Source: Tessaracoccus sp. OH4464_COT-324 | GTDB taxonomy: Bacteria > Actinomycetota > Actinomycetes > Propionibacteriales > Propionibacteriaceae | Assembly (NCBI RefSeq): GCF_003932855.1 | Contig: NZ_RQYZ01000001.1 | Span: forward strand, 310,001 to 374,000 | Length of the DNA: 64,000 nucleotides | Direction of reading: 5' to 3' | In this document: in pieces, positions 1 to 64,000 of the stretch | How positions within the stretch are numbered: the stretch's first letter is position 1 | Layout: each line of letters opens with the position of its first letter | The notes under the pieces: generated by a model | Told to the model about the DNA's origin: nothing | The model's input: only the letters and a program-made list of their open reading frames with translations | Database searches by the model: none | Program-made: the position numbers and the translations under genes

Positions 1-824
1 CGGCCCTCCGGCCAGCGTGAGGCCAGGATCAGCGCGTCGGTGTTCGGGGAGAGGATCCGGGTCAGCCGGTTGTTCTCCGTCGCCGAGTTTGTGACGTTAT
101 GGGACTCGTCGACGACGACCGCGTCCCACTGGTGGCGGCGCAGATCATGGACGAAGCGCTCCTGCTTGAGAGTGTCGATGGAGATGATGACCCGCTTGAA
201 GAACGTGAACGGGTTGCGGTTGGCGGGCAGCTTCTGCTTCACCCGCTCCACACCCTGCGAATCGAGGCGGACGAGCGGGATGGCGAAGCGGGTCCACATC
301 TCGTGCTGCATCTGCTCCAGCACGTGACGAGGGGTGACGATGAGGATGCGCTCGCCGCGGCCTCGTCGGATCAACTCCGCCAGGATCAGCCCGATCTCCA
401 GGGTCTTGCCGAGCCCCACGGCGTCGGCGAGCAGGATGCGGGGCCGCAACAGATTCGGATCGAGGGCCTTCGCGACCGCCCGGTGCTGGTAGCTGAGTGG
501 CGTCGCTAGCATCTCGCCGACGACGGCGAGCCGTGGGTCGCTGATCGGGACGCTCGTCTTCATGAGCGTCGCCTCCACCCACAACCGGGCGCGGCGGTAC
601 CTGGGGGAGCCGTCGGGGGTGATGCGGGCCTTCCGCGGGTCGAGCGGGACCACGTCGTCAAGGGTCGTGTGGAAGGTCGCCTCCTGGCCACGAACCAGGT
701 CGGACAGCCCCAACGCCTCGATGCATGCCCCGCTGCTGATGGCCTCGACCTGGGTGACCAACCACTCCTCGTCGCGGACCACCACCACAGTCCCAGGGGC
801 CAAGGCCGTCTCAGCTGCACACAT
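1..824 (-). CDS. SNF2/RapA-like superfamily 2 helicase, N-terminal part (cut by window edge)
   Basis: Reading from an ATG at 824 gives about 274 residues with no stop before the window edge, so the C-terminal part is missing. An N-terminal segment of about 110 residues precedes the helicase core. A Walker A/motif I (DAVGLGKT) and a DESH motif II (VVVDESHN) are clear, and motif Ia-like text (ILIVTPRHVLEQM) lies between. This order matches SNF2/HepA-type DNA translocases with DISARM DrmD-like or RapA-like architecture; the exact subfamily cannot be fixed from this part. The start has a strong GGAGGTGAG ribosome site. The gene is divergent from rtcB. The last few residues before the edge do not show the expected SAT motif III. 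A role in nucleic-acid remodelling or defence is inference. Confidence 0.8.
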   Translation of the reverse strand, partial: MCAAETALAPGTVVVVRDEEWLVTQVEAISSGACIEALGLSDLVRGQEATFHTTLDDVVPLDPRKARITPDGSPRYRRARLWVEATLMKTSVPISDPRLAVVGEMLATPLSYQHRAVAKALDPNLLRPRILLADAVGLGKTLEIGLILAELIRRGRGERILIVTPRHVLEQMQHEMWTRFAIPLVRLDSQGVERVKQKLPANRNPFTFFKRVIISIDTLKQERFVHDLRRHQWDAVVVDESHNVTNSATENNRLTRILSPNTDALILASRWPEG

Positions 825-1209
825 CCGACTCACCTCCGGCCGACAGCCTATCGGGTGATCCCTTTGCCAGCCGAGCATCCCACCTCGGGCTCCCACCCGG
901 GGCAGAGGAGCTGTGGGACGGATATGGCGCGGTTGCCAGGACGAGCGCTGGTCTGCAATCATGGTCGGCGGTGCCCGGACGGCACCAGCCCGGAGAACCG
1001 GGCCAACGAGAGGTCGGATGATGGAACGGATGCAGAGCCAGCGTGTGGCACAGCAGTCGTTCCTGCGCGCTGCCATCCGCCGCCTCGATTCGGCGAACCG
1101 CTGAATCCCGGGGTCCCCGCCCTCTCGTCATCCCCACAACTCACCCGCCCTACGGCGAGAGGTGTTCGGGCACCCCTGTAATCCATTCACGAGAATCAGG
1201 AGTAGACCC
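825..1209. other. Intergenic region between divergent helicase and rtcB genes
   Basis: About 385 bases without a convincing gene. It must hold the promoters of both divergent genes. A short hairpin GGTGCC-CGGAC-GGCACC lies at 970-986, followed by a second small inverted repeat (CCCGGAGAACCGGG). A possible short plus-strand frame ends at 1104 (up to 63 codons, or 29 from the ATG at 1018), but it is Arg-rich, resembles no family I know, and has only a weak ribosome site. I do not call it a gene. Confidence 0.4.
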
Positions 1210-2415
1210 ATGCATACTTTCCCGGTGCCTCTGAGCGGCACCGACAACACCCTCATGTGGGCCGAAGAGGCGGGCATCGAAGAGCCCGCGATTCGGCAGC
1301 TGCGCAACGTCGCCCACCTTCCCTGGACCCACGGGCTCAGGGTTATGCCGGACGTCCACTACGGCAAGGGGGCGACCGTCGGCTCGGTCATCGCGATGCA
1401 CCAGGCGGTGGCCCCGGCAGCCGTCGGCGTCGACATCGGCTGCGGCATGACCGCCGTGCGGACCAGCCTCACCCCCGACCAACTGCCCGACGACCTGGCG
1501 GGGCTCAGACACGGACTCGAACGCGGCGTCCCCGTCGGCAACGGGCAGCACCGCACCCACTCGCGGACCATCGACCTGCACCAAGCACTCGGGCGCCGGT
1601 TCAAGGAGATGTCGAAGGCCTTCGACGACCTCAAGGTGCACGACATCTCGCGGCGCTTCGGGAGCCTGGATGGGAAGGCCATCGCGCAGGTCGGGACCCT
1701 TGGCGGCGGCAACCACTTCATCGAGCTGTGCTCCGGCGATGACTCTCGGGTGTGGGTGACGCTGCACTCCGGGTCGCGGGGGATCGGCAACAGGTTGGCG
1801 ATGGAACACATGGTTGTGGCTCAGTCGCTGAGCCACAACCAGGGGCTGGTCGATCGTGACCTGGCCGTGTTCCTCAGCTACACCCCGCAGATGGAGGCCT
1901 ACCTGCACGACCTGTGGTGGGCGCAGTCGTACGCGCTGCTCAACCGGGACGTCATGCTCGCCAGCATCTGCGACGAGCTGGCCCACCGGATCCCCGGCAT
2001 CACCTTCGACGAGCCCATCCGCTGCCACCACAACTACGTGGCTGTGGAGACCTACGACAACCTGGAGCTCATCGTCACCCGGAAGGGCGCCATCCGGGCC
2101 GGGAAGGGTGACATGGGGGTGATCCCAGGCTCGATGGGCACCGGCTCATACATCGTGCGAGGGCTGGGCAACGAGGCGTCGTACCAATCCGCATCCCATG
2201 GGGCAGGCCGGAGGATGTCCAGAGGTGAGGCGAAGCGTCGGTTCACCGCCGACGACCTTGCCGCCCAGACCGCAGGCATCGAGTGCCGGAAGGATGCGGG
2301 CGTCGTTGATGAGATTCCCGGAGCCTACAAAGACATCGACGACGTCATCAAGGCTCAAGCGAACCTCGTCGAGGTGGTAGCTCGGTTGCAGACCCTGCTC
2401 TGCATCAAGGGTTGA
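1210..2415 (+). CDS. rtcB: RNA-splicing ligase RtcB (3'-phosphate/5'-OH RNA ligase)
   Basis: Joins RNA 2',3'-cyclic phosphate or 3'-phosphate ends to 5'-OH ends using GTP and Mn2+, in the cytoplasm, for RNA repair or tRNA healing. The 401-residue protein carries the RtcB set: DVHYGKGATVG near residue 48, DIGCGM with metal ligands Asp75 and Cys78, GGGNHFIE, the SGSRGIG stretch, a HHNYVAVE metal region, GSMGTGSYIVRG and SHGAGR, whose His is the guanylate acceptor in studied homologues. The ATG at 1210 is chosen because AGGAG lies just upstream and the family start aligns there. It is a single gene closed by a long hairpin. No archease or RtcA partner is visible; only the divergent helicase is adjacent. 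Confidence 0.95.
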   Translation: MHTFPVPLSGTDNTLMWAEEAGIEEPAIRQLRNVAHLPWTHGLRVMPDVHYGKGATVGSVIAMHQAVAPAAVGVDIGCGMTAVRTSLTPDQLPDDLAGLRHGLERGVPVGNGQHRTHSRTIDLHQALGRRFKEMSKAFDDLKVHDISRRFGSLDGKAIAQVGTLGGGNHFIELCSGDDSRVWVTLHSGSRGIGNRLAMEHMVVAQSLSHNQGLVDRDLAVFLSYTPQMEAYLHDLWWAQSYALLNRDVMLASICDELAHRIPGITFDEPIRCHHNYVAVETYDNLELIVTRKGAIRAGKGDMGVIPGSMGTGSYIVRGLGNEASYQSASHGAGRRMSRGEAKRRFTADDLAAQTAGIECRKDAGVVDEIPGAYKDIDDVIKAQANLVEVVARLQTLLCIKG

Positions 2416-2416
2416 A

Positions 2417-2466
2417 GCCCGTGGCGGCCGCGAGTGACCAGCGGGTGGCTCGCGGCCGCCACGGGC
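2417..2466 (+). terminator. Perfect 18-bp hairpin after rtcB
   Basis: Two perfectly complementary 18-base arms (2417-2434 and 2449-2466) with a 14-base loop start two bases after the rtcB stop codon. No U-run follows, which is common for actinobacterial terminators. The stem is almost entirely G/C. Confidence 0.75.
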
Positions 2467-2732
2467 GGGACCAGACCGGTCAGGCCGCGACGAGGCAGGC
2501 CCGGTCTCGGCACGATTCCTCGACTTCGGGGGCGGCCAATCAGCGCCGGGGCTGAAGCAGTTCTGGAAACACCGGTCGGGATGCCGTGGCTCTAGCTTGG
2601 ACAGTTCCAGCGCGCCGCCGTCCCTAGGGGGGAGAGCGGCTCCCGCCGCGATGTGGCCACGGCGCGGCTCCGTGGATACAATTTGCGTCCGTGCTGCACC
2701 GTCTATGCAGCCGGTATCGAAAGGAATATCAC
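2467..2732. promoter_or_regulatory. Intergenic region and probable aspS promoter
   Basis: No gene is visible. A TACAAT -10-like box lies at 2677-2682, about 50 bases before the aspS start; no good -35 hexamer accompanies it. A GAAAGGAA ribosome site near 2718-2725 precedes the GTG start. Confidence 0.4.
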
Positions 2733-4514
2733 GTGATCCGCACGCATGACGCCGGAACGCTCCGTATGGAGCACGTCGGCCAGGAAGTCGTTCTCGCTGG
2801 CTGGGTGGCCAAGCGTCGAGACCACGGCGGGGTCGCTTTCGTTGATCTGCGCGACGCCTCGGGCCGAGCCCAGGTGGTGGTGCGCGACGAACTGCTGGAG
2901 GCAACCGGCGCACACGACCTCCGAAACGAGTACTGCATCAAGGTGCGTGGTCGCGTCGAGCAGCGGCCGGAAGGTAACGAAAACCCCGACCTGGCCACCG
3001 GTGAGATCGAGGTGGCGATCGAGGAACTGGAGGTGCTGAACCCGTCGGCGCCGCTACCGTTCCAGATCGACGAGCGGGTGTCCGTCGGAGAAGAGGCCCG
3101 CCTCAAGTACCGGTACCTGGATCTGCGGCGGCCAAAGCCGGGCGCCAACATCCGGTTGCGCTCCAAGGTGAACCAAGCGGCCCGTCGAGTCCTGGAGAAG
3201 CACGACTTCGTCGAGATAGAGACCCCCACGCTGACCCGGTCCACCCCCGAGGGCGCGCGCGACTTCCTGGTGCCCGCCAGGCTCGCCCCCGGCTCCTGGT
3301 ACGCGCTGCCGCAGTCTCCGCAGCTGTTCAAGCAGCTGCTCATGGTGGCTGGGATGGAACGCTACTACCAGATCGCGCGCTGCTACCGGGATGAGGATTT
3401 CCGCGCTGACCGCCAGCCCGAGTTCACCCAGCTCGACATCGAAATGAGCTTCGTGGATCAGGAAGACGTGATGGCGCTGGCCGAGCAGATCCTGGCCGAG
3501 ATCTGGGCGCTGATCGGTGTGGAGCTGAGCACTCCCTTCCGTCGGATCACCTACCTCGAAGCCATGGACCGCTACGGCTCGGACAAGCCGGATCTGCGGT
3601 TCGACCTGGAGATCACCGAGCTCACGCAGTACTTCGCCGATACCAACTTCCGAGTGTTCCAGGCCCCCTACGTGGGAAGCATCGTGATGCCGGGCGGAGG
3701 AAGCCAGCCTAGACGCACCTTCGATGCCTGGCAGGAATGGGCCCGACAGCGCGGAGCGAAGGGCTTGGCCTACATCACCGTCAGCAACGAGGGCGAGCTG
3801 GGTGGCCCCGTGGCGAAGAACCTTTCTGAGAAGGAACTGGCGGGCCTGATGGAGGCCACCGGCGCGCAGCCCGGGGACTGCATCTTCTTCGCCGCCGGCG
3901 CCCGCGCGGCCTCGCAGGCCCTCCTGGGCGCCGCCCGCAACGAGATCGCCGTGCGCACTGGGCTCATCGACAGCAACGCGTGGAGCTTCGTCTGGGTGGT
4001 GGACGCGCCGCTGTTCAAGCCCACCGCCGAAGCCGCGGCGGAGGGCGACGTCGCGCTGGGCGACGGCCAGTGGACCGCGGTGCACCACGCGTTCACCTCG
4101 CCGAAACCGGAATGTCTGGACACGTTCGACACCGATCCCGGTGCCGCCCTCGCCTACGCCTACGACATCGTGTGCAACGGCAACGAAATCGGCGGCGGCT
4201 CCATCCGCATCCACCGCAGGGACATCCAGGAGCGCGTGTTCCGCGTGATGGGCATCGGGCAGGAAGAAGCGCAGGAGAAGTTCGGCTTCCTGCTGGAGGC
4301 CTTCCAATACGGAGCGCCCCCGCACGGCGGCATCGCATTCGGCTGGGACCGAATTGTGAGCCTGCTGAGCGGCGCGGAGTCGATCCGCGACGTCATCGCC
4401 TTCCCGAAGTCGGGAGGCGGCTTCGACCCGCTGACCGCCGCGCCAGCCCCCATCACCGCCGCCCAGCGCAAGGAAGCTGGCGTCGATTTCAAACCGGAGC
4501 CGAAGGAGCGCTGA
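2733..4514 (+). CDS. aspS: Aspartate--tRNA ligase
   Basis: Charges tRNA-Asp with aspartate in the cytoplasm (class II aminoacyl-tRNA synthetase). The 593-residue protein has the bacterial layout: N-terminal OB-fold anticodon domain ([16 protein letters not shown]), catalytic core with motif 1 ([16 protein letters not shown]), motif 2 (the [15 protein letters not shown] stretch), a GAD insertion domain in the middle, and motif 3 ([10 protein letters not shown]) near the C-terminus. GTG at 2733 is chosen over an upstream in-frame ATG at 2691: it fits the family N-terminus and has a ribosome site. It appears to be transcribed alone, closed by the hairpin after 4526. Whether it also charges tRNA-Asn cannot be read from the sequence. 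Confidence 0.96.
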
Positions 4515-4525
4515 GTACCGCTTTC

Positions 4526-4560
4526 GTTGAGGGGCTGCACTGAGTGCGGCCCCTCAACTT
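4526..4560 (+). terminator. Hairpin terminator after aspS
   Basis: GTTGAGGGGC (4526-4535) pairs with GCCCCTCAAC (4549-4558), and the inner GCAC/GTGC extends the stem around a TGA loop. It lies 11 bases after the aspS stop codon and is followed by TT. Confidence 0.8.
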
Positions 4561-4609
4561 CGTTCCCGCCGGCACCACTATTGTGGTGGCCATATCGAGA
4601 GGAGACCGC

Positions 4610-5335
4610 ATGGCCCTGAAAGATGCGTTGAGCTTCCGACGATCCATCCGCCATTATGATGAGGTGCCAGTCGACCCGGGCAGAGTAGAGCAGTGCCTAC
4701 GATTGGCGCAGCTGGCGCCCAGCAGTTCCAACATGCAGTTGTACGAGTTCATCCATGTCGTGGATCCTCATTTGGTGGCCCGTCTTGCTGAGGCCTGCCT
4801 CGGGCAGCGCGGGGCCACAACGGCCAATCAACTCGTGGTATTCGTCACTCGACAGGACTTGTATCGGGTGCATGCGGCGCAAGTGCTCGACTTCGAGCGG
4901 GGAAACATCAGGCGAAACTCGCCCGCCGAAAAGGTGGCCAGACATACCCGGCATCGGGAGATCTACTACGGTCGCTTGATGCCTTTCATCTATGCCCGCG
5001 CGTGGGGACTGCTGGGCCTGGTCCGGAAGGCCGTCGCGGTGTTGGCGAGTCTGCGCAGGCCGATGCTCACCCGCGTCTCCGAGGCGGACATGAGGGTCGT
5101 CGTGCACAAGAGTTGCGCACTCGCGGCTCAGACCTTCCTGCTGGCGATGGCCGAGGAAGGTATAGATACCTGCCCGCTGGAGGGTTTCGACGAGCGTCGA
5201 GTGAAGCGAATCTTGCGGCTTCCGCGCGGTGCCGAGGTGTCGCTGATCGTGTCTTGTGGCATGCGCAAACCTGGCCGTGGATTGTGGGGGGAACGCTACC
5301 GATTGCCGTTTGATCAGGTGTATCGCAGGATCTAG
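4610..5335 (+). CDS. Nitroreductase-family flavoprotein
   Basis: A 241-residue protein of the FMN-dependent nitroreductase superfamily. The N-terminal signature FRRSIRHYDEVPVDP and LAPSSSNMQLYEF (FMN phosphate and ring contacts in the family) are clear; a middle insertion of about 70 residues is rich in Arg and hydrophobic residues, and the C-terminal part (EEGIDTCPLEGFD, then SLIVSCGMR) fits the FMN-binding fold. Members reduce nitro compounds, quinones or flavins with NAD(P)H; the substrate here is unknown. ATG at 4610 has a GAGAGGAGA ribosome site. It is isolated between the aspS terminator and the VanY-like pair. Confidence 0.85.
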   Translation: MALKDALSFRRSIRHYDEVPVDPGRVEQCLRLAQLAPSSSNMQLYEFIHVVDPHLVARLAEACLGQRGATTANQLVVFVTRQDLYRVHAAQVLDFERGNIRRNSPAEKVARHTRHREIYYGRLMPFIYARAWGLLGLVRKAVAVLASLRRPMLTRVSEADMRVVVHKSCALAAQTFLLAMAEEGIDTCPLEGFDERRVKRILRLPRGAEVSLIVSCGMRKPGRGLWGERYRLPFDQVYRRI

Positions 5336-5362
5336 CGCTGATCGGGTGACCCCCTCCTGGGT

Positions 5363-5434
5363 TAGCATCAGGACAAGCGCTCCACCTTCGGGGCGCTCCA
5401 GGGTGCGACCGACGCCCTGGAGGAAGGAATAGCC
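5363..5434 (+). promoter_or_regulatory. Promoter and two-hairpin 5' leader of first VanY-like gene
   Basis: A TAGCAT -10-like box (5363-5368) is followed by two adjacent hairpins: AGCGCTCC/GGGGCGCT (5376-5397) and CCAGGGTG/CGCCCTGG (5398-5420), each 8 bp with one G-U pair. AGGAAGGAA then forms the ribosome site before ATG 5435. The layout matches the leader of the paralogue at 6609-6682, so a shared RNA control is possible. Confidence 0.5.
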
Positions 5435-6481
5435 ATGTCCACCAATGTTTCGGTTCTGCCGAGGTGGCGCAAGGTCCAGCTCATGCTGGTCGCTGTGCTG
5501 CTCGGACTCGCTTCGGGGCTCGTCGGACCGACGGCCCAAGCGGCAATCAGCACCAAGGCGGCGCAGTGGAATCTCGCCGCGATGTCCTATCTCCGCTACG
5601 AGCAGATCGACGGCGCGAACGGCCCGCAGACGAAGGACGCCGTCCGGCGTTTCCAAGCGGACCAGTGCCTCGCGGCTGACGGGGTCGTCGGCCCCAACAC
5701 CGAGGCCAAGCTCAAGTCGGTGATGCGACAGGTCCAGGCCAAGGTCGGGGTGGCCCAAGACGGTCTGGCCGGACCGGCGACCAAGGAGGCGATCAAGCGT
5801 TTCCAAGCCCAGAACGGCCTCACCGCTGACGGGTATGCCGGCCCGGCAACGTTCGCGAAGATGGGCATCCCACGAACGTGTTCGGCCCCGCCGGCGCCTC
5901 CGCCCGGTGGCGGGTCGTCCGGGGTCGTCCAGCCCGTGCTCAGCCCGTCGTCGGGGGTGGCGTGCGCGCCGAATACCCGAGACCTCGGCGTGCACGACGG
6001 CTACTCGAGGGGAAAGAAAATCAGGGTGCGGCTGTGCGCGATTCCTGGTTTCCGCAGCACGAGCTCCGAGAGCACTCCGGGCAGCCCTTACTACATCAAG
6101 AACGCGAACCGCGAGGTGATCGTGAACTCGCGGGTGTCCGGGCCCGTGCTGTCGATGTTCGACGCGGCGCGCAGGGAGGGCCACCTGCTGCGGGCCAACT
6201 CCAGCTTCAGGAGTCACGCCCACCAGTCCGCGTTGTGGGCGGCCAATCCTGATTCCAGGCTGGTGGCTCGCCCCGGGTACTCCGCCCACCAGGCAGGCCT
6301 CGCCATCGACATCTTCGGAATCAAGGGGAAGAGGCCGGGAGCGTCCTGCGCTAACAGGGCACAGGACCCCAAGAATCCGCAGTATCGGTGGCTGCGCAGC
6401 AACGCGCACCGGTTCAGCATCAAGCAGTACGCCGCCGAAGCGTGGCACTGGGACTACTTGCCGCTGAGCAACCGCTGCTAG
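5435..6481 (+). CDS. Secreted peptidoglycan-binding VanY-like peptidase (paralogue A)
   Basis: A 348-residue secreted protein. An N-terminal signal peptide (hydrophobic residues ~16-30, likely cut after PTAQA) is followed by two peptidoglycan_binding_1 repeats (repeated DGxxGPxT signatures, ~40-145), a Pro/Gly linker, and a C-terminal D-alanyl-D-alanine carboxypeptidase (VanY/peptidase M15) domain. The zinc-site motifs are visible: FRSHAHQSAL, SAHQAGLAIDIFG (SxHxxGxAxD) and EAWHWDY. It probably trims peptide stems in the cell wall. The gene immediately downstream is a close paralogue, so this is a tandem duplication. A two-hairpin leader and a hairpin terminator flank it, suggesting separate transcripts. 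The physiological substrate is not known. Confidence 0.88.
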   Translation: MSTNVSVLPRWRKVQLMLVAVLLGLASGLVGPTAQAAISTKAAQWNLAAMSYLRYEQIDGANGPQTKDAVRRFQADQCLAADGVVGPNTEAKLKSVMRQVQAKVGVAQDGLAGPATKEAIKRFQAQNGLTADGYAGPATFAKMGIPRTCSAPPAPPPGGGSSGVVQPVLSPSSGVACAPNTRDLGVHDGYSRGKKIRVRLCAIPGFRSTSSESTPGSPYYIKNANREVIVNSRVSGPVLSMFDAARREGHLLRANSSFRSHAHQSALWAANPDSRLVARPGYSAHQAGLAIDIFGIKGKRPGASCANRAQDPKNPQYRWLRSNAHRFSIKQYAAEAWHWDYLPLSNRC

Positions 6482-6497
6482 TCGTCTGATTTAGGGG

Positions 6498-6525
6498 CTG
6501 GGTCTTCGCGTACGCGAGGGCCCAG
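6498..6525 (+). terminator. Hairpin terminator after first VanY-like gene
   Basis: CTGGGTCTTCGCG (6498-6510) pairs with CGCGAGGGCCCAG (6513-6525), with two G-U pairs and a very tight loop, 16 bases after the stop. It is followed by a T-rich stretch (TTCTGTTGTGT). Confidence 0.75.
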
Positions 6526-6608
6526 TTCTGTTGTGTCAGGCCATCGCCTCACGTCCAAAGTGGCATTTACCTGCGGTTTGGTTGTTTTCAAGTGGCCCTT
6601 CCGCCTGT

Positions 6609-6682
6609 TAGCCTGGCCGCATGTGCTCGCCGGGGGGCGAGCATTCCAGGGGTGAAGCTCACCCCAGGGGGAAGGAACAACG
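6609..6682 (+). promoter_or_regulatory. Promoter and two-hairpin 5' leader of second VanY-like gene
   Basis: A TAGCCT -10-like box (6609-6614) is followed by hairpin TGCTCGCC-GGGG-GGCGAGCA (6624-6643) and hairpin GGGGTGA-AGC-TCACCCC (6649-6665, with flanking CC/GG). GGGGGAAGGAA then leads into ATG 6683. Spacing and order mirror the leader at 5363-5434, although the stem sequences differ. Confidence 0.5.
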
Positions 6683-7726
6683 ATGTCCAACAACAACCGA
6701 ACCGGCACCCGGCTCCGCAGCATCAAGCTGCTGCTCGTTGCTCTGCTGCTCGGCGTGACCGGCGGCTTGGTGGCGCCATCCGCAGCCTCGGCCGCACCGC
6801 TCAGCACGCAGCGCGTGCAGTGGAACCTGGCGGCCATGTCCTACCTCAAGTACTCAGACGCCGACGGCGTTAGCGGCCCCAAAACCACCGCTGCGGTGAA
6901 GCAGTTCCAGGCGGACCAGTGCCTGGCGGCCGACGGCGTCGTCGGCCCGGCTACGGACGCTCGGCTCCAGTCGGTGATGCGGCAGATCCAGGCGAAGGTG
7001 GGCGTGACGCAGGACGGCGCTGCGGGTCCGGCGACCCGGGACGCGATCAAGGCGTATCAGGCGCGCAACGGCCTCACGGCCGACGGCTATGCCGGGCCAG
7101 CCACGTTCGCGAAGATGGGGTTGACCCGCACCTGCACGCCGCCCTCCGGGGGAGGCTCCTCGCAGGTCATCCACCCGCTGAGCGCTGCGTCTGACAGAGT
7201 GGCGTGTGCCGCGGGCACGCGCGACCTCGGCGTTCATCAGGGCTTCTACCAAGGCAAGGGGATGAAGGTTCGGCTGTGTGCCATCCCTGGCTTTGCCAGC
7301 ACCGGCGCGGAGAGCACCCCGGGCAGCAGGTACTACATTAAGGGCGCAAACCGGGAAGCCATTGTGAACGCCCGGGTTTCGGGCCCCGTCCGTGACCTGT
7401 TTGCCGCCGCCAAGCGCTCCGGCGTCACGATGCGCGCCGGGTCTACGTTCCGCTCGAACGCGCACCAGACGGCGCTGTGGAACAACAATCCTGATCCGCG
7501 GATGGTCGCACGACCGGGAACCTCCGCGCATCAGGGCGGCTACGCCATCGACTTCTCCGGCATCACCGCGAAGAATAGGAACGCCACCTGTGCCACGCGG
7601 GCGACGCAGTGGGGCAACGCCCAATACAAGTGGCTGCGCGGCAACGCGAGCCGGTTCGGCATGAAGCAGTACGCCGTCGAGGCGTGGCACTGGGACTTCC
7701 TGCCGCTGAACAGCCGCTGCTCGTAG
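6683..7726 (+). CDS. Secreted peptidoglycan-binding VanY-like peptidase (paralogue B)
   Basis: A 347-residue paralogue of the gene at 5435-6481, with the same order: signal peptide (likely cleavage after SAASA), two peptidoglycan-binding repeats (~45-150), a Gly/Ser linker and a VanY/M15 carboxypeptidase domain. Zinc-site motifs [24 protein letters not shown] and EAWHWDF are kept, so both copies should be active zinc peptidases acting outside the membrane. The two proteins align along their whole length, including cysteines flanking the catalytic domain; the linker differs. ATG 6683 follows a GGGGGAAGGAA ribosome site. The gene has its own promoter-like box and terminator. Copies may differ in expression or preferred cross-link; that is inference. 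Confidence 0.88.
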
Positions 7727-7738
7727 GGCAAACGCTTC

Positions 7739-7776
7739 GGCTGGGTCCCCGCCACGTGTGGGGGCCCAGCCGTTTT
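7739..7776 (+). terminator. Rho-independent terminator after second VanY-like gene
   Basis: GGCTGGG..CCCC (from 7739) pairs with GGGG..CCCAGCC (to 7771) and is followed by a TTTT run (7773-7776): a classic stem plus U-tract. Confidence 0.85.
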
Positions 7777-7944
7777 CATGCGCTTCAAGCCCTTGGCCAC
7801 AGCGTGCTTGCGCTTCCGCGCCCGGGCGCGCCCGCGCAAGGAGTCGAGAACCGAGCCAACAGAACCACCCCGGTGATGACGCACGGCGCCCGCTGGGGAC
7901 AAGGAACAGGGGAACGTTCCACCCGTTTGCGTAGAGTTGGGGGC

Positions 7945-9330
7945 GTGTCCACAGATTTGTTCGGCAACCCGATTGACGAACGGCCGGTGGGTTCCCTGGG
8001 CGACGCGCGCGACGAGGGGGCACCGCTGGCCGTTCGGATGCGCCCGCGCAGCCTGGACGAGATCGTAGGCCAGCAACATTTGCTTGCCCCCGGCTCGCCG
8101 CTGCGGCGCCTGGTCGAAGGCCAGCCGATGAGCGTTTTCCTCTGGGGGCCGCCGGGGGTCGGCAAGACCACGCTGGCCAGCATCGTGTCTCGCGGGTCTG
8201 GTGCGCGTTTCGTCGAGGTTTCCGCGGTGAACGCCGGGGTCAAGGAAATTCGCGCCGAGCTCGAAGCCGCCCGGCGGGCTCTGCAGCACGGGCGGCCCAC
8301 GGTGTTGTTCATCGACGAGGTGCACCGCTTCTCCAAGACTCAGCAGGACGCGCTGCTGCCCGCCGTCGAGAACCGCATCGTCACCTTGATCGCTGCCACC
8401 ACCGAGAACCCGTCGTTCTCGGTGATCTCCCCGCTGCTCTCCCGTTCGCTGCTGCTTAGGCTGAAGCCTCTGGAGGATGCCGACATCGCGCAGCTGGTTG
8501 AGCGGGCGGTCCGCGACGAGCGTGGGCTGGGCGGGTCGATCCTGCTTCCCGACGAAGTTAGGAACGAGCTGGTCCGCATGGCCGGGGGAGACGCGCGACG
8601 TGCGCTCACCTACCTGGAGGAGGCGGCAGCCAGCGCGGAAGCCTTGCAGGAGAAGGAAATCACGCTGCCGATACTGGCCAGCGCAGTTGATCGGGCCACC
8701 CTGCGCTACGACCGCGACGGCGACCAGCACTACGACGTGATCTCAGCCTTCATCAAATCGGTGCGCGGCTCAGACGTGGACGCGGCCCTGCACTACCTGG
8801 CGCGGATGCTTGAGGCGGGGGAGGACCCGCGCTTCATCGCCCGCCGTCTTGTGATCTCTGCTTCGGAGGATGTTGGACTCGCGGCTACGAACGTGCTGCC
8901 CACCTGCGTAGCTGCGGCACAGGCCGTGCAACTCATCGGGATGCCGGAGGCCCGGATCACGCTGGCGCACGCCACCGTCGTGGCAGCAACCGCGCCAAAA
9001 TCTAACGCGGCCTACGTGGCGATTGGCCGAGCTCTCGAAGATGTGGCGGCCGGGAGGGGCAGTAGCGTGCCGTTGCACCTGCGCGACGGCTCGGCCCGGG
9101 CGAGTCGCGAGGCGGGACACGGGCAGGGCTACAAGTACGCACACGACTACCCGCACAACATCGTCGCTCAGCAGTACCTGCCCGACGACCTCGTCGGCAC
9201 ACACTATTACGAGCCGACCGCCAACGGGGCGGAAGCGACGATCGCGCAGCGTCTCCGCTCGATCCGTTCGGTGCTCTCGGATAGAGTTACGCCGGAAAAG
9301 TTGTCAGGAGGGTCAGATGGGCGTTGTTGA
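7945..9330 (+). CDS. rarA: Replication-associated recombination protein A (RarA/MgsA AAA+ ATPase)
   Basis: A 461-residue AAA+ ATPase of the clamp-loader-like RarA/MgsA/WRNIP1 family, acting at stalled replication forks. Visible parts: an N-terminal segment leading to [17 protein letters not shown], Walker A (GPPGVGKTT), Walker B ([17 protein letters not shown]), sensor 1 (AATTENPSF), the arginine-finger region ([12 protein letters not shown]), a C-terminal tetramerisation part and the conserved [14 protein letters not shown] near the end. GTG at 7945 is chosen: the family N-terminus starts there and a TAGAGT box lies exactly 7 nt upstream with no ribosome site, suggesting leaderless translation. 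In many actinobacteria rarA sits upstream of alaS, as here. Confidence 0.93.
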
Positions 9331-9685
9331 GCTGGCCGCGATTCTCGCGGCCGTTGCGCTGTGCGTTCTGGTGGCGTTGGCGGCGCCGCCGCTGCTGCGG
9401 CTGCGGCGCACGCTGGCCCAGGCCGAGCGGACCCTTGGGGAGCTGAACGAACGTGCGCTGCCCATCCTCGACAAGCTGGACCAGCTGGTCGACGATGCCA
9501 ATGAGGAACTCAGAAACGTGTCTGACGTGCGTAGGGATGCGGGTCTCGTCGCCTCGCGGGCGGCGGATGTCTCTGCTGATGCCGCCCAGTTCTCGCACCT
9601 CGTGGGTGCGGTGTTCCAGAAGCCCCTCATCAAGACCGCGGCATTCACCTATGGAGTACGCAAGGCGATCGGAGGCAAGCGGTGA
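9317..9685 (+). CDS. DUF948-type single-pass membrane protein
   Basis: A 122-residue protein with one N-terminal membrane segment ([19 protein letters not shown]) followed by a helical, heptad-like cytoplasmic part. This matches the DUF948 family found between rarA and alaS in many actinobacteria. Its function is not established. The ATG at 9317 has a near-perfect AGGAGGG ribosome site and overlaps the end of rarA by 14 bases, so the genes are probably co-transcribed. The next gene overlaps its stop codon. Confidence 0.75.
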
Positions 9686-9910
9686 AGGGCCCTTTCTGGT
9701 TCCTGGCAGGTGTAGCGAGTACCGTATACGTCCTCGTCAAGGGCCACAAACTCTACAAGGAGCACGTTCCCGAATGGTTGCAGCGTCAGCTGGAGCGACG
9801 CCTCGACACCGCAATGGTCGATCTGGGCCGGTTCAGCGCCACATTTCGCACCGCCATGGCTGAACGTGAAGCCGAGCTTCGTAACGAACTGATTACCCCG
9901 GAGAACGAGA

Positions 9911-9921
<11 letters not shown>
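9682..9921 (+). CDS. Small hypothetical membrane-associated protein
   Basis: A 79-residue protein starting with GTG at 9682, overlapping the previous stop codon (GTGA). The first 20 residues form one hydrophobic segment (FWFLAGVASTVYVLV), followed by a charged amphipathic region and an acidic, Asn/Glu-rich tail. Similar small genes lie between DUF948 and alaS in actinobacteria, and it may partner the DUF948 protein at the membrane. It overlaps alaS by 11 bases. No function can be assigned. Confidence 0.65.
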
Positions 9922-12548
<2,627 letters not shown>

Positions 12549-12556
<8 letters not shown>

Positions 12557-13001
12557 CCGCGCGCGCCTCGCAATCGACTGGGGCAAGGCTAGAATCGGCG
12601 TGGCCGCATCCGCGGCCCACACCAGCTTCGCCTACCCCGTGGCCACGGTAGCCGCTGGCGAGGACGAGTTCCGCGAGTTGCTTGCGCTGATCGAGGAACA
12701 CCGTCCGGAGGTGATCTACGTCGGCCTGCCCATCAACCTGCGGGGTGAGCACGGCCCGGCGGCCAAGTTCGTTGTCGGGAAGGCCCGTGCCCTGCAAATC
12801 AAGCTGCCCGACATCCCGATTCGGCTCGTCGATGAGCGGATGAGCACGGCGGCGGCGTCGCGTAGTCTGGGCGGGGCGGGAAAGAACACCAAGGCTCAGC
12901 GCGGCATCATCGACCAGGCGGCGGCAGTCGAGATTCTGCGTAGCGCACTAGACGGCGAGGAACGCACCGGCACCATCGTCGGCGAGGCTGTGAGGAGATA
13001 G
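12549..13001 (+). CDS. ruvX: Putative pre-16S rRNA nuclease (YqgF/RuvX)
   Basis: A 150-residue RNase H-fold protein of the YqgF family, implicated in 16S rRNA 5'-end maturation in Escherichia coli. Visible motifs: the first-strand Asp (LAIDWGKARIGVA), YVGLPINLRGEHG, RLVDERMST and a C-terminal Asp (IIDQAAAVEIL) that supply the metal-binding acids. It overlaps alaS by 8 bases and is followed after 2 bases by mltG, the conserved actinobacterial order alaS-ruvX-mltG-aroE. Confidence 0.92.
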
Positions 13002-13003
13002 CG

Positions 13004-14107
13004 ATGGACGAAGAGAGAACCATCAACTGGTCCTACGTGAGCTACCGAGCAAAGGGAGCGATCGCGGTGGTCATCGCCTTCGCGGTACTGCTCGGCGGTG
13101 GCTGGTACACGTTCGACTGGGTACGCGACACCTATGTGCAGCTCACTACCCCGGACGATGACTACGTGGGGGAGGGGAAGGACGACGTGGAGGTGGTCAT
13201 CCCGCGAGGCGCGGGGATCACGCAGATCGGTGACATCCTCTACGAGGCGGGCGTGGTCAAATCGGTGCGCAAGTTCCGCTCGGTCGCCTCCCGCTCCGGG
13301 CGCTCCAACGAACTGCACTTCGGCCGTTTCAAGCTGCGCAAGGAACTGCCGGCCAAGACCGCGTTCGAGATGTTGCTCGACCCGAAAAACATCGAACGTC
13401 TCAAGGTGGTCTTCCCCGAAGGCTGGACGGTGACGCAACAGCACGACCGCATTCGCAACAAGCTCGGGGTCTCGGAGGACGCCGTCACCGCTGCGGTCAA
13501 TGCACGCGGGGAACTCGGTCTGCCCGATTGGGCCAACAACTCTTTGGAGGGATTCCTGTTCCCAGCCAGCTACGACGTCGAAGAGCCCGTCAATCCGTTC
13601 AATGTGATGAAAAGCCAGGTGAACCAGTTCAAGACCGTGGTCTCGCGTGTGGGCTTGGAAAAGCGTGCGGCGGAGATCGGGCGCACACCGTTGGAGGTCC
13701 TGACCGTCGCCTCCATCATCGAAGCCGAGGTACACATCCCCGAGTATCAGCCGCTCGTCGCAGCCGTGATCTACAACCGGCTCGAAAAAGGCATGAAACT
13801 AGAGATGGACTCCACGGTGCACTACGTGGTGGGCAAGAAGGGGAAGGTGACGACCACGCGGGAGGACCGAAATGTCGAATCGCCCTACAACACCTACTAC
13901 ACCGAGGGCCTTCCTCCCGGTCCGATCTCGAACCCCGGCGAATCCGCGATCCGAGCGGCCCTCAGCCCACCGGAGACCGAGGACCTCTTCTTCGTGACGG
14001 TGGACCTCGATACCGGTGAGACGAAGTTCGCCCCCACTCGGGAGGAACACGACAAAAACGTCCTTCAGTTCCAAGCGTTCTGCAGCGCAAACCCAGGACG
14101 ATGCTAG
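13004..14107 (+). CDS. mltG: Endolytic murein transglycosylase MltG
   Basis: Cleaves nascent glycan strands at the outer face of the membrane, setting glycan chain length. The 367-residue protein has a short cytoplasmic N-terminus, one membrane segment (residues ~19-35), a LysM-like part (VVIPRGAGITQIGDIL) and the YceG catalytic domain. The catalytic Glu lies in VASIIEAEVH, and the signature NTYYTEGLPPGPISNPG is intact. The cytoplasmic part is shorter than in mycobacterial homologues. ATG 13004 follows the ruvX stop by two bases; aroE overlaps its end by 7 bases. Confidence 0.93.
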   Translation: MDEERTINWSYVSYRAKGAIAVVIAFAVLLGGGWYTFDWVRDTYVQLTTPDDDYVGEGKDDVEVVIPRGAGITQIGDILYEAGVVKSVRKFRSVASRSGRSNELHFGRFKLRKELPAKTAFEMLLDPKNIERLKVVFPEGWTVTQQHDRIRNKLGVSEDAVTAAVNARGELGLPDWANNSLEGFLFPASYDVEEPVNPFNVMKSQVNQFKTVVSRVGLEKRAAEIGRTPLEVLTVASIIEAEVHIPEYQPLVAAVIYNRLEKGMKLEMDSTVHYVVGKKGKVTTTREDRNVESPYNTYYTEGLPPGPISNPGESAIRAALSPPETEDLFFVTVDLDTGETKFAPTREEHDKNVLQFQAFCSANPGRC

Positions 14108-14922
14108 GCCGAACGCGAGTTGCGGTCATCGGCTACCCGGCCGAGCATTCGCTGTCGCCCGCCATCCACTCCGCGGGCTACCGGCTGCACGGCCTCGACT
14201 GGCTCTACTCGGCCGTCACGCTCCGTCCCGAGGAACTTGAAGGTTTCGTCACCGCGAGACTACGTGACTCCACTTGGGCCGGGCTCAGCGTGACCGCGCC
14301 GCACAAGGAGGCCATCGTCGGCTACGGGCAGGGAAACGAAGACGTGCTCCTGCTGGGAGCGGCCAACACCCTGATCCTCGGGGAGTCGCCTAGCCTGGCG
14401 AACACAGATGTGACCGGCTTCATCCGTGCCTGGCGGGCGAAGGGATCCGGTCGCGTGCGGACTCTCACCATTGTCGGTGCCGGGGCGACCGCAAGATCGG
14501 TGCTGCTCGCTGCGTCGCGCCTGGGCGTCGACGAGGTGACGGTCGCGGTGCGCAACCCGAGCCGGGCCGCAGACCTGATCGCACTCGCTGACGTCTTGGG
14601 CATCGCCCATCAGGTGGTGGCGCTGGACGAGCGCCTACCCAGCGTCGAGTTGCTGGTCAGCACCATCCCAGCCGCCGCCACCGTCGAGTGTGCCGAAGCA
14701 TGGGCGGAATCAGCCGAGCGCGTCTTCGACGTGGTCTACGACCCGTGGCCCACCCCTCTCGGGGCTGCAGCCTCTGCCCGGGCGATACCAGCGCTGAACG
14801 GGCTGGATTTGCTCGCGGGCCAGGCCGTTGACCAGTTCCGTCTGATGACCGGCCTTGACGTGACCTTTGAGTTCTGCCGTTCAGCAGCCGAGCGGGAACT
14901 GCGACGGCGGTTGCAGGTCTGA
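14101..14922 (+). CDS. aroE: Shikimate dehydrogenase
   Basis: Reduces 3-dehydroshikimate to shikimate (chorismate pathway). The 273-residue protein has the substrate-binding N-domain with [16 protein letters not shown], the SVTAPHKE motif holding the catalytic Lys, the NTD(V)xG substrate site, and a Rossmann domain with [12 protein letters not shown]. The C-terminal [14 protein letters not shown] signature is present. The second basic residue that normally marks NADP preference (N-R-T motif) reads VRNPSR, consistent with NADP(H) but not proof. It overlaps mltG by 7 bases and begins the aro cluster. Confidence 0.93.
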
Positions 14923-14935
14923 GAGAATTACCGCC

Positions 14936-16117
14936 ATGCTTCGATACCTGACCGCTGGAGAGTCACACGGCCAGTCCCTGATCGCGACTTTGGAGGGCAT
15001 CCCCGCCCACGTGCGCGTCGGCGAGTGCGAGATCGCGCGCAACCTGGCCCGGCGTCGACTGGGCGTGGGGCGGGGGGCCCGGATGAAGTTCGAGGCGGAC
15101 GACCTGCGCCTGCTCGGTGGTTTCCGGCATGGCGAGACTCTGGGCTCTCCGATAGCCATCGAGATCGGCAACAGCGAGTGGTCCAAATGGCAGCAGGTCA
15201 TGGCTCCGGGGGAGATATCTGCCGACGAGGTGGACGCCTCCGCGCGTAATGCTGCGCTGACCCGCCCCCGGCCGGGGCACGCCGACCTCGTCGGTATGCA
15301 GAAGTATGATTTCGCTGAGGCCCGTCCCATCCTGGAACGGGCCTCAGCGAGGGAAACAGCGGCGCGTGTGGCGCTTGGTACCGTGGCGCAAGCCTTCCTC
15401 GAACAGGCCCTCGGCGTCCAGATCCTGAGCCACGTCGTGGAGCTTGGCCCGGTCAAGGTTTCGGGCGGGCTACCGGAGTACGCCGACCTGGCGGCTATCG
15501 ACGCCGACCCGGTGCGCTGCTTTGACGCTGAGGCCTCCCTGCTCATGCAGGCGGAGGTCGCGGATTGCCACAAGTCCGGCGATACCCTCGGTGGTGTCGT
15601 CGAGGTGCTTGCTTACAATGTGCCGCCGGGCCTTGGGTCACACATCCAGGGTGACCGCCGTCTGGACTCACGGTTGGCCGGCGCGCTGATGGGCATTCAG
15701 GCGATTAAGGGCGTCGAGATGGGCGATGGCTTCGAGCTGGCTCGTTCACGCGGGTCCCGGGCACACGACGAGATCCTGCCGGGTCTGCGTCGTGCCAGTG
15801 GCCGCTCGGGGGGAACCGAGGGCGGAATGTCCACCGGCGAGGTGTTGCGCGTGCGGGCTGCGATGAAGCCCATCGCTACGGTCCCGAGGGCGCTGGCTAC
15901 CGTCGACATCACAACCGGCGAAGTGGCCAAGGCACACCACCAGCGTTCCGACGTTTGCGCGGTGCCCGCCGCGGGCGTCGTGGCTGAGGCGATGATGGCC
16001 TTGGTGCTCGCTGAGTGCGCGCTGGAAAAGTTCGGCGGTGATTCGGTTGCGGAGACGAGACGCAACGCGGAGGCGTATCTCGCTGATCTATCGGCGCGCG
16101 GGCTGGGGCTCGCATGA
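14936..16117 (+). CDS. aroC: Chorismate synthase
   Basis: Converts 5-enolpyruvylshikimate-3-phosphate to chorismate with reduced FMN. The 393-residue protein starts [13 protein letters not shown], the family start, so ATG 14936 is chosen over an in-frame start at 14867 inside aroE. Signatures: [42 protein letters not shown] and [17 protein letters not shown]. It lies 13 bases after aroE, and its stop overlaps aroK by 4 bases (ATGA). Confidence 0.96.
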
Positions 16118-16605
16118 CGATCGTGCTCATCGGCGCCCCTGGAGCGGGCAAGACAACCGTCGGTAAGCGGCTGGCGCGGAAGCTGGGCAAGACGTTCACG
16201 GACGTTGACCAGCGGATCGAAGAGGTTCTGGGCAAGCCGATACGCGAGATCTTCGCGGACGAAGGAGAGGCCTACTTTCGCGCGGCTGAGGAGGAGGCCA
16301 CGCTGGAATTGTTGATGAGCGCGGAGGTGCTTTCGCTCGGCGGCGGGGCGGTCCAGAACCCAAGAATCCGAGAAGCGCTCACCGGCCACGACGTCATCTG
16401 GTTGAAGGTGAGCGTGGGACAGGCTGCCCGACGCATCGGCATGAACAGGGCGCGCCCCCTGATGCTGGGCAACGTCCGGGGCACGCTGGTGAAGCTGCTG
16501 CGCGAACGTGACCCACTGTACGCTTCGGTGGCCACCCAGGTCGTCGAGACAGACGGGCGCGGTTCGAGTGAGGTGGCTGATCAACTCGCGAAGGAGCGGA
16601 TGTGA
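16114..16605 (+). CDS. aroK: Shikimate kinase
   Basis: Phosphorylates shikimate at O3 with ATP. The 163-residue protein shows the Walker A loop ([13 protein letters not shown]), a shikimate-binding Asp ([13 protein letters not shown]), [10 protein letters not shown], and [11 protein letters not shown] for the shikimate site. The LID arginine region is MNRARPLM. It overlaps both aroC and aroB by 4 bases, so translational coupling is likely. Confidence 0.95.
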
Positions 16606-17657
16606 GCGCAGCGTTGCCGTACGAAGTTCACCTGGGGCATGAGGCCATCAGGCGTCTCGCCGACGTGGTCGCGCCCTTCGGGCGTGTGGCTGTGGTCTAT
16701 CCGGGAGAGCTGCCGATCCTGGCGGACTGGGTGAGCGCCGAGCTGACGGATCCGGTGCTCATTCCGGTGCCGAGCGGAGAAGCGGCCAAGACGTCCGAGG
16801 TGCTGGCTGCCTGCTGGGGCGCGCTTGCTGAACACGGTTTTACCCGCGACGACTGCATCGTGGGCGTGGGCGGCGGCACGACGACGGATCTGGCGGGATT
16901 CGTTGCGGCGACGTGGCTCAGGGGGGTCGCCTACGTCGCGGTGCCAACGACCGTGCTGGCGATGGTGGACGCGGCGGTGGGCGGCAAGACCGGGATCAAC
17001 CTGCCTGCGGGCAAGAACCTGGTTGGGGCCTTCTACGAGCCAGCTGCGGTGATCTGCGATTTTGCTGTGCTCGCAACGCTGAGTGATGCGGAGATCCGCT
17101 CGGGTATGGCTGAGGTGGTGAAGTGCGGCTTCATCGCCGACCCGAGGATTCTTGACCTGGTCACGCGCCCGGATCGGCTGGATCCGGGCAGCAGCACTTT
17201 CGCCGAACTGGTCGGCAGGGCGGTGCGGGTGAAGGCTGATGTGGTCGCTGGAGACTTTCGGGAAGCCACTTCGATCGGCAACCGAGTCGGTCGAGAGGCG
17301 CTTAACTACGGGCACACCCTTGGCCACGCCATCGAGGCGCACTCGGGGTTCACGTGGCGCCACGGTGAGGCCATCTCCGTGGGCATGGCCTGGATAGGTC
17401 GGGTTTCGCGCGCCGCGCTGGGCCTGGACGACGACGTGGTCACCCTGCATACCGAGCTGCTGGCCGGTATCGGCTTGCCCGCTCAATACGATGGTTCTTT
17501 TGTTGATCTGCGTCGGATAATGAGTTTGGATAAGAAGGCACGCGGAGCCAAGCTGCGTTTGGTCGGGTTGGGGGAGTTGGCAGAGCCAGTGATGATCGTC
17601 GATCCCCCGGAGTGTTTGATGGAGGCTTGCTATGACGAGCTCGGACGAGGAGCCTAG
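16602..17657 (+). CDS. aroB: 3-dehydroquinate synthase
   Basis: Cyclises DAHP to 3-dehydroquinate using NAD+ and a divalent metal. The 351-residue protein shows the NAD-binding glycine-rich VGVGGGTTTDLAGFVAATW, PTTVLAMVDAAVGGKTGIN, the metal-ligand Glu/His set (MAEVVKCGFI, NYGHTLGHAIE, WRHGEAISVGM). It completes a four-gene aroE-C-K-B run; aroQ, aroA and aroG are not in the window. The downstream regulator gene starts inside its last 26 bases. Confidence 0.95.
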   Translation: MSAALPYEVHLGHEAIRRLADVVAPFGRVAVVYPGELPILADWVSAELTDPVLIPVPSGEAAKTSEVLAACWGALAEHGFTRDDCIVGVGGGTTTDLAGFVAATWLRGVAYVAVPTTVLAMVDAAVGGKTGINLPAGKNLVGAFYEPAAVICDFAVLATLSDAEIRSGMAEVVKCGFIADPRILDLVTRPDRLDPGSSTFAELVGRAVRVKADVVAGDFREATSIGNRVGREALNYGHTLGHAIEAHSGFTWRHGEAISVGMAWIGRVSRAALGLDDDVVTLHTELLAGIGLPAQYDGSFVDLRRIMSLDKKARGAKLRLVGLGELAEPVMIVDPPECLMEACYDELGRGA

Positions 17658-18333
17658 GGGATATCTGCTTGCCTTGACGCACATCCAGGAGGCTATTCTC
17701 TCCGGGGATTTGCGGGTGGGCGACAAACTCCCGAGTGAACGCGAACTGGCGGGAGAACTCGGGGTGAGCCGCGGCGCTGTCCGGGAGGCCATCCGAGTTC
17801 TGCAGGCCTACGGGATTTTGGAATCCCAACCCGGTCCTGGACGGGGCACCAGGGTCATCGCGATGCAGTCCAGGGCGCTCGGCAAGCTGTTTCGGCTGCA
17901 CGTGGCCACCGCGTCACAGTCCAGGGAGGATCTGTCCGAAACTCGGATCGCGCTGGAGCGGGCCACCTGCAAGCTAGCGGCCGAGACCTGCTCCGACGAG
18001 GACCTGGAGCGGCTGACGCACATCGTCGATTCGATGGATGCAACTCAGGAGCTGACGATGTTCAACGACCTGGACACCAGCTTCCACAAGGAGATCGCCC
18101 GCGTGGCGGGCAACCCGCTCCTGGGAGACCTGACCGCGGCCATCCGGTCGGCGTTGCGCAATCCTATTCTCTTCGCGTCCCTCGAACTGCGTGGCTGGGG
18201 AGAGCTGCGTGAAAGGCTGTGTGTGGAGCACCGGGGGATACTTGACGCGATTAAGAGCCGCGACGGCCAAAGGGCTGCCGACTTGGTGGAAGCACACATC
18301 AGGAACGCCGCGAACACACTTTTTGCGCGATAA
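17632..18333 (+). CDS. GntR-family (FadR/FCD) regulator, probable repressor of the lactate operon
   Basis: A 233-residue one-component regulator: N-terminal winged helix of the GntR family (DKLPSERELAGELGVSRGAVREAIRVLQ, split here as the HTH around residues 30-65) and a C-terminal all-helical FCD ligand domain with metal-ligand candidates in DLDTSFHKEIA, the EHRGIL His and the EAHIRN His. It lies directly before lldP-lutABC, with a palindrome of FadR-type half sites at 18371-18389, so it probably represses lactate use until lactate binds, like LldR/LutR. Its start overlaps aroB by 26 bases, so it may be co-transcribed with the aro genes. Function is inferred from family and position. Confidence 0.85.
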   Translation: MTSSDEEPRGYLLALTHIQEAILSGDLRVGDKLPSERELAGELGVSRGAVREAIRVLQAYGILESQPGPGRGTRVIAMQSRALGKLFRLHVATASQSREDLSETRIALERATCKLAAETCSDEDLERLTHIVDSMDATQELTMFNDLDTSFHKEIARVAGNPLLGDLTAAIRSALRNPILFASLELRGWGELRERLCVEHRGILDAIKSRDGQRAADLVEAHIRNAANTLFAR

Positions 18334-18343
18334 CCGCCCCAAG

Positions 18344-18374
18344 TTGCGCTGAGGCAGGATAGACTGTCTACAAT
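18344..18374 (+). promoter_or_regulatory. Probable lldP-lutABC promoter
   Basis: A TTGCGC -35-like hexamer (18344-18349) and TACAAT -10 box (18369-18374) with a 19-base spacer. The -10 box overlaps the left arm of the palindromic operator, a layout that would let a bound repressor block RNA polymerase. Confidence 0.5.
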
Positions 18375-18389
18375 TGGTAGTACCAATTG
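18371..18389. promoter_or_regulatory. Palindromic operator for FadR-type regulator
   Basis: A perfect 19-base palindrome, CAATTGGTA-G-TACCAATTG. Its core TGGT-N3-ACCA matches the FadR-subfamily consensus (TNGTNNNACNA). It lies 17 bases before the lldP start codon and directly downstream of the GntR-type regulator gene. Confidence 0.8.
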
Positions 18390-18405
18390 GAACGATGGAG
18401 TTCTC

Positions 18406-20097
18406 ATGATCATATTAGAGCAATTTACGCCTGACGTAAATCCACTGGGGTCTCAGTGGCTGTCCGCCCTGGTGGCGGTGTTGCCGATTGTCGCGATGCT
18501 CGTGACGCTCGGCGTGCTTCGCTGGAAGGCCCACAACGCCGCCATCTTCTCGTGGGGCGTGGCGCTTCTGGTGGCGATCTTCGCCTTCAAGATGCCCGTC
18601 ATCACCTCCCTGTCCGCCAGCGCCCAAGGCTTCCTCTACGGTCTCTTCCCGATCGTCTGGATCCTGTTGACGGCGATCTGGATGTACGAGGTGACCGTCG
18701 CATCGGGCCGGTTCGAAGATCTTCGCCGGACCTTCTTCCTGATCTCCGACGACCCGCGCGTCGTCGGCCTGATCATCGCCTTCTGCTTCGGCGGCCTGCT
18801 GGAAGCGCTGGCCGGCTACGGCGCCCCCGTGGCCATCACCGCGGCGATGCTGATCGCGGTCGGCTTCTCCCCGGTCAGGGCGGCGATGGTTGCGCTGCTG
18901 GCCAACACCGTTCCCGTCGCCTTCGGCGCGGTCGGCCTGCCTGTCGTCGTCGCTGCCGACGTCGCGCAGCTGGACGTGATGGCCATCTCCCCAATTACCG
19001 GCCGGATTACGGCCATGCTGAGCCTCGTCGTTCCCTTCCTCATCCTGCTCGTGATGGATGGGCGCAAGGGCCTCAAGCAGTGTTGGCCGATCGGCCTGGT
19101 GATCGGATTGTCCTTCGGCGCAACCAAGTGGGTGGTCAGCTCCACGCCGCTGTTCAACCTCACCGAGATGTTCGCTGCCGTGGTCAGCGTCGCGATAACC
19201 CTGGTGTTCCTCCGCTTCTGGAAGCCCTCCGGAAGCGCGGAAGTGGCTCCGAGGATCAGCGTCCTGCTTGCCCCCGAGGTAGAGCAGAAGTGGGTGCCGA
19301 AGAAGGCCTCCGACGGCGACGCCCCGGAGCTGACCGGCAGCCGGATCTTCATGGCCCTCGTGCCGTACATCATGGTCATCGTGGTGTTCGGAATCGCCGC
19401 CATCCCGGCGATCAAGAGCTTCCTGAAGAGCCTGGACGTGAGCTGGGCCTGGCCCTTGCTCGATGGTCTGATGACCTATGACGGGAAGAAGGCTGCGCAC
19501 CAGGCATACACCCTGCTGTGGGCGTCGTCGCCGGGCATTCTGCTGGCCTTTGTGGCGCTGGCCACCGGCATCGTGTACCGGATGAGCATCAGCGAGATCT
19601 TCACCGTGCTCGGCAAGAACGTGATGAAGATGCGTTTCTCGGCCCTCACGATTGGCTTCGTCGTGGCTCTCGCCTATGTCATGGGCGATTCGGGCCAGAC
19701 GCTCGCTCTCGGCCTGTTCATCGCGGGCGCCGGCGCATTCTACGCCGCGCTGTCTCCGATCCTCGGCTGGATCGGCACCTACGTGACAGGATCGGACACC
19801 TCGGCCAACATCCTGTTCTCCGGCCTGCAATCCACCGTCGGCACCCAGATTGGTGAGGGCAGCCACCTCGGCGTCCAGGCCATGCGTGAGCTGCTCGTCG
19901 GCTCCAACGCCTCTGGCGGCGTCGTCGGCAAGATGATCTCGCCGCAGTCCCTCACGATCGCCGCGACCTCCATCGGCCTCGCCGGCGCCGAATCCGTGAT
20001 CCTGCGGAAGGTCTTCAAGTGGAGCATCGTTCTGCTCCTGCTGATGTGCGTGATTACCGGCCTGATGTCCACCCCAGCCCTCAGCTGGCTGATCTGA
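18406..20097 (+). CDS. lldP: L-lactate permease, LctP family
   Basis: Imports lactate (or glycolate) with protons across the cytoplasmic membrane. The 563-residue protein has about 12-14 hydrophobic segments and LctP-type signatures: LLEALAGYGAPVAITAAML in the N-half, AYVMGDSGQTLALG and TGSDTSANILFSGLQ in the C-half. ATG 18406 has a GATGGAG ribosome site. It opens an operon with lutABC, an arrangement that couples uptake to oxidation, under the palindromic operator. Confidence 0.92.
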   Translation: MIILEQFTPDVNPLGSQWLSALVAVLPIVAMLVTLGVLRWKAHNAAIFSWGVALLVAIFAFKMPVITSLSASAQGFLYGLFPIVWILLTAIWMYEVTVASGRFEDLRRTFFLISDDPRVVGLIIAFCFGGLLEALAGYGAPVAITAAMLIAVGFSPVRAAMVALLANTVPVAFGAVGLPVVVAADVAQLDVMAISPITGRITAMLSLVVPFLILLVMDGRKGLKQCWPIGLVIGLSFGATKWVVSSTPLFNLTEMFAAVVSVAITLVFLRFWKPSGSAEVAPRISVLLAPEVEQKWVPKKASDGDAPELTGSRIFMALVPYIMVIVVFGIAAIPAIKSFLKSLDVSWAWPLLDGLMTYDGKKAAHQAYTLLWASSPGILLAFVALATGIVYRMSISEIFTVLGKNVMKMRFSALTIGFVVALAYVMGDSGQTLALGLFIAGAGAFYAALSPILGWIGTYVTGSDTSANILFSGLQSTVGTQIGEGSHLGVQAMRELLVGSNASGGVVGKMISPQSLTIAATSIGLAGAESVILRKVFKWSIVLLLLMCVITGLMSTPALSWLI

Positions 20098-20108
20098 AAG
20101 GAAGAACC

Positions 20109-20879
20109 GTGACTAGCGTTGCACAGCCCGGAGTGGGCGTGCAGGTTGCGCTCTTCGCTACCTGTATCGCCGACACCATGAAACCTTCCGTGCCCATCGC
20201 GACAGTCAAACTGCTGGAGCGTCTCGGCTGCAAGGTGGTTTTCCCCAAGCGGCAGACCTGCTGCGGCCAGATCATGGCAAACACCGGCTACTACAAAGAG
20301 ACCGTCCCAACGATCAAGAACTACGTCAAGTCGTTCGAGAACTATGACTACGTGGTCGCCCCCTCGGGCTCCTGTGTTGGCTCGGTGCGGCACCAGCATG
20401 AGATGATCGCCCGCAAGATGGGCGACTCAGTGCTTGCCGACGAGGCCGCGAACGCGGCGAGCCGCACCTACGACATCGCGGAGTTCCTCGTCGATGTCCT
20501 GGGAGTCGTTGACGTGGGAGCCTACTTCCCGCACAAAGTCACGTACCATCCGTCCTGCCACGGTAAGCGCATCACGAAGCTGGGCGATCGCCCTTACCAG
20601 CTGCTGCGCGCGGTCGAGGGTCTGGAACTGCTTGAGCTGCCCAACGCGGATCAGTGCTGCGGGTTTGGTGGAACCTTCTCCATCAAGAACTCCGACATGT
20701 CCGTGGCGATGGCCGAAGACAAGGCCAACTGCGCGATCGACAGTGGGGCGGAGTACCTGACCGGAGGCGACCACGCCTGCCTGATGAATGTGCAGGGCAT
20801 CCTGCACCGGAACAAGTCCAACGTCCAGACCATCCACCTTGTGGAGATTCTCGCAAGCACGAAGGAGGACCCGCGATGA
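20109..20879 (+). CDS. lutA: Lactate utilisation protein A (CCG-domain subunit)
   Basis: One of three subunits of the LutABC L-lactate dehydrogenase complex; acts in the cytoplasm or at the membrane. The 256-residue protein has two cysteine-rich CCG domains with CCGQ (N-half) and CCGFGG (C-half), as in heterodisulfide reductase HdrB and glycolate oxidase GlcF, which bind non-canonical 4Fe-4S clusters. GTG 20109 is chosen: it follows AAAGGAAGAA, starts 11 bases after lldP, and gives the family length. It overlaps lutB by 4 bases (ATGA). Confidence 0.93.
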   Translation: MTSVAQPGVGVQVALFATCIADTMKPSVPIATVKLLERLGCKVVFPKRQTCCGQIMANTGYYKETVPTIKNYVKSFENYDYVVAPSGSCVGSVRHQHEMIARKMGDSVLADEAANAASRTYDIAEFLVDVLGVVDVGAYFPHKVTYHPSCHGKRITKLGDRPYQLLRAVEGLELLELPNADQCCGFGGTFSIKNSDMSVAMAEDKANCAIDSGAEYLTGGDHACLMNVQGILHRNKSNVQTIHLVEILASTKEDPR

Positions 20880-22351
20880 CTGTCGAACGACTCACTCCCG
20901 CGCCGCCTGAAGGGGCTTGGCTGGGCATCCCGCCATTTCCCAAGGCGGTCAAGGAGGAGCTGAAGAACGAGACCCAGCGCAAGAACCTGCGGCACGCCAC
21001 CAGCACCATCCGTGCGAAGCGCGTGATCCGGGCCTCCGAGGTGCCTAACTGGGAAGAGCTCCGCACCGCGGGTGAGCAGATCAAGAACCGGGTTGGCCGT
21101 CACCTGGATCACTACCTGCTTCAGGCCGAGCAGGCCATGACCGCCGCCGGCATCAAGGTGCACTGGGCGCGCGACGCCGCAGAGGCCAACGAGATCGTCA
21201 CCGCGATCGCGAAAGAAAAGGGCGTCGAGGAGGTCGTCAAGATCAAATCGATGGTCACCCAGGAGATCGATCTCAACGAGCACCTGGAACGCCAGGGCAT
21301 CGCGGCCTGGGAAACCGATCTCGCGGAACTGATCGTTCAGCTGGGACACGACCTGCCGTCGCACATCCTGGTGCCAGCCATTCACCGCAACCGCTCAGAG
21401 GTGCGCGATATCTTCGCCCGGGAGATGGGCAGGTACGGAAAGGCCGCGCCGGAGGGCATCTCCGACGATCCGCCCGAACTGACCGCAGCCGCGCGGGCCC
21501 ATCTGCGGGAGAAGTTCCTGCGGGCGAAGATGGCCGTTTCCGGTGGCAACTTCATCGTCGCCGAGACGGGCACCCTCGTCATCGTCGAGTCTGAGGGCAA
21601 CGGCCGCATGTGCCTCACGCTGCCCGAGACGCTTGTCAGCGTCGTCGGCATCGAGAAGATCGTTCCGACCCTGCAAGATCTTGAGGTGTTCCTCAAGCTC
21701 CTTCCGCGCTCGTCCACGGGCGAGCGAATGAACCCCTACACCTCCATGTGGACCGGCGTCCGCCCCGGGGACGGCCCCCAGGACCTGCACGTCGTGCTCC
21801 TCGACAACGGCCGCACCGATGTGCTCTCCGATCCGTTGGGCCGGGCTGCGCTGCGCTGCATCCGGTGTTCAGCTTGCCTGAACATCTGCCCGGTGTACGA
21901 ACGTGCGGGCGGTCACGCCTACGGTTCGCCCTACCCGGGCCCGATCGGCGCGATCCTGAACCCGCAGCTCAGAGGCATCGAAAGCAAGAACGACCAAGCA
22001 TTGCCTTTCGCGTCGACGCTGTGTGGGGCATGTGTCGAGGTTTGCCCGGTGAAAATCCCCTTCACAGACATCCTGCTGGACCAGCGCAGGCGCGTGGTCG
22101 AGTACAAGACCAGCCAGCGTCCGCGCATCGAGCAGGGACTCATGAAGGGCGCGAACTGGGTGATGAAGAAAGGCTCGCACCTGGGCTTCGTGCAAAACGG
22201 CTCCAAGCTCGCTGGCCGTGTCTTCGGGAAGCGGTGGATCGGCAAGATGCCTCTGCCGCTGGTGAACAAGTGGACCGGTTCCCGTGACGTCGAGCCGCCG
22301 CCAAAGCAAACGTTCCGCGACTGGTGGAAGAAGGAAAGGGGAGATCAGTGA
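20876..22351 (+). CDS. lutB: Lactate utilisation protein B (iron-sulfur subunit)
   Basis: Electron-transfer subunit of LutABC. The 491-residue protein has an N-terminal LUD (DUF162) domain and a ferredoxin-like region with two 4Fe-4S motifs, CIRCSACLNICPVY and CGACVEVCPVKIPF. A basic tail follows. It starts with ATGA overlapping the lutA stop and ends overlapping lutC, so the three subunits are tightly coupled. Confidence 0.94.
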   Translation: MTVERLTPAPPEGAWLGIPPFPKAVKEELKNETQRKNLRHATSTIRAKRVIRASEVPNWEELRTAGEQIKNRVGRHLDHYLLQAEQAMTAAGIKVHWARDAAEANEIVTAIAKEKGVEEVVKIKSMVTQEIDLNEHLERQGIAAWETDLAELIVQLGHDLPSHILVPAIHRNRSEVRDIFAREMGRYGKAAPEGISDDPPELTAAARAHLREKFLRAKMAVSGGNFIVAETGTLVIVESEGNGRMCLTLPETLVSVVGIEKIVPTLQDLEVFLKLLPRSSTGERMNPYTSMWTGVRPGDGPQDLHVVLLDNGRTDVLSDPLGRAALRCIRCSACLNICPVYERAGGHAYGSPYPGPIGAILNPQLRGIESKNDQALPFASTLCGACVEVCPVKIPFTDILLDQRRRVVEYKTSQRPRIEQGLMKGANWVMKKGSHLGFVQNGSKLAGRVFGKRWIGKMPLPLVNKWTGSRDVEPPPKQTFRDWWKKERGDQ

Positions 22352-22998
22352 GTGCGAAGGAGGAGATCCTCGGGCGGATTCGCTCGGCCCTGAGCGACGT
22401 GCCGAAGTCCGCGCCAGAGCAGGACGTGCCCATTGAGTGGCGATACGTCCAGCCGCTGGCGACCGTGGATGTGCTGGCGGACCTCATCGAAAAGGTCGAG
22501 GACTACAAAGCCACCGTCGTTACGGTTGGGCCGACTGAGGTTGCTGAAGCCATCGTCGATGGCCTGAAGCGGTTGGGCAGCCATGCCGTGGTTCTGCCCG
22601 CTGGCCTCGATAAGGAGTGGGTGGCAGCCGTCGAGCGGACGGGCCTGCCCATCCACTACGACGAACCCCAGCTCACACACTTCGAGTTGAACGCGATCGA
22701 CACCGTGGTAACCACTTCCGCAGTGGCGATGGCCGACTCGGGAACGATCGCGCTGGACCATGGCGCCGGCCAGGGACGCCGTGCGCTGTCCCTGCTGCCT
22801 GACCGCCACATCTGTGTGGTTCGGGCGGATCAGGTGGTGAGTGATGTGCCCGAGGGCATCTCCAGGCTGGGCGAAGCGATTCGTGCGCATCAGCCGATCA
22901 CCTGGATCTCTGGTGGTTCGGCCACCAGCGACATCGAGCTTAGCCGGGTGGAGGGCGTGCACGGCCCGCGCACGCTCTACGTGATCCTGGTTAAGTGA
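22348..22998 (+). CDS. lutC: Lactate utilisation protein C (LUD domain)
   Basis: Third LutABC subunit: a 216-residue LUD-domain protein. The family core TTSAVAMADSGTIALDHG and RRALSLLPDRHICVV is clear. GTG 22348 overlaps the lutB stop by 4 bases. The operon ends 2 bases later in a strong hairpin. The exact role of LutC in lactate oxidation is not fully defined in the family. Confidence 0.9.
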   Translation: MSAKEEILGRIRSALSDVPKSAPEQDVPIEWRYVQPLATVDVLADLIEKVEDYKATVVTVGPTEVAEAIVDGLKRLGSHAVVLPAGLDKEWVAAVERTGLPIHYDEPQLTHFELNAIDTVVTTSAVAMADSGTIALDHGAGQGRRALSLLPDRHICVVRADQVVSDVPEGISRLGEAIRAHQPITWISGGSATSDIELSRVEGVHGPRTLYVILVK

Positions 22999-23000
22999 GT

Positions 23001-23043
23001 CCAGAGGGGGCGCACCTGACACTCCGGGGTGCGCCCCCTCTGG
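23001..23043. terminator. Bidirectional terminator between lutC and csbD
   Basis: A perfect 16-bp stem, arms 23001-23016 and 23028-23043, with an 11-base loop. It lies between two convergent genes and is followed on the plus strand by a T-containing stretch, so it probably ends transcription from both sides. Confidence 0.85.
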
Positions 23044-23057
23044 CTTGCCGTTTTCGC

Positions 23058-23258
23058 TTACTTTCCGTCGGTGAGCTTGTTGAAAGTCTCAGCGACTTTG
23101 TCTTTGATGTCCTCAACACCCTGCTTGACGGCAGCTTTCGCTTGGTCCAGCTTGCCTTCTGCCTCGAGTTGCTCGTTTCCTGTGGTTTTGCCGATGCCTT
23201 CCTTCGCCTGCCCGATGATTTCCTCGGCCTTATTCGCGATCTTGTCCTGATCAGCCAT
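23058..23258 (-). CDS. CsbD-family stress protein
   Basis: A 66-residue hydrophilic, Lys/Glu-rich protein of the CsbD family (a stress-regulated protein in Bacillus, function unknown). It shows the family's short repeat: KIANKAEEIIGQAKEGIGKT, then EGKLDQAKAAVKQ and VEDIKDKVAETF. ATG at 23258 is preceded by GGAGAGGGAC. It is a single minus-strand gene, convergent with lutC and divergent from efp. Confidence 0.85.
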   Translation of the reverse strand: MADQDKIANKAEEIIGQAKEGIGKTTGNEQLEAEGKLDQAKAAVKQGVEDIKDKVAETFNKLTDGK

Positions 23259-23422
23259 CTCGATTGTCCCTCTCCTTCGCATGGGGATCTGCTCTTGTCT
23301 TCGCCAGCCTAGTCAGGCGAATCAAACCTCGATCGTCGGCTCTGCAGCGTTAGGGCAACAGACGCGAGACGGTCTAAACTGCTTCAAGGCCGACTCTCGG
23401 CCCTGACGACGAAAGGCAACCA
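23259..23422. promoter_or_regulatory. Divergent csbD/efp promoter region
   Basis: About 160 bases without a gene. A TAAACT -10-like box near 23375 faces efp. A hairpin GGCCGA-CTC-TCGGCC lies just before the GAAAGG ribosome site of efp. Confidence 0.35.
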
Positions 23423-23980
23423 GTGGTTTCCACCAACGATCTCAAGAACGGCATGGTTCTCAACCTCGACGGTCAGCTTTGGCAGGTGCAGTGGTTCCAG
23501 CACCACAAGCCTGGCAAGGGCAACACCGTGGTGCGCTCCAAGCTCAAGCACGTGCTCTCCGGCAAGATCATCGACAAAACCTTCCCGGCCGACACGAAGG
23601 TCGAATCAGCCACCGTCGATCGCCGCGAGATGCAGTACCTGTACCTGGACGGCAACGACTACGTGTTCATGGACAACGACACGTATGACCAGATCTACGT
23701 TCCTGCCGACGTCGTCGGTGAAGCCAAGGACTACATGCTGGAGAACCAGGTGGCTATCGTCGCATTGCACGAGGGAACTCCGCTGTTTATCGAACTCCCC
23801 GCGTCCGTGGAGCTTGAGATCACCTACACCGAGCCTGGCCTGCAAGGGGACCGCTCCACCGGCGGAACCAAGCCCGCCACGTTGGAAACCGGCAAGGAGA
23901 TCCAGGTGCCGCTCTTCATCACGACGGGCGAACGAGTGAAGGTAGACACCCGCGACGGCTCCTACCTTGGTCGCGTCTGA
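23423..23980 (+). CDS. efp: Translation elongation factor P
   Basis: Relieves ribosome stalling at polyproline stretches. The 185-residue protein has the three beta-barrel KOW/OB domains; the conserved loop is [11 protein letters not shown] with Lys32 at the tip. No modification enzyme (EpmA/B, EarP or YmfI) is in the window. The C-terminal signature ([17 protein letters not shown]) is complete. GTG start at 23423. It lies just ahead of nusB, the usual actinobacterial order. Confidence 0.95.
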
Positions 23981-23982
23981 TC

Positions 23983-24405
23983 GTGGACGTTGACCCAAAG
24001 TTTTCAACCCAAACCAAGGCACGCAAGGCGGCTCTGGACCTGCTCTTTCAGGCCGACATGCGCGGTTTGAGCATCATCAAGGTCCTGGATGAGCAGCGTG
24101 CCTTGGCGGAAACACCCATCCGACCGTTCACGATCGAACTCGTGCAGGGCGTGGCCCAGCACCTGCAGCAGATAGATCGGCGGATCAACGACTGCGCGGC
24201 GGGCAACTGGACGGTTGCCCGCATGCCGCGCGTCGATCGAAACTTGGCGCGCATTGCCATGTACGAAATTGACCACAGCGAGACGCCTGATGCGGTAGCC
24301 ATCGCACAGGCCATCGAACTCGCCACGTGGCTGTCGACCAACGAGTCGCCAGCATTCCTCAATGGGCTGCTCGGGCAGGCGGCCAGGAGCAAAACCGCTA
24401 ACTGA
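23983..24405 (+). CDS. nusB: Transcription antitermination factor NusB
   Basis: All-helical RNA-binding factor for rRNA antitermination. The 140-residue protein has the family core ARKAALDLLFQADMRG, the WTVARMPRVDRNLARIAMYE stretch and the C-terminal FLNGLLGQAA. GTG 23983 starts two bases after efp. carA follows after 14 bases, with no pyrR, pyrB or pyrC between. Confidence 0.92.
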   Translation: MDVDPKFSTQTKARKAALDLLFQADMRGLSIIKVLDEQRALAETPIRPFTIELVQGVAQHLQQIDRRINDCAAGNWTVARMPRVDRNLARIAMYEIDHSETPDAVAIAQAIELATWLSTNESPAFLNGLLGQAARSKTAN

Positions 24406-24419
24406 CGGAGGGCACACGC

Positions 24420-25501
24420 ATGAGTGAGGCGATCCTCGTGCTCGAAGACGGCCGCTGTTTCCACGGCGAGAGCTTCGGGGCGACGGGTGAGACTTTCGGT
24501 CAGCTGGTATTCGATACTAGCATTACGGGATATCAACGAACGCTCACGGACCCGCGCCATCGGGGAGAAGTGGTCATGATGACCGTACCCCACATCGGCA
24601 ACACTGGTTGGTGCGATAGTGAAGAATCCGGGCACATTTCGGTGTCCGGATTTATTGTGCGAGACCCAGCCCCCAGACCATCCCACTGGCAGGCCACCCG
24701 AAGCCTGGACGATGCGCTGCGCGCCCAGGGAATCGTGGGCATATCCGGAGTCGACACCCGCGCACTCACCCGGCACGTACGGACACACGGCGCAGTTCGC
24801 GTGGGCATCTCCACCCAGAGCGACGCAGCCGCGCTGCTGAGCAGGTTGCGCGATCAGCCGCTAAACGCAGTAACGGAGGGCGCCGCAGGCTTCGTCATGG
24901 CGAGCGGAGGGCCGCGGGTCGCGACGATGGTTGCCCTAGACCTGGGCGATAAGGGCCAGAGCGTGGACGAGCTCACCGCCTTCGGCATCGAAGTGCATGT
25001 CCTGCCTGCAAGCGCCAGTTTCGCGGACATCAGCGCATCCCGACCAGACGGGGTGTTCATCTCCGACGGCCCGGGCCAGCGGGCGTCCGACTCGCGAATT
25101 GGCGCGTTGCGGGATGTCCTCGCGGCCAAGCTCCCGGTGCTCGCGGTGGGCCGGGGTATGCAGCTGCTGGCGCTCGCACTCGGCTTGGAAACATACGAGC
25201 TGCCCTTTGGGCACCAGGCAATAGCCCAGCCGGTGGTTGAGTTGGCCAGCGGCGTCAGTGGCCAGGCCACGCACAACCATGGCTACGCCGTGCGCAGCTT
25301 CGAACCCGCACAGACCGAGTACGGCCTGGTCAGCGTGAGCCACGTCGCGACCCACGACTCTGTGGTGGAGGGCCTGGAACTGACCCGCGATGGCCGGCTC
25401 GTCGCCCTGGCCGTTCAGTTCGACCCTGCCGCCTCGGCCGATCCGTTGGATTCGCGGCGGGTGTTCGCCCGATTCCTCGCCACGATGCGAAAGGACGTCT
25501 G

Positions 25502-25502
<1 letters not shown>
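24420..25502 (+). CDS. carA: Carbamoyl-phosphate synthase small chain, glutaminase triad lost
   Basis: A 360-residue protein aligning along the whole CarA family. The N-terminal domain is well kept ([26 protein letters not shown]). The C-terminal class I glutamine amidotransferase domain normally frees NH3 from glutamine with a Cys-His-Glu triad. Here the nucleophile motif GICLGHQ reads AVGRGMQ, putting Gly244 in place of Cys, and the HPEAS motif reads DPAAS, giving Asp335 and Ala337 in place of His and Glu. The neighbouring glutamine-site residues are also altered (GHHGGNH to GHQAIAQ). The frame is intact and overlaps carB, so it is not a simple pseudogene. It probably serves as a structural partner for an ammonia-using CarB. 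Confidence 0.9.
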
Positions 25503-28797
<3,295 letters not shown>

Positions 28798-28801
<4 letters not shown>

Positions 28802-29829
28802 GGATCGGCACCGCAGCGCTGCGCACCGGCTACCGTGCTGTGCGTTCCGGGTTGTTCCGCATCGACCCGGAGGTGATTCATGAGCGGATGATTGATGTAC
28901 TCGGCCGGATGCAGAAGCCGGCGAGAGCCACAGTCTGTGATCCGGTGACCATCGCGGGAATCGATTTCCCGAACCGGGTGGGTCTCGCTGCAGGCCTCGA
29001 CAAGGACGGCATTGCAGCGCTCGCTTGGGCGCATTTCGGCTTTGGCTTCGCTGAACTGGGCACGGTTACCGCGCTGTCCCAGCCGGGAAACCCGAAACCG
29101 CGGATCTTCAGGGCGCCTGCCTCGAAGGCGATCATCAACCGGATGGGCTTCAACAACGCGGGTGCTGCCCGTCTGGCCGAGCGGCTGCGTGATGCCGGCG
29201 TCCGCCGCGGCAACCTGGCCGCAGGAATCCCGATCGGAGTGTCCATCGGAAAGACGAAACGGGTCGATCTTGCCGACGCCACCAGCGACTACCTGACTTC
29301 GCTCAACCATGTGGCGCCGTACGCGGACTATGTCGCGGTGAACATCTCCAGCCCCAACACTCCCGGGCTGCGGAGCCTCCAGGCTGCCCGCGAGGTGAGC
29401 AATCTGTTGCTTCCCTTGACCGAAGCCGCGAGAGGGCACGACAGCCTTCCCCTCTTCGTAAAGCTGGCTCCCGATCTGACTGCGGATCAGCTAAGCGAGA
29501 CGCTCGCCGTGATCCGGGACCTGCCGGTCAGCGGCATCATCGCGACCAACACGACGTTGAGCCGCGAGGGCCTGCAGCCCGAGGATATGTGGTTGGCGAG
29601 CGAGGCCGGCGGACTCAGCGGACACCCGCTCACCTATCGGGCGCTGGATTTCGTCGAGCGGGTGGTCGGCCAGGTTGAACTTCCGGTAATCGGGGTCGGG
29701 GGAATAATGACTCCCCGCGACGCCCACCGAATGTTCGACGCCGGGGCCAGACTGCTCCAGCTCTACACCGGTTTCATCTACGAAGGACCCGCGCTCGTGC
29801 GCGGCATCCACGATTGGAGCAAGCGATGA
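28798..29829 (+). CDS. pyrD: Dihydroorotate dehydrogenase (quinone), class 2
   Basis: Oxidises dihydroorotate to orotate at the membrane, passing electrons to quinone. The 343-residue FMN protein has an N-terminal amphipathic extension, then [31 protein letters not shown], and [11 protein letters not shown] with the catalytic Ser typical of class 2, [18 protein letters not shown] and [12 protein letters not shown] 28798 overlaps the carB stop (GTGA) and is followed by the pyrF ATGA overlap, so it belongs to the carAB-pyrD-pyrF transcription unit. Confidence 0.94.
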
Positions 29830-30620
29830 ACTACCGAGAGAGGTTGGCTACTGCCGCTGCTGAACGTGGCAACCTGTGCGTCGGGATAGATCCGATGCCC
29901 AGCGTGCTGGAAGCTTGGGGAGTCTCCCGTGACGTGGCCGGCCTGGAGCGGGTGGCGCGCGGTATCGTCGAGGTGTTGGGCCAGCAGGTGGCGGCGTTCA
30001 AACCGCAGTCGGCCTTCTTCGAGCCGCTTGGGGCGGCGGGTATGACGGTGTTGGAGCGCGTATTGGCAGACATTCGCCAGTGTGGGGCGCTCAGCATCCT
30101 GGACGTGAAGCGCGGTGACATCGGTTCGTCGATGATGGGGTACGCCGAGGCCTTTCTCAGCCCAGAGGCGCCGCTCAGCGCGGACGCGATCACCGTTAAC
30201 CCCTACTTGGGTATTGGTGCGTTGCAGCCGGCTTTCGATCTTGCCCTCGCTCACGGGCGTGGCGTCTATGTCTTGGCCCGTACATCGAATCCAGAAGGAG
30301 AACCGATCCAAACGGCCAGAACCAGCGAAAAAGCGACGGCTCAGTTTGTGTTGGACGAGATCTCTCGGCTCAATTGCGACCATGAGTTTCTTATCGGGGC
30401 GGTGCTTGGGGCTACTAGGGCAGACCTGGGCTGTGACCCGAGCCAATTCAATGGATCAATTCTCGCGCCAGGAATTGGAGCGCAAGGCGGGCGGCTTGAC
30501 GAGCTTGGTAACATTTTTGGCTGCGCACTCAAGCAGGTACTTCCTACGGTCAGTCGACAGATCATCGGGGGCGGCAGGCAGCAGCTCCAGGCGAGGTTCG
30601 ACGAGCTGCGTTCGCGCTAG
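29826..30620 (+). CDS. pyrF: Orotidine 5'-phosphate decarboxylase (type 2)
   Basis: Last step of UMP synthesis: OMP to UMP and CO2. The 264-residue protein is of the long actinobacterial/type 2 group, with VGIDPMPSVLEAWG, AAFKPQSAFFE, the catalytic DVKRGDIGSSM (Asp-Lys-Asp) and NPYLGIG. The C-terminal phosphate site (APGIGAQGG) is present. ATG 29826 overlaps the pyrD stop by 4 bases. mihF begins about 90 bases later with its own promoter. Confidence 0.94.
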   Translation: MNYRERLATAAAERGNLCVGIDPMPSVLEAWGVSRDVAGLERVARGIVEVLGQQVAAFKPQSAFFEPLGAAGMTVLERVLADIRQCGALSILDVKRGDIGSSMMGYAEAFLSPEAPLSADAITVNPYLGIGALQPAFDLALAHGRGVYVLARTSNPEGEPIQTARTSEKATAQFVLDEISRLNCDHEFLIGAVLGATRADLGCDPSQFNGSILAPGIGAQGGRLDELGNIFGCALKQVLPTVSRQIIGGGRQQLQARFDELRSR

Positions 30621-30626
30621 CGGGGC

Positions 30627-30655
30627 TAGACGTTAGCGTTAAACTAGTTTATAGT
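30627..30655 (+). promoter_or_regulatory. Probable mihF promoter
   Basis: TAGACG (30627-30632) and TATAGT (30650-30655) separated by 17 bases form a good sigma-70/SigA-type promoter, about 58 bases before the mihF start. This is the best promoter match I found in the window. Confidence 0.65.
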
Positions 30656-30712
30656 CGAGGCTTGCTGGGGTTCCAGCGAGCACTTCACACTCCATCGTAT
30701 AAGGAGCATCCC

Positions 30713-31024
30713 ATGGCGATTCCTAAGCTGAGCAGCGAGCAGCTTGCTGCCGCACGCGCTTCTGCCACCGAGGCTCGACGCATCCGCGCCGAGCTAAAGG
30801 AACAGATTAAGAATCAGCAAATCACTTTCATGGCAGCGCTGGAAAAGGCCGGCGATGACGACACTTTGTCGCGGATCAAGGTGGTCGATCTTCTTCGTGC
30901 AGTTCCGCGCGTTGGGGTCACCCGCGCGGCCGAGATTCTTGAGGCGGCAGAGATCGCGCCGAACCGCCGCGTGCGCGGCCTTGGTCGCCACCAGATCGAG
31001 CGGCTGGCCAAGTTCTTCGCATAG
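30713..31024 (+). CDS. mihF: Integration host factor, actinobacterial type (mIHF)
   Basis: A 103-residue DNA-binding nucleoid protein found across actinobacteria; not related to the enterobacterial IHF. The helical N-terminus (LSSEQLAAARASATEARR) leads to the helix-two-turn-helix part ending RGLGRHQIERLAKFF, with VPRVGVTRAAEIL before it. ATG 30713 has an AAGGAG ribosome site. The order pyrF-mihF-gmk-rpoZ is conserved in the phylum. Confidence 0.93.
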   Translation: MAIPKLSSEQLAAARASATEARRIRAELKEQIKNQQITFMAALEKAGDDDTLSRIKVVDLLRAVPRVGVTRAAEILEAAEIAPNRRVRGLGRHQIERLAKFFA

Positions 31025-31034
31025 GGTGTAGGGC

Positions 31035-31589
31035 ATGTCGCCAGCCAAGCTCTGGATAATCTCTGGGCCGAGCGCGGTCGGTAAGGGCACCGTCTGCGCT
31101 CGGCTTCGAGCTTTGTCCGATCGGCCCCTCCACTCGGTTTCCGCGACGACGCGTCCTCCTCGCGCAGGCGAGGAACATGGAAAGTCGTACTACTTCGTCA
31201 GCGACGAGGAGTTTGATCGGCTGGTTGCCGAGGACGCGCTCCTGGAGTGGGCGGAGGTGCACGGTCAGCATCGCTACGGTACGCCCCGCGGCCCGGTCGA
31301 TGAGGCCCTCGCTCAAGGCCGCCCGGTCATCCTGGAGATCGACTTGCAGGGCGCCAGGCAGGTGAAGCGGCATATGCCGGAGGCACAGCTGGTCTTCCTC
31401 GCCCCGCCGAGCTGGGAAGAGCTGGTCAGCCGCCTAGTGGGACGCGCAACGGAGGACGAGGCCACGCGCGAGCGGCGGCTGCAAACTGCCCGAGACGAAC
31501 TGGAGTGTCAGCACGAGGCCGACCACATCGTCGTGAACGCTGTGCTCGAAGAAACAGTGCAAGCTTTGGTAAGCTTGATGGGATTGTGA
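31035..31589 (+). CDS. gmk: Guanylate kinase
   Basis: Phosphorylates GMP to GDP. The 184-residue protein shows the P-loop (ISGPSAVGKGTV), the GMP-binding region (SVSATTRPPRAGEEHGKSY), and LEIDLQGARQVK (Walker B). It starts 10 bases after mihF and precedes rpoZ by 25 bases, so the three are probably one transcript. Confidence 0.95.
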   Translation: MSPAKLWIISGPSAVGKGTVCARLRALSDRPLHSVSATTRPPRAGEEHGKSYYFVSDEEFDRLVAEDALLEWAEVHGQHRYGTPRGPVDEALAQGRPVILEIDLQGARQVKRHMPEAQLVFLAPPSWEELVSRLVGRATEDEATRERRLQTARDELECQHEADHIVVNAVLEETVQALVSLMGL

Positions 31590-31614
31590 TTCACCACTTA
31601 AGTAAAGGCTTCCC

Positions 31615-31953
31615 TTGAACATCGCTGAAGGCATCACCAACCCGCCCGTCGACGAGCTCCTGGAGCATGTCGACTCCAAGTACCGTCTGGTGCTGTTCGC
31701 TGCCAAGCGCGCACGACAGATCAACGCCTACTACTCGCAACTCGGCGAGGGGCTGCTGGAAAACGTTGGCCCGATGGTGGCGGCCACCCCCGAGGACAAG
31801 CCCCTCAGCATCGCCCTGCGCGAAGTGAACGACAACAAGCTGCGTTACACCGAGTTCGACCCCGAGGCCGAGCAGGCGCAGTCCACCGCCGAGGACGTGA
31901 GCTTCGATTTCGTTGACCCGTTCGGCGAGATTGACCTCGGAACCGACTCCTGA
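31615..31953 (+). CDS. rpoZ: RNA polymerase omega subunit
   Basis: Small core subunit that helps assemble beta'. The 112-residue protein has the omega core [20 protein letters not shown] and [15 protein letters not shown], then [11 protein letters not shown], with an acidic C-terminal tail. The start codon is TTG at 31615, preceded by AAAGG at a suitable distance. In most actinobacteria coaBC comes next; here metK follows instead. Confidence 0.92.
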
Positions 31954-31973
31954 CGACCAAATCATCCCGGGAC

Positions 31974-32036
31974 TGCCGGGTTGGGTGGCTTGTTGCCACC
32001 GGCAAAACTCACCGCGGCTTGTCGCCGCAGAAGGAG
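31974..32036 (+). promoter_or_regulatory. Twin-hairpin leader before metK
   Basis: Two similar small hairpins lie between rpoZ and metK: GGTGGC-TTGTT-GCCACC (31984-32000, extendable through a bulge with TGCC/GGCA) and GCGGC-TTGTC-GCCGC (32014-32028). The second abuts the AAGGAG ribosome site (32031-32036). It matches no SAM riboswitch class I can recognise. It could tune metK translation or be chance in GC-rich DNA. Confidence 0.35.
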
Positions 32037-32041
32037 CTCGA

Positions 32042-33232
32042 ATGAACCGTCTTTTCACCTCCGAATCGGTCACCGAGGGACATCCCGATAAAATTGCGGA
32101 CGCGATCTCCGACTCGATTCTAGACGCGATCATCGCCGATGATCCCGCTGCTCGCGTGGCGGTCGAGACCATGGTCACCACCGGGCTGGTTGTGGTGGCC
32201 GGAGAAGTAACCACCAGCAGCTACGCCAACATCGCCGACATCGTCCGCGATCGGATCCAAACCATCGGCTATCAATCCTCGGATGTGGGATTCGACGGCG
32301 GCTCCTGTGGCGTGACGCTGGCCATCGACGCCCAATCGCCTGACATCGCTCAAGGCGTCGATTTGGCATGTGAGGCTCGCGAAGGCGATCATGATCGATT
32401 CGCCCGGCAGGGCGCGGGGGATCAGGGCCTCATGTTCGGTTTCGCCTGCAATGAGACGCCCTCCCTTATGCCGCTGCCCATCGACCTAGCCCACCGGTTG
32501 TCCGAGCAGCTCGCGCGCGTCCGCAAGTCGGGCGAACTCGACTACCTGCGACCTGACGGAAAGACCCAGGTGACTGTTAGATACGACGACCTGGGCAAGC
32601 CGGTTGGGGTGGACACCGTGGTGTTGTCCACGCAGCACGATCCGCAAGCCGATCTCGAAAGGCAGATTCGCCCGGACGTTGAGCAGTTGGTGATCCGTCC
32701 GGTGTTGGAACGCTACGGGTTCGACGACGAGCACCCCCGGATCCTGGTGAACCCGACCGGCAGGTTCGTCATCGGTGGTCCCATGGGCGACGCCGGCGTC
32801 ACTGGCCGGAAGATCATCGTCGACACCTACGGCGGTATGGCTCGCCACGGTGGGGGCGCATTCTCCGGAAAAGACCCGTCGAAGGTCGACCGTTCCGCGG
32901 CCTATGCGCTTCGCTGGGTGGCGAAGAATGTGGTCGCGTCGGGGCTCGCGGACCGAGTGGAGGCCCAGCTGGCCTACGCGATCGGCAAGGCGGAGCCCGT
33001 CGGCTTCTACATCGACACCTTCGGAACCGCCAAAGTGCCGGAGGGACAGATCGAGCGTGCGGTACTGACCGTGTTCGACCTGCGTCCCGCGGCGATCGTC
33101 GAACAGCTCAACCTGTTGCGTCCGATCTACTCGGAGGTGACCTGCTACGGTCACTTCGGCCGAGAGATACCCGCAGCAACGTGGGAGGCCACGAACAGGG
33201 TCGATCAGCTTCTGGCCGCCGTCGAGGGGTAA
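32042..33232 (+). CDS. metK: S-adenosylmethionine synthase
   Basis: Makes SAM from methionine and ATP. The 396-residue protein has the three-repeat MetK fold: [53 protein letters not shown] (split across the ATP/phosphate site), and [19 protein letters not shown] 32042 with AAGGAGCTCG upstream is chosen over an in-frame start at 31913 inside rpoZ. With metX, metY and metH it places most of the homoserine-to-SAM route in this window. Confidence 0.97.
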
Positions 33233-33238
33233 GGACAA

Positions 33239-35185
33239 GTGACCTCTCCGCTGGTCGAGGTGCCCGGGAGGCTGGTGGCGGAAGTCGTCGTCGACACGCC
33301 CCTCGCGCACCTCGACCGGCACTTTGACTACCTGGTGCCCGACGAGCTAGTCGATAAAATAGCGGTTGGCTGTCGAGTGCAGGTGCGCTTCGCCGGGCAG
33401 CTGCTTGACGGCCTGGTGCTGGAACTCAAAGATCACACGGACTTCCCCGGTGAACTCGACACGGTGCGCCACGTCGTCTCCCCGGAGCGGGTCCTAACGT
33501 CGACCGTGCAGCGCCTGATCCGACGCGTGGCAGATCACTACGCGGGCGTGTGGTGGGATGTCGCCCGGCTGGCCATCCCGCCCAGGGCGGCCGCCGTCGA
33601 AGAAGCCGCGCAGCGGCAGTGGCCACAGCCCTCACTGCCCGAACCCAGTACTCTGATCAACTATCCGGACGGACCAACCTACCTCGCCGCGCTGCAGCGA
33701 GGGGCCAGCCCTCGCGCGGCTTGGCAGGCTGCCCCCGCCCACACACCGCTGGACATGGCCGCCGGCGTTGTCGACGCGGCATCCGCCACGCTGGCCAGCG
33801 GCCGCTCTGTGGTGGTCCTGGTGCCCACTTATCGTGAGCTGGAGCGGGTGCTGCCCCGGTTCCAGGCTGCGTTCGGCGCGGATGCCGTGGCCGAATACGC
33901 AGCCGAGCAGGGGAGATCGTCGCGCTACCGCAACTTCCTGGCCATGGCCCGGGGACAGGCGCGCATCGTCGTCGGAACCCGCTCCGCGGTCTTCGCCCCA
34001 CTGGCCGAGGTCGGGCTCATCGCAGTGCTCGATGAGGGCAGCGACCACTATGTGGAGCAGCGCGCCCCCTATTGGCATGCCCGAACCGTGGCGGTGCTTC
34101 GCGCATCCCAGGACAACGCAGCCGTCCTGCTGGCCAGCCACGCCCGAAGCGTGGCCGCGCAGGACCTGGTGCAACGCGGCTGGTTACACGAGATGCGGCT
34201 GCCGCCCACACAGCTGCGCCGCCTAGCCGCCCCAGTGCGCACCGTCAGCGAGCACGACAGGGAACGCGACCCGACTGCCGCCAAACTTCGGCTACCCTCC
34301 GTCGCGTTTCGTTTCCTCGAACGAGTGCTGCCGCTGGGGCCTGTGCTGGTGCAGGTGCCGATGCGAGGAGACGCGGCCTCCCTGGCCTGCACCCGATGCT
34401 ACGAATACGCCACCTGCCCCAAATGCGACGGCCGACTGCGCAGCTTTAGGCGAGATGAGCCGGAGTGCACCTTTTGCGGCCACCGCCCGGTGCGCTGGGA
34501 ATGCCGACGCTGTCACGGTACCCGACTGCGTGTACCGTTGCCGGGCGCGAAGCGCACGGCCGACGAGCTGGCTCGGGCATTCCCGGGGACCCTCGCGATC
34601 AACAGTTCCGGCGAACGGATCCGCGACGAGGTCTCCGACGCATCGGCGATCGTCGTGGCCACTCCCGGAGCGGAGCCCAATGCCGTGGACGGCTACGCGG
34701 GCGCACTTCTGCTGGACGCGGAGGTCTCACTTGGTCGGGCAGATTTCCGTGCTGGGGAGGAGGCGCTGCGGAGGTGGAGCAACGCGCTGGCGCTGGTGCG
34801 CCCGGCGGAACGAGAAGGCCAAGCGTTGATCGTCGGGGCTCACCTGCATCCATGCGTGCAGGCCTTGGCCCGCTCAGACGCCGTCGGGCAGATCGAGCGC
34901 GAATTGGAATTGCGTCGCGAAACCAGGCTGCCGCCGACCGTGCGCGTCGCGCGGGTGGCGGGGGAGCTGGACGCGGTGCAGGCCTTCTTGGGCAACGTCG
35001 ACTGGCCGATGGCCGAGCTGCTGGGGCCGAGCGAAGTCGGCGAGGGCAGATGGGCTGCGCTGCTGCGCGCTGGCCGGGAGTCCGGGGGCGATTTCGTCCG
35101 GCAGGTGAAGTCTGCCGCCGCGGCGCGCTCCACTAAGAAACAAGCTGGCATCCTTGCCTGGCAGGTAGATCCGGAGGTTTTTTGA
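33239..35185 (+). CDS. priA: Primosomal protein N' (PriA), helicase-inactive actinobacterial form
   Basis: Restarts stalled replication forks. The 648-residue protein keeps the 3'-DNA-binding N-domain (HFDYLVPDELVDKIAVGCRV), the zinc-site cysteines (CTRCYEYATCPKC, then CTFCGHRPVRWECRRC) and the C-terminal domain. The Walker A GxGKT motif is absent (the region reads LDMAAGVVDAASATLASG) and motif II reads LDEGSDHY instead of DEEH. This loss is a known trait of actinobacterial PriA, which probably acts without helicase activity. GTG 33239 follows metK by 6 bases; fmt starts 2 bases after its stop. Confidence 0.9.
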   Translation: MTSPLVEVPGRLVAEVVVDTPLAHLDRHFDYLVPDELVDKIAVGCRVQVRFAGQLLDGLVLELKDHTDFPGELDTVRHVVSPERVLTSTVQRLIRRVADHYAGVWWDVARLAIPPRAAAVEEAAQRQWPQPSLPEPSTLINYPDGPTYLAALQRGASPRAAWQAAPAHTPLDMAAGVVDAASATLASGRSVVVLVPTYRELERVLPRFQAAFGADAVAEYAAEQGRSSRYRNFLAMARGQARIVVGTRSAVFAPLAEVGLIAVLDEGSDHYVEQRAPYWHARTVAVLRASQDNAAVLLASHARSVAAQDLVQRGWLHEMRLPPTQLRRLAAPVRTVSEHDRERDPTAAKLRLPSVAFRFLERVLPLGPVLVQVPMRGDAASLACTRCYEYATCPKCDGRLRSFRRDEPECTFCGHRPVRWECRRCHGTRLRVPLPGAKRTADELARAFPGTLAINSSGERIRDEVSDASAIVVATPGAEPNAVDGYAGALLLDAEVSLGRADFRAGEEALRRWSNALALVRPAEREGQALIVGAHLHPCVQALARSDAVGQIERELELRRETRLPPTVRVARVAGELDAVQAFLGNVDWPMAELLGPSEVGEGRWAALLRAGRESGGDFVRQVKSAAAARSTKKQAGILAWQVDPEVF

Positions 35186-35187
35186 TC

Positions 35188-36096
35188 ATGAGACTGGTAT
35201 TCGCTGGTACCCCCGAGGTGGCAGTGCCCGCCCTGGACGCTTTGGTGGCTTCCCAACACGATGTCGTCGCGGTCGTGACCCGCCCCGACGCCCCGGCAGG
35301 ACGCGGCCGGAAACTGTCAGCTTCGCCGGTCGCGCTGCGGGCGATGGAGCTGGGCATCGAGGTGCTGAAACCAACCCACCCACGGGAGGCAGAGTTTCAG
35401 CAACGACTGCGCGAACTCGCCCCAGATGCCTGCCCGGTCGTGGCGTACGGGGCGCTGCTGCCGCAGAGCGCGCTCGACATTCCCCGATTCGGCTGGATCA
35501 ACCTCCATTTCTCCTTGCTTCCCCGGTGGCGCGGAGCCGCTCCGGTGCAGCGAGCGATAATGGCGGGGGACGAATACACGGGCACCAGCTGCTTCCGGAT
35601 CGTGCGCGAACTCGATGCCGGTGACGTGTATGACCTGGAGCGGGTTCCACTGCTAGAGGAGACAGCGGGCGAGCTTCTGGCGCGGCTGGCGCACAGCGGC
35701 GCGACCCAGTTGGTTCGTGTCATGGATGCGATCGCCGACGGTGCTGTGCCGACGCCGCAGCCCGACGAGGGGGTCACTTTGGCCGCGAAACTCTCCAGCG
35801 AGGAGGCCCGAATCAATTTCGCGCACGACCCCGTGGCTGTGCGCAACCACATCCTCGGATGTTCCCCCGATCCTGGGGCCTGGTGCGAGCACCGGGGCAA
35901 CCGGCTGAAGGTCTACCGCGCTGCGGTGGCTAAGGAGCGGGATCTGGCCCCGGGAGAACTTAGGGTGACGAAGAAGCAGGTGTTCGTTGGTGTTTCGGGG
36001 GGATCGCTGGAACTGCTTGAAGTTCAGGCACCGGGGAAGAAGCGCATGCCCGCTATCGACTGGGCACGTGGCGGCGTTCAGGGGGTGCTCGAATGA
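35188..36096 (+). CDS. fmt: Methionyl-tRNA formyltransferase
   Basis: Formylates Met-tRNAi for initiation, using 10-formyl-THF. The 302-residue protein has the catalytic region INLHFSLLPRWRGAAPVQ (Asn/His), the Asp in ELDAGDVY, and a C-terminal OB-like domain. ATG 35188 is chosen: GGAGG lies 11 bases upstream and the protein then starts MRLVFAGTPE, the family start; a TTG two codons earlier is possible. It overlaps rsmB by 4 bases. A peptide deformylase gene is not in the window. Confidence 0.94.
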   Translation: MRLVFAGTPEVAVPALDALVASQHDVVAVVTRPDAPAGRGRKLSASPVALRAMELGIEVLKPTHPREAEFQQRLRELAPDACPVVAYGALLPQSALDIPRFGWINLHFSLLPRWRGAAPVQRAIMAGDEYTGTSCFRIVRELDAGDVYDLERVPLLEETAGELLARLAHSGATQLVRVMDAIADGAVPTPQPDEGVTLAAKLSSEEARINFAHDPVAVRNHILGCSPDPGAWCEHRGNRLKVYRAAVAKERDLAPGELRVTKKQVFVGVSGGSLELLEVQAPGKKRMPAIDWARGGVQGVLE

Positions 36097-37382
36097 GTCG
36101 TGCGGTAGCGTTCGAAGTCCTTCGGCAGGTTAGCTCCGAGGGCGGCTACGCCAACCTGGCGCTCAAGAAACGCCTGAGACAAGCCAACCTGAGCGCCCGC
36201 GACGCCGCGCTGGTGACTGAGCTGGTCTCCGGCACCTGTCGGCTGTTGGGCACCTACGACCAGATCATCTCCCGCGCAGCCGGTCGTAGCCTGAAGTCGC
36301 TGCAACCCGCTGTGCTTGATCTGTTGCGGATGGGCGCCCATCAGCTGCTGAGCATGCGGACCCCGGCTCATGCGGCGGTCGGGGCCACCGTTGAGCTGGC
36401 GAGGAAAAGGATCGGTAATCGGGTGACGGGGCTGGTCAACGCGATCCTGCGCAAGGTCGCGTCCCGAGATCTCGATCAGTGGTGCGATCTGTTGGCAGAG
36501 GGCAAGCAGGGCGTCGAAGCCGCCGCCATTCGCGGCCACCACCCGGTTTGGGTGGCCGAGGCCCTGGCCGAGGTGCTGCCCGAGGGCGAGCTGGCCGCGG
36601 CACTCGCGGCCAACAACGTTTCCCCGGCCCCCACCCTGGTTGTGCGGCCTGGGCTGTGCGAAGTCGAGGAGCTGGGCAGCCCCACGCGGTTCTCGCCGTT
36701 CGGTGCGCGAAGCACCGCCGTGCCGAGCGACATCGCCGCGGTGCGCGAGGGCCGCGCGGGTGTACAGGATGAGGGTTCCCAACTCGTCGCCCTGGCCCTG
36801 GCACGGGCAGACGCCCCGTCGGGCCCGTGGCTGGACATGTGCGCCGGGCCCGGCGGGAAATCCGCTCTCCTGGCGGGCCTGGCCCGCCGAGCGGGCGAGC
36901 GGTTGATCGCCAGCGAGCTACAGGAACATCGCGCACATCTGGTGGCGCAGGCGCTGGCGTGCTACGGGCACAGTGACGTCATCGTCGCCGACGGAAGGAC
37001 GCCGCCGTGGCGGCCCGCCAGCTTTGCTCGGGTGCTCGCCGACGTTCCCTGCACCGGTCTGGGCGCGCTCCGTCGCCGCCCCGAGGCCCGCTGGCGCCGG
37101 CAACCGGATGATCTGGCGAGCCTGGTGTCCGTGCAGCGCCAGCTGTTGCGCACCGCGATTGCGGCCGCGGTGCCCGGTGGGGTGGTGGCCTATGTCACCT
37201 GCTCGCCGCTGCGCGCGGAGACCCGCGCCGTCGTCGAGAGCTGCCTGGCGGACGTCGAGGTGCTAAACGCACCCGCGTTGCTGCCCGAGGTACCCGATTG
37301 CGCGGTGGGCAACTACGTGCAGCTGTGGCCGCACCGGCACGAAACCGATGCCATGTTCTTGGCTTTGCTGCGACGGCGCTAG
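36093..37382 (+). CDS. rsmB: 16S rRNA (cytosine-C5)-methyltransferase RsmB/Sun family
   Basis: A 429-residue SAM-dependent rRNA m5C methyltransferase. The N-terminal NusB-like domain (residues ~1-140) is followed by the catalytic domain with MCAGPGGKSALLAG (SAM site), VPCTGLGALRRRPEARW (motif IV Pro-Cys) and YVTCSPLRAET (motif VI catalytic Cys). The order fmt-rsmB-rpe is conserved in actinobacteria. The exact target cytidine (C967 in Escherichia coli) is assumed from homology. Confidence 0.92.
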   Translation: MSRAVAFEVLRQVSSEGGYANLALKKRLRQANLSARDAALVTELVSGTCRLLGTYDQIISRAAGRSLKSLQPAVLDLLRMGAHQLLSMRTPAHAAVGATVELARKRIGNRVTGLVNAILRKVASRDLDQWCDLLAEGKQGVEAAAIRGHHPVWVAEALAEVLPEGELAAALAANNVSPAPTLVVRPGLCEVEELGSPTRFSPFGARSTAVPSDIAAVREGRAGVQDEGSQLVALALARADAPSGPWLDMCAGPGGKSALLAGLARRAGERLIASELQEHRAHLVAQALACYGHSDVIVADGRTPPWRPASFARVLADVPCTGLGALRRRPEARWRRQPDDLASLVSVQRQLLRTAIAAAVPGGVVAYVTCSPLRAETRAVVESCLADVEVLNAPALLPEVPDCAVGNYVQLWPHRHETDAMFLALLRRR

Positions 37383-37391
37383 GCTTTCCCC

Positions 37392-38042
37392 ATGCGAATC
37401 ACGCCCAGCATCCTGAACGCCGATCTAGCCGATCTGGCACGTGAAGTTGACCGTATTGCCAACGCCGATTTGGTGCACGTGGATGTAATGGACGGGCATT
37501 TCGTACCCAACTTGACCATCGGATTGCCGGTGGTTGAGTCGTTGATGAAGCACACCCAGCTGCCCATCGACATGCACCTGATGATCGAGAACCCTGACCG
37601 CTGGGCGCCCGCATACGCCGAGGCGGGGGCGCACTCGGTGACCTTCCACGTCGAGGCAGCGAAGGCTCCGGTGCGGCTGGCCCGCGAGCTGCGTCGCCTG
37701 GGCGCCCGGGCCAGCGCCGCGCTCAACCCCGCGACTCCCGTGGAGATGGTCGCCGACCTACTCGGCGAGGTGGACATGGTGCTGCTGATGACCGTGGAGC
37801 CCGGTTTCGGGGGGCAAAAGTTCCTCGACCTCGTGCTACCGAAGATCCGCAGAGTCCGGGAAATGATCGGCTCGCGCGACATCTGGTTGCAGGTCGACGG
37901 CGGCGTCAGCAAAGAGACGATCGAGCGCTGCGCGGAGGCCGGGGCCGACGTGTTCGTCGCCGGGTCGGCCGTCTACGAGGCGGAGAATCCCGCCGTGATG
38001 GTCGAAGAACTACGCGAGCTGGCCAGGTCGTGTTCCCACTGA
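37392..38042 (+). CDS. rpe: Ribulose-phosphate 3-epimerase
   Basis: Interconverts ribulose-5-P and xylulose-5-P. The 216-residue TIM-barrel protein shows [25 protein letters not shown] (metal ligands), [22 protein letters not shown] and [11 protein letters not shown]. It starts 9 bases after rsmB. The next gene is convergent on the minus strand, 64 bases away, with only a weak hairpin between. Confidence 0.96.
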
Positions 38043-38106
38043 GCGTCGGGTCCGCGGTGCGGAAGACGCGGGAACGCCAAGGCCGGCGTGACACCCGAAA
38101 GGGATT

Positions 38107-38943
38107 CTAAGAGCGTCCGCCGTGCCGGCGCAGGTAGCGCTCGAACTCGGCGGCTATCCGGTCGCCGGAGAGTTCTTCGACGACTTCCTTGTCCCGCACC
38201 GCCTCCAGGGCCTCGATGTACTGTGAGATCTCCGGATCGGACTGGGCGAGGTCGTTGACTGCGCTCTCCCAAGCTCTGGCTTGCTCGCCGAGATCACCGC
38301 GATCGATGCTGATGCCCAGCGCTCCCTCAAGCTTGTCGAGTAGATGCACCTGGGCCTTGGCGTTCGGAGGGTTCGCGACGTAATGGGGGACCGAAACCCA
38401 CAGCGATGCCGTCGGCAACCCGTGCTGAGCGAACGCTTGGGAGAGGACACCGACTATGCCGGTCGGCCCGGTGTAGGTGGAACGCTGAAAGCCGAAGCGT
38501 TCCTTCAGCTCCTCGCTGGCGGCGTAGAGACCAGTCGGCAGCGGCCGGGTGTGCGGTATGTCGGAGAGCATCGCCCCCAAGGCGAGCACGATAGTAGGGC
38601 GCAAGGCCGTCACCCGCTCCACCAGCGTCCGGCAGAAACTGCGCCACTTGAGGTTTGGCTCCGGTCCGAACACCACGATGATGTCTCGCTCGGGGTGAGC
38701 GAGCCGTCGGAAACGGATGGAGGGCCATTCGATCCAGGCTCCGTCGGCTTCGCGTCGAATGTGTGGCCGAGTGGCTTGGAAATCGAAATAGGTTTCGTCG
38801 TCGACCGGCTCCAACTCGGACCCCGGGTAGGCGTCGAGCAACAGCCGCATGACGTCGCTGGCGGCTTCTCCGGCATCGTTCCAGCCGCTGAAGGCGATGA
38901 GGACCACCGGGTCGCGGAGGTCTGAGGCCGGTTCAAACTGCAT
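38107..38943 (-). CDS. PAC2-family protein
   Basis: A 278-residue PAC2 (proteasome assembly chaperone 2-like) protein. Recognisable parts: LIAFSGWNDAGEAASDVMRL near the N-terminus, an EP-rich segment, IVVFGPEPNLKWRSF, and LGAMLSDIPHTRP. The C-terminal ~70 residues are a charged helical extension (AQSDPEISQYIEALE). Bacterial PAC2 proteins are common beside metH in actinobacteria; a link to the proteasome is suspected from the eukaryotic family but not shown. A TAGGCT box ends 6 nt before ATG 38943 and no ribosome site is seen, so it may be leaderless. It is divergent from metH. Confidence 0.85.
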   Translation of the reverse strand: MQFEPASDLRDPVVLIAFSGWNDAGEAASDVMRLLLDAYPGSELEPVDDETYFDFQATRPHIRREADGAWIEWPSIRFRRLAHPERDIIVVFGPEPNLKWRSFCRTLVERVTALRPTIVLALGAMLSDIPHTRPLPTGLYAASEELKERFGFQRSTYTGPTGIVGVLSQAFAQHGLPTASLWVSVPHYVANPPNAKAQVHLLDKLEGALGISIDRGDLGEQARAWESAVNDLAQSDPEISQYIEALEAVRDKEVVEELSGDRIAAEFERYLRRHGGRS

Positions 38944-39017
38944 TGTGCCAGCCTAGCGCGCGCCGCGACCACGCTTCAGGTTTAGGGCCATCGACCTGGC
39001 CCGGCTAATGTGTGGCC

Positions 39018-42000
39018 ATGCGGAAACGACTGGGCGATGTTCTTGGCCGTCGCGTCCTGGTAGCCGACGGGGCGATGGGCACGATGCTTCAGTCGTTCAC
39101 TGAGCTGCGCGTCGATTCGGACTTTCAAGGCCTCGAAGGATGCAACGAAATCCTGAACGTCACCCGCCCGGATGTTGTGCGGGAGATCCATCGCGCCTAC
39201 CTGGCCGCGGGCGCGGACTGCATCGAGACGAACACCTTCGGCGTTAACCTAGCGGCTCTCACCGAGTACGGCGTCGCGCATCGACTGGAGGAACTGGCTG
39301 AGGCAGGCGCCAGGATCGCGCGCGGCGCGGCGGACGAGTTCACGGACAAGCCGCGCTATGTGCTGGGCGCCATCGGGCCGGGTACCAAGCTCCCGACGCT
39401 TGGGCACATCGAGTTCACGGCGGTGCGGGACGCCTATCAGCGGCAAACCGCCGCTATGTTGCGCGGTGGCATTGATGGCGTGTTGATTGAAACCGTGCAG
39501 GATCTGCTGCAGGCCAAGGCCGCGGTGATCGGGGCGCGTCGCGCGTTCCAGGAAAGCGGTGTCGAACTGCCCATCATCGTGAACGTCACGGTCGAGACGA
39601 CGGGAACGATGCTGCTCGGCTCGGAGATCGGCGCCGCGCTGGTCACTCTGCAAGCGCTCGGCGTCGACGGGATCGGCTTGAACTGCGCCACCGGTCCGAA
39701 CGAGATGAGCGAGCACCTTCGGGTTCTCGCCCAAAAGTTTCCCCTGGCGATTGCCGTGATGCCGAATGCGGGTCTGCCGGAGCTGACGCCCGACGGCGCC
39801 GTCTACCCACTACAGGTCGAGCCCTTCGCGGAGGCGGTTGGCTCCTTCGTGCAGCAATACGGTCTGAGCCTGGTGGGCGGATGCTGCGGAACGACGCCGG
39901 AACACATCCGGTTGCTGGCGGAACGCCACAGCGGAGAGGAGGTGCCGCGCAGACCCGTTTTTGCGGACGATGCGGCGAGTTCGCTCTACGCCGAGGTTCC
40001 ATTCAGCCAGGACGTCAGCTATCTGAGTATCGGGGAGCGGACCAACGCAAACGGTTCCAAAGCGTTTCGCGAGGCAATGTTGGAGGGCAGGCTGGACGAC
40101 TGCATTGAGATCGCAAAATCGCAAGCCCGCGACGGCGCACATCTGCTGGATCTGTGCGTTGACTACGTGGGACGGGACGGGGTGCGGGACATGGCCGAGA
40201 TCGCGGCCCGCCTGGCCACGCAGGTGACTCTGCCAATCATGCTCGATTCCACTGAGCCCGCTGTGCTGCGCGCCGGGCTGGAGAGGCTCGCGGGGCGGTG
40301 CGTCATCAACTCCGTAAACTTCGAAGATGGTGACGGTGATTCGAGTCGTTTCGCTCGCATTATGCCGCTTGTGCGGGAACACGGAGCTGCGGTCGTCGCC
40401 CTGACCATTGATGAGGAGGGGCAAGCCCGGACCGCTGAATGGAAGGTGCGGGTGGCGTCGCGGCTGATAGAAAGACTCACCCAGGACTGGGGCATGGTGC
40501 TCGGCGACATCTTTGTCGATTGCCTGACTTTCCCGATCTGCACAGGCCAGGAGGAGACCCGGCGCGACGGGATCGAAACCATTGAAGCCATCCGCGAGCT
40601 CAAGCGGCGATACCCCGGTGTGCACACCACCTTGGGGGTCTCCAACATTTCGTTCGGCCTCAACCCGGCTGCGCGTATCGTACTGAACTCGGTTTTCCTG
40701 CACGAGTGCGTTTCCGCGGGGCTGGATTCGGCGATTGTGCACTCGGCGAAGATCCTGCCGATGGATCGTATCCCTGAGGAGCAACGCCAGGTGGCACTGG
40801 ATCTGATCTACGATCGGCGCGAGCGGTACGATCCGCTCGCCAGACTTTTGGAGATGTTCGAGGGAGTGACTGCCGCCTCCGCTCGGGCCTCCCGGGCCGC
40901 GGAGTTGGCCGCGCTGCCGCTGGACGAGCGGTTGCGACGGCGGATCGTCGACGGCGAGTCCAAGGGGCTCGATAGTGATCTCGACGAGGCTCTCCGGCAC
41001 AAGCCCGCGTTGGCGATCATCAACGAAGACCTGTTGGCCGGTATGAAGGTCGTTGGCGAACTGTTCGGCTCCGGCAGGATGCAGTTGCCGTTCGTGCTGC
41101 AGTCCGCAGAAACGATGAAGTCGGCGGTTGCCTACCTTGAACCGCACATGGAGCGGGCCGGCGGCACGGGAAAGGGGACTCTCGTGCTGGCCACGGTGCG
41201 CGGCGACGTGCACGACATCGGCAAGAACCTGGTCGACATCATCGTTAGCAACAACGGCTACACCGTGATCAACATCGGTATCAAGCAGTCCATCCAGTCC
41301 ATCGTCGCTGCCGCCGAGGAGCACGGCGCGGACGCGATCGGCATGTCCGGGTTGCTCGTCAAGTCGACGCTGGTGATGAAAGACAACCTCATTGAGCTGA
41401 ATCGGCTGGGACTGGCCGAGAAATACCCGGTGCTGCTGGGCGGGGCGGCGCTGACCCGGACCTACGTCGAACAAGATCTCGCCGAGCTCTTCGACGGGGA
41501 GGTGCGCTACGCCAAGGACGCGTTCGAGGGATTGGCCCTGATGGATGCGGTGATGGCCGTCAAGCAGGGGATACCGGGGGCTCGGCTGCCGGAACGCAAA
41601 CAACGCAGGGTAGCTCCTGGACCGCTGGTGGAGATTGCTGATCCAGGTCAGGGCGTGCGCAGCGACGTGGCGCGCGGGGTCCGGGTGCCGTCGCCCCCGT
41701 TCTGGGGAACCAGGGTCGTGAAGGGCATTCCGCTCGCGGACATCGTTTCCTGGCTGGACCAGCGTGCCACGTTCATGGGCCGATGGGGTATGAGGTCGAT
41801 CAAGGAGGGCACCACCTACGAGGAGTTGGTGGAGCAGGAGGCCCTGCCCAGGCTGCGCATGTGGGTGGATCGGTTGAAGACCGAATCCTTGGGCAATTTT
41901 GGAGTGGTCTACGGCTACTTTCCCGTCCACTCCGAGGGCGAGAGCCTCATCGTCGGGGATCCGCAGGAGCCGAGCCGGGAGCTCACCAGGTTCACGTTCC

Positions 42001-42485
42001 CGCGGCAGCGCCGCGATCGCAGGCTCTGCTTGGCCGATTTCTTTCGGGATCGGGAGGAGGCGGAGCGTTCGGGCCCGGACGTGTTGCCGATCCAACTCGT
42101 CACCATGGGCTCGGAGGTGGCCAAGGCCGCGAACAAACTGTTCGAGGCGAACTCCTACCGGGACTACTTGGAACTGCACGGCCTGTCGGTGCAGCTGACC
42201 GAGGCGTTGGCCGAGTACTGGCACTGGCGGATTCGTCGAGAGCTGGGCTACGGAGCCGAGGAAGGCGCGCGAGATCAGGCCCTGGCGAAGCAGGCCTATC
42301 GGGGCTCGCGCTACTCGTTCGGTTACCCCGCTTGCCCGGAGTTGGCGGATCGGCTGAAGCTCGTGGAGCTGCTGCAACCGCACCGCATCGGGGTAGAGCT
42401 GAGCGAGGAACTGCAGTTGCATCCGGAGCAGTCCACCGACGCGATCATCCTGCACCATCCTGAAGCAAAATACTTCAGCGCCTGA
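39018..42485 (+). CDS. metH: Methionine synthase, cobalamin-dependent
   Basis: Methylates homocysteine with methyl-THF through B12. The 1155-residue protein has all modules in order: homocysteine-binding (VADGAMGTMLQSF; Zn Cys in NCATGP and GGCCGTT), pterin-binding (SIGERTNANGSKAF), B12 cap and Rossmann domains (GDVHDIGKNLVDII, DxHxxG with cobalt-ligand His), and a C-terminal reactivation domain (RGSRYSFGYPACPEL). Start: ATG 39018 is preferred; a GTG two codons earlier (39012) is possible. A TAATGT box lies 6 nt upstream and no ribosome site is seen, so the mRNA may be leaderless. No cobalamin riboswitch fits the 74-base gap to the divergent PAC2 gene. Confidence 0.96.
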   Translation: MRKRLGDVLGRRVLVADGAMGTMLQSFTELRVDSDFQGLEGCNEILNVTRPDVVREIHRAYLAAGADCIETNTFGVNLAALTEYGVAHRLEELAEAGARIARGAADEFTDKPRYVLGAIGPGTKLPTLGHIEFTAVRDAYQRQTAAMLRGGIDGVLIETVQDLLQAKAAVIGARRAFQESGVELPIIVNVTVETTGTMLLGSEIGAALVTLQALGVDGIGLNCATGPNEMSEHLRVLAQKFPLAIAVMPNAGLPELTPDGAVYPLQVEPFAEAVGSFVQQYGLSLVGGCCGTTPEHIRLLAERHSGEEVPRRPVFADDAASSLYAEVPFSQDVSYLSIGERTNANGSKAFREAMLEGRLDDCIEIAKSQARDGAHLLDLCVDYVGRDGVRDMAEIAARLATQVTLPIMLDSTEPAVLRAGLERLAGRCVINSVNFEDGDGDSSRFARIMPLVREHGAAVVALTIDEEGQARTAEWKVRVASRLIERLTQDWGMVLGDIFVDCLTFPICTGQEETRRDGIETIEAIRELKRRYPGVHTTLGVSNISFGLNPAARIVLNSVFLHECVSAGLDSAIVHSAKILPMDRIPEEQRQVALDLIYDRRERYDPLARLLEMFEGVTAASARASRAAELAALPLDERLRRRIVDGESKGLDSDLDEALRHKPALAIINEDLLAGMKVVGELFGSGRMQLPFVLQSAETMKSAVAYLEPHMERAGGTGKGTLVLATVRGDVHDIGKNLVDIIVSNNGYTVINIGIKQSIQSIVAAAEEHGADAIGMSGLLVKSTLVMKDNLIELNRLGLAEKYPVLLGGAALTRTYVEQDLAELFDGEVRYAKDAFEGLALMDAVMAVKQGIPGARLPERKQRRVAPGPLVEIADPGQGVRSDVARGVRVPSPPFWGTRVVKGIPLADIVSWLDQRATFMGRWGMRSIKEGTTYEELVEQEALPRLRMWVDRLKTESLGNFGVVYGYFPVHSEGESLIVGDPQEPSRELTRFTFPRQRRDRRLCLADFFRDREEAERSGPDVLPIQLVTMGSEVAKAANKLFEANSYRDYLELHGLSVQLTEALAEYWHWRIRRELGYGAEEGARDQALAKQAYRGSRYSFGYPACPELADRLKLVELLQPHRIGVELSEELQLHPEQSTDAIILHHPEAKYFSA

Positions 42486-42524
42486 TCACCCGAACCGTGA
42501 ATGCACCATCATGATTGGAGAACC

Positions 42525-43202
42525 GTGAGCGAAACCCTGGCTGGAGTCGTCTGGGACTTCGACGGCACGCTCGTGGACACGGAGCCGTTGTGGGCGCGAG
42601 TCGAGATCGAGATGCTCGCTGACCACGGCGTGCACTGGGGGCAGGCCGAGATGCGTCAGCTGGTGGGACAGGATGCCGTCAGCACGGTGAAGCTGATGGC
42701 GGATGCCGTCGGCAGCCCCGAGCTGTTCGACTCGCTCTACGAGCAGCTGCATCGGCGGGTCGCGGCGCAGCTGTGCGCAGGTGAACTGCCCTACCTGCCC
42801 GGGGCGCTGCGGCTGCTGGGCGAGCTCACTGAAGCCGGCGTGCGCTCGGCAATCGTCACCGCCAGCAGCGGGCTGATCATCGAAGCGGCGCGTGCCCGGC
42901 TACCGGAGAGTATTGAGTTCATCATCACGGCCGACGACGTCGCGCGCCCCAAACCGGATCCAGAGGCCTACACGCTGGCCTTCGCCAAGCTGGGGCTGAG
43001 GCCGCACGAGGTGATCGTGCTGGAGGATTCCCTGCCGGGCATCGCGGCAGGGCTGGCTGCCGGGTCAGTGGTGTACGGAGTACCCATGATCGCCGAGCCG
43101 GAGGAGCACCCGAGACTACACCTGTCCGACGACGGGCTTGCCACGACAGACCTAGCCAAACTGACTGCCGTCTGGCAGCGATTGAAGGAGCACAATGACT
43201 GA
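42525..43202 (+). CDS. HAD-superfamily phosphatase/phosphomutase-like hydrolase
   Basis: A 225-residue HAD hydrolase of subclass IA: DFDGTLVDTEP (nucleophile Asp), a helical cap (~residues 20-85), TASSG, ARPKPDPEAYTLAFAKLG and VLEDSLPGI (metal Asp). Such proteins dephosphorylate small sugar phosphates or nucleotides; the substrate is unknown. GTG 42525 is used because TTGGAGAA precedes it. It overlaps the trmI start by 8 bases, the same HAD-trmI order as in Mycobacterium and relatives. Confidence 0.88.
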   Translation: MSETLAGVVWDFDGTLVDTEPLWARVEIEMLADHGVHWGQAEMRQLVGQDAVSTVKLMADAVGSPELFDSLYEQLHRRVAAQLCAGELPYLPGALRLLGELTEAGVRSAIVTASSGLIIEAARARLPESIEFIITADDVARPKPDPEAYTLAFAKLGLRPHEVIVLEDSLPGIAAGLAAGSVVYGVPMIAEPEEHPRLHLSDDGLATTDLAKLTAVWQRLKEHND

Positions 43203-44148
43203 TCGTTCCATCCACTCGGGGCCACTACAGGTGGGCGAGCGGGTTACTCTGACCGACACCAAGGGCCGGCGAAAGTCGCTCGTGCTCAGGGAGGGGGCCG
43301 TATGGCACACCACCAAGGGCGCCGTCGCGCACGACGACCTCATCGGCGGCCCGGAGGGCGTTGTGATTCGTTCCGCGGGCGGGATGGAATACCTAGCCTT
43401 CAGGCCCATCATGCATGAGTACATGGTGAGCATGCCCCGCGAGGCGGCGATTATCTACCCCAAGGACGCGGCGCAGATCGTGATGTGGGCGGACATCTTC
43501 CCCGGGGCCCGGGTGCTGGAGGCGGGAGTTGGCTCCGGATCGCTCACCCTGGCGCTGCTCCGCGCGATCGGCGGGCACGGCCAGCTGTACAGCTACGAGC
43601 GGCGGCAAGAGTTTGCCGAAGTGGCCAGAAAGAATGTCGAGACCTTCCTGCGCGGCCCCCAGGAGAACTGGCGGCTGACCGTCGGTGACCTGGTGGAGAG
43701 CATCACCGACGAGCCGATCGATCGCGCGATCCTGGACATGCTGGCGCCCTGGGACTGCGTGGCTGCCGTGGCCGAGCGGCTCGTCGCGGGCGGGATACTG
43801 TGCTGCTACGTCGCGACAACAACGCAGCTCGGCCGGGTGGCGGACACCTTGCGCGCGCACGGCGGCTTCACAGAGCCGACCATGACCGAGACGACGGTGC
43901 GCGACTGGCACGCCGAAGGCCTGGCCATCCGACCGGGTCACGGCTCAACGGGACACACCGGCTTTCTCCTGACCTCTCGGCGGCTGGCTCCTGGACAGCA
44001 GGCGCCGATGCGCAAGCGACGCCCCGCTCCCGGTGCCTATGGGGCCGACTACGTCGGCCCGCGGCCGAAGAACGTGCCGGAAAGCCTAGGAGGAACTCCT
44101 GCGCGGCCAGCCGAAGCGGTAGATCAGTCGCCAGCCGAACAAGAATAG
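43195..44148 (+). CDS. trmI: tRNA (adenine-58-N1)-methyltransferase TrmI
   Basis: Makes m1A58 in the T-loop of tRNAs. The 317-residue protein has an N-terminal beta domain and a Rossmann methyltransferase domain: VLEAGVGSGSLTLALL (SAM), LDMLAPWDC (catalytic Asp region) and GHTGFLLTSRRL. The tail is long and acidic/Pro-rich. In most actinobacteria trmI is followed by arc/mpa, dop, pup and prcBA; here only prcBA follows. Its last 63 bases overlap the convergent DUF3054 gene. Confidence 0.92.
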   Translation: MTDRSIHSGPLQVGERVTLTDTKGRRKSLVLREGAVWHTTKGAVAHDDLIGGPEGVVIRSAGGMEYLAFRPIMHEYMVSMPREAAIIYPKDAAQIVMWADIFPGARVLEAGVGSGSLTLALLRAIGGHGQLYSYERRQEFAEVARKNVETFLRGPQENWRLTVGDLVESITDEPIDRAILDMLAPWDCVAAVAERLVAGGILCCYVATTTQLGRVADTLRAHGGFTEPTMTETTVRDWHAEGLAIRPGHGSTGHTGFLLTSRRLAPGQQAPMRKRRPAPGAYGADYVGPRPKNVPESLGGTPARPAEAVDQSPAEQE

Positions 44149-44442
44149 GGCGAGGAAGCTGCTCCCGACCAGGATGAACGATAGGGGAGCGGTGCCGCCT
44201 GCCAGTACTCTCAAGGCGACGCCGCCCAGCGAGGTCACGAGCCAGACCACCGAGCCAGCGCGGAAGCCGTAGCCTTGATCACCGAGTGCGGCTACGACTA
44301 TCCAAGCCAAAACGGCGGCGACGGCGAACGGCCACAAAGCGGCTAGGATGCCTGACAGGTCGTAGCCGTGGCTGCGGCGTCCGATGGCCACGAATAGGAT
44401 TACTAGCGCCATGTCAATGGCAAATGGAACCACTCGCATCAT
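44086..44442 (-). CDS. DUF3054-family membrane protein
   Basis: A 118-residue membrane protein with four hydrophobic segments (AIDMALVILFVAIGR at the start, then LWPFAVAAVLAWIVVAAL, VVWLVTSLGGVALRVL and LSFILVGSSFLALFLFGW). The pattern fits DUF3054, a family of unknown function common in actinobacteria. ATG 44442 is chosen because a TATAGT box lies exactly 7 nt upstream, implying leaderless translation; GTG 44451 is the alternative. The gene is convergent with and overlaps trmI, and its promoter faces the prcB ribosome site. It occupies the place where arc, dop and pup are usually found. Confidence 0.75.
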   Translation of the reverse strand: MMRVVPFAIDMALVILFVAIGRRSHGYDLSGILAALWPFAVAAVLAWIVVAALGDQGYGFRAGSVVWLVTSLGGVALRVLAGGTAPLSFILVGSSFLALFLFGWRLIYRFGWPRRSSS

Positions 44443-44470
44443 GGTCGCCACTATAGGAGGGTTAGGGCCG

Positions 44471-45262
44471 ATGGAAGTATTCGGGGGCTACTCTGCCGTT
44501 GGCGGTGGCTCGTCGTTCTTTGAGTTGGTGGGCGGGTTTCCTGCTGCAAGTCGCGTGAAGGGCGCGCCCCACGGCACGACCATCCTGGCGGCAGGCTACC
44601 GCGACGGCGTGGTGATGGTCGGGGACAGGCGAGCCACCGTCGGCAATCAAATCGCGCTGCACGACGTCGAGAAAGTCTTCGGGGCTGATGAGCGGTCCAT
44701 CATCGGCGTAGCGGGTGTGGCCGGTCCGGCGGTTGAGTTCGTGAAGCTGTTTCAGGTCGAGCTGGAGCATTTCGAGAAAGTTGAGGGGCTGCCGCTCAGC
44801 TTCGACGGCAAGGCCAACCGACTCAGCTCGATGCTGCGCGCCAGCCTCGCCGACGCCCTACAGGGTTTGGTGGTTCTGCCCCTGTTCATCGGCTGGGATG
44901 ATGAGCAGCGACGCGGCCGCATATTCTCCTACGACGCGACGGGCGGGCGCTACGAAGAGGAGTCTTTCGCCGCCGTCGGTTCCGGCGCGTCCTACGCGAA
45001 GTCCGCGCTGAAGAAGCTGCATGATCCCGACGCGGACGAGCTGACCGCGGTCACTTGCGCGCTGCAGGCTCTGTTCGATGCGGCCGATGACGACGCCGCC
45101 ACCTCAGGCTTGGATCTCACCCGCGGGATTCTGCCGGTGGTGATGCGCGCCTCCGCCGCGGGGGTGGTGCGCTGGTCGGAGGCCGGCGTCGACGAGGTTG
45201 CGCGGCGCGTAGTCGAGCAACGTTCCGTGCGTTTCGGCGGCCCGAGGGGGGCTGCGCTGTGA
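44471..45262 (+). CDS. prcB: 20S proteasome beta subunit
   Basis: Catalytic subunit of the actinobacterial 20S proteasome. The 263-residue protein has a 35-residue propeptide ending APHG, exposing the nucleophile Thr36 (TTILAAGYRDG). Active-site partners are visible: MVGDRRATVGN (Asp) and VEKVFG (Lys). The C-terminal part is complete. ATG 44471 has GGAGG at 44457-44461. It overlaps prcA by 4 bases. No pup, dop, mpa or pafA is next to it. Confidence 0.94.
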   Translation: MEVFGGYSAVGGGSSFFELVGGFPAASRVKGAPHGTTILAAGYRDGVVMVGDRRATVGNQIALHDVEKVFGADERSIIGVAGVAGPAVEFVKLFQVELEHFEKVEGLPLSFDGKANRLSSMLRASLADALQGLVVLPLFIGWDDEQRRGRIFSYDATGGRYEEESFAAVGSGASYAKSALKKLHDPDADELTAVTCALQALFDAADDDAATSGLDLTRGILPVVMRASAAGVVRWSEAGVDEVARRVVEQRSVRFGGPRGAAL

Positions 45263-45939
45263 GCATGCCGTTCTATGTGTCGCCGGAACAGCAGATGCTG
45301 GACCGCGCGGAGTTTGCCCGAAAGGGCATCGCCCGCGGCCGCTCCGTGGCGGTGTTCAAGGCCGAGCTGGGAATCGTCGCCGTGGCCGAGAACCGCTCCA
45401 CCACGCTGCACAAGGTATCCGAGATCTATGATCGCATCGCCTTCGCCGCCGCCGGGCGCTACCACGAGTTCGAGGCGCTGCGGGTGGCGGGCATCCGGCA
45501 GGCAGACCTGCGTGGCTACGCCTACGACAGGTCCGACGTTTCGGCCAGAAATCTCGCAGGTTCGTACTCCCAGCTGCTCGGTTCTGCGTTTGCTTCGGGC
45601 AACGACAAGCCCTTCGAGGTGGACCTGATTCTCGCAGAGCTGGGCGGGGTCCCCAGCGACGACGTGCTTTATCGGATCTCCTACGACGGTGTGATCAGCG
45701 ACGAGGACCAGTTCGCCGTGGTCGGGGGCGATGCTGAGCGGATCGCGCATTCTTTCGAGACCTCCTTCACGCCGACGATGCCGCTGCCCGAGCTCCTGAA
45801 GCTGGCCGCCGGCGTGCTCAACCCGCAGCAGCCGTTGAACGCTGGGCAGCTTGAGGTGGCGCTGCTCGACCGGGAGAGCGGGCGTCGGCGCACCTTCCGC
45901 AGGGTCGCGGTTAGGCAGATCGAGGAACATCTGGCGTGA
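45259..45939 (+). CDS. prcA: 20S proteasome alpha subunit
   Basis: Gate-forming outer ring subunit of the 20S proteasome. The 226-residue protein starts with the typical alpha signature (MPFYVSPEQQMLDRAEFARKG) and continues through VAVAENRSTTLHKVSEIYDRI. It has no catalytic Thr, as expected. The start is GTG 45259, overlapping prcB. Its C-terminus is followed directly by tyrA (4-base overlap) rather than pafA. Which ATPase or tag feeds the particle cannot be read from this locus. Confidence 0.93.
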   Translation: MSMPFYVSPEQQMLDRAEFARKGIARGRSVAVFKAELGIVAVAENRSTTLHKVSEIYDRIAFAAAGRYHEFEALRVAGIRQADLRGYAYDRSDVSARNLAGSYSQLLGSAFASGNDKPFEVDLILAELGGVPSDDVLYRISYDGVISDEDQFAVVGGDAERIAHSFETSFTPTMPLPELLKLAAGVLNPQQPLNAGQLEVALLDRESGRRRTFRRVAVRQIEEHLA

Positions 45940-47009
45940 CTCTTCGGGTGTTGATCATTGGCGCCGGACTGGTGGGCACGTCGCTGGGCATGGCGCTCAC
46001 CTCCGCGGGCTGCGACGTCGTGCTGTCAGACGCGGTGGGTGCGCACGCGGTGGTGGCTGCCGGTCTCGGCGCGGGACGGGTCGGGTTGCCGGGAGGCGAC
46101 GAGGTGGATCTCGTGGTGGTGGCTACTCCGCCGGATGCGATCGCCCCCGTAGTGGTGGACTCCCTGAACCGCTATCCGGTCGCGGTGGTCACGGATGTTG
46201 GCAGCGTAAAGGCGCCCATCATGCGGCGGGTCGGTGAGCTGGCCGGAGAATTGGCCGCCCGTTATGTGCCGTCGCATCCGATGGCCGGCTCACAGTTCAC
46301 CGGTCCGCTCACCGCCTCGGGTCAACTGTTCGTGGATCGAACCTGGGTGATCACGCCCGCTCCGGGCAATTCCCCCGAGTCGGTGGCGCGGGTCGTCGAG
46401 TCCGCGGAACTTGCGGGCGCGCACGTGCTGGTGATGGACGCGGAGCGTCACGACGAGGCCGTGGCCCAGGTCAGCCACGTTCCGCACCTGATGAGCATCC
46501 TGACGGCCTCGCATCTGCGCGCAGTTCCCGGCGAGCATCTCAGGCTGGCGGGCCAAGGAATCCGCGACGTCACGCGCATCGCCGGCTCAGACCCTAGACT
46601 GTGGCGCCAGATCATCACCGCGAACGCGCGAGCCATCCGTGCGGAGCTGGCTGAGGTTGCGGATGATCTGCGCTACCTCATCGAGGTGCTGGATCAGCCG
46701 GAACGGCTGGAGGGTTTCCTTGGCCTGGGCAGGGATGGAGCGAATGCACTCCTCGTGAAGCACGGCGCCGAGCCGTTGGACGTCTGGCAGGTGATCGTCG
46801 AAATCCCCGACGAGCCGCGCGCCCTGGCACGCCTGTTCACCGACATCGGCGATGCGGGTTTCAACGTGGAGGACTTCGAATTGCAGCACGATCCGGCACG
46901 TGAGGTGGGTTACCTGACCATCGTGGTCGGGCGGGAGGTCGCGGAGCAGTTCCGCGAGACCCTGGAGGTCCGCGGGTGGGTGACCGCGTCGGCTATGAGG
47001 AAAGGTTGA
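45936..47009 (+). CDS. tyrA: Prephenate dehydrogenase with ACT domain
   Basis: Converts prephenate to 4-hydroxyphenylpyruvate (tyrosine branch). The 357-residue protein has a Rossmann NAD(P) loop (IIGAGLVGTSLGMAL), VVATPPDAIAP, VTDVGSVKAPI, VPSHPMAGSQFTG, and a helical C-domain. Residues ~275-350 form an ACT-like regulatory domain (VIVEIPDEPRALARLF), probably for tyrosine feedback. GTG 45936 overlaps prcA. cmk follows after one base, an order (tyrA-cmk-der) common in actinobacteria. Confidence 0.92.
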   Translation: MTLRVLIIGAGLVGTSLGMALTSAGCDVVLSDAVGAHAVVAAGLGAGRVGLPGGDEVDLVVVATPPDAIAPVVVDSLNRYPVAVVTDVGSVKAPIMRRVGELAGELAARYVPSHPMAGSQFTGPLTASGQLFVDRTWVITPAPGNSPESVARVVESAELAGAHVLVMDAERHDEAVAQVSHVPHLMSILTASHLRAVPGEHLRLAGQGIRDVTRIAGSDPRLWRQIITANARAIRAELAEVADDLRYLIEVLDQPERLEGFLGLGRDGANALLVKHGAEPLDVWQVIVEIPDEPRALARLFTDIGDAGFNVEDFELQHDPAREVGYLTIVVGREVAEQFRETLEVRGWVTASAMRKG

Positions 47010-47010
47010 G

Positions 47011-47658
47011 ATGGATTCGTTGTTGATCGCCATCGACGGGCCGAGCGGCTCAGGAAAATCGACGACGGCGCGACTGCTTGCCGCACGGCACGGGTTGGGC
47101 TACCTGGACACCGGGGCGATGTATCGGGCAGCGACCGCGGGGTTTCTCGCCGAGCAGATCGGCGATGAGGGTCTCGTGGACTACGTGGCGGGTGCGGAAC
47201 TTCTGATCGGCTGCAGCGTTGAGGGCAACCGGGTGCGCATCAACGGCCGCGACGTCACGGAGGAGATCCGCGAGCCACGCATCTCGGCGATGGTGTCGCG
47301 CGTGGCAACCAACCTGGAGGTCCGGCGGCTGCTCACTCAGCGAATGCGCCAGATCATCGACGCGCACGGGCGCCGGATTGTCGTGGAGGGCCGGGATATC
47401 ACCACGGTGGTGGCCCCGGACGCCGACGTGCGGGTGCTTCTCGTCGCTGACCCGGATGCGCGGGTGGCGCGCCGCGAGGCTGAGCTGGCGGGCAGGGCGG
47501 GTCGGGCGGACGTGGTAGATCAGGTGTTGCGCCGCGACCGAGACGATTCGACGGTGTCGAACTTCACGGAAGCAGCGGAGGGTGTGACTGTCATCGACTC
47601 CACCTTCATCCCGCCCGACGAGGTGGTCGCTCGGATTGAGGAGCTGATTGATGTCTGA
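47011..47658 (+). CDS. cmk: Cytidylate kinase
   Basis: Phosphorylates CMP/dCMP. The 215-residue protein has the P-loop (IAIDGPSGSGKSTTAR), YLDTGAMYRAAT, the CMP-binding insert, EGRDITTVVAPDADV and a LID region (LRRDRDDS). It starts one base after tyrA and overlaps the next small gene by 8 bases. In many actinobacteria der follows directly; here a NIF3-type gene and an opposite-strand ABC-F gene intervene. Confidence 0.95.
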   Translation: MDSLLIAIDGPSGSGKSTTARLLAARHGLGYLDTGAMYRAATAGFLAEQIGDEGLVDYVAGAELLIGCSVEGNRVRINGRDVTEEIREPRISAMVSRVATNLEVRRLLTQRMRQIIDAHGRRIVVEGRDITTVVAPDADVRVLLVADPDARVARREAELAGRAGRADVVDQVLRRDRDDSTVSNFTEAAEGVTVIDSTFIPPDEVVARIEELIDV

Positions 47659-47995
47659 GCGGCTTGACGTGCTGGTGAGCTATGTCCCGCAGTCCGATAC
47701 TGCGCTGGTGCTTCGTGCGCTGTTTGAGGCCGGGGCCGGCGAGATCGGCGCCTACCGGGAGTGCGCCTTCATAACGCCGGGCACCGGCCAATTCCGGCCC
47801 TTGGCGGGAGCCAATCCGACGATCGGCAGCGTCAACGAGTTGGAGTACGTGGCGGAGAACCGGATCGAGGTCACCTTCCCCCGGCGCATCAGGGCGCAGG
47901 TGGTTGCGGCGCTGCGCGCGGCGCATCCCTACGAGGAGCCCGCGTTCCACGTCGTCGAGAACGTCGCCAGTCATCCTGCGGACGATTCGTCCTAG
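47651..47995 (+). CDS. Stand-alone NIF3-like (PII-fold, YqfO middle) domain protein
   Basis: A 114-residue protein with the layout of the small domain inserted in NIF3/YqfO proteins: VSYVPQSDTALVLRALFEAGAGEIGAYRECAF, here running from the start, then TPGTGQFRPLAGANPTIG and RIEVTFPRRI, ending AAHPYEEPAFHVV. This alpha/beta fold resembles CutA1/PII proteins. The NIF3 metal-binding halves are missing, so it is a single-domain version. ATG 47651 overlaps cmk by 8 bases; its end overlaps the convergent ABC-F gene by 4 bases. Function unknown. Confidence 0.85.
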   Translation: MSERLDVLVSYVPQSDTALVLRALFEAGAGEIGAYRECAFITPGTGQFRPLAGANPTIGSVNELEYVAENRIEVTFPRRIRAQVVAALRAAHPYEEPAFHVVENVASHPADDSS

Positions 47996-49557
47996 TCAGC
48001 TGAACTTCCGGTGCTTGCGGGCGGCGGGGATTCGTGCAGTCGCCCGGCTTCAAGGTGCCAGGCCTGGTGGAGGTCCAACTCGGAGAGGAAGTGTTCATCG
48101 TGACTGACAACGACGATTGCCCCGGGATAGACCAGCAATGCTTGAGTTAGTTGCGCGACCGACTCGCGGTCTAGGTTGTTGGTGGGCTCATCCAGGATGA
48201 GCAGCTCCGGCGGAGGATCCGCCAGCAGTATCGTGGCGAGCGCCACCCGAAACCGTTCTCCGCCGGAGAGGGTATTGACCGGGCGGCTCAGCATCGGGCC
48301 GCGGAGCAGAAAGCGAGCCAGCAGAGCGTGGGTGTCCTGCGGAGGCCTGGGGGAGGAGCCGTGCACCGCGTCGAACACCGTCGCCGACGGCAGAGTCAGT
48401 CGCTGATCCAGGTATCCCACGCGCCCGGTGGCGGTGTCTCGGGCAAGCCGAAGCATCGTCGATTTTCCGGAGCCGATGGCTCCGGTGATCCCCACCCTGT
48501 CGCCGCCCAAGATGGGGATGCGCTGGTCGGCGGTGACGAGTTCCGCGAGTCGTCGGCCCTTGGCGCGGGCGAGGTCGATCATCGGGATGCGGATGGCGTC
48601 GTCGGATCGAAGTCGGGATTCGGCCTCCGCCAGCTGTTCGCGGGCTTCGCGAACCTTCCTGGCAGAGGCAGCAACCCGATTGGCGCGCCGGGCAAGGGCC
48701 GCGCGTTTCTCCGTCGGATCGCTCGGATGAGACTTGCCTGGGCCGAACCGGGCGCTTGACTGTCGCGTCGCGCGGGCGGTCGCCGTGGCCATATGGTTCA
48801 TGTTCCTGCGCTCGGCCCGCAGTTTTGCGCTGGCTTCCCGAACGTCGCGCTCAGCGGCCGCGTCGCGAAGCCTGCGGTTCAACAGGAAAGCGGTGTAGTT
48901 TCCGCCGAAGACCTCGGCGCCTGCATCGTGCAACTCGACGATCTCGTCCATCTGATCGAGTAGTTCGGTGTCGTGGCTGACCAGAATCAGCTGTCCCCGC
49001 CAGGCCCGCACCACGTCGAGCAAAGCCGCTCGGGCGGCTCGATCCAGGTTGTTGGTTGGTTCGTCGAGCAGCGCGAGTCGGGCATCGGCCAAATCGAGAC
49101 CAGCCATCGCCACCTGGATCAGCTCACCGCCGGAGAGCGTTTCCGAGGCCCGTTCCAGGGCTCCCGGAGAGGTGAGACTGGGTACTCGGGCGGCCAACAG
49201 TGCATTGGCACGGGATTCGAGATCCCAACGGCCGGACACCAACTCGTAGTCTGCCGCGTCCACGCTGCCCGCTTCGATTCTGCGCAGCGCGGCGAGCGGT
49301 TCTGCGACGCCGAGCAACTCGGCGACGGTTGTGTCTCCGTGTTGCAGAAGGTCCTGGCTGAGACGCGCGGCGGACGGTGCGGTTACTCTGCCCTGCGTCG
49401 GGGACAATTCGCCGACGATGAGCCGCAGTAGCGTGGTTTTTCCGCTGCCGTTTCGGCCGATGATGCCTGTGCGGCGTGCGCTGAGGACGAGGCTGATGTT
49501 GGAAAGCAAAGGCCGATCGCCGTAGGCGAAGCTGAGGTTTGAAATGACTACAGACAT
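47992..49557 (-). CDS. ABC-F family ATPase (ribosome-associated type)
   Basis: A 521-residue soluble protein with two ABC ATPase domains and no membrane segment. Domain 1: Walker A GRNGSGKTT, signature LSGGE, Walker B LALLDEPTNNLDR. A charged linker (~residues 230-330, ERRNMNHMATATARATRQ) follows, then domain 2: GAIGSGKST, LSGGERFRVAL, LLILDEPTNNLDR. ABC-F proteins bind the ribosomal E site; some give antibiotic protection (macrolide/lincosamide/pleuromutilin types) and others act in translation control. I cannot tell which subgroup this is. The ATG at 49557 has GGAG upstream. It sits between cmk and der, divergent from der. Confidence 0.88.
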   Translation of the reverse strand: MSVVISNLSFAYGDRPLLSNISLVLSARRTGIIGRNGSGKTTLLRLIVGELSPTQGRVTAPSAARLSQDLLQHGDTTVAELLGVAEPLAALRRIEAGSVDAADYELVSGRWDLESRANALLAARVPSLTSPGALERASETLSGGELIQVAMAGLDLADARLALLDEPTNNLDRAARAALLDVVRAWRGQLILVSHDTELLDQMDEIVELHDAGAEVFGGNYTAFLLNRRLRDAAAERDVREASAKLRAERRNMNHMATATARATRQSSARFGPGKSHPSDPTEKRAALARRANRVAASARKVREAREQLAEAESRLRSDDAIRIPMIDLARAKGRRLAELVTADQRIPILGGDRVGITGAIGSGKSTMLRLARDTATGRVGYLDQRLTLPSATVFDAVHGSSPRPPQDTHALLARFLLRGPMLSRPVNTLSGGERFRVALATILLADPPPELLILDEPTNNLDRESVAQLTQALLVYPGAIVVVSHDEHFLSELDLHQAWHLEAGRLHESPPPASTGSSAD

Positions 49558-49718
49558 GAGAGCTCCAGGGACGCGTTTCGATGCGCCGGAGCGGATGCTC
49601 GACGACGCGGGTCAGGCGCGGAGAGCCAAGTACATGTCGGTTTCCGTTTCCTCGGGAATACGTGACCTTCAGGATACCCGGTAGACTTGGTCGGTCGCAA
49701 TCAGTTTTAGGAGCGCCA
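49558..49718. promoter_or_regulatory. Divergent ABC-F/der promoter region
   Basis: About 160 bases with no gene. A TAGACT -10-like box at 49682-49687 faces der, with TTAGGAGCG as ribosome site before GTG 49719. I see no leader peptide for the ABC-F gene, although inducible ABC-F resistance genes often have one. Confidence 0.4.
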
Positions 49719-51083
49719 GTGACCGATGTATTTGCCGACGAGTTCGAGGAGAAGGTCATCAAACCTGTCGTGGCCGTGGTCGGTCGCCCCAACGTGGGAA
49801 AGTCGACGCTGGTCAACCGGATTCTGGGTCGCAGGGCTGCGGTTGTTCAGGATCAGCCCGGCGTCACCCGTGACAGGGTGAGCTACGACGCAAACTGGAA
49901 CGGTAAGGACTTCATCGTCGTGGACACCGGCGGCTGGGTCTCCGACGCCAAGGGCATGGCCGCGATGATCGCGGACCAGGCGGAACTCGCCATCGCCGCA
50001 GCCGATGCGGTGCTGTTCGTTGTTGACGCCACCGTTGGAACGCTGGATGAGGATGAGGCCGTTGTACGGGTGCTGCGCCGGAGCAAGAAACCCGTGATTC
50101 TGGCAGCGAACAAGGTTGACGACCAGCGACACGAGGCGATGGCCGCGAGCATGTGGAATCTCGGGTTGGGGGAGCCGCACCCGGTCTCCGCGCTGCACGG
50201 CCGGGGATCGGGCGATCTGCTCGACGCCCTCCTCGCTGTGCTGCCGGAAGCTCCGCAATCACCCGAAGTGCAGGAAGCTGGGCCGCGCAGGGTGGCCATC
50301 GTCGGTAAGCCGAATGTGGGCAAGTCGTCCCTGCTGAACAAACTCTGTGGTCAGCAGCGGTCGGTGGTCTCCGACGTGTCCGGCACCACCGTCGACCCTG
50401 TGGACGAGATCGTCGAGGTGGGCGGCAACGTCTACCACTTCATCGACACCGCGGGCATCCGACGCCGGGTGAAGGAGGCTAGCGGGCACGAGTACTACGC
50501 GAGCCTCCGGACTCAGGCGGCAGTTGAGCGTGCTGAAGTGTGCATCATGGTGATCGATGCATCCGAGCCGATCACGGATCAGGACCTGCGGATACTCAGC
50601 TTCATCGAGGACGGCGGGCGGGCGCTCGTGATCGCGTTCAACAAATGGGATCTGACCGACGAAGAACGTCGCCGCTATCTGGAGCGCGAAATTGATCGGG
50701 ACCTGGTCGCCTTCCACTGGGCACCCACCGTGAACATTTCCGCGCTCACCGGCCGCAATATCGACCGACTGTCCAAGGCCATTGAGGAAGCCGCGGCGGG
50801 TTGGGAGACCCGCATACCCACCGGTAAACTCAACGCTTTCCTCGGTCGTCTCGCGGCTGCGCATCCGCACCCGTTGCGTGGCGGGAAGCAACCACGCATC
50901 CTCTTCGGCACCCAGGCACACAATTGCCCTCCCACCTTCGTGCTGTTCACCTCTGGGCAGATGGACGCTCAATACACCAGGTTCGTGGAGCGGAGGCTGC
51001 GGGAGGACTTCGGCTTCCGTGGTTCGCCGGTACACGTCGAAGTTCGCGCCCGGGCTAAGCGCAGCGAACGCGAGAAACGGTAG
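49719..51083 (+). CDS. der: Ribosome biogenesis GTPase Der (EngA)
   Basis: A tandem-GTPase factor for 50S subunit assembly. The 454-residue protein has G domain 1 ([26 protein letters not shown]), G domain 2 ([31 protein letters not shown]) and a C-terminal KH-like domain ending in a basic tail. GTG 49719 is chosen over an in-frame start far upstream (49581) because of the ribosome site and family alignment. It is followed by tRNA-Pro about 75 bases later. Confidence 0.93.
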
Positions 51084-51158
51084 CCAAAACTGCTGGTCAG
51101 CTCCGAGTGGCGTTGACGGCTTGGATGCGCTAAAGTTTCACCTCGGACCGAGGTCCAT

Positions 51159-51232
<74 letters not shown>

Positions 51233-51237
51233 CGCCG

Positions 51238-51271
51238 GCCTTGGTGGGTGGCATCACTCACCAAGGCTTTT
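51238..51271 (+). terminator. Terminator after tRNA-Pro
   Basis: GCCTTGGTGGGTG (51238-51250) pairs with CACTCACCAAGGC (with one G-T pair), followed by TTTT, six bases after the tRNA. Confidence 0.85.
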
Positions 51272-51499
51272 CTTCGCAGCAAGAGCCATTCGCGGCTGCT
51301 GACTGTTCGCACATCCTTGGGCTTCGTGGGGCAGGAGAATCTATTGTTAACGGTTCTGCATCTTGTGCCCGGGCAACCGGACCGGTAGGGTCTCCCACTC
51401 CGGCCATAACGCCAGCGGCTCTCCGTGGCTGGGCCCCGGTTTCACCTGCCTGGAATGGGGCATGGCCGTCGCTCTGCGAGCGGTGTTGATTGGCGGTAG
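51272..51499. other. Intergenic region with no visible gene
   Basis: About 230 bases between the tRNA-Pro terminator and the terminator of the minus-strand sensing operon. I see no coding signature on either strand and no repeat. Confidence 0.4.
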
Positions 51500-51538
51500 A
51501 AAAGAGTTGGGGCCGCAGGCTTGTGCCGCGGCCCCAAC
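51500..51538 (-). terminator. Terminator of the roadblock-PAS-PhnD-like operon
   Basis: A perfect 11-bp stem (51506-51516 with 51528-51538); on the minus strand it is followed by TCTTTTC. It lies just beyond the stop codon of the PhnD-like gene. Confidence 0.85.
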
Positions 51539-51552
51539 CTCCGTAGAGAGGA

Positions 51553-52305
51553 TCAGCCCTGTTCCAGGGCTTCCATCAGGTCGATCATGAACTCTGCATC
51601 CTCTTGGCTGAGCCTGTCCCAGCCGTCGGGAGCGCCGATCGCGTCGAGCAGAGATCCGTCGGTGGGGGAGTTGTTGAGCGACTCCAACCACGTCCACAGC
51701 TTTTCGCCTTCCGGAGCGAGCGCGGGGCTCATCAAGAGGCTATGCTTCACGACATAGATCTTGCTCGCCATCAGCACGCGCAAGTCGCGACGAATAAGGC
51801 GGGACAGCTCGTAGTAGGCGTCGGCCAGGAAGAAGCCCAACTCCACTTCGCGATTCAGCAGGGCCTTGGCAACGAGCACCGGGTTGGGCTTGTACTCCAA
51901 GGAGATGCTGTCGCGGTTGAGATCTGCGGGTTCCAGCAGGATGCGGCAAATTCGTTCGACATCGGGCGCATCAGTTGCGGCGACTGTAACCCGTTCACCC
52001 AGCTCCGGCACGCTCTGCGCCGGGTTGTCATTGTTCACGACGATGACCGCCTCGTTCGAGACGGCGGAGGGCACGGCCAGCGGTACATACCCCTTGTCAC
52101 GAACCAACATTGCGGTGTTAGCTGCGTTGGCGAAGACCAAATCGGCCTGTCCCTTGTCGAATGCCTCTTGAAGCTCTGCAAAGTCCGAGTACACCGTCGC
52201 CCGGAAGGGCAAGCCGGTGGCGCGCTGAATCTTCGTATTAAACACGAACCAGTCCGCGAAGTTCTTGGTGTTGACGTCCGGACTGATAGCTAGGTGCAAC
52301 GTCAT
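51553..52305 (-). CDS. PhnD-like periplasmic-binding-fold protein without signal peptide
   Basis: A 250-residue protein of the PhnD/SsuA/transferrin-like substrate-binding superfamily: starts MTLHLAISPDVNTKNF, then LQEAFDKGQADLVFANAANT and VAVNN-type hinge text. Related import proteins have a signal peptide or lipobox; here there is none, and no permease or ATPase gene belongs to the operon. It is therefore probably cytoplasmic and works as a ligand sensor rather than an importer. ATG 52305 has GAGGAG upstream and overlaps the PAS gene by 4 bases, so it is the last gene of a roadblock-PAS-PhnD-like operon. The ligand (phosphonate-like anion or other) is unknown. Confidence 0.85.
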   Translation of the reverse strand: MTLHLAISPDVNTKNFADWFVFNTKIQRATGLPFRATVYSDFAELQEAFDKGQADLVFANAANTAMLVRDKGYVPLAVPSAVSNEAVIVVNNDNPAQSVPELGERVTVAATDAPDVERICRILLEPADLNRDSISLEYKPNPVLVAKALLNREVELGFFLADAYYELSRLIRRDLRVLMASKIYVVKHSLLMSPALAPEGEKLWTWLESLNNSPTDGSLLDAIGAPDGWDRLSQEDAEFMIDLMEALEQG

Positions 52306-52802
52306 CCTTGCTCCTCTTGCGCAAGCATCTGCGCATACAGCGCTGCCATCTCTTCAACTTTCTTCCGGGACGGCTCACGACGCACCGAGGTGTGGCCGAC
52401 GATCTCGCCATTTCGGATCTTGGGGATGATCGTCGCGTAGACCCAATAGAAACCCCCGTCCTTGCGAAGGTTTTTCACATAGCCGCTCCATCGACGACCT
52501 TCTTGCACCGTCTGCCACAGGTCCGCGAAAGCGGCCCTAGGCATGTCCGGGTGACGAAGGATCGAGTGGGGCTGCCCCAGCAGTTCCTCGCGGGAAAAGC
52601 CGCTCATCAGCACGAAGGCCTCGTTGCAGGTCGTGATGATCCCTGCGGGATCGGTCTGCGAAACGATGAGTTCCCCGGCAGGGAATCGAGTCTCGACATC
52701 GGTGGCATAGACAACACGCGAAGTGCCGTCGTAATAATGCAGCCGCGTCTCAGGAGCCTCGCCGACCACGTCGTCGAGAGTCATGTCCTGCAAGTCACTC
52801 AC
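52302..52802 (-). CDS. Stand-alone Aer-type PAS domain protein
   Basis: A 166-residue protein that is almost only one PAS domain (residues ~40-145). It closely resembles the FAD-binding PAS of the aerotaxis receptor Aer: ITTCNEAFVLMSGFSREEL, GQPHSILRHPDMP, FADLWQTVQEGRRWSGYVKN and RKDGGFYWVYATIIP. No HAMP, kinase, GGDEF or chemotaxis signalling domain is attached, so it must signal through partners. The start is GTG 52802, overlapping the roadblock stop (GTGA); ATG 52784 is an alternative. Redox or oxygen sensing by bound FAD is inference from the Aer likeness. Confidence 0.85.
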   Translation of the reverse strand: MSDLQDMTLDDVVGEAPETRLHYYDGTSRVVYATDVETRFPAGELIVSQTDPAGIITTCNEAFVLMSGFSREELLGQPHSILRHPDMPRAAFADLWQTVQEGRRWSGYVKNLRKDGGFYWVYATIIPKIRNGEIVGHTSVRREPSRKKVEEMAALYAQMLAQEEQG

Positions 52803-53167
52803 CTCATAATCTGTGCGATTTGCTTTGCGACCTGCTTCATTTCATACAGCAGGAGCCCAAGCTTGGCATCTTCGTTGGAGTACGCTTCCAACACGCTCTC
52901 CGAGCCGGCCTGGACCAGCATAACGTAGCCGCCGCTGCCCTTCAGCAGCACCTGCTCGAGCGTTCCCCGCTGCAGATCTCCGATGGTACGGGCGCCCATG
53001 GAAAGCGCGGCGGCTCCCATCGCGGCGATCCGATCCTCGTCGACGCCGGGGCCGAGCACGGATGCGAGCGGCAAACCGTCAGTTGTGACGAGTACCGCTC
53101 CTTCTACATCCAGCGTTCCGCTGACAAAAGTCTGCAACAGACGATTGAGCTGTTCGTTCAAAGACAT
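52799..53167 (-). CDS. Roadblock/LC7 domain protein
   Basis: A 122-residue single roadblock/LC7 domain: NRLLQTFVSGTLDVEGAVLV, TTDGLPLASVLGPGVDEDR, MGAAALSMGARTIGDL, and QVLLKGSGGYVMLVQAG. Bacterial roadblock proteins often partner small Ras-like GTPases (MglA/MglB) or sensor components; no GTPase gene is nearby. ATG 53167 has AGAGGAAC upstream. It heads the three-gene operon with PAS and PhnD-like proteins and may act as its scaffold. Confidence 0.87.
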   Translation of the reverse strand: MSLNEQLNRLLQTFVSGTLDVEGAVLVTTDGLPLASVLGPGVDEDRIAAMGAAALSMGARTIGDLQRGTLEQVLLKGSGGYVMLVQAGSESVLEAYSNEDAKLGLLLYEMKQVAKQIAQIMR

Positions 53168-53283
53168 GGTGTTCCTCTGACCTCATATTGAAGAGGGGCG
53201 AGCAGTCAGCCTCAACCAACCATCCGCCCCCCGCGTAAGAGCGAGCCTACTCACTTCTCGCCAGTTAGACTAGAATCGGGCCA

Positions 53284-53346
53284 ATGAAAGTCGACGAACC
53301 TGAACCAAAGGTCGAGGTTCCTGTCCCCCCGGAGCACCCTGTTTGA
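53284..53346 (+). CDS. Possible leaderless 20-residue Pro/Glu/Val-rich peptide
   Basis: ATG AAA ... TGA encodes a 20-residue peptide, MKVDEPEPKVEVPVPPEHPV. A TAGAAT box (53271-53276) lies exactly 7 nt before the ATG, the same spacing as at rarA and the DUF3054 gene in this window, so a leaderless transcript is plausible. It is alone on the plus strand between two minus-strand genes. It could equally be chance; no family is recognised. Confidence 0.3.
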   Translation: MKVDEPEPKVEVPVPPEHPV

Positions 53347-53356
53347 TACGAAGGGG

Positions 53357-54244
53357 CTAGCCAGGCCTCTTTTCCGCCAGCCAGTCAGCAGCAACCCTTC
53401 CCGCGGGAAGGTGCTCATTCACGCTGCGTGCGTTCAGCTGCACCAAGTCCTCGGGAGTCAGCAGCAGGCTCACCTCGTCCACTATGCGAGCAGCGTTCGC
53501 GTCGACATCATCGCTGGCGATCGGCACCAGGTGGCTAGCCAGGAACAGACCTTTGGTATCTTTTATCGACACAAGGTTGTTGGCCGCCAACGATGGGTCT
53601 GCGGTGTAGATGATGGCGAGCTGGATAGCGTCGTCCTTGAGCGCCTTGACCGTCAACGGCCCCCCGCCGTCCTCGATTGGTGAGAAGGCCACCTCAACGC
53701 CGTACACCTCCCGCAGCCCCTTAGGCCCGTTAGGTCGCTGCTCCGCCTCCGAGTTAGCTCCAAGGGTGAGCGCGGTTGGAACCTTCGCCAAATCCTCAAT
53801 GCTCTCGATACCCCACTTGGCCGCGAATTCCTTGGTCACCGTGTAGGAGTCTTGATCAGTAGCGGGCGACTGGGCCAACACTCGAAGCCCTGCTGGGGTG
53901 GCTTCTCGCAACTCGGCATAGACGTCGTCGGCGAGGCGCGATTTCGTCTCGCTACGCCAGTACTGCAGCAACGGTCCGGAATACTCAGGGAACAAGTCAA
54001 TGTCACCTCGCTCGATCTCCGGGAGATAGACCTCCCGCTGCCCGATCCGAAACTGGCGCTCCACCCGGATGCCTTCCTTTTCCAGGGCCTGAGAGTAGAT
54101 CTCCGCGATGATTTCATTGGAGTAGTAATCCTGGGAACCAACAACGATTGCCCCGTCTGAATCCCCCGATTCCAGCGGGTTGCCGCCACAGGCAGCCACC
54201 GCCAGCACGGCGAACACTACCGCTGTCAGACGTCCGGTCTTCAT
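53357..54244 (-). CDS. Osmoprotectant ABC transporter, substrate-binding lipoprotein
   Basis: A 295-residue lipoprotein: the signal ends in LAVAACGG with lipid-bearing Cys. The mature part matches the OpuAC/ProX glycine-betaine/choline family (VVGSQDYYSNEIIAEIYSQAL, EIERGDIDLFPEYSG, then YTADPSLAANNLV). ATG 54244 with GGAGGAGA is chosen; an in-frame ATG 30 bases earlier has no better site. It is the last gene of an ATPase-permease-permease-binding protein operon; the substrate (betaine, choline or proline-betaine) is not certain. Confidence 0.9.
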   Translation of the reverse strand: MKTGRLTAVVFAVLAVAACGGNPLESGDSDGAIVVGSQDYYSNEIIAEIYSQALEKEGIRVERQFRIGQREVYLPEIERGDIDLFPEYSGPLLQYWRSETKSRLADDVYAELREATPAGLRVLAQSPATDQDSYTVTKEFAAKWGIESIEDLAKVPTALTLGANSEAEQRPNGPKGLREVYGVEVAFSPIEDGGGPLTVKALKDDAIQLAIIYTADPSLAANNLVSIKDTKGLFLASHLVPIASDDVDANAARIVDEVSLLLTPEDLVQLNARSVNEHLPAGRVAADWLAEKRPG

Positions 54245-54270
54245 TCTCCTCCAACCTCCATTTCTATGTA

Positions 54271-54936
54271 TCACTTTGCTGGGTCAGCTTTTCTGCGAGC
54301 AAACCGCTGAAGCAGCATCAGACCAAGCTCCATCAGCAGGGCCAGCCCAATCACCAAGAGCGATCCCCCGAGCATTTGCGCGTAGTCGCGCGACTTCAAC
54401 CCGGAGAACAGGTAGCGGCCGAGCCCGACATCGGCCGTGTACGCGGCAAGCGTCGCGGTCGCCACCACTTGGAGGGTTGCGGAGCGCAGTCCACCAATCA
54501 TCACGGGCAAAGCAAGCGGGATCTCCACCCGCCGAACCACTTGCATCGGACTCATGCCAATGGCTTTAGCAGCAGCAGGAACGGCAGGTTCGATAGCGTG
54601 GATTCCGGCGTATGCCCCTGCCAACAGCGAAGGTACTGCAAGCACGATGAGCGCCAAAGCAGGGGCAACCACGCCGATGCCCAGAGCCAAGCCGAAGATG
54701 GTGAGCAGGCCAAGCGTGGGAATCGCGCGTGCCACGCCTGCCACTGCGCCAACTACGCCTGCTCCTCGGCCGGTGTGCCCGATATAGACTCCGACCGGCA
54801 AGGCGAGAAACGCCGCCAGCGCGACGGTGACCAGGCTCAGAGAGAAATGCTCCACCAATCGCTGGGGGATGCTGCCTGAACCGGTCCAGTGGCTCGTGTC
54901 GATCAACCACCGCAAAGCCTCGACGAAAAGAGTCAT
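54271..54936 (-). CDS. Osmoprotectant ABC transporter permease (second)
   Basis: A 221-residue inner-membrane permease with 5-6 membrane segments and the BPD_transp_1 EAA-like loop (AAKAIGMSPMQVVRRVEIPLALP). It fits the OpuB/OpuC permease family. ATG 54936 overlaps the preceding permease by 4 bases (ATGA), so the two partner permeases are translationally coupled. Confidence 0.9.
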   Translation of the reverse strand: MTLFVEALRWLIDTSHWTGSGSIPQRLVEHFSLSLVTVALAAFLALPVGVYIGHTGRGAGVVGAVAGVARAIPTLGLLTIFGLALGIGVVAPALALIVLAVPSLLAGAYAGIHAIEPAVPAAAKAIGMSPMQVVRRVEIPLALPVMIGGLRSATLQVVATATLAAYTADVGLGRYLFSGLKSRDYAQMLGGSLLVIGLALLMELGLMLLQRFARRKADPAK

Positions 54937-55580
54937 GTGCTCACCCGCTTGGCCCGCTTCCACGGGGTCAGCAGCCAACCGACAAGGAGCACCACCGCAT
55001 CAACGATCAAGGCCAACCCCATCGTCGCTGCAATGCCCGTTAGTACCTCCGCGGTGATGCTGCGCTGAAAACCGTCCGTCAACAAAGTGCCCAAACTTGG
55101 AACACCGATGAGCGCTCCGATGGTCACCAAGGAGATCGTCGAGACGGCCACCACGCGAGCCCCTGAGACCAGCACCGGTACCGCAAGAGGCAGATCCACT
55201 CGCCAGAAAACGCTCAACCGCGAGTGACCCACAGCAACCGCAGCATCGTGGACGGCGGAATCCACCGCGGCGAAAGCGTCCGCGGCCGTTCTCACCAAAA
55301 GCGCTACTCCGTAGATGCTCAGCGCAACGATCATGGTGGCCGAGGATCGCAGCGGTATGCCGAGCAACACCGGGATAACTATGAGCAGGGGGAGCGCGGG
55401 CACTGCGTAGAGCAGGGTGGCCGCTCCCAGCACCGGAGCGGCCAGCCGAGGACGACGAAACGCCAAGCGCCCGATCGGCACGGCTATCACAATGCTCAGC
55501 AGGATCGCAGGCAGGCTGAGCAGCAGGTGAGCTGCAGCCAGTTCCACCACCTGCTGCCAATTGGCTCTCAGCCAGTTCAA
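54933..55580 (-). CDS. Osmoprotectant ABC transporter permease (first)
   Basis: A 215-residue permease with about five membrane segments and an EAA loop (DAAVAVGHSRLSVFWRVDLPLAVP). It pairs with the permease downstream to form the transmembrane channel. The start codon is TTG 55580, overlapping the ATPase stop by 4 bases; the protein begins MNWLRANWQQVVEL as expected. Confidence 0.9.
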   Translation of the reverse strand: MNWLRANWQQVVELAAAHLLLSLPAILLSIVIAVPIGRLAFRRPRLAAPVLGAATLLYAVPALPLLIVIPVLLGIPLRSSATMIVALSIYGVALLVRTAADAFAAVDSAVHDAAVAVGHSRLSVFWRVDLPLAVPVLVSGARVVAVSTISLVTIGALIGVPSLGTLLTDGFQRSITAEVLTGIAATMGLALIVDAVVLLVGWLLTPWKRAKRVST

Positions 55581-56386
55581 GTCTTCAACCTTCCGACGGG
55601 TCGGCCCCGCCCGTCTACCGCGAGCAATTCTCCGGCCACTTCTACGGTGGCCAGTGTTCGGTCGATACGATCAACACCCACGAAATCACGGACGAAGTCG
55701 TTGGCCGGGCGAGCAAGAATTTCCGTCGGGGTGCCGTGCTGAGCAACGACCCCCTGCTCGCGCAGCACCACCACCTCATCTCCGAGCCGGAACGCCTCGT
55801 CTATGTCGTGGGTGACGAACAGGATCGTCTTGCCCAGTTCAGCTTGCAGCCTGATCAACTCGTCCTGCAGCTCTCGGCGGACGATCGGGTCAACGGCCCC
55901 GAAGGGCTCGTCCATCAACAGAATCTCGGGTCCACCGGCCAAGGCGCGCGCCACTCCGACGCGTTGCTGTTGGCCGCCGGACAGCTGGCCGGGGTAGCGC
56001 ATACCCAGCTCCGCCTTCAATCCGACCCGCTCCATCAGTTCGAAGGCTGCGGCTCGGGCTTGTCGCTTGGCCATGCCGTTGAGCATGGGAACCGTAGCGA
56101 TGTTGTCCAACACTGTGCGGTGCGGCAGCAGCCCGCTGGCCTGCAGGACGTAGCCGATCGAGCGTCGCAACGCAACGGGATTCTGGCTGCGCACGTCGAT
56201 CCCGTTTATCTCGACCTGGCCCGAGGTGGGTTCAACCATGCGATTTACCATCCTCATCACTGTGGTCTTGCCCGAGCCGGATGAACCAACCAAAACGACC
56301 GTTTTGCGGCAGGGCACCAGGAGGGAAAAGTCGGCTACGGCAACTGAACCCGCATACTCTTTCCGGACTGATTTGAACTCGATCAT
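55577..56386 (-). CDS. Osmoprotectant ABC transporter ATPase
   Basis: A 269-residue ATPase of the OpuAA/ProV type: Walker A GSSGSGKTTVMRM, Q-loop, signature LSGGQQQRVGVARAL, Walker B LLMDEPFGAVD, and the switch His in VTHDIDEAF. Unlike full OpuAA, it has only a short C-terminal extension and no obvious CBS pair. ATG 56386 with GGAGGG is chosen. It heads the operon and is followed by both permeases and the binding lipoprotein. Confidence 0.92.
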   Translation of the reverse strand: MIEFKSVRKEYAGSVAVADFSLLVPCRKTVVLVGSSGSGKTTVMRMVNRMVEPTSGQVEINGIDVRSQNPVALRRSIGYVLQASGLLPHRTVLDNIATVPMLNGMAKRQARAAAFELMERVGLKAELGMRYPGQLSGGQQQRVGVARALAGGPEILLMDEPFGAVDPIVRRELQDELIRLQAELGKTILFVTHDIDEAFRLGDEVVVLREQGVVAQHGTPTEILARPANDFVRDFVGVDRIDRTLATVEVAGELLAVDGRGRPVGRLKT

Positions 56387-56583
56387 GGCCCTCCAGACCG
56401 TTGTCGTGTCCTCCACCGTATCAACTGGCTAGGCAATCGACGTTATGCGCGGCCGAGGAGGTGAAGTCCGAGCCTGGCGGTGGACGAGTCCGGACAGTAT
56501 CTCTTCCGAGTGGAAAGGGCACAGGGCCTAGTCGTTTCTGCGGGAGTGTCCCGCACAACCCGGTCGGAAACAACCAGCTCTGG
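56387..56583. promoter_or_regulatory. Region upstream of osmoprotectant operon / downstream of metY
   Basis: About 197 bases with no gene. A GCGGGA-GTG-TCCCGC hairpin lies near 56540-56555 and may end metY transcription. I searched for a c-di-AMP (ydaO) or other riboswitch pattern for the transporter and did not find one. Confidence 0.35.
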
Positions 56584-57867
56584 TCAAGCCTGGCGCAGTG
56601 CCTGGTCCAGATCAGCGATCAGGTCAGCGACGTGCTCGATCCCGACCGATAGGCGGACCATCTCCGCTGGAACCCCCGCCTTCTTCAACTCTTCCTCCGT
56701 GAGCTGGGAATGCGTTGTGGAAGCGCTGTGGATCACCAGGGACTTGGCGTCACCAATGTTCGCCAGGTGGCTGAACAGCCTCAGCGAATCGACGAACCGG
56801 GCTCCTCCTTCCCGGCCGGATCGCAGGCCGAAAGACAGAATGCCTCCGAACCTACCGGAGTCGAGCACCCGCTTGGCCACGGCGTGGCTGGCCGACGAGT
56901 CCAGGCCGGGATAGTTTACCCAGGCTACGCCCGGATGGCTCTCAAGGAAGCGCGCGACGGCGAGCGCGTTGTCGCTGTGGCGCTCCATTCGCAGGTGCAA
57001 GGTCTCGATCCCCTGAAGCAGCAGAAAAGCGTTGAAGGGAGAAATAGCCGCACCTGTGTTGCGCAGCAGTACCGTCCGCGCCCGAACCACAAAAGCTGCT
57101 TTGCCCGCCGCTTGGGTCCACACAACCCCGTGGTAGGCGGGGTCGGGGGCGGCCATGTTCCGGAAGCGATCGGCGTGGCTTTCCCAGTCGAAATTGCCTG
57201 AGTCGACGATGAGCCCGCCCAGCGAGGTGCCGTGTCCGCCCAAAAACTTGGTGGCGGAGTGCACGACGATGTCCACGCCATGCTGGAATGCTCGGGTGAG
57301 GACCGGCGTGGCGACGGTGTTGTCCAGGATGAAAGGCAGTCCCAACTCGTGTGCAGCGCCCGACCATGCGTCGAGATCGATCACGTTGATTGCCGGGTTC
57401 CCGATGGTCTCGCCGAACACTGCTTTGGTTCGGTCGTCGACGTGCTGCGCGAGTTCATCCGGTTTGTCGGGGTCAACGAACCGTGTCTCAATGCCGAACT
57501 GGGGCAGGGTGTGTGCCAGTAGCGCATAGGTGCCGCCATAAAGCGTGGACAGCGCGACGATGTTGTCGCCTGCCTGGCACAGGTTCAGCACCGCATACGT
57601 GACGGCGGCCGCTCCGGACGCAGTGGCAAGGGCGCCCACTCCGCCCTCAAGCGCATTCACACGTTCTTCCAGGGCCTGCTGGGTGGGGTTCATGATCCTC
57701 GTGTAGATGTTGCCAGGGCGCTTGAGCGCGAACAGTTCCGCCGCGTGCTCGGTATCTTCGAATACGAAGGATGTGGTCTGATAGATCGGAACCGCTCGAG
57801 CCCCGGTCGCGGGGTCCGGCTGCTCCTGGCCCGCTTGTACGGCCAGCGTCTCTGGGTGAAGGTCCAC
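56584..57867 (-). CDS. metY: O-acetylhomoserine aminocarboxypropyltransferase (sulfhydrylase)
   Basis: A 427-residue PLP enzyme that makes homocysteine from O-acetylhomoserine and sulfide. It shows the MetY/Cys-Met family features: ALATASGAAAVTYA, DNTVATPVLTRAFQHG, and the PLP Lys in VHSATKFLGGHGTSLGG. The long insert after the active Lys (to YHGVVW) favours MetY over cystathionine gamma-synthase. GTG 57867 has AGGAG upstream. Together with metX and metH it gives a direct-sulfhydrylation route to methionine. No SAM riboswitch fits the short gap (57868-57964). Confidence 0.93.
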   Translation of the reverse strand: MDLHPETLAVQAGQEQPDPATGARAVPIYQTTSFVFEDTEHAAELFALKRPGNIYTRIMNPTQQALEERVNALEGGVGALATASGAAAVTYAVLNLCQAGDNIVALSTLYGGTYALLAHTLPQFGIETRFVDPDKPDELAQHVDDRTKAVFGETIGNPAINVIDLDAWSGAAHELGLPFILDNTVATPVLTRAFQHGVDIVVHSATKFLGGHGTSLGGLIVDSGNFDWESHADRFRNMAAPDPAYHGVVWTQAAGKAAFVVRARTVLLRNTGAAISPFNAFLLLQGIETLHLRMERHSDNALAVARFLESHPGVAWVNYPGLDSSASHAVAKRVLDSGRFGGILSFGLRSGREGGARFVDSLRLFSHLANIGDAKSLVIHSASTTHSQLTEEELKKAGVPAEMVRLSVGIEHVADLIADLDQALRQA

Positions 57868-57964
57868 CGTAAATACTCCTGTTTTCGTCGATTCACGAGC
57901 TTTGAGCCCTTAACTGCTCCCGATGAACTTTAATGTGGAGTGCAAGCAAGATAGGAGACGTTTC

Positions 57965-59197
57965 ATGATCAAGCGAATCGCGGCCGTGGCAGCCACGGCC
58001 GCGCTCCTGGCCGGAGCGGGGGTGTCGTCGGCCGATGCTGACGACGACCAAACCGTCCGCATCGCCACGTTCAACGCCAGCCTCAACCGCAACGCAGCGG
58101 GGGAGTTGCTCCGGCAGTTGAATGACGGGACGAATGAACAGGCGCGGAACGCTGCGGAGACCATCCAACGTGCACGGCCCGACATCGTCCTGATCAACGA
58201 GTTCGATTATGAGCCTGACCTCAGGGCCGCCAAGGCCTTTCACGACAATTACCTGAAGGTCCCCCAGCGCGGGGCTGAACCTGTCGAGTACCCCCACATG
58301 TGGGCCGGCCCGGTAAACACCGGTGTGCCGAGCGGGCATGACCTCAACAACGACGGCACCGTGGGTGGTCCCGAGGATGCCTTCGGGTTCGGGCAGTTCC
58401 CCGGACAGTACGGCTTCGTTCTTTACTCGAAGTATCCAATAAACCAGGGGAGCGTTCGCACCTTCCAGAAGTTCCTCTGGAAGGACATGCCAAGCAATCT
58501 CATCCCGGAGGGTTGGTACTCGGCCGAAGCACTATCGGAACTGCGCTTGTCGTCGAAGACACACGCCGACATCCCCGTGCAAGTCGGCTCACATACGCTG
58601 CACATACTCGCCGCCCACCCGACGCCCCCTTCGTTCGATGGTCCGGAGAAGCGAAACAAGCGTCGCAACAACGACGAGATCCGTCTGTGGGCCGATTACA
58701 TCAGCGGCAAAGCCGACTACTTGTACGACGATTCCGGGGCTCGGGGAGGGTTGCCCGACGGCGAAAGTTTCGCGATCCTCGGCGACTACAACTCGGATCC
58801 GGTTGATGGAGACTCCTGGCCCGGATCGATTGATGCGCTGCTGAAGAACAGTCTCGTCCTTGATCCGAAACCCGTGTCGGCAGGCGCGGTCGAGGCGGCC
58901 AAGCGGCAGGGCGGAGCGAACAACTCCCACCTCGGCGATCCGGCGCTCGATACCGCCGACTTCAACGACGCCCCGCGGCCGGGCAACATTCGAGTCGACT
59001 ACACCCTGCTGAGCGCCAAGACGATGTCGGCGAAGGACTCGGCAGTTTTCTGGCCCAAACGCGACGACCCGTTGTTCCGGCTGGTGGGGGAGCATCCATT
59101 TCCGACCTCCGATCACCGACTCGTCTGGGTGGACGCGCAGTTCCGCGCCGGCCCAGATCAGCCCTTGCTGCCAAAGCTGCCGAATACCGGCCGCTAG
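57965..59197 (+). CDS. Secreted endonuclease/exonuclease/phosphatase-family protein
   Basis: A 410-residue protein with an N-terminal signal peptide (RIAAVAATAALLAGAGV, likely cut after SSADA) and an EEP (DNase I-like) domain: RIATFNASLNRN at the start, PDIVLINEFDYEP (metal Glu), ILAAHPTPPSFDG, AILGDYNSDPVDGD (catalytic Asp/Asn) and TSDHRLVWVD (catalytic His). Secreted members hydrolyse nucleic acids or phosphoesters; the substrate is unknown. The protein ends LPNTGR, a sortase-like LPxTG followed by one Arg only. ATG 57965 with GGAGA is chosen. Confidence 0.85.
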   Translation: MIKRIAAVAATAALLAGAGVSSADADDDQTVRIATFNASLNRNAAGELLRQLNDGTNEQARNAAETIQRARPDIVLINEFDYEPDLRAAKAFHDNYLKVPQRGAEPVEYPHMWAGPVNTGVPSGHDLNNDGTVGGPEDAFGFGQFPGQYGFVLYSKYPINQGSVRTFQKFLWKDMPSNLIPEGWYSAEALSELRLSSKTHADIPVQVGSHTLHILAAHPTPPSFDGPEKRNKRRNNDEIRLWADYISGKADYLYDDSGARGGLPDGESFAILGDYNSDPVDGDSWPGSIDALLKNSLVLDPKPVSAGAVEAAKRQGGANNSHLGDPALDTADFNDAPRPGNIRVDYTLLSAKTMSAKDSAVFWPKRDDPLFRLVGEHPFPTSDHRLVWVDAQFRAGPDQPLLPKLPNTGR

Positions 59198-59266
59198 TGC
59201 CCTGTGGGGAACCGGGTGACGCTAATCTTGAGCCTCGCCCGGTAAACCACCCTCGAAAGGGAAGCC

Positions 59267-59752
59267 ATGTCGGTCTTTGACGAATCATCCTTCACTTCTT
59301 CCACCCCGCTGTTGCAACCCGTGACCTACGAGAGCGTTCAGGCGGCGCTAACGGAAATGAACGTCAATTTCGGCATCGACGAGGACGGAGACATCGTCGC
59401 CGCCTTCGAGGGCAACCCCTGCTGGGTCCGGATTCTCAGCAACGAGTCCGACGTGAAAGCGCTGATGATGCTTGGCCGCTGGCAGCACACGTTGAGCGGG
59501 GAGCAGTACGACTCCGCGTTGGAGGTGGTCAACGAGTGGAACGCCACCCGTTTCTTCCCCCGGACGTCGTGCGTGCGTACCCCCGAAGGCATGGTAGTCA
59601 TCGGCGCGGACTACGTACGCGACGTGGCCCTCGGGCTCACGAAGGAGCAGCTGCTAAGCGACCTCTCCGTCGCCATCACCACTTGCGGCGCTTTCTTCGA
59701 GCACCTTGATGAACACTTCCTCGCCAGTTGCGGCGGGGAGTGTGCCCGGTGA
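59267..59752 (+). CDS. YbjN-domain protein
   Basis: A 161-residue protein fitting the YbjN/type III chaperone-like fold: VQAALTEMNVNFGIDEDGDIVA at the start, then ALEVVNEWNATRFFPRTS and a C-terminal GALTKEQL-type helix. YbjN proteins are linked to stress or virulence regulation in some bacteria, with no defined biochemical role. ATG 59267 follows GAAAGGGAAGCC. It overlaps the next gene by one base (TGATG). Confidence 0.78.
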   Translation: MSVFDESSFTSSTPLLQPVTYESVQAALTEMNVNFGIDEDGDIVAAFEGNPCWVRILSNESDVKALMMLGRWQHTLSGEQYDSALEVVNEWNATRFFPRTSCVRTPEGMVVIGADYVRDVALGLTKEQLLSDLSVAITTCGAFFEHLDEHFLASCGGECAR

Positions 59753-60585
59753 TGGCGGTCCTTCGGCTGACCGATTTCCGGTTCGGTTTCGAGTTGCTGC
59801 GCAGGGGAATCGTCGCTTGGCGTCGTCGTCCCCGGCTGATGCTGATCGGGCTGGTGCCTGCGTTGCTGGTAGCGACAGCCTTCGTGGTGCTGCTCGCCTG
59901 GGCACTGCCACGAACCTATGACTTCGCCCAATGGGTCACACCATTTGCGAACGACTGGGCCTTGATGTGGCGAGACGCATTGCGACTAACGGTCGGCTTC
60001 TCCGCCGCGTTGGCGTTGGCAGTCTTCTGTCTGCTCAGCTTCGTCGCACTGACGCTAAACGTTGGTGGCCCGTTCTATCAGCACATTTGGCGCGCCACAG
60101 AACAGGAACTGGGCACCCTGCCTGATTCCGAGCGTGCTCTCTCCACCGCGGACAGCTTGAGGGACACCTTCCGGCTGCTACTGTCGTCGCTACAGACCTC
60201 GGTGTTGGCCCTGCTCATCGGCTTGATCCCGCTCGTGGGGGTTCCTGCTGCAGGGGTGTTCTCCGCAGTTCGAGGAACCAAGGCGTTGGCGTTGGAGCTG
60301 ACCGCTTTCGCAGGCGAGCCACGCGGGCTCAGCCTGGCTCAGCGAAGACTCCTGCTGGCTCAGCGTCCAACCCTCGCTGGGGCGTGCGCTTTCCCCGTCT
60401 ATCTGGCCTTCCTGGTACCTGTACTCGGCGTTCTCGTCATGCCCAGCGCGGTGGTAACCGGTACTCACCTGATCCTGGAGGTTCTGGGCGAGACTCAGCC
60501 GACCGCCGACGAAACTTCCGAGACCCTGCTGGACGGCAAGGACCTGGAATCGATCCCCAAGGGGGAGAACCCGGACGATGCGTGA
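59752..60585 (+). CDS. EI24/CysZ-domain membrane protein
   Basis: A 277-residue multi-pass membrane protein of the EI24 (PF07264) family: an N-terminal signature DFRFGFELLRRGIVAWRRRPRL, about four hydrophobic segments, and a C-terminal hydrophilic tail. CysZ in enterobacteria is a sulfate channel, but actinobacterial EI24 proteins have unproven roles. ATG 59752 overlaps the YbjN stop (TGATG), suggesting coupling. metX starts 8 bases before its end. Confidence 0.75.
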   Translation: MAVLRLTDFRFGFELLRRGIVAWRRRPRLMLIGLVPALLVATAFVVLLAWALPRTYDFAQWVTPFANDWALMWRDALRLTVGFSAALALAVFCLLSFVALTLNVGGPFYQHIWRATEQELGTLPDSERALSTADSLRDTFRLLLSSLQTSVLALLIGLIPLVGVPAAGVFSAVRGTKALALELTAFAGEPRGLSLAQRRLLLAQRPTLAGACAFPVYLAFLVPVLGVLVMPSAVVTGTHLILEVLGETQPTADETSETLLDGKDLESIPKGENPDDA

Positions 60586-61687
60586 GATAGCAACGCTCTC
60601 CGCCCGGCTCTACACCCCAGAGCAGCCCTTTCTGTCGGCCTCCGGTGGGCGCCTCGACGAAGTCGACGTCGCCTATGAAACATATGGGACGCTCGCCGAG
60701 GACCGTTCCAACGCCATCTATATCTGCCATGCCCTCACCGGTGACGCGCACGCGGCTGGCTACCGAGCGGGAGAAACCAAGCCGGGATGGTGGGACAACC
60801 TGATCGGCCCCGGAAAACCGATCGACACCGACCGCTGGTTCGTCGTCTGCTCGAACCTGCTGGGTGGCTGCCAGGGAACAACCGGCCCGTCCTCCATCAA
60901 CCCAACAACGGGCGAAGCCTACGGGCTCGACTTTCCGCTGCTGCGGATAAGCGACTTCGTTGACGTGCACCGACGGCTGGGGGCTCACCTCGGCATCGGC
61001 AGGTGGGCCGCGTTAGTCGGCGGTTCACTCGGAGGAATGCAGGTTCTAGACTGGACGCTGCGTTTCCCGGGCGATGCAGAGCGTGCGATTATCGTGGCTG
61101 CTTCATCCAGGTTGACTGCCCAGAACATTGCCTTCTCCGCGGTGGCCAGGCACGCGATCATGCGCGATGCAGACTTCCATGGCGGCCGTTTTCACGCGCT
61201 GGGCACCTCGCCGGATCGGGGGCTGAGCGTTGCCCGAATGATGGCGCACATCACCTACCTGTCCGAAGAAGCCTTTGGGGAAAAGTTCGGCAGACAGGCA
61301 CAAGCCGAAGAACTGGCAGAGAACTTCGGCGTGGATTTCGCGGTGGAGAGCTACCTGGAGTACCAGGGACAACGCTTCCTCTCCCGGTTCGACGCTCTGA
61401 GTTACCTCTACCTGTCCCGCGCGATGGACTACTTCGACCCATTCGCTAGCGCCGACGCGCTGGATGAGCTGAAACGACGCCCGGTTGATTTCCTCGTCAT
61501 GAGCTTCGACTCGGACTGGCGGTATTCGACGAAGGACTCTCGGCGCATCGTCCGTCGCCTTGAAGGGGCCCGCGTGCCGGTGTGTTTCCGCGAGATTTCT
61601 TCTCCTTGGGGACACGATTCCTTCTTGCTCGAACTACCCGACTACCACGCGACGATTCGCGCATTTCTGAATCGGAGGAGCAAGTGA
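60578..61687 (+). CDS. metX: Homoserine O-acetyltransferase
   Basis: Acetylates (or succinylates) homoserine at the entry of methionine synthesis. The 369-residue alpha/beta-hydrolase protein has LGGCQGTTGPSSINP, the nucleophile Ser150 in LVGGSLGGMQVLDW, the Asp in VMSFDSDWRYS, and the catalytic His in SPWGHDSFL. Whether it uses acetyl- or succinyl-CoA cannot be settled by eye. It overlaps metW by 4 bases (GTGA), the metX-metW pair known from proteobacteria. Confidence 0.94.
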   Translation: MREIATLSARLYTPEQPFLSASGGRLDEVDVAYETYGTLAEDRSNAIYICHALTGDAHAAGYRAGETKPGWWDNLIGPGKPIDTDRWFVVCSNLLGGCQGTTGPSSINPTTGEAYGLDFPLLRISDFVDVHRRLGAHLGIGRWAALVGGSLGGMQVLDWTLRFPGDAERAIIVAASSRLTAQNIAFSAVARHAIMRDADFHGGRFHALGTSPDRGLSVARMMAHITYLSEEAFGEKFGRQAQAEELAENFGVDFAVESYLEYQGQRFLSRFDALSYLYLSRAMDYFDPFASADALDELKRRPVDFLVMSFDSDWRYSTKDSRRIVRRLEGARVPVCFREISSPWGHDSFLLELPDYHATIRAFLNRRSK

Positions 61688-62271
61688 CAAGAGCCGACTT
61701 CGGCTTGATCGCCGATCTCATCCCCAAGGGGGCACGAGTGCTAGACCTGGGATGCGGGGACGGCGAGTTGCTGAGTGGCCTTCAGCAGAAAGGCTGCACC
61801 GGGACCGGCGTCGAGATCGAAGCCGGTCCCGTCCTGCAGGCGATAGCACGAGGCGTGAACGTGATCGAGTTGGACATCGACCTGGCTCTTGATGAGTTCG
61901 GGGACGATTCCTACGATGTCGTTGTGCTTTCCCGCACCCTTCAGGCGGTTCACCGGCCAGCCGAAGTGCTGCGCCAGATCCGGCGTATTGCCCGCTGCTC
62001 GATCGTTTCCATGCCTAATTTCGCGCTGTGGCGCAACCGACTGAGGCTACTCGCCGGAAGGATGCCGATCTCGAAGGATCTACCTTTTGAGTGGTTTGAT
62101 ACTCCAAACCTGCACTACACCTCGCTGAAAGACCTGGAGCCGCTGTTCATTGATGTCGGCTTCCGGATTACCAGACGCATCGCGCTAGATCAGAACGGCC
62201 AGCGGCACTGGGCGCGACGCTCCGCCAACTTGTTGGCCAGTTCCGCCCTGTACTTCCTGGAGCGATCCTAA
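61684..62271 (+). CDS. metW: Methionine biosynthesis protein MetW
   Basis: A 195-residue protein with a class I SAM-methyltransferase fold (VLDLGCGDGELLSGLQQKG, then YDVVVLSRTLQAVHRP). The MetW-specific C-half RMPISKDLPFEWFDTPNLHY is clear. MetW pairs with MetX in methionine synthesis in several bacteria; its reaction is unsettled. GTG 61684 overlaps the metX stop by 4 bases. The end is convergent with and overlaps the exonuclease gene by 4 bases. Confidence 0.93.
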   Translation: MTRADFGLIADLIPKGARVLDLGCGDGELLSGLQQKGCTGTGVEIEAGPVLQAIARGVNVIELDIDLALDEFGDDSYDVVVLSRTLQAVHRPAEVLRQIRRIARCSIVSMPNFALWRNRLRLLAGRMPISKDLPFEWFDTPNLHYTSLKDLEPLFIDVGFRITRRIALDQNGQRHWARRSANLLASSALYFLERS

Positions 62272-63152
62272 GTGCGGACGCCGAGTGCCGCTGCCAGTTT
62301 GGTGAGGGTACTGCCAAGCGACAATTCCTTCGTCAGCCGCTCGACGGTAGCCTCGTCGGGAACGCCCCGAACGTCCGGCAGGTGCAGCGTGTTGGCTGTC
62401 GCCACCACCCTGCGCGCGGGCTCAAGATAATCCGCCGCCGCCAGCAGATTTCGCCTGATGCTAGGTTTGAGTTCGGATGACGGGTCGGCAGCCGCCGCTA
62501 GCATGGCTGACAAGCTCGGGTAGTCGGCCACGAGCCGGGCAGCTGTCCGCTCGCCTATGCCCTTGGCTCCGGGAAGCCCGTCCGAGGGATCTCCCCGCAG
62601 CACGGCGAAGTCGACGTAGCGTCCGGCAGGAATCCCGAATTTCTCCGCCAGCCAATCCAGGTCCACGAGATCATGGTTGGCGACCGAACGGACCAGGTAG
62701 ACGACCCGGGTCGTCTCATTCACCAGCTGAAACAAGTCCCGATCTCCGGTGGCAACCAGTGATTCTCCGTCGTGACAGCTCACCGCCGAGCCGAGCACAT
62801 CGTCGGCTTCATAGTCAGCTACCCCGACGACGGGCAGACCCACTGCGGCCAGTGCTTCGCGAATCCAGGGAAGCTGGCGCGCCAAATCCTCTTCCACCTC
62901 CTCGCCCTCACCAGCCACTCGATGCGCCTTGTAGCTTGGCACCAGCGCTACCCGCCACGCTGGGCGCCAGTCTTCGTCCCAGGCGCACAACACCCGGTCG
63001 GGGGAGTATTTCTCCACCAGGGCGGCTAGCGTGGCGCAGACACCGCGCACCGCGTTCACCGGGTGGCCGTCGGAGTTTACGAACGAGCGCGGAACCCCGA
63101 AATAGGACCGGAAACAGAGGTAGGGGGTATCGCAGGCGAGCAGCTTATTCAC
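62268..63152 (-). CDS. 5'-3' exonuclease (PolI N-domain-like flap nuclease)
   Basis: A 294-residue stand-alone 5'-nuclease: N-terminal YLCFRSYFGVPRSF, RPAWRVALVPSYKAHR, DYEADDVLGSAV (acid cluster), LVATGDRDLFQLV, and the helix-hairpin-helix LRGDPSDGLPGAKGIGERTA. It resembles the N-terminal domain of DNA polymerase I and actinobacterial stand-alone flap nucleases. GTG 63152 gives the family start; an in-frame ATG far upstream (63272) adds an unlikely Arg-rich leader that would overlap lnt. It is divergent from lnt and probably acts in Okazaki-fragment or repair processing. Confidence 0.9.
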   Translation of the reverse strand: MNKLLACDTPYLCFRSYFGVPRSFVNSDGHPVNAVRGVCATLAALVEKYSPDRVLCAWDEDWRPAWRVALVPSYKAHRVAGEGEEVEEDLARQLPWIREALAAVGLPVVGVADYEADDVLGSAVSCHDGESLVATGDRDLFQLVNETTRVVYLVRSVANHDLVDLDWLAEKFGIPAGRYVDFAVLRGDPSDGLPGAKGIGERTAARLVADYPSLSAMLAAAADPSSELKPSIRRNLLAAADYLEPARRVVATANTLHLPDVRGVPDEATVERLTKELSLGSTLTKLAAALGVRT

Positions 63153-63187
63153 GACCCAATCATCCCATGGCTGGTTAGGATGGCGCA

Positions 63188-64000
63188 GTGATCGGTTACG
63201 CGAAATTGCCCTGGTACGTCTCCGGTCCGCTGTTCGTGACGGCGGGGGTGCTGCTCGGGCTCGGCCAAGCACCCATCGGATGGTGGCCGGCCACCATCGT
63301 CGGTATCGGGCTGTTCAGTTGGTTGCTGCAGGGCCGCACCAAGCGTACTGCCGTCGCGTATGGCTACGTGGCGGGTCTTGCACTCAACGGATTGACTCTA
63401 TGGTGGATATCGGTGTTGGGAGCGCCGGTGGCTCTGGCTTTGATCGGTTACGCGGCCATCTGGTACGGACTCGCCGGCCTCATCATTTCGAGGCTGATCA
63501 AGCTGCCCGGCTGGCAGGCCTGGGTGGCTTGCGCCTGGGTCGCGATCGAGCACGTTTCCGGCAGGTGGCCTTTCGGGGGATTCTCCTGGATCCGATTGGC
63601 CCATGCAACGCTGGATCAGCCACTGGGCGGATACCTTCCGTTCCTGGGCGCCGCGGGGGCGTCCCTCCTGATGGCTCTGGTCGGTCAGTTGTTGTTCACC
63701 CGCCGTTTCCAGATCTGTCTCCCTCTGATGGCCGCCTTGTTCCTGGTAGGCGCGTTGTTGCCGGCGCAAAAGCTCCCCACCACGGGAAGGACCGTTGAAG
63801 TGGCCAACGTGCAACCCAACGTGAACCGCCACGAGTATGGCGGGCCGTATTATGCGCGCGCCGTGACCAACAACGCACTCAGCGCCACGGTTTTCGCGCT
63901 GGCAGAAGCCAGAAGCAGAAACAAGATAGTGGACATGGTGCTGTGGCCGGAGTCGGCTAGCGACTACGACCCCCTCCTGGACCGGAAGGCAGGCCACCAG
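63188..64000 (+). CDS. lnt: Apolipoprotein N-acyltransferase (N-terminal part, cut by window edge)
   Basis: Adds the third acyl chain to lipoproteins at the membrane. From GTG 63188 the frame runs to the window end without a stop (271 residues). At least five hydrophobic segments come first, with WPFGGFSWIRLAH as a family loop, then the start of the nitrilase domain: VANVQPNVNRHEY and VLWPESASDYDP, whose Glu is the catalytic acid in the family. The rest is missing. Confidence 0.88.
   Translation, partial: MIGYAKLPWYVSGPLFVTAGVLLGLGQAPIGWWPATIVGIGLFSWLLQGRTKRTAVAYGYVAGLALNGLTLWWISVLGAPVALALIGYAAIWYGLAGLIISRLIKLPGWQAWVACAWVAIEHVSGRWPFGGFSWIRLAHATLDQPLGGYLPFLGAAGASLLMALVGQLLFTRRFQICLPLMAALFLVGALLPAQKLPTTGRTVEVANVQPNVNRHEYGGPYYARAVTNNALSATVFALAEARSRNKIVDMVLWPESASDYDPLLDRKAGHQ

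Follow-up and report, generated by a model that had tools for sequence, protein, structure and literature searches.

The Group 3 systems of the bacterial small GTPase MglA have been described as consisting of a receiver-like plus wHTH-like protein, MglA and one or two MglB proteins, with DAR in the G5 motif of the GTPase and no lysine in G4 (Wuichet and Sogaard-Andersen 2014, PMC4316618). The section of that paper on Group 3 assigns no input to these systems, and a search of its main text gave no mention of PAS, periplasmic or PBP. In the conservons, which are actinobacterial G-protein systems, a stand-alone cytosolic sensor, CvnF, acts as a modulator according to the accessible part of the report (PMC13343842). 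For FAD-binding PAS sensors, the Aer structure was described as having FAD contacted by H53, R57, W70, N85, R115, T27 and M69 (PMC9668731), and a PAS survey named Trp, His and Asn as FAD determinants (PMC10468136), both as given in the accessible portions of these papers. PtxB carries an STS-H anion-binding motif (PMC5700983, accessible text). By their PDB entries, PhnD/PtxB, AioX, ArrX and XAC2383 are related binding proteins. AioX, ArrX and XAC2383 serve in sensing. To our knowledge, the input signals of bacterial Ras-like switches are largely open. In the literature searched, in which subscription journals are little covered, no report was found that joins roadblock, PAS and PhnD-like proteins, an Aer-like PAS and a roadblock protein, or a PhnD-like protein and a Ras-like GTPase; only the CvnF8 study was found to bring MglA, PAS, FAD and GTPase together.

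The locus examined here lies on the minus strand of a 64-kb stretch of DNA (the window), which belongs to a genome of 2.76 Mb in 217 contigs. Its first gene (52799..53167) encodes a single-domain roadblock/LC7 protein of the MglB type with 122 amino acids (Pfam Robl_LC7, PF03259, E=5.6e-16; 58.5 bits against a cut-off of 23). The second (52302..52802), which starts with GTG, encodes a stand-alone Aer-type PAS protein of 166 amino acids (Pfam PAS_3, E=1.2e-14), and the third (51553..52305) a PhnD-like protein of 250 amino acids with a binding-protein fold (Pfam Phosphonate-bd, PF12974, E=7.7e-29). All three proteins are over Pfam's own cut-offs; in NCBIfam, two have no family over the curated cut-off and the remaining one matches a generic PAS domain only. 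The genes overlap by four bases at both junctions (52799-52802 between roadblock and PAS, 52302-52305 between PAS and PhnD-like), and an intrinsic-terminator-like hairpin, found as a consensus match only, lies just 3' of the PhnD-like gene on the same strand (51505..51539; 14 pairs, 7-base loop, tail CTTTTC). The first-pass annotation had described such a set of three overlapping genes with a shared terminator, and the open reading frame coordinates, Pfam and the terminator search bear this out. The hairpin is weak evidence by itself, since shuffled sequence yields a mean of 1.7 such sites (sd 1.4) against 3 observed in the window. No sigma-70-type promoter match was found. A glycine-betaine/OpuAC-type ABC transporter operon (53357-56416) is located on the same strand 189 bases upstream of the trio, and no terminator-like site was found between the two. 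With its substrate-binding protein and one permease as queries, no match was obtained at 1e-20 in the 80 distant loci introduced below; its ATPase matched ABC ATPases in seven of them (L027, L044, L048, L056, L062, L069, L090), none belonging to the window's clade. The OpuAC-type operon is not common to relatives of the trio.

The PhnD-like gene was found in 11 of 96 genomes searched, the window's own included; ten belong to its genus and one to another genus of the same family. The complete trio is present in the same order in all 11 carriers, with all three frames open, and identity to the window in the eight other carriers aligned is 56-64% for the PhnD-like protein, 70-74% for the PAS protein and 55-67% for the roadblock protein. 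Its presence is patchy within the genus as well. In a phylum-wide sample, one of 396 genomes, the window's own, passed E<=1e-30, so within Actinomycetota the trio is both rare and patchy.

When species genomes were scanned with the PhnD alignment, 363 confirmed relatives were obtained, from which the best 80 loci, ranked by likeness to the window's PhnD query, were kept for all counts; their genes were found by clustering of open reading frames or by a rule on G+C content by codon position. These loci come mostly from Gamma- and Betaproteobacteria, and also from Actinomycetota, Chloroflexota, Acidobacteriota and Verrucomicrobiota (the phylum names cover five phyla, and five of the 80 loci carry no phylum label). 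In all of the best 80 loci, the PhnD-like gene is directly preceded by an Aer-type PAS gene, and in 67 a roadblock gene lies upstream of the PAS gene. At most 50 bases separate the start of the PhnD-like gene from the end of the PAS gene in 74 of the 77 loci that were measured (the best 80 without L079, L082 and L085), and the median gap is 8 bases. PAS and PhnD-like genes are a fixed pair, and the roadblock gene is the usual third member. Since every one of the 11 carriers has the three genes side by side, and all the best distant loci have the PAS-PhnD pair or the whole trio, their linkage is not due to chance. The first-pass annotation had suggested that genomes be searched for the same set and its neighbours, and had taken a lack of conservation elsewhere as evidence against a sensing module; the set recurs well beyond this genome, and a GTPase was found as its neighbour.

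Of the best 80 loci, 49 contain this GTPase, which is Ras-like by profile; without exception it lies 1.6 to 3.2 kb ahead of the PhnD-like gene, in the same orientation, and is accompanied by a roadblock gene. The GTPase counts are lower bounds, since 9 of the 80 loci have less than 2.7 kb upstream of PhnD. The operon runs in the order TPR-like protein, larger protein, Ras-like GTPase, roadblock-like protein of about 212 amino acids, roadblock, PAS and PhnD. It is complete in L076, from the genetically tractable methanotroph Methylotuvimicrobium buryatense 5G. The roadblock-like protein, a second and divergent one with weak roadblock similarity, occurs in 51 of the best 80 loci (48 together with the GTPase), the larger receiver/wHTH-like protein in 46, and the TPR-like protein, which has weak Pfam matches only, in 44. 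A model of the larger protein (427 amino acids) had a mean pLDDT of 83.3, and its best Foldseek matches were mostly receiver domains, none of them at E<=0.001; D62 and K100-P101 do not vary across 32 rows, which fits a receiver. For its wHTH-like C-terminus, sub-cut-off Pfam matches were obtained in one member only. The GTPases have DAR in G5 in 19 of 19 aligned sequences and lack the G4 lysine in 18 (the exception, L064, has NK).

The first-pass annotation had noted that none of the three proteins has an output domain and had overlooked this output: the trio closes a small-GTPase operon in most of the best 80 loci, and there the GTPase is likely its output. The MglA-like GTPase and the MglB-type proteins resemble Group 3 systems in the distant loci only, a likeness judged by the G4/G5 motifs and gene content; the putative receiver-like N-terminus of the larger protein would agree with it. 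Unlike Group 3 MglA systems as described in the main text of that paper, these distant operons also carry an Aer-type PAS and a PhnD-like protein predicted to be cytoplasmic. The window's trio is not classed as a Group 3 system, because no such GTPase was found in its own genome. With the conservons (CvnA-D) and CvnF, as far as the accessible part of the report describes them (PMC13343842), the arrangement shares an MglB-type roadblock, a small GTPase and a sensor-domain protein that stands alone in the cytosol; unlike them, the window's module is without histidine kinase, CvnC and CvnD, and in place of a GAF protein it has an Aer-type PAS, partnered by a PhnD-like protein, as its sensor.

Further genes occur in some of these operons. 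A protoglobin-type gene is part of the operon in six of the best 80 loci, before the PAS gene in L037, L046, L070, L080 and L086 and after the PhnD-like gene in L078, and Pfam confirmed it in three of three tested. In the acidobacterial locus L028 (Thermoanaerobaculia, 3236-6339), the order is ParA/MinD-like ATPase, roadblock-like protein (9 bits), roadblock, PAS and PhnD; the ParA/MinD-type ATPase and the very weakly roadblock-like protein occupy the usual places of the GTPase and its partner. Bactofilin-cluster genes lie nearby in 10 of the best 80 loci (L031, L041, L051, L052, L057, L058, L059, L061, L068 and L081; Pfam was checked in one), with Sphaerotilus, Leptothrix and Thiothrix among the hosts.

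When the PAS alignment was compared with all solved structures, E. coli Aer came first (8dik, E=1.5e-42; 31cj, E=2.9e-41), followed by MmoS (3ewk, 5.4e-31) and NifL (2gj3, 3.8e-14). With the Aer residue numbering transferred to the alignment by hand, the positions matching H53, R57, W70, N85 and R115 are kept in 39, 40, 40, 40 and 40 of 40 aligned rows, respectively. The position of M69, another FAD contact, is mostly occupied by Leu (33 of 40 rows), and the Gly of the crystallised stabilised Aer variant S28G is native in all 40. The motifs RHPDMP and GRRWSGYVKN, from which a close relation to the FAD-binding PAS of Aer had been claimed, are both present in the window's protein, and the relation itself is upheld by the sequence comparison with solved structures. 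It is likely, from these residues, that the PAS protein of the trio binds FAD, and it is a probable flavin redox sensor. It shares the PAS fold and the Aer contacts with the FAD-PAS sensors Aer, MmoS and NifL (PMC9668731, PMC10468136, accessible portions); unlike these, it is a lone PAS to which no HAMP, kinase or chemoreceptor domain is joined. In Marinicella gelatinilytica, a second Aer-type PAS gene was observed directly 3' of the PhnD-like gene (L079:10828-11307).

The PhnD-like protein has the PtxB/PhnD fold, as indicated by matches to PDB entries. In none of the 77 measured loci could it begin at least 25 residues ahead of the SPD motif unless its gene overlapped the PAS gene by more than 20 bases. 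There is no room for a signal peptide in these loci, as the first-pass annotation had predicted for the window, and the protein is therefore predicted to be cytoplasmic. At the place of STS, 56 of 58 PhnD-like rows have P and 54 have D, within a conserved TDxPD stretch, and near the place of the His, N, S or T is found in 56 of 58 rows, the STS-H positions having been located by profile alignment. The phosphonate-type STS-H anion motif is accordingly absent, so that phosphorus, under whose shifts the first-pass annotation had suggested profiling expression, is left unsupported as the signal and this part of the earlier proposal is weakened. In contrast to the PhnD/PtxB group, the trio protein is thus predicted to be cytoplasmic, is encoded next to a PAS and is without the STS-H motif.

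The same data bear on the view that the trio is a phosphonate or phosphite sensor or a transporter part, with the PhnD-like protein binding reduced phosphorus compounds. The PF12974 match and the PtxB/PhnD fold speak for this view, as does a same-strand ABC permease and ATPase pair located some 150 bases upstream of PAS-PhnD in L056, L062 and L090. It is opposed by the lack of space for a signal peptide, by the replacement of STS-H with TDxPD and N/S/T, and by the neighbourhoods, as clustering of open reading frames revealed no transporter family among the widely common neighbours of the best 80 loci; we regard it as exceedingly improbable. A role of the PhnD-like protein as a transporter component was rejected on the grounds that a signal peptide appears impossible and that no transporter family is common to the loci, with L056, L062 and L090 set apart. 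The first-pass annotation had held that finding the protein outside the cell as part of a transporter would speak against its proposal; nothing of the kind was found for the window, while in these three loci a link to the ABC pair is possible.

Several side observations concern further PhnD-like genes and their neighbours. An extra PhnD-like protein is encoded in a Halothiobacillus locus (L040:8349-9080, Pfam E=1.3e-21), where its gene is flanked by those for the second roadblock-like protein and the roadblock protein, and PhnD-like frames on the minus strand are found beside the Sedimenticola loci L053 and L075. In an actinomycete MAG, a 158-codon frame without a Pfam match lies directly 3' of PhnD (L042:6783-7256). 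A STAS domain fused to a PhnD-like domain was observed on a Sphaerotilus sulfidivorans plasmid (L134:6383-7705, NZ_CP035710.1), and the gene immediately before it encodes a SpoIIE phosphatase that also has PilJ and PAS domains. This fusion possibly represents a partner-switching use of PhnD-like domains. A plasmid search with one distant PhnD query gave a single weak relative.

In 13 of the best 80 loci, a PAS-PhnD pair is present and a neighbouring roadblock gene was not detected; hence, the roadblock gene is not strictly required in cis. Among the 13 are L056, L062 and L090, whose hosts are tubeworm symbionts and in which genes for an ABC permease and a TOBE-bearing ATPase lie directly upstream of PAS-PhnD (L056:7611-9352; also L062 and L090); by eye, the ATPase looks like a molybdate-type one. 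For the Thiotrichaceae and Anaerolineae pairs, no shared partner was found. As the symbiont, Thiotrichaceae and Anaerolineae pairs stand without roadblock proteins, PAS-PhnD can be used apart from them. One may go further and suppose that the functional sensor consists of the PAS and PhnD-like proteins only, that roadblock and GTPase are frequent neighbours separable from it, and that in the window's family the complex regulates enzymes or transcription without an NTPase switch. PAS-PhnD is indeed the sole invariant pair, and the STAS fusion after the SpoIIE phosphatase gene indicates that other pathways are possible. Against a separable roadblock, the gene is retained in the large majority of the 80 loci and in each of the 12 nearest to the window (L013-L024), and carriers of the trio always hold a second roadblock gene as well. 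This explanation is considered possible, though rather unlikely.

In the window's family, no GTPase came to light. A Group 3-like GTPase profile gave no match at E<=0.01 in any of the 11 carriers or of 39 genomes of the genus, a result that rests on profiles, so that a divergent switch could be missed, and for which in some genomes at most 36 candidates were scored, including carrier G002 (36 of 37). The profile was positive in 6 of the 96 genomes, one of them from a family member that does not carry the trio. In the window's own genome, the Ras family (PF00071) matched only Der and a 938-codon frame, which is probably a translation factor. Beside the trio, neither a GTPase nor a receiver-like protein nor a second roadblock-like protein was found in the window's clade.

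These absences, together with the patchy presence of the trio within the genus, would agree with a decaying remnant of a GTPase operon that has no present function in Propionibacteriaceae. Decay of this kind is highly improbable in view of the three frames open in every carrier, the fixed gene order, the 70-74% identity of the PAS protein in the eight others aligned and the intact FAD contacts.

A second roadblock gene is found elsewhere in the genome in 11 of 11 carriers versus 4 of 46 non-carriers (57 family genomes), an association with Fisher p=7.4e-9 that ignores kinship, the carriers being related and only one of the 11 lying outside the genus. The searches were run at cut-offs of 0.01 and 0.001, and all counted matches were below 1e-14; by Pfam, exactly two roadblock genes are present in each of seven trio genomes tested. 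The second locus was read in 7 of the 11 carriers (G000, G002, G004, G005, G006, G017 and G044), and the ten such loci compared include three from non-carriers (G001, G013 and G019). At the second locus (for example, L107:6355-9068 and L104:4528-8462; also L105, L108 and L125), divergently oriented genes for OmpA-type and coiled-coil proteins lie nearby, and where this was measured both proteins have a hydrophobic stretch at the N-terminus. A doubled ABC ATPase is present in L104 and L107, and the ABC-like genes near this locus are of mixed families, that of L105 being a cobalt-type transporter. The envelope proteins recall the neighbourhoods of Group 1 Rup GTPases in the accessible text of PMC4316618; no GTPase was seen at the second locus.

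A protoglobin-like gene follows the second roadblock gene in 8 of the 10 loci, and in 5 of the 7 carriers read. Its Pfam match is strong in L107, L108 and L125 and under the cut-off in L105. In a genome-wide search of eight carriers, the protoglobin match was strong in G017, marginally over the cut-off in G002 and G004, and under it in G005; none was found in G000, G006, G009 and G023, and protoglobin is absent from the window's own genome. Because roadblock, globin, PAS and PhnD genes share operons elsewhere, the trio and the second roadblock locus can be read as parts of one dispersed pathway, a reading that we infer from their co-occurrence.

Concatenated PAS and PhnD sequences were used for a tree, in which the window's clade (12 rows, SH-aLRT 100) clusters with two loci, one from Acidobacteriota and one from Verrucomicrobiota (SH-aLRT 99), and is set apart from the loci that bear a GTPase. 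Separate branches are formed by an Acidimicrobiia group and by one further actinomycete MAG. The tree was built by a quick method, with SH-aLRT support only, a midpoint root and L023 left out for its partial PhnD match. A simple recent transfer from Proteobacteria was rejected, as the window's clade joins the Acidobacteriota and Verrucomicrobiota loci and does not lie inside Proteobacteria. Transfer had been thought possible from the mainly proteobacterial occurrence of Aer-like PAS domains; the patchy distribution is in keeping with it, and several transfers or losses of the trio are likely, whereas a recent proteobacterial source is not supported by the tree.

Taken together, we somewhat favour the explanation that the trio works in the cytoplasm as an input module, for redox state and a ligand, of roadblock-controlled switches, and that the window holds a form of it without a GTPase. 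The three proteins may form a complex, as the first-pass annotation had proposed. The FAD-bearing PAS would read the redox or respiratory state, with the PhnD-like protein, encoded next to it throughout, as its partner, which may open and close on a cytoplasmic ligand or serve as a transducing body. The pair would then act on the roadblock protein, and this in turn would alter the nucleotide state of a switch NTPase, which would be the GTPase in most distant loci and for which the ParA/MinD-like ATPase may stand in at the acidobacterial locus. An accessory-sensor role is plausible because a stand-alone cytosolic sensor modulates the Cvn8 G-protein cascade (PMC13343842, accessible part). Since no GTPase was found in carriers of the window's family, the module must there act, through its roadblock protein, on something encoded elsewhere, for which the second roadblock locus with its OmpA-type and coiled-coil membrane proteins, and sometimes a protoglobin, would be the best candidate. 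A more specific version is put forward tentatively and is doubtful: in Propionibacteriaceae, the flavin PAS, the binding protein and, in some carriers, a protoglobin would feed redox, ligand and oxygen inputs into the two roadblock proteins, perhaps as a heterodimer, and these would control an envelope machine of the OmpA-type and coiled-coil membrane proteins without any GTPase.

The finding is wider than the new sensing module first proposed, being a variant of roadblock/small-GTPase signalling of which the window holds a GTPase-less form. If the favoured explanation is true, a conserved FAD-PAS together with a cytoplasmic binding protein, and in some cases a globin, would mean that such switches take the redox or respiratory state as their input, and the window's family would show roadblock proteins working without a GTPase.
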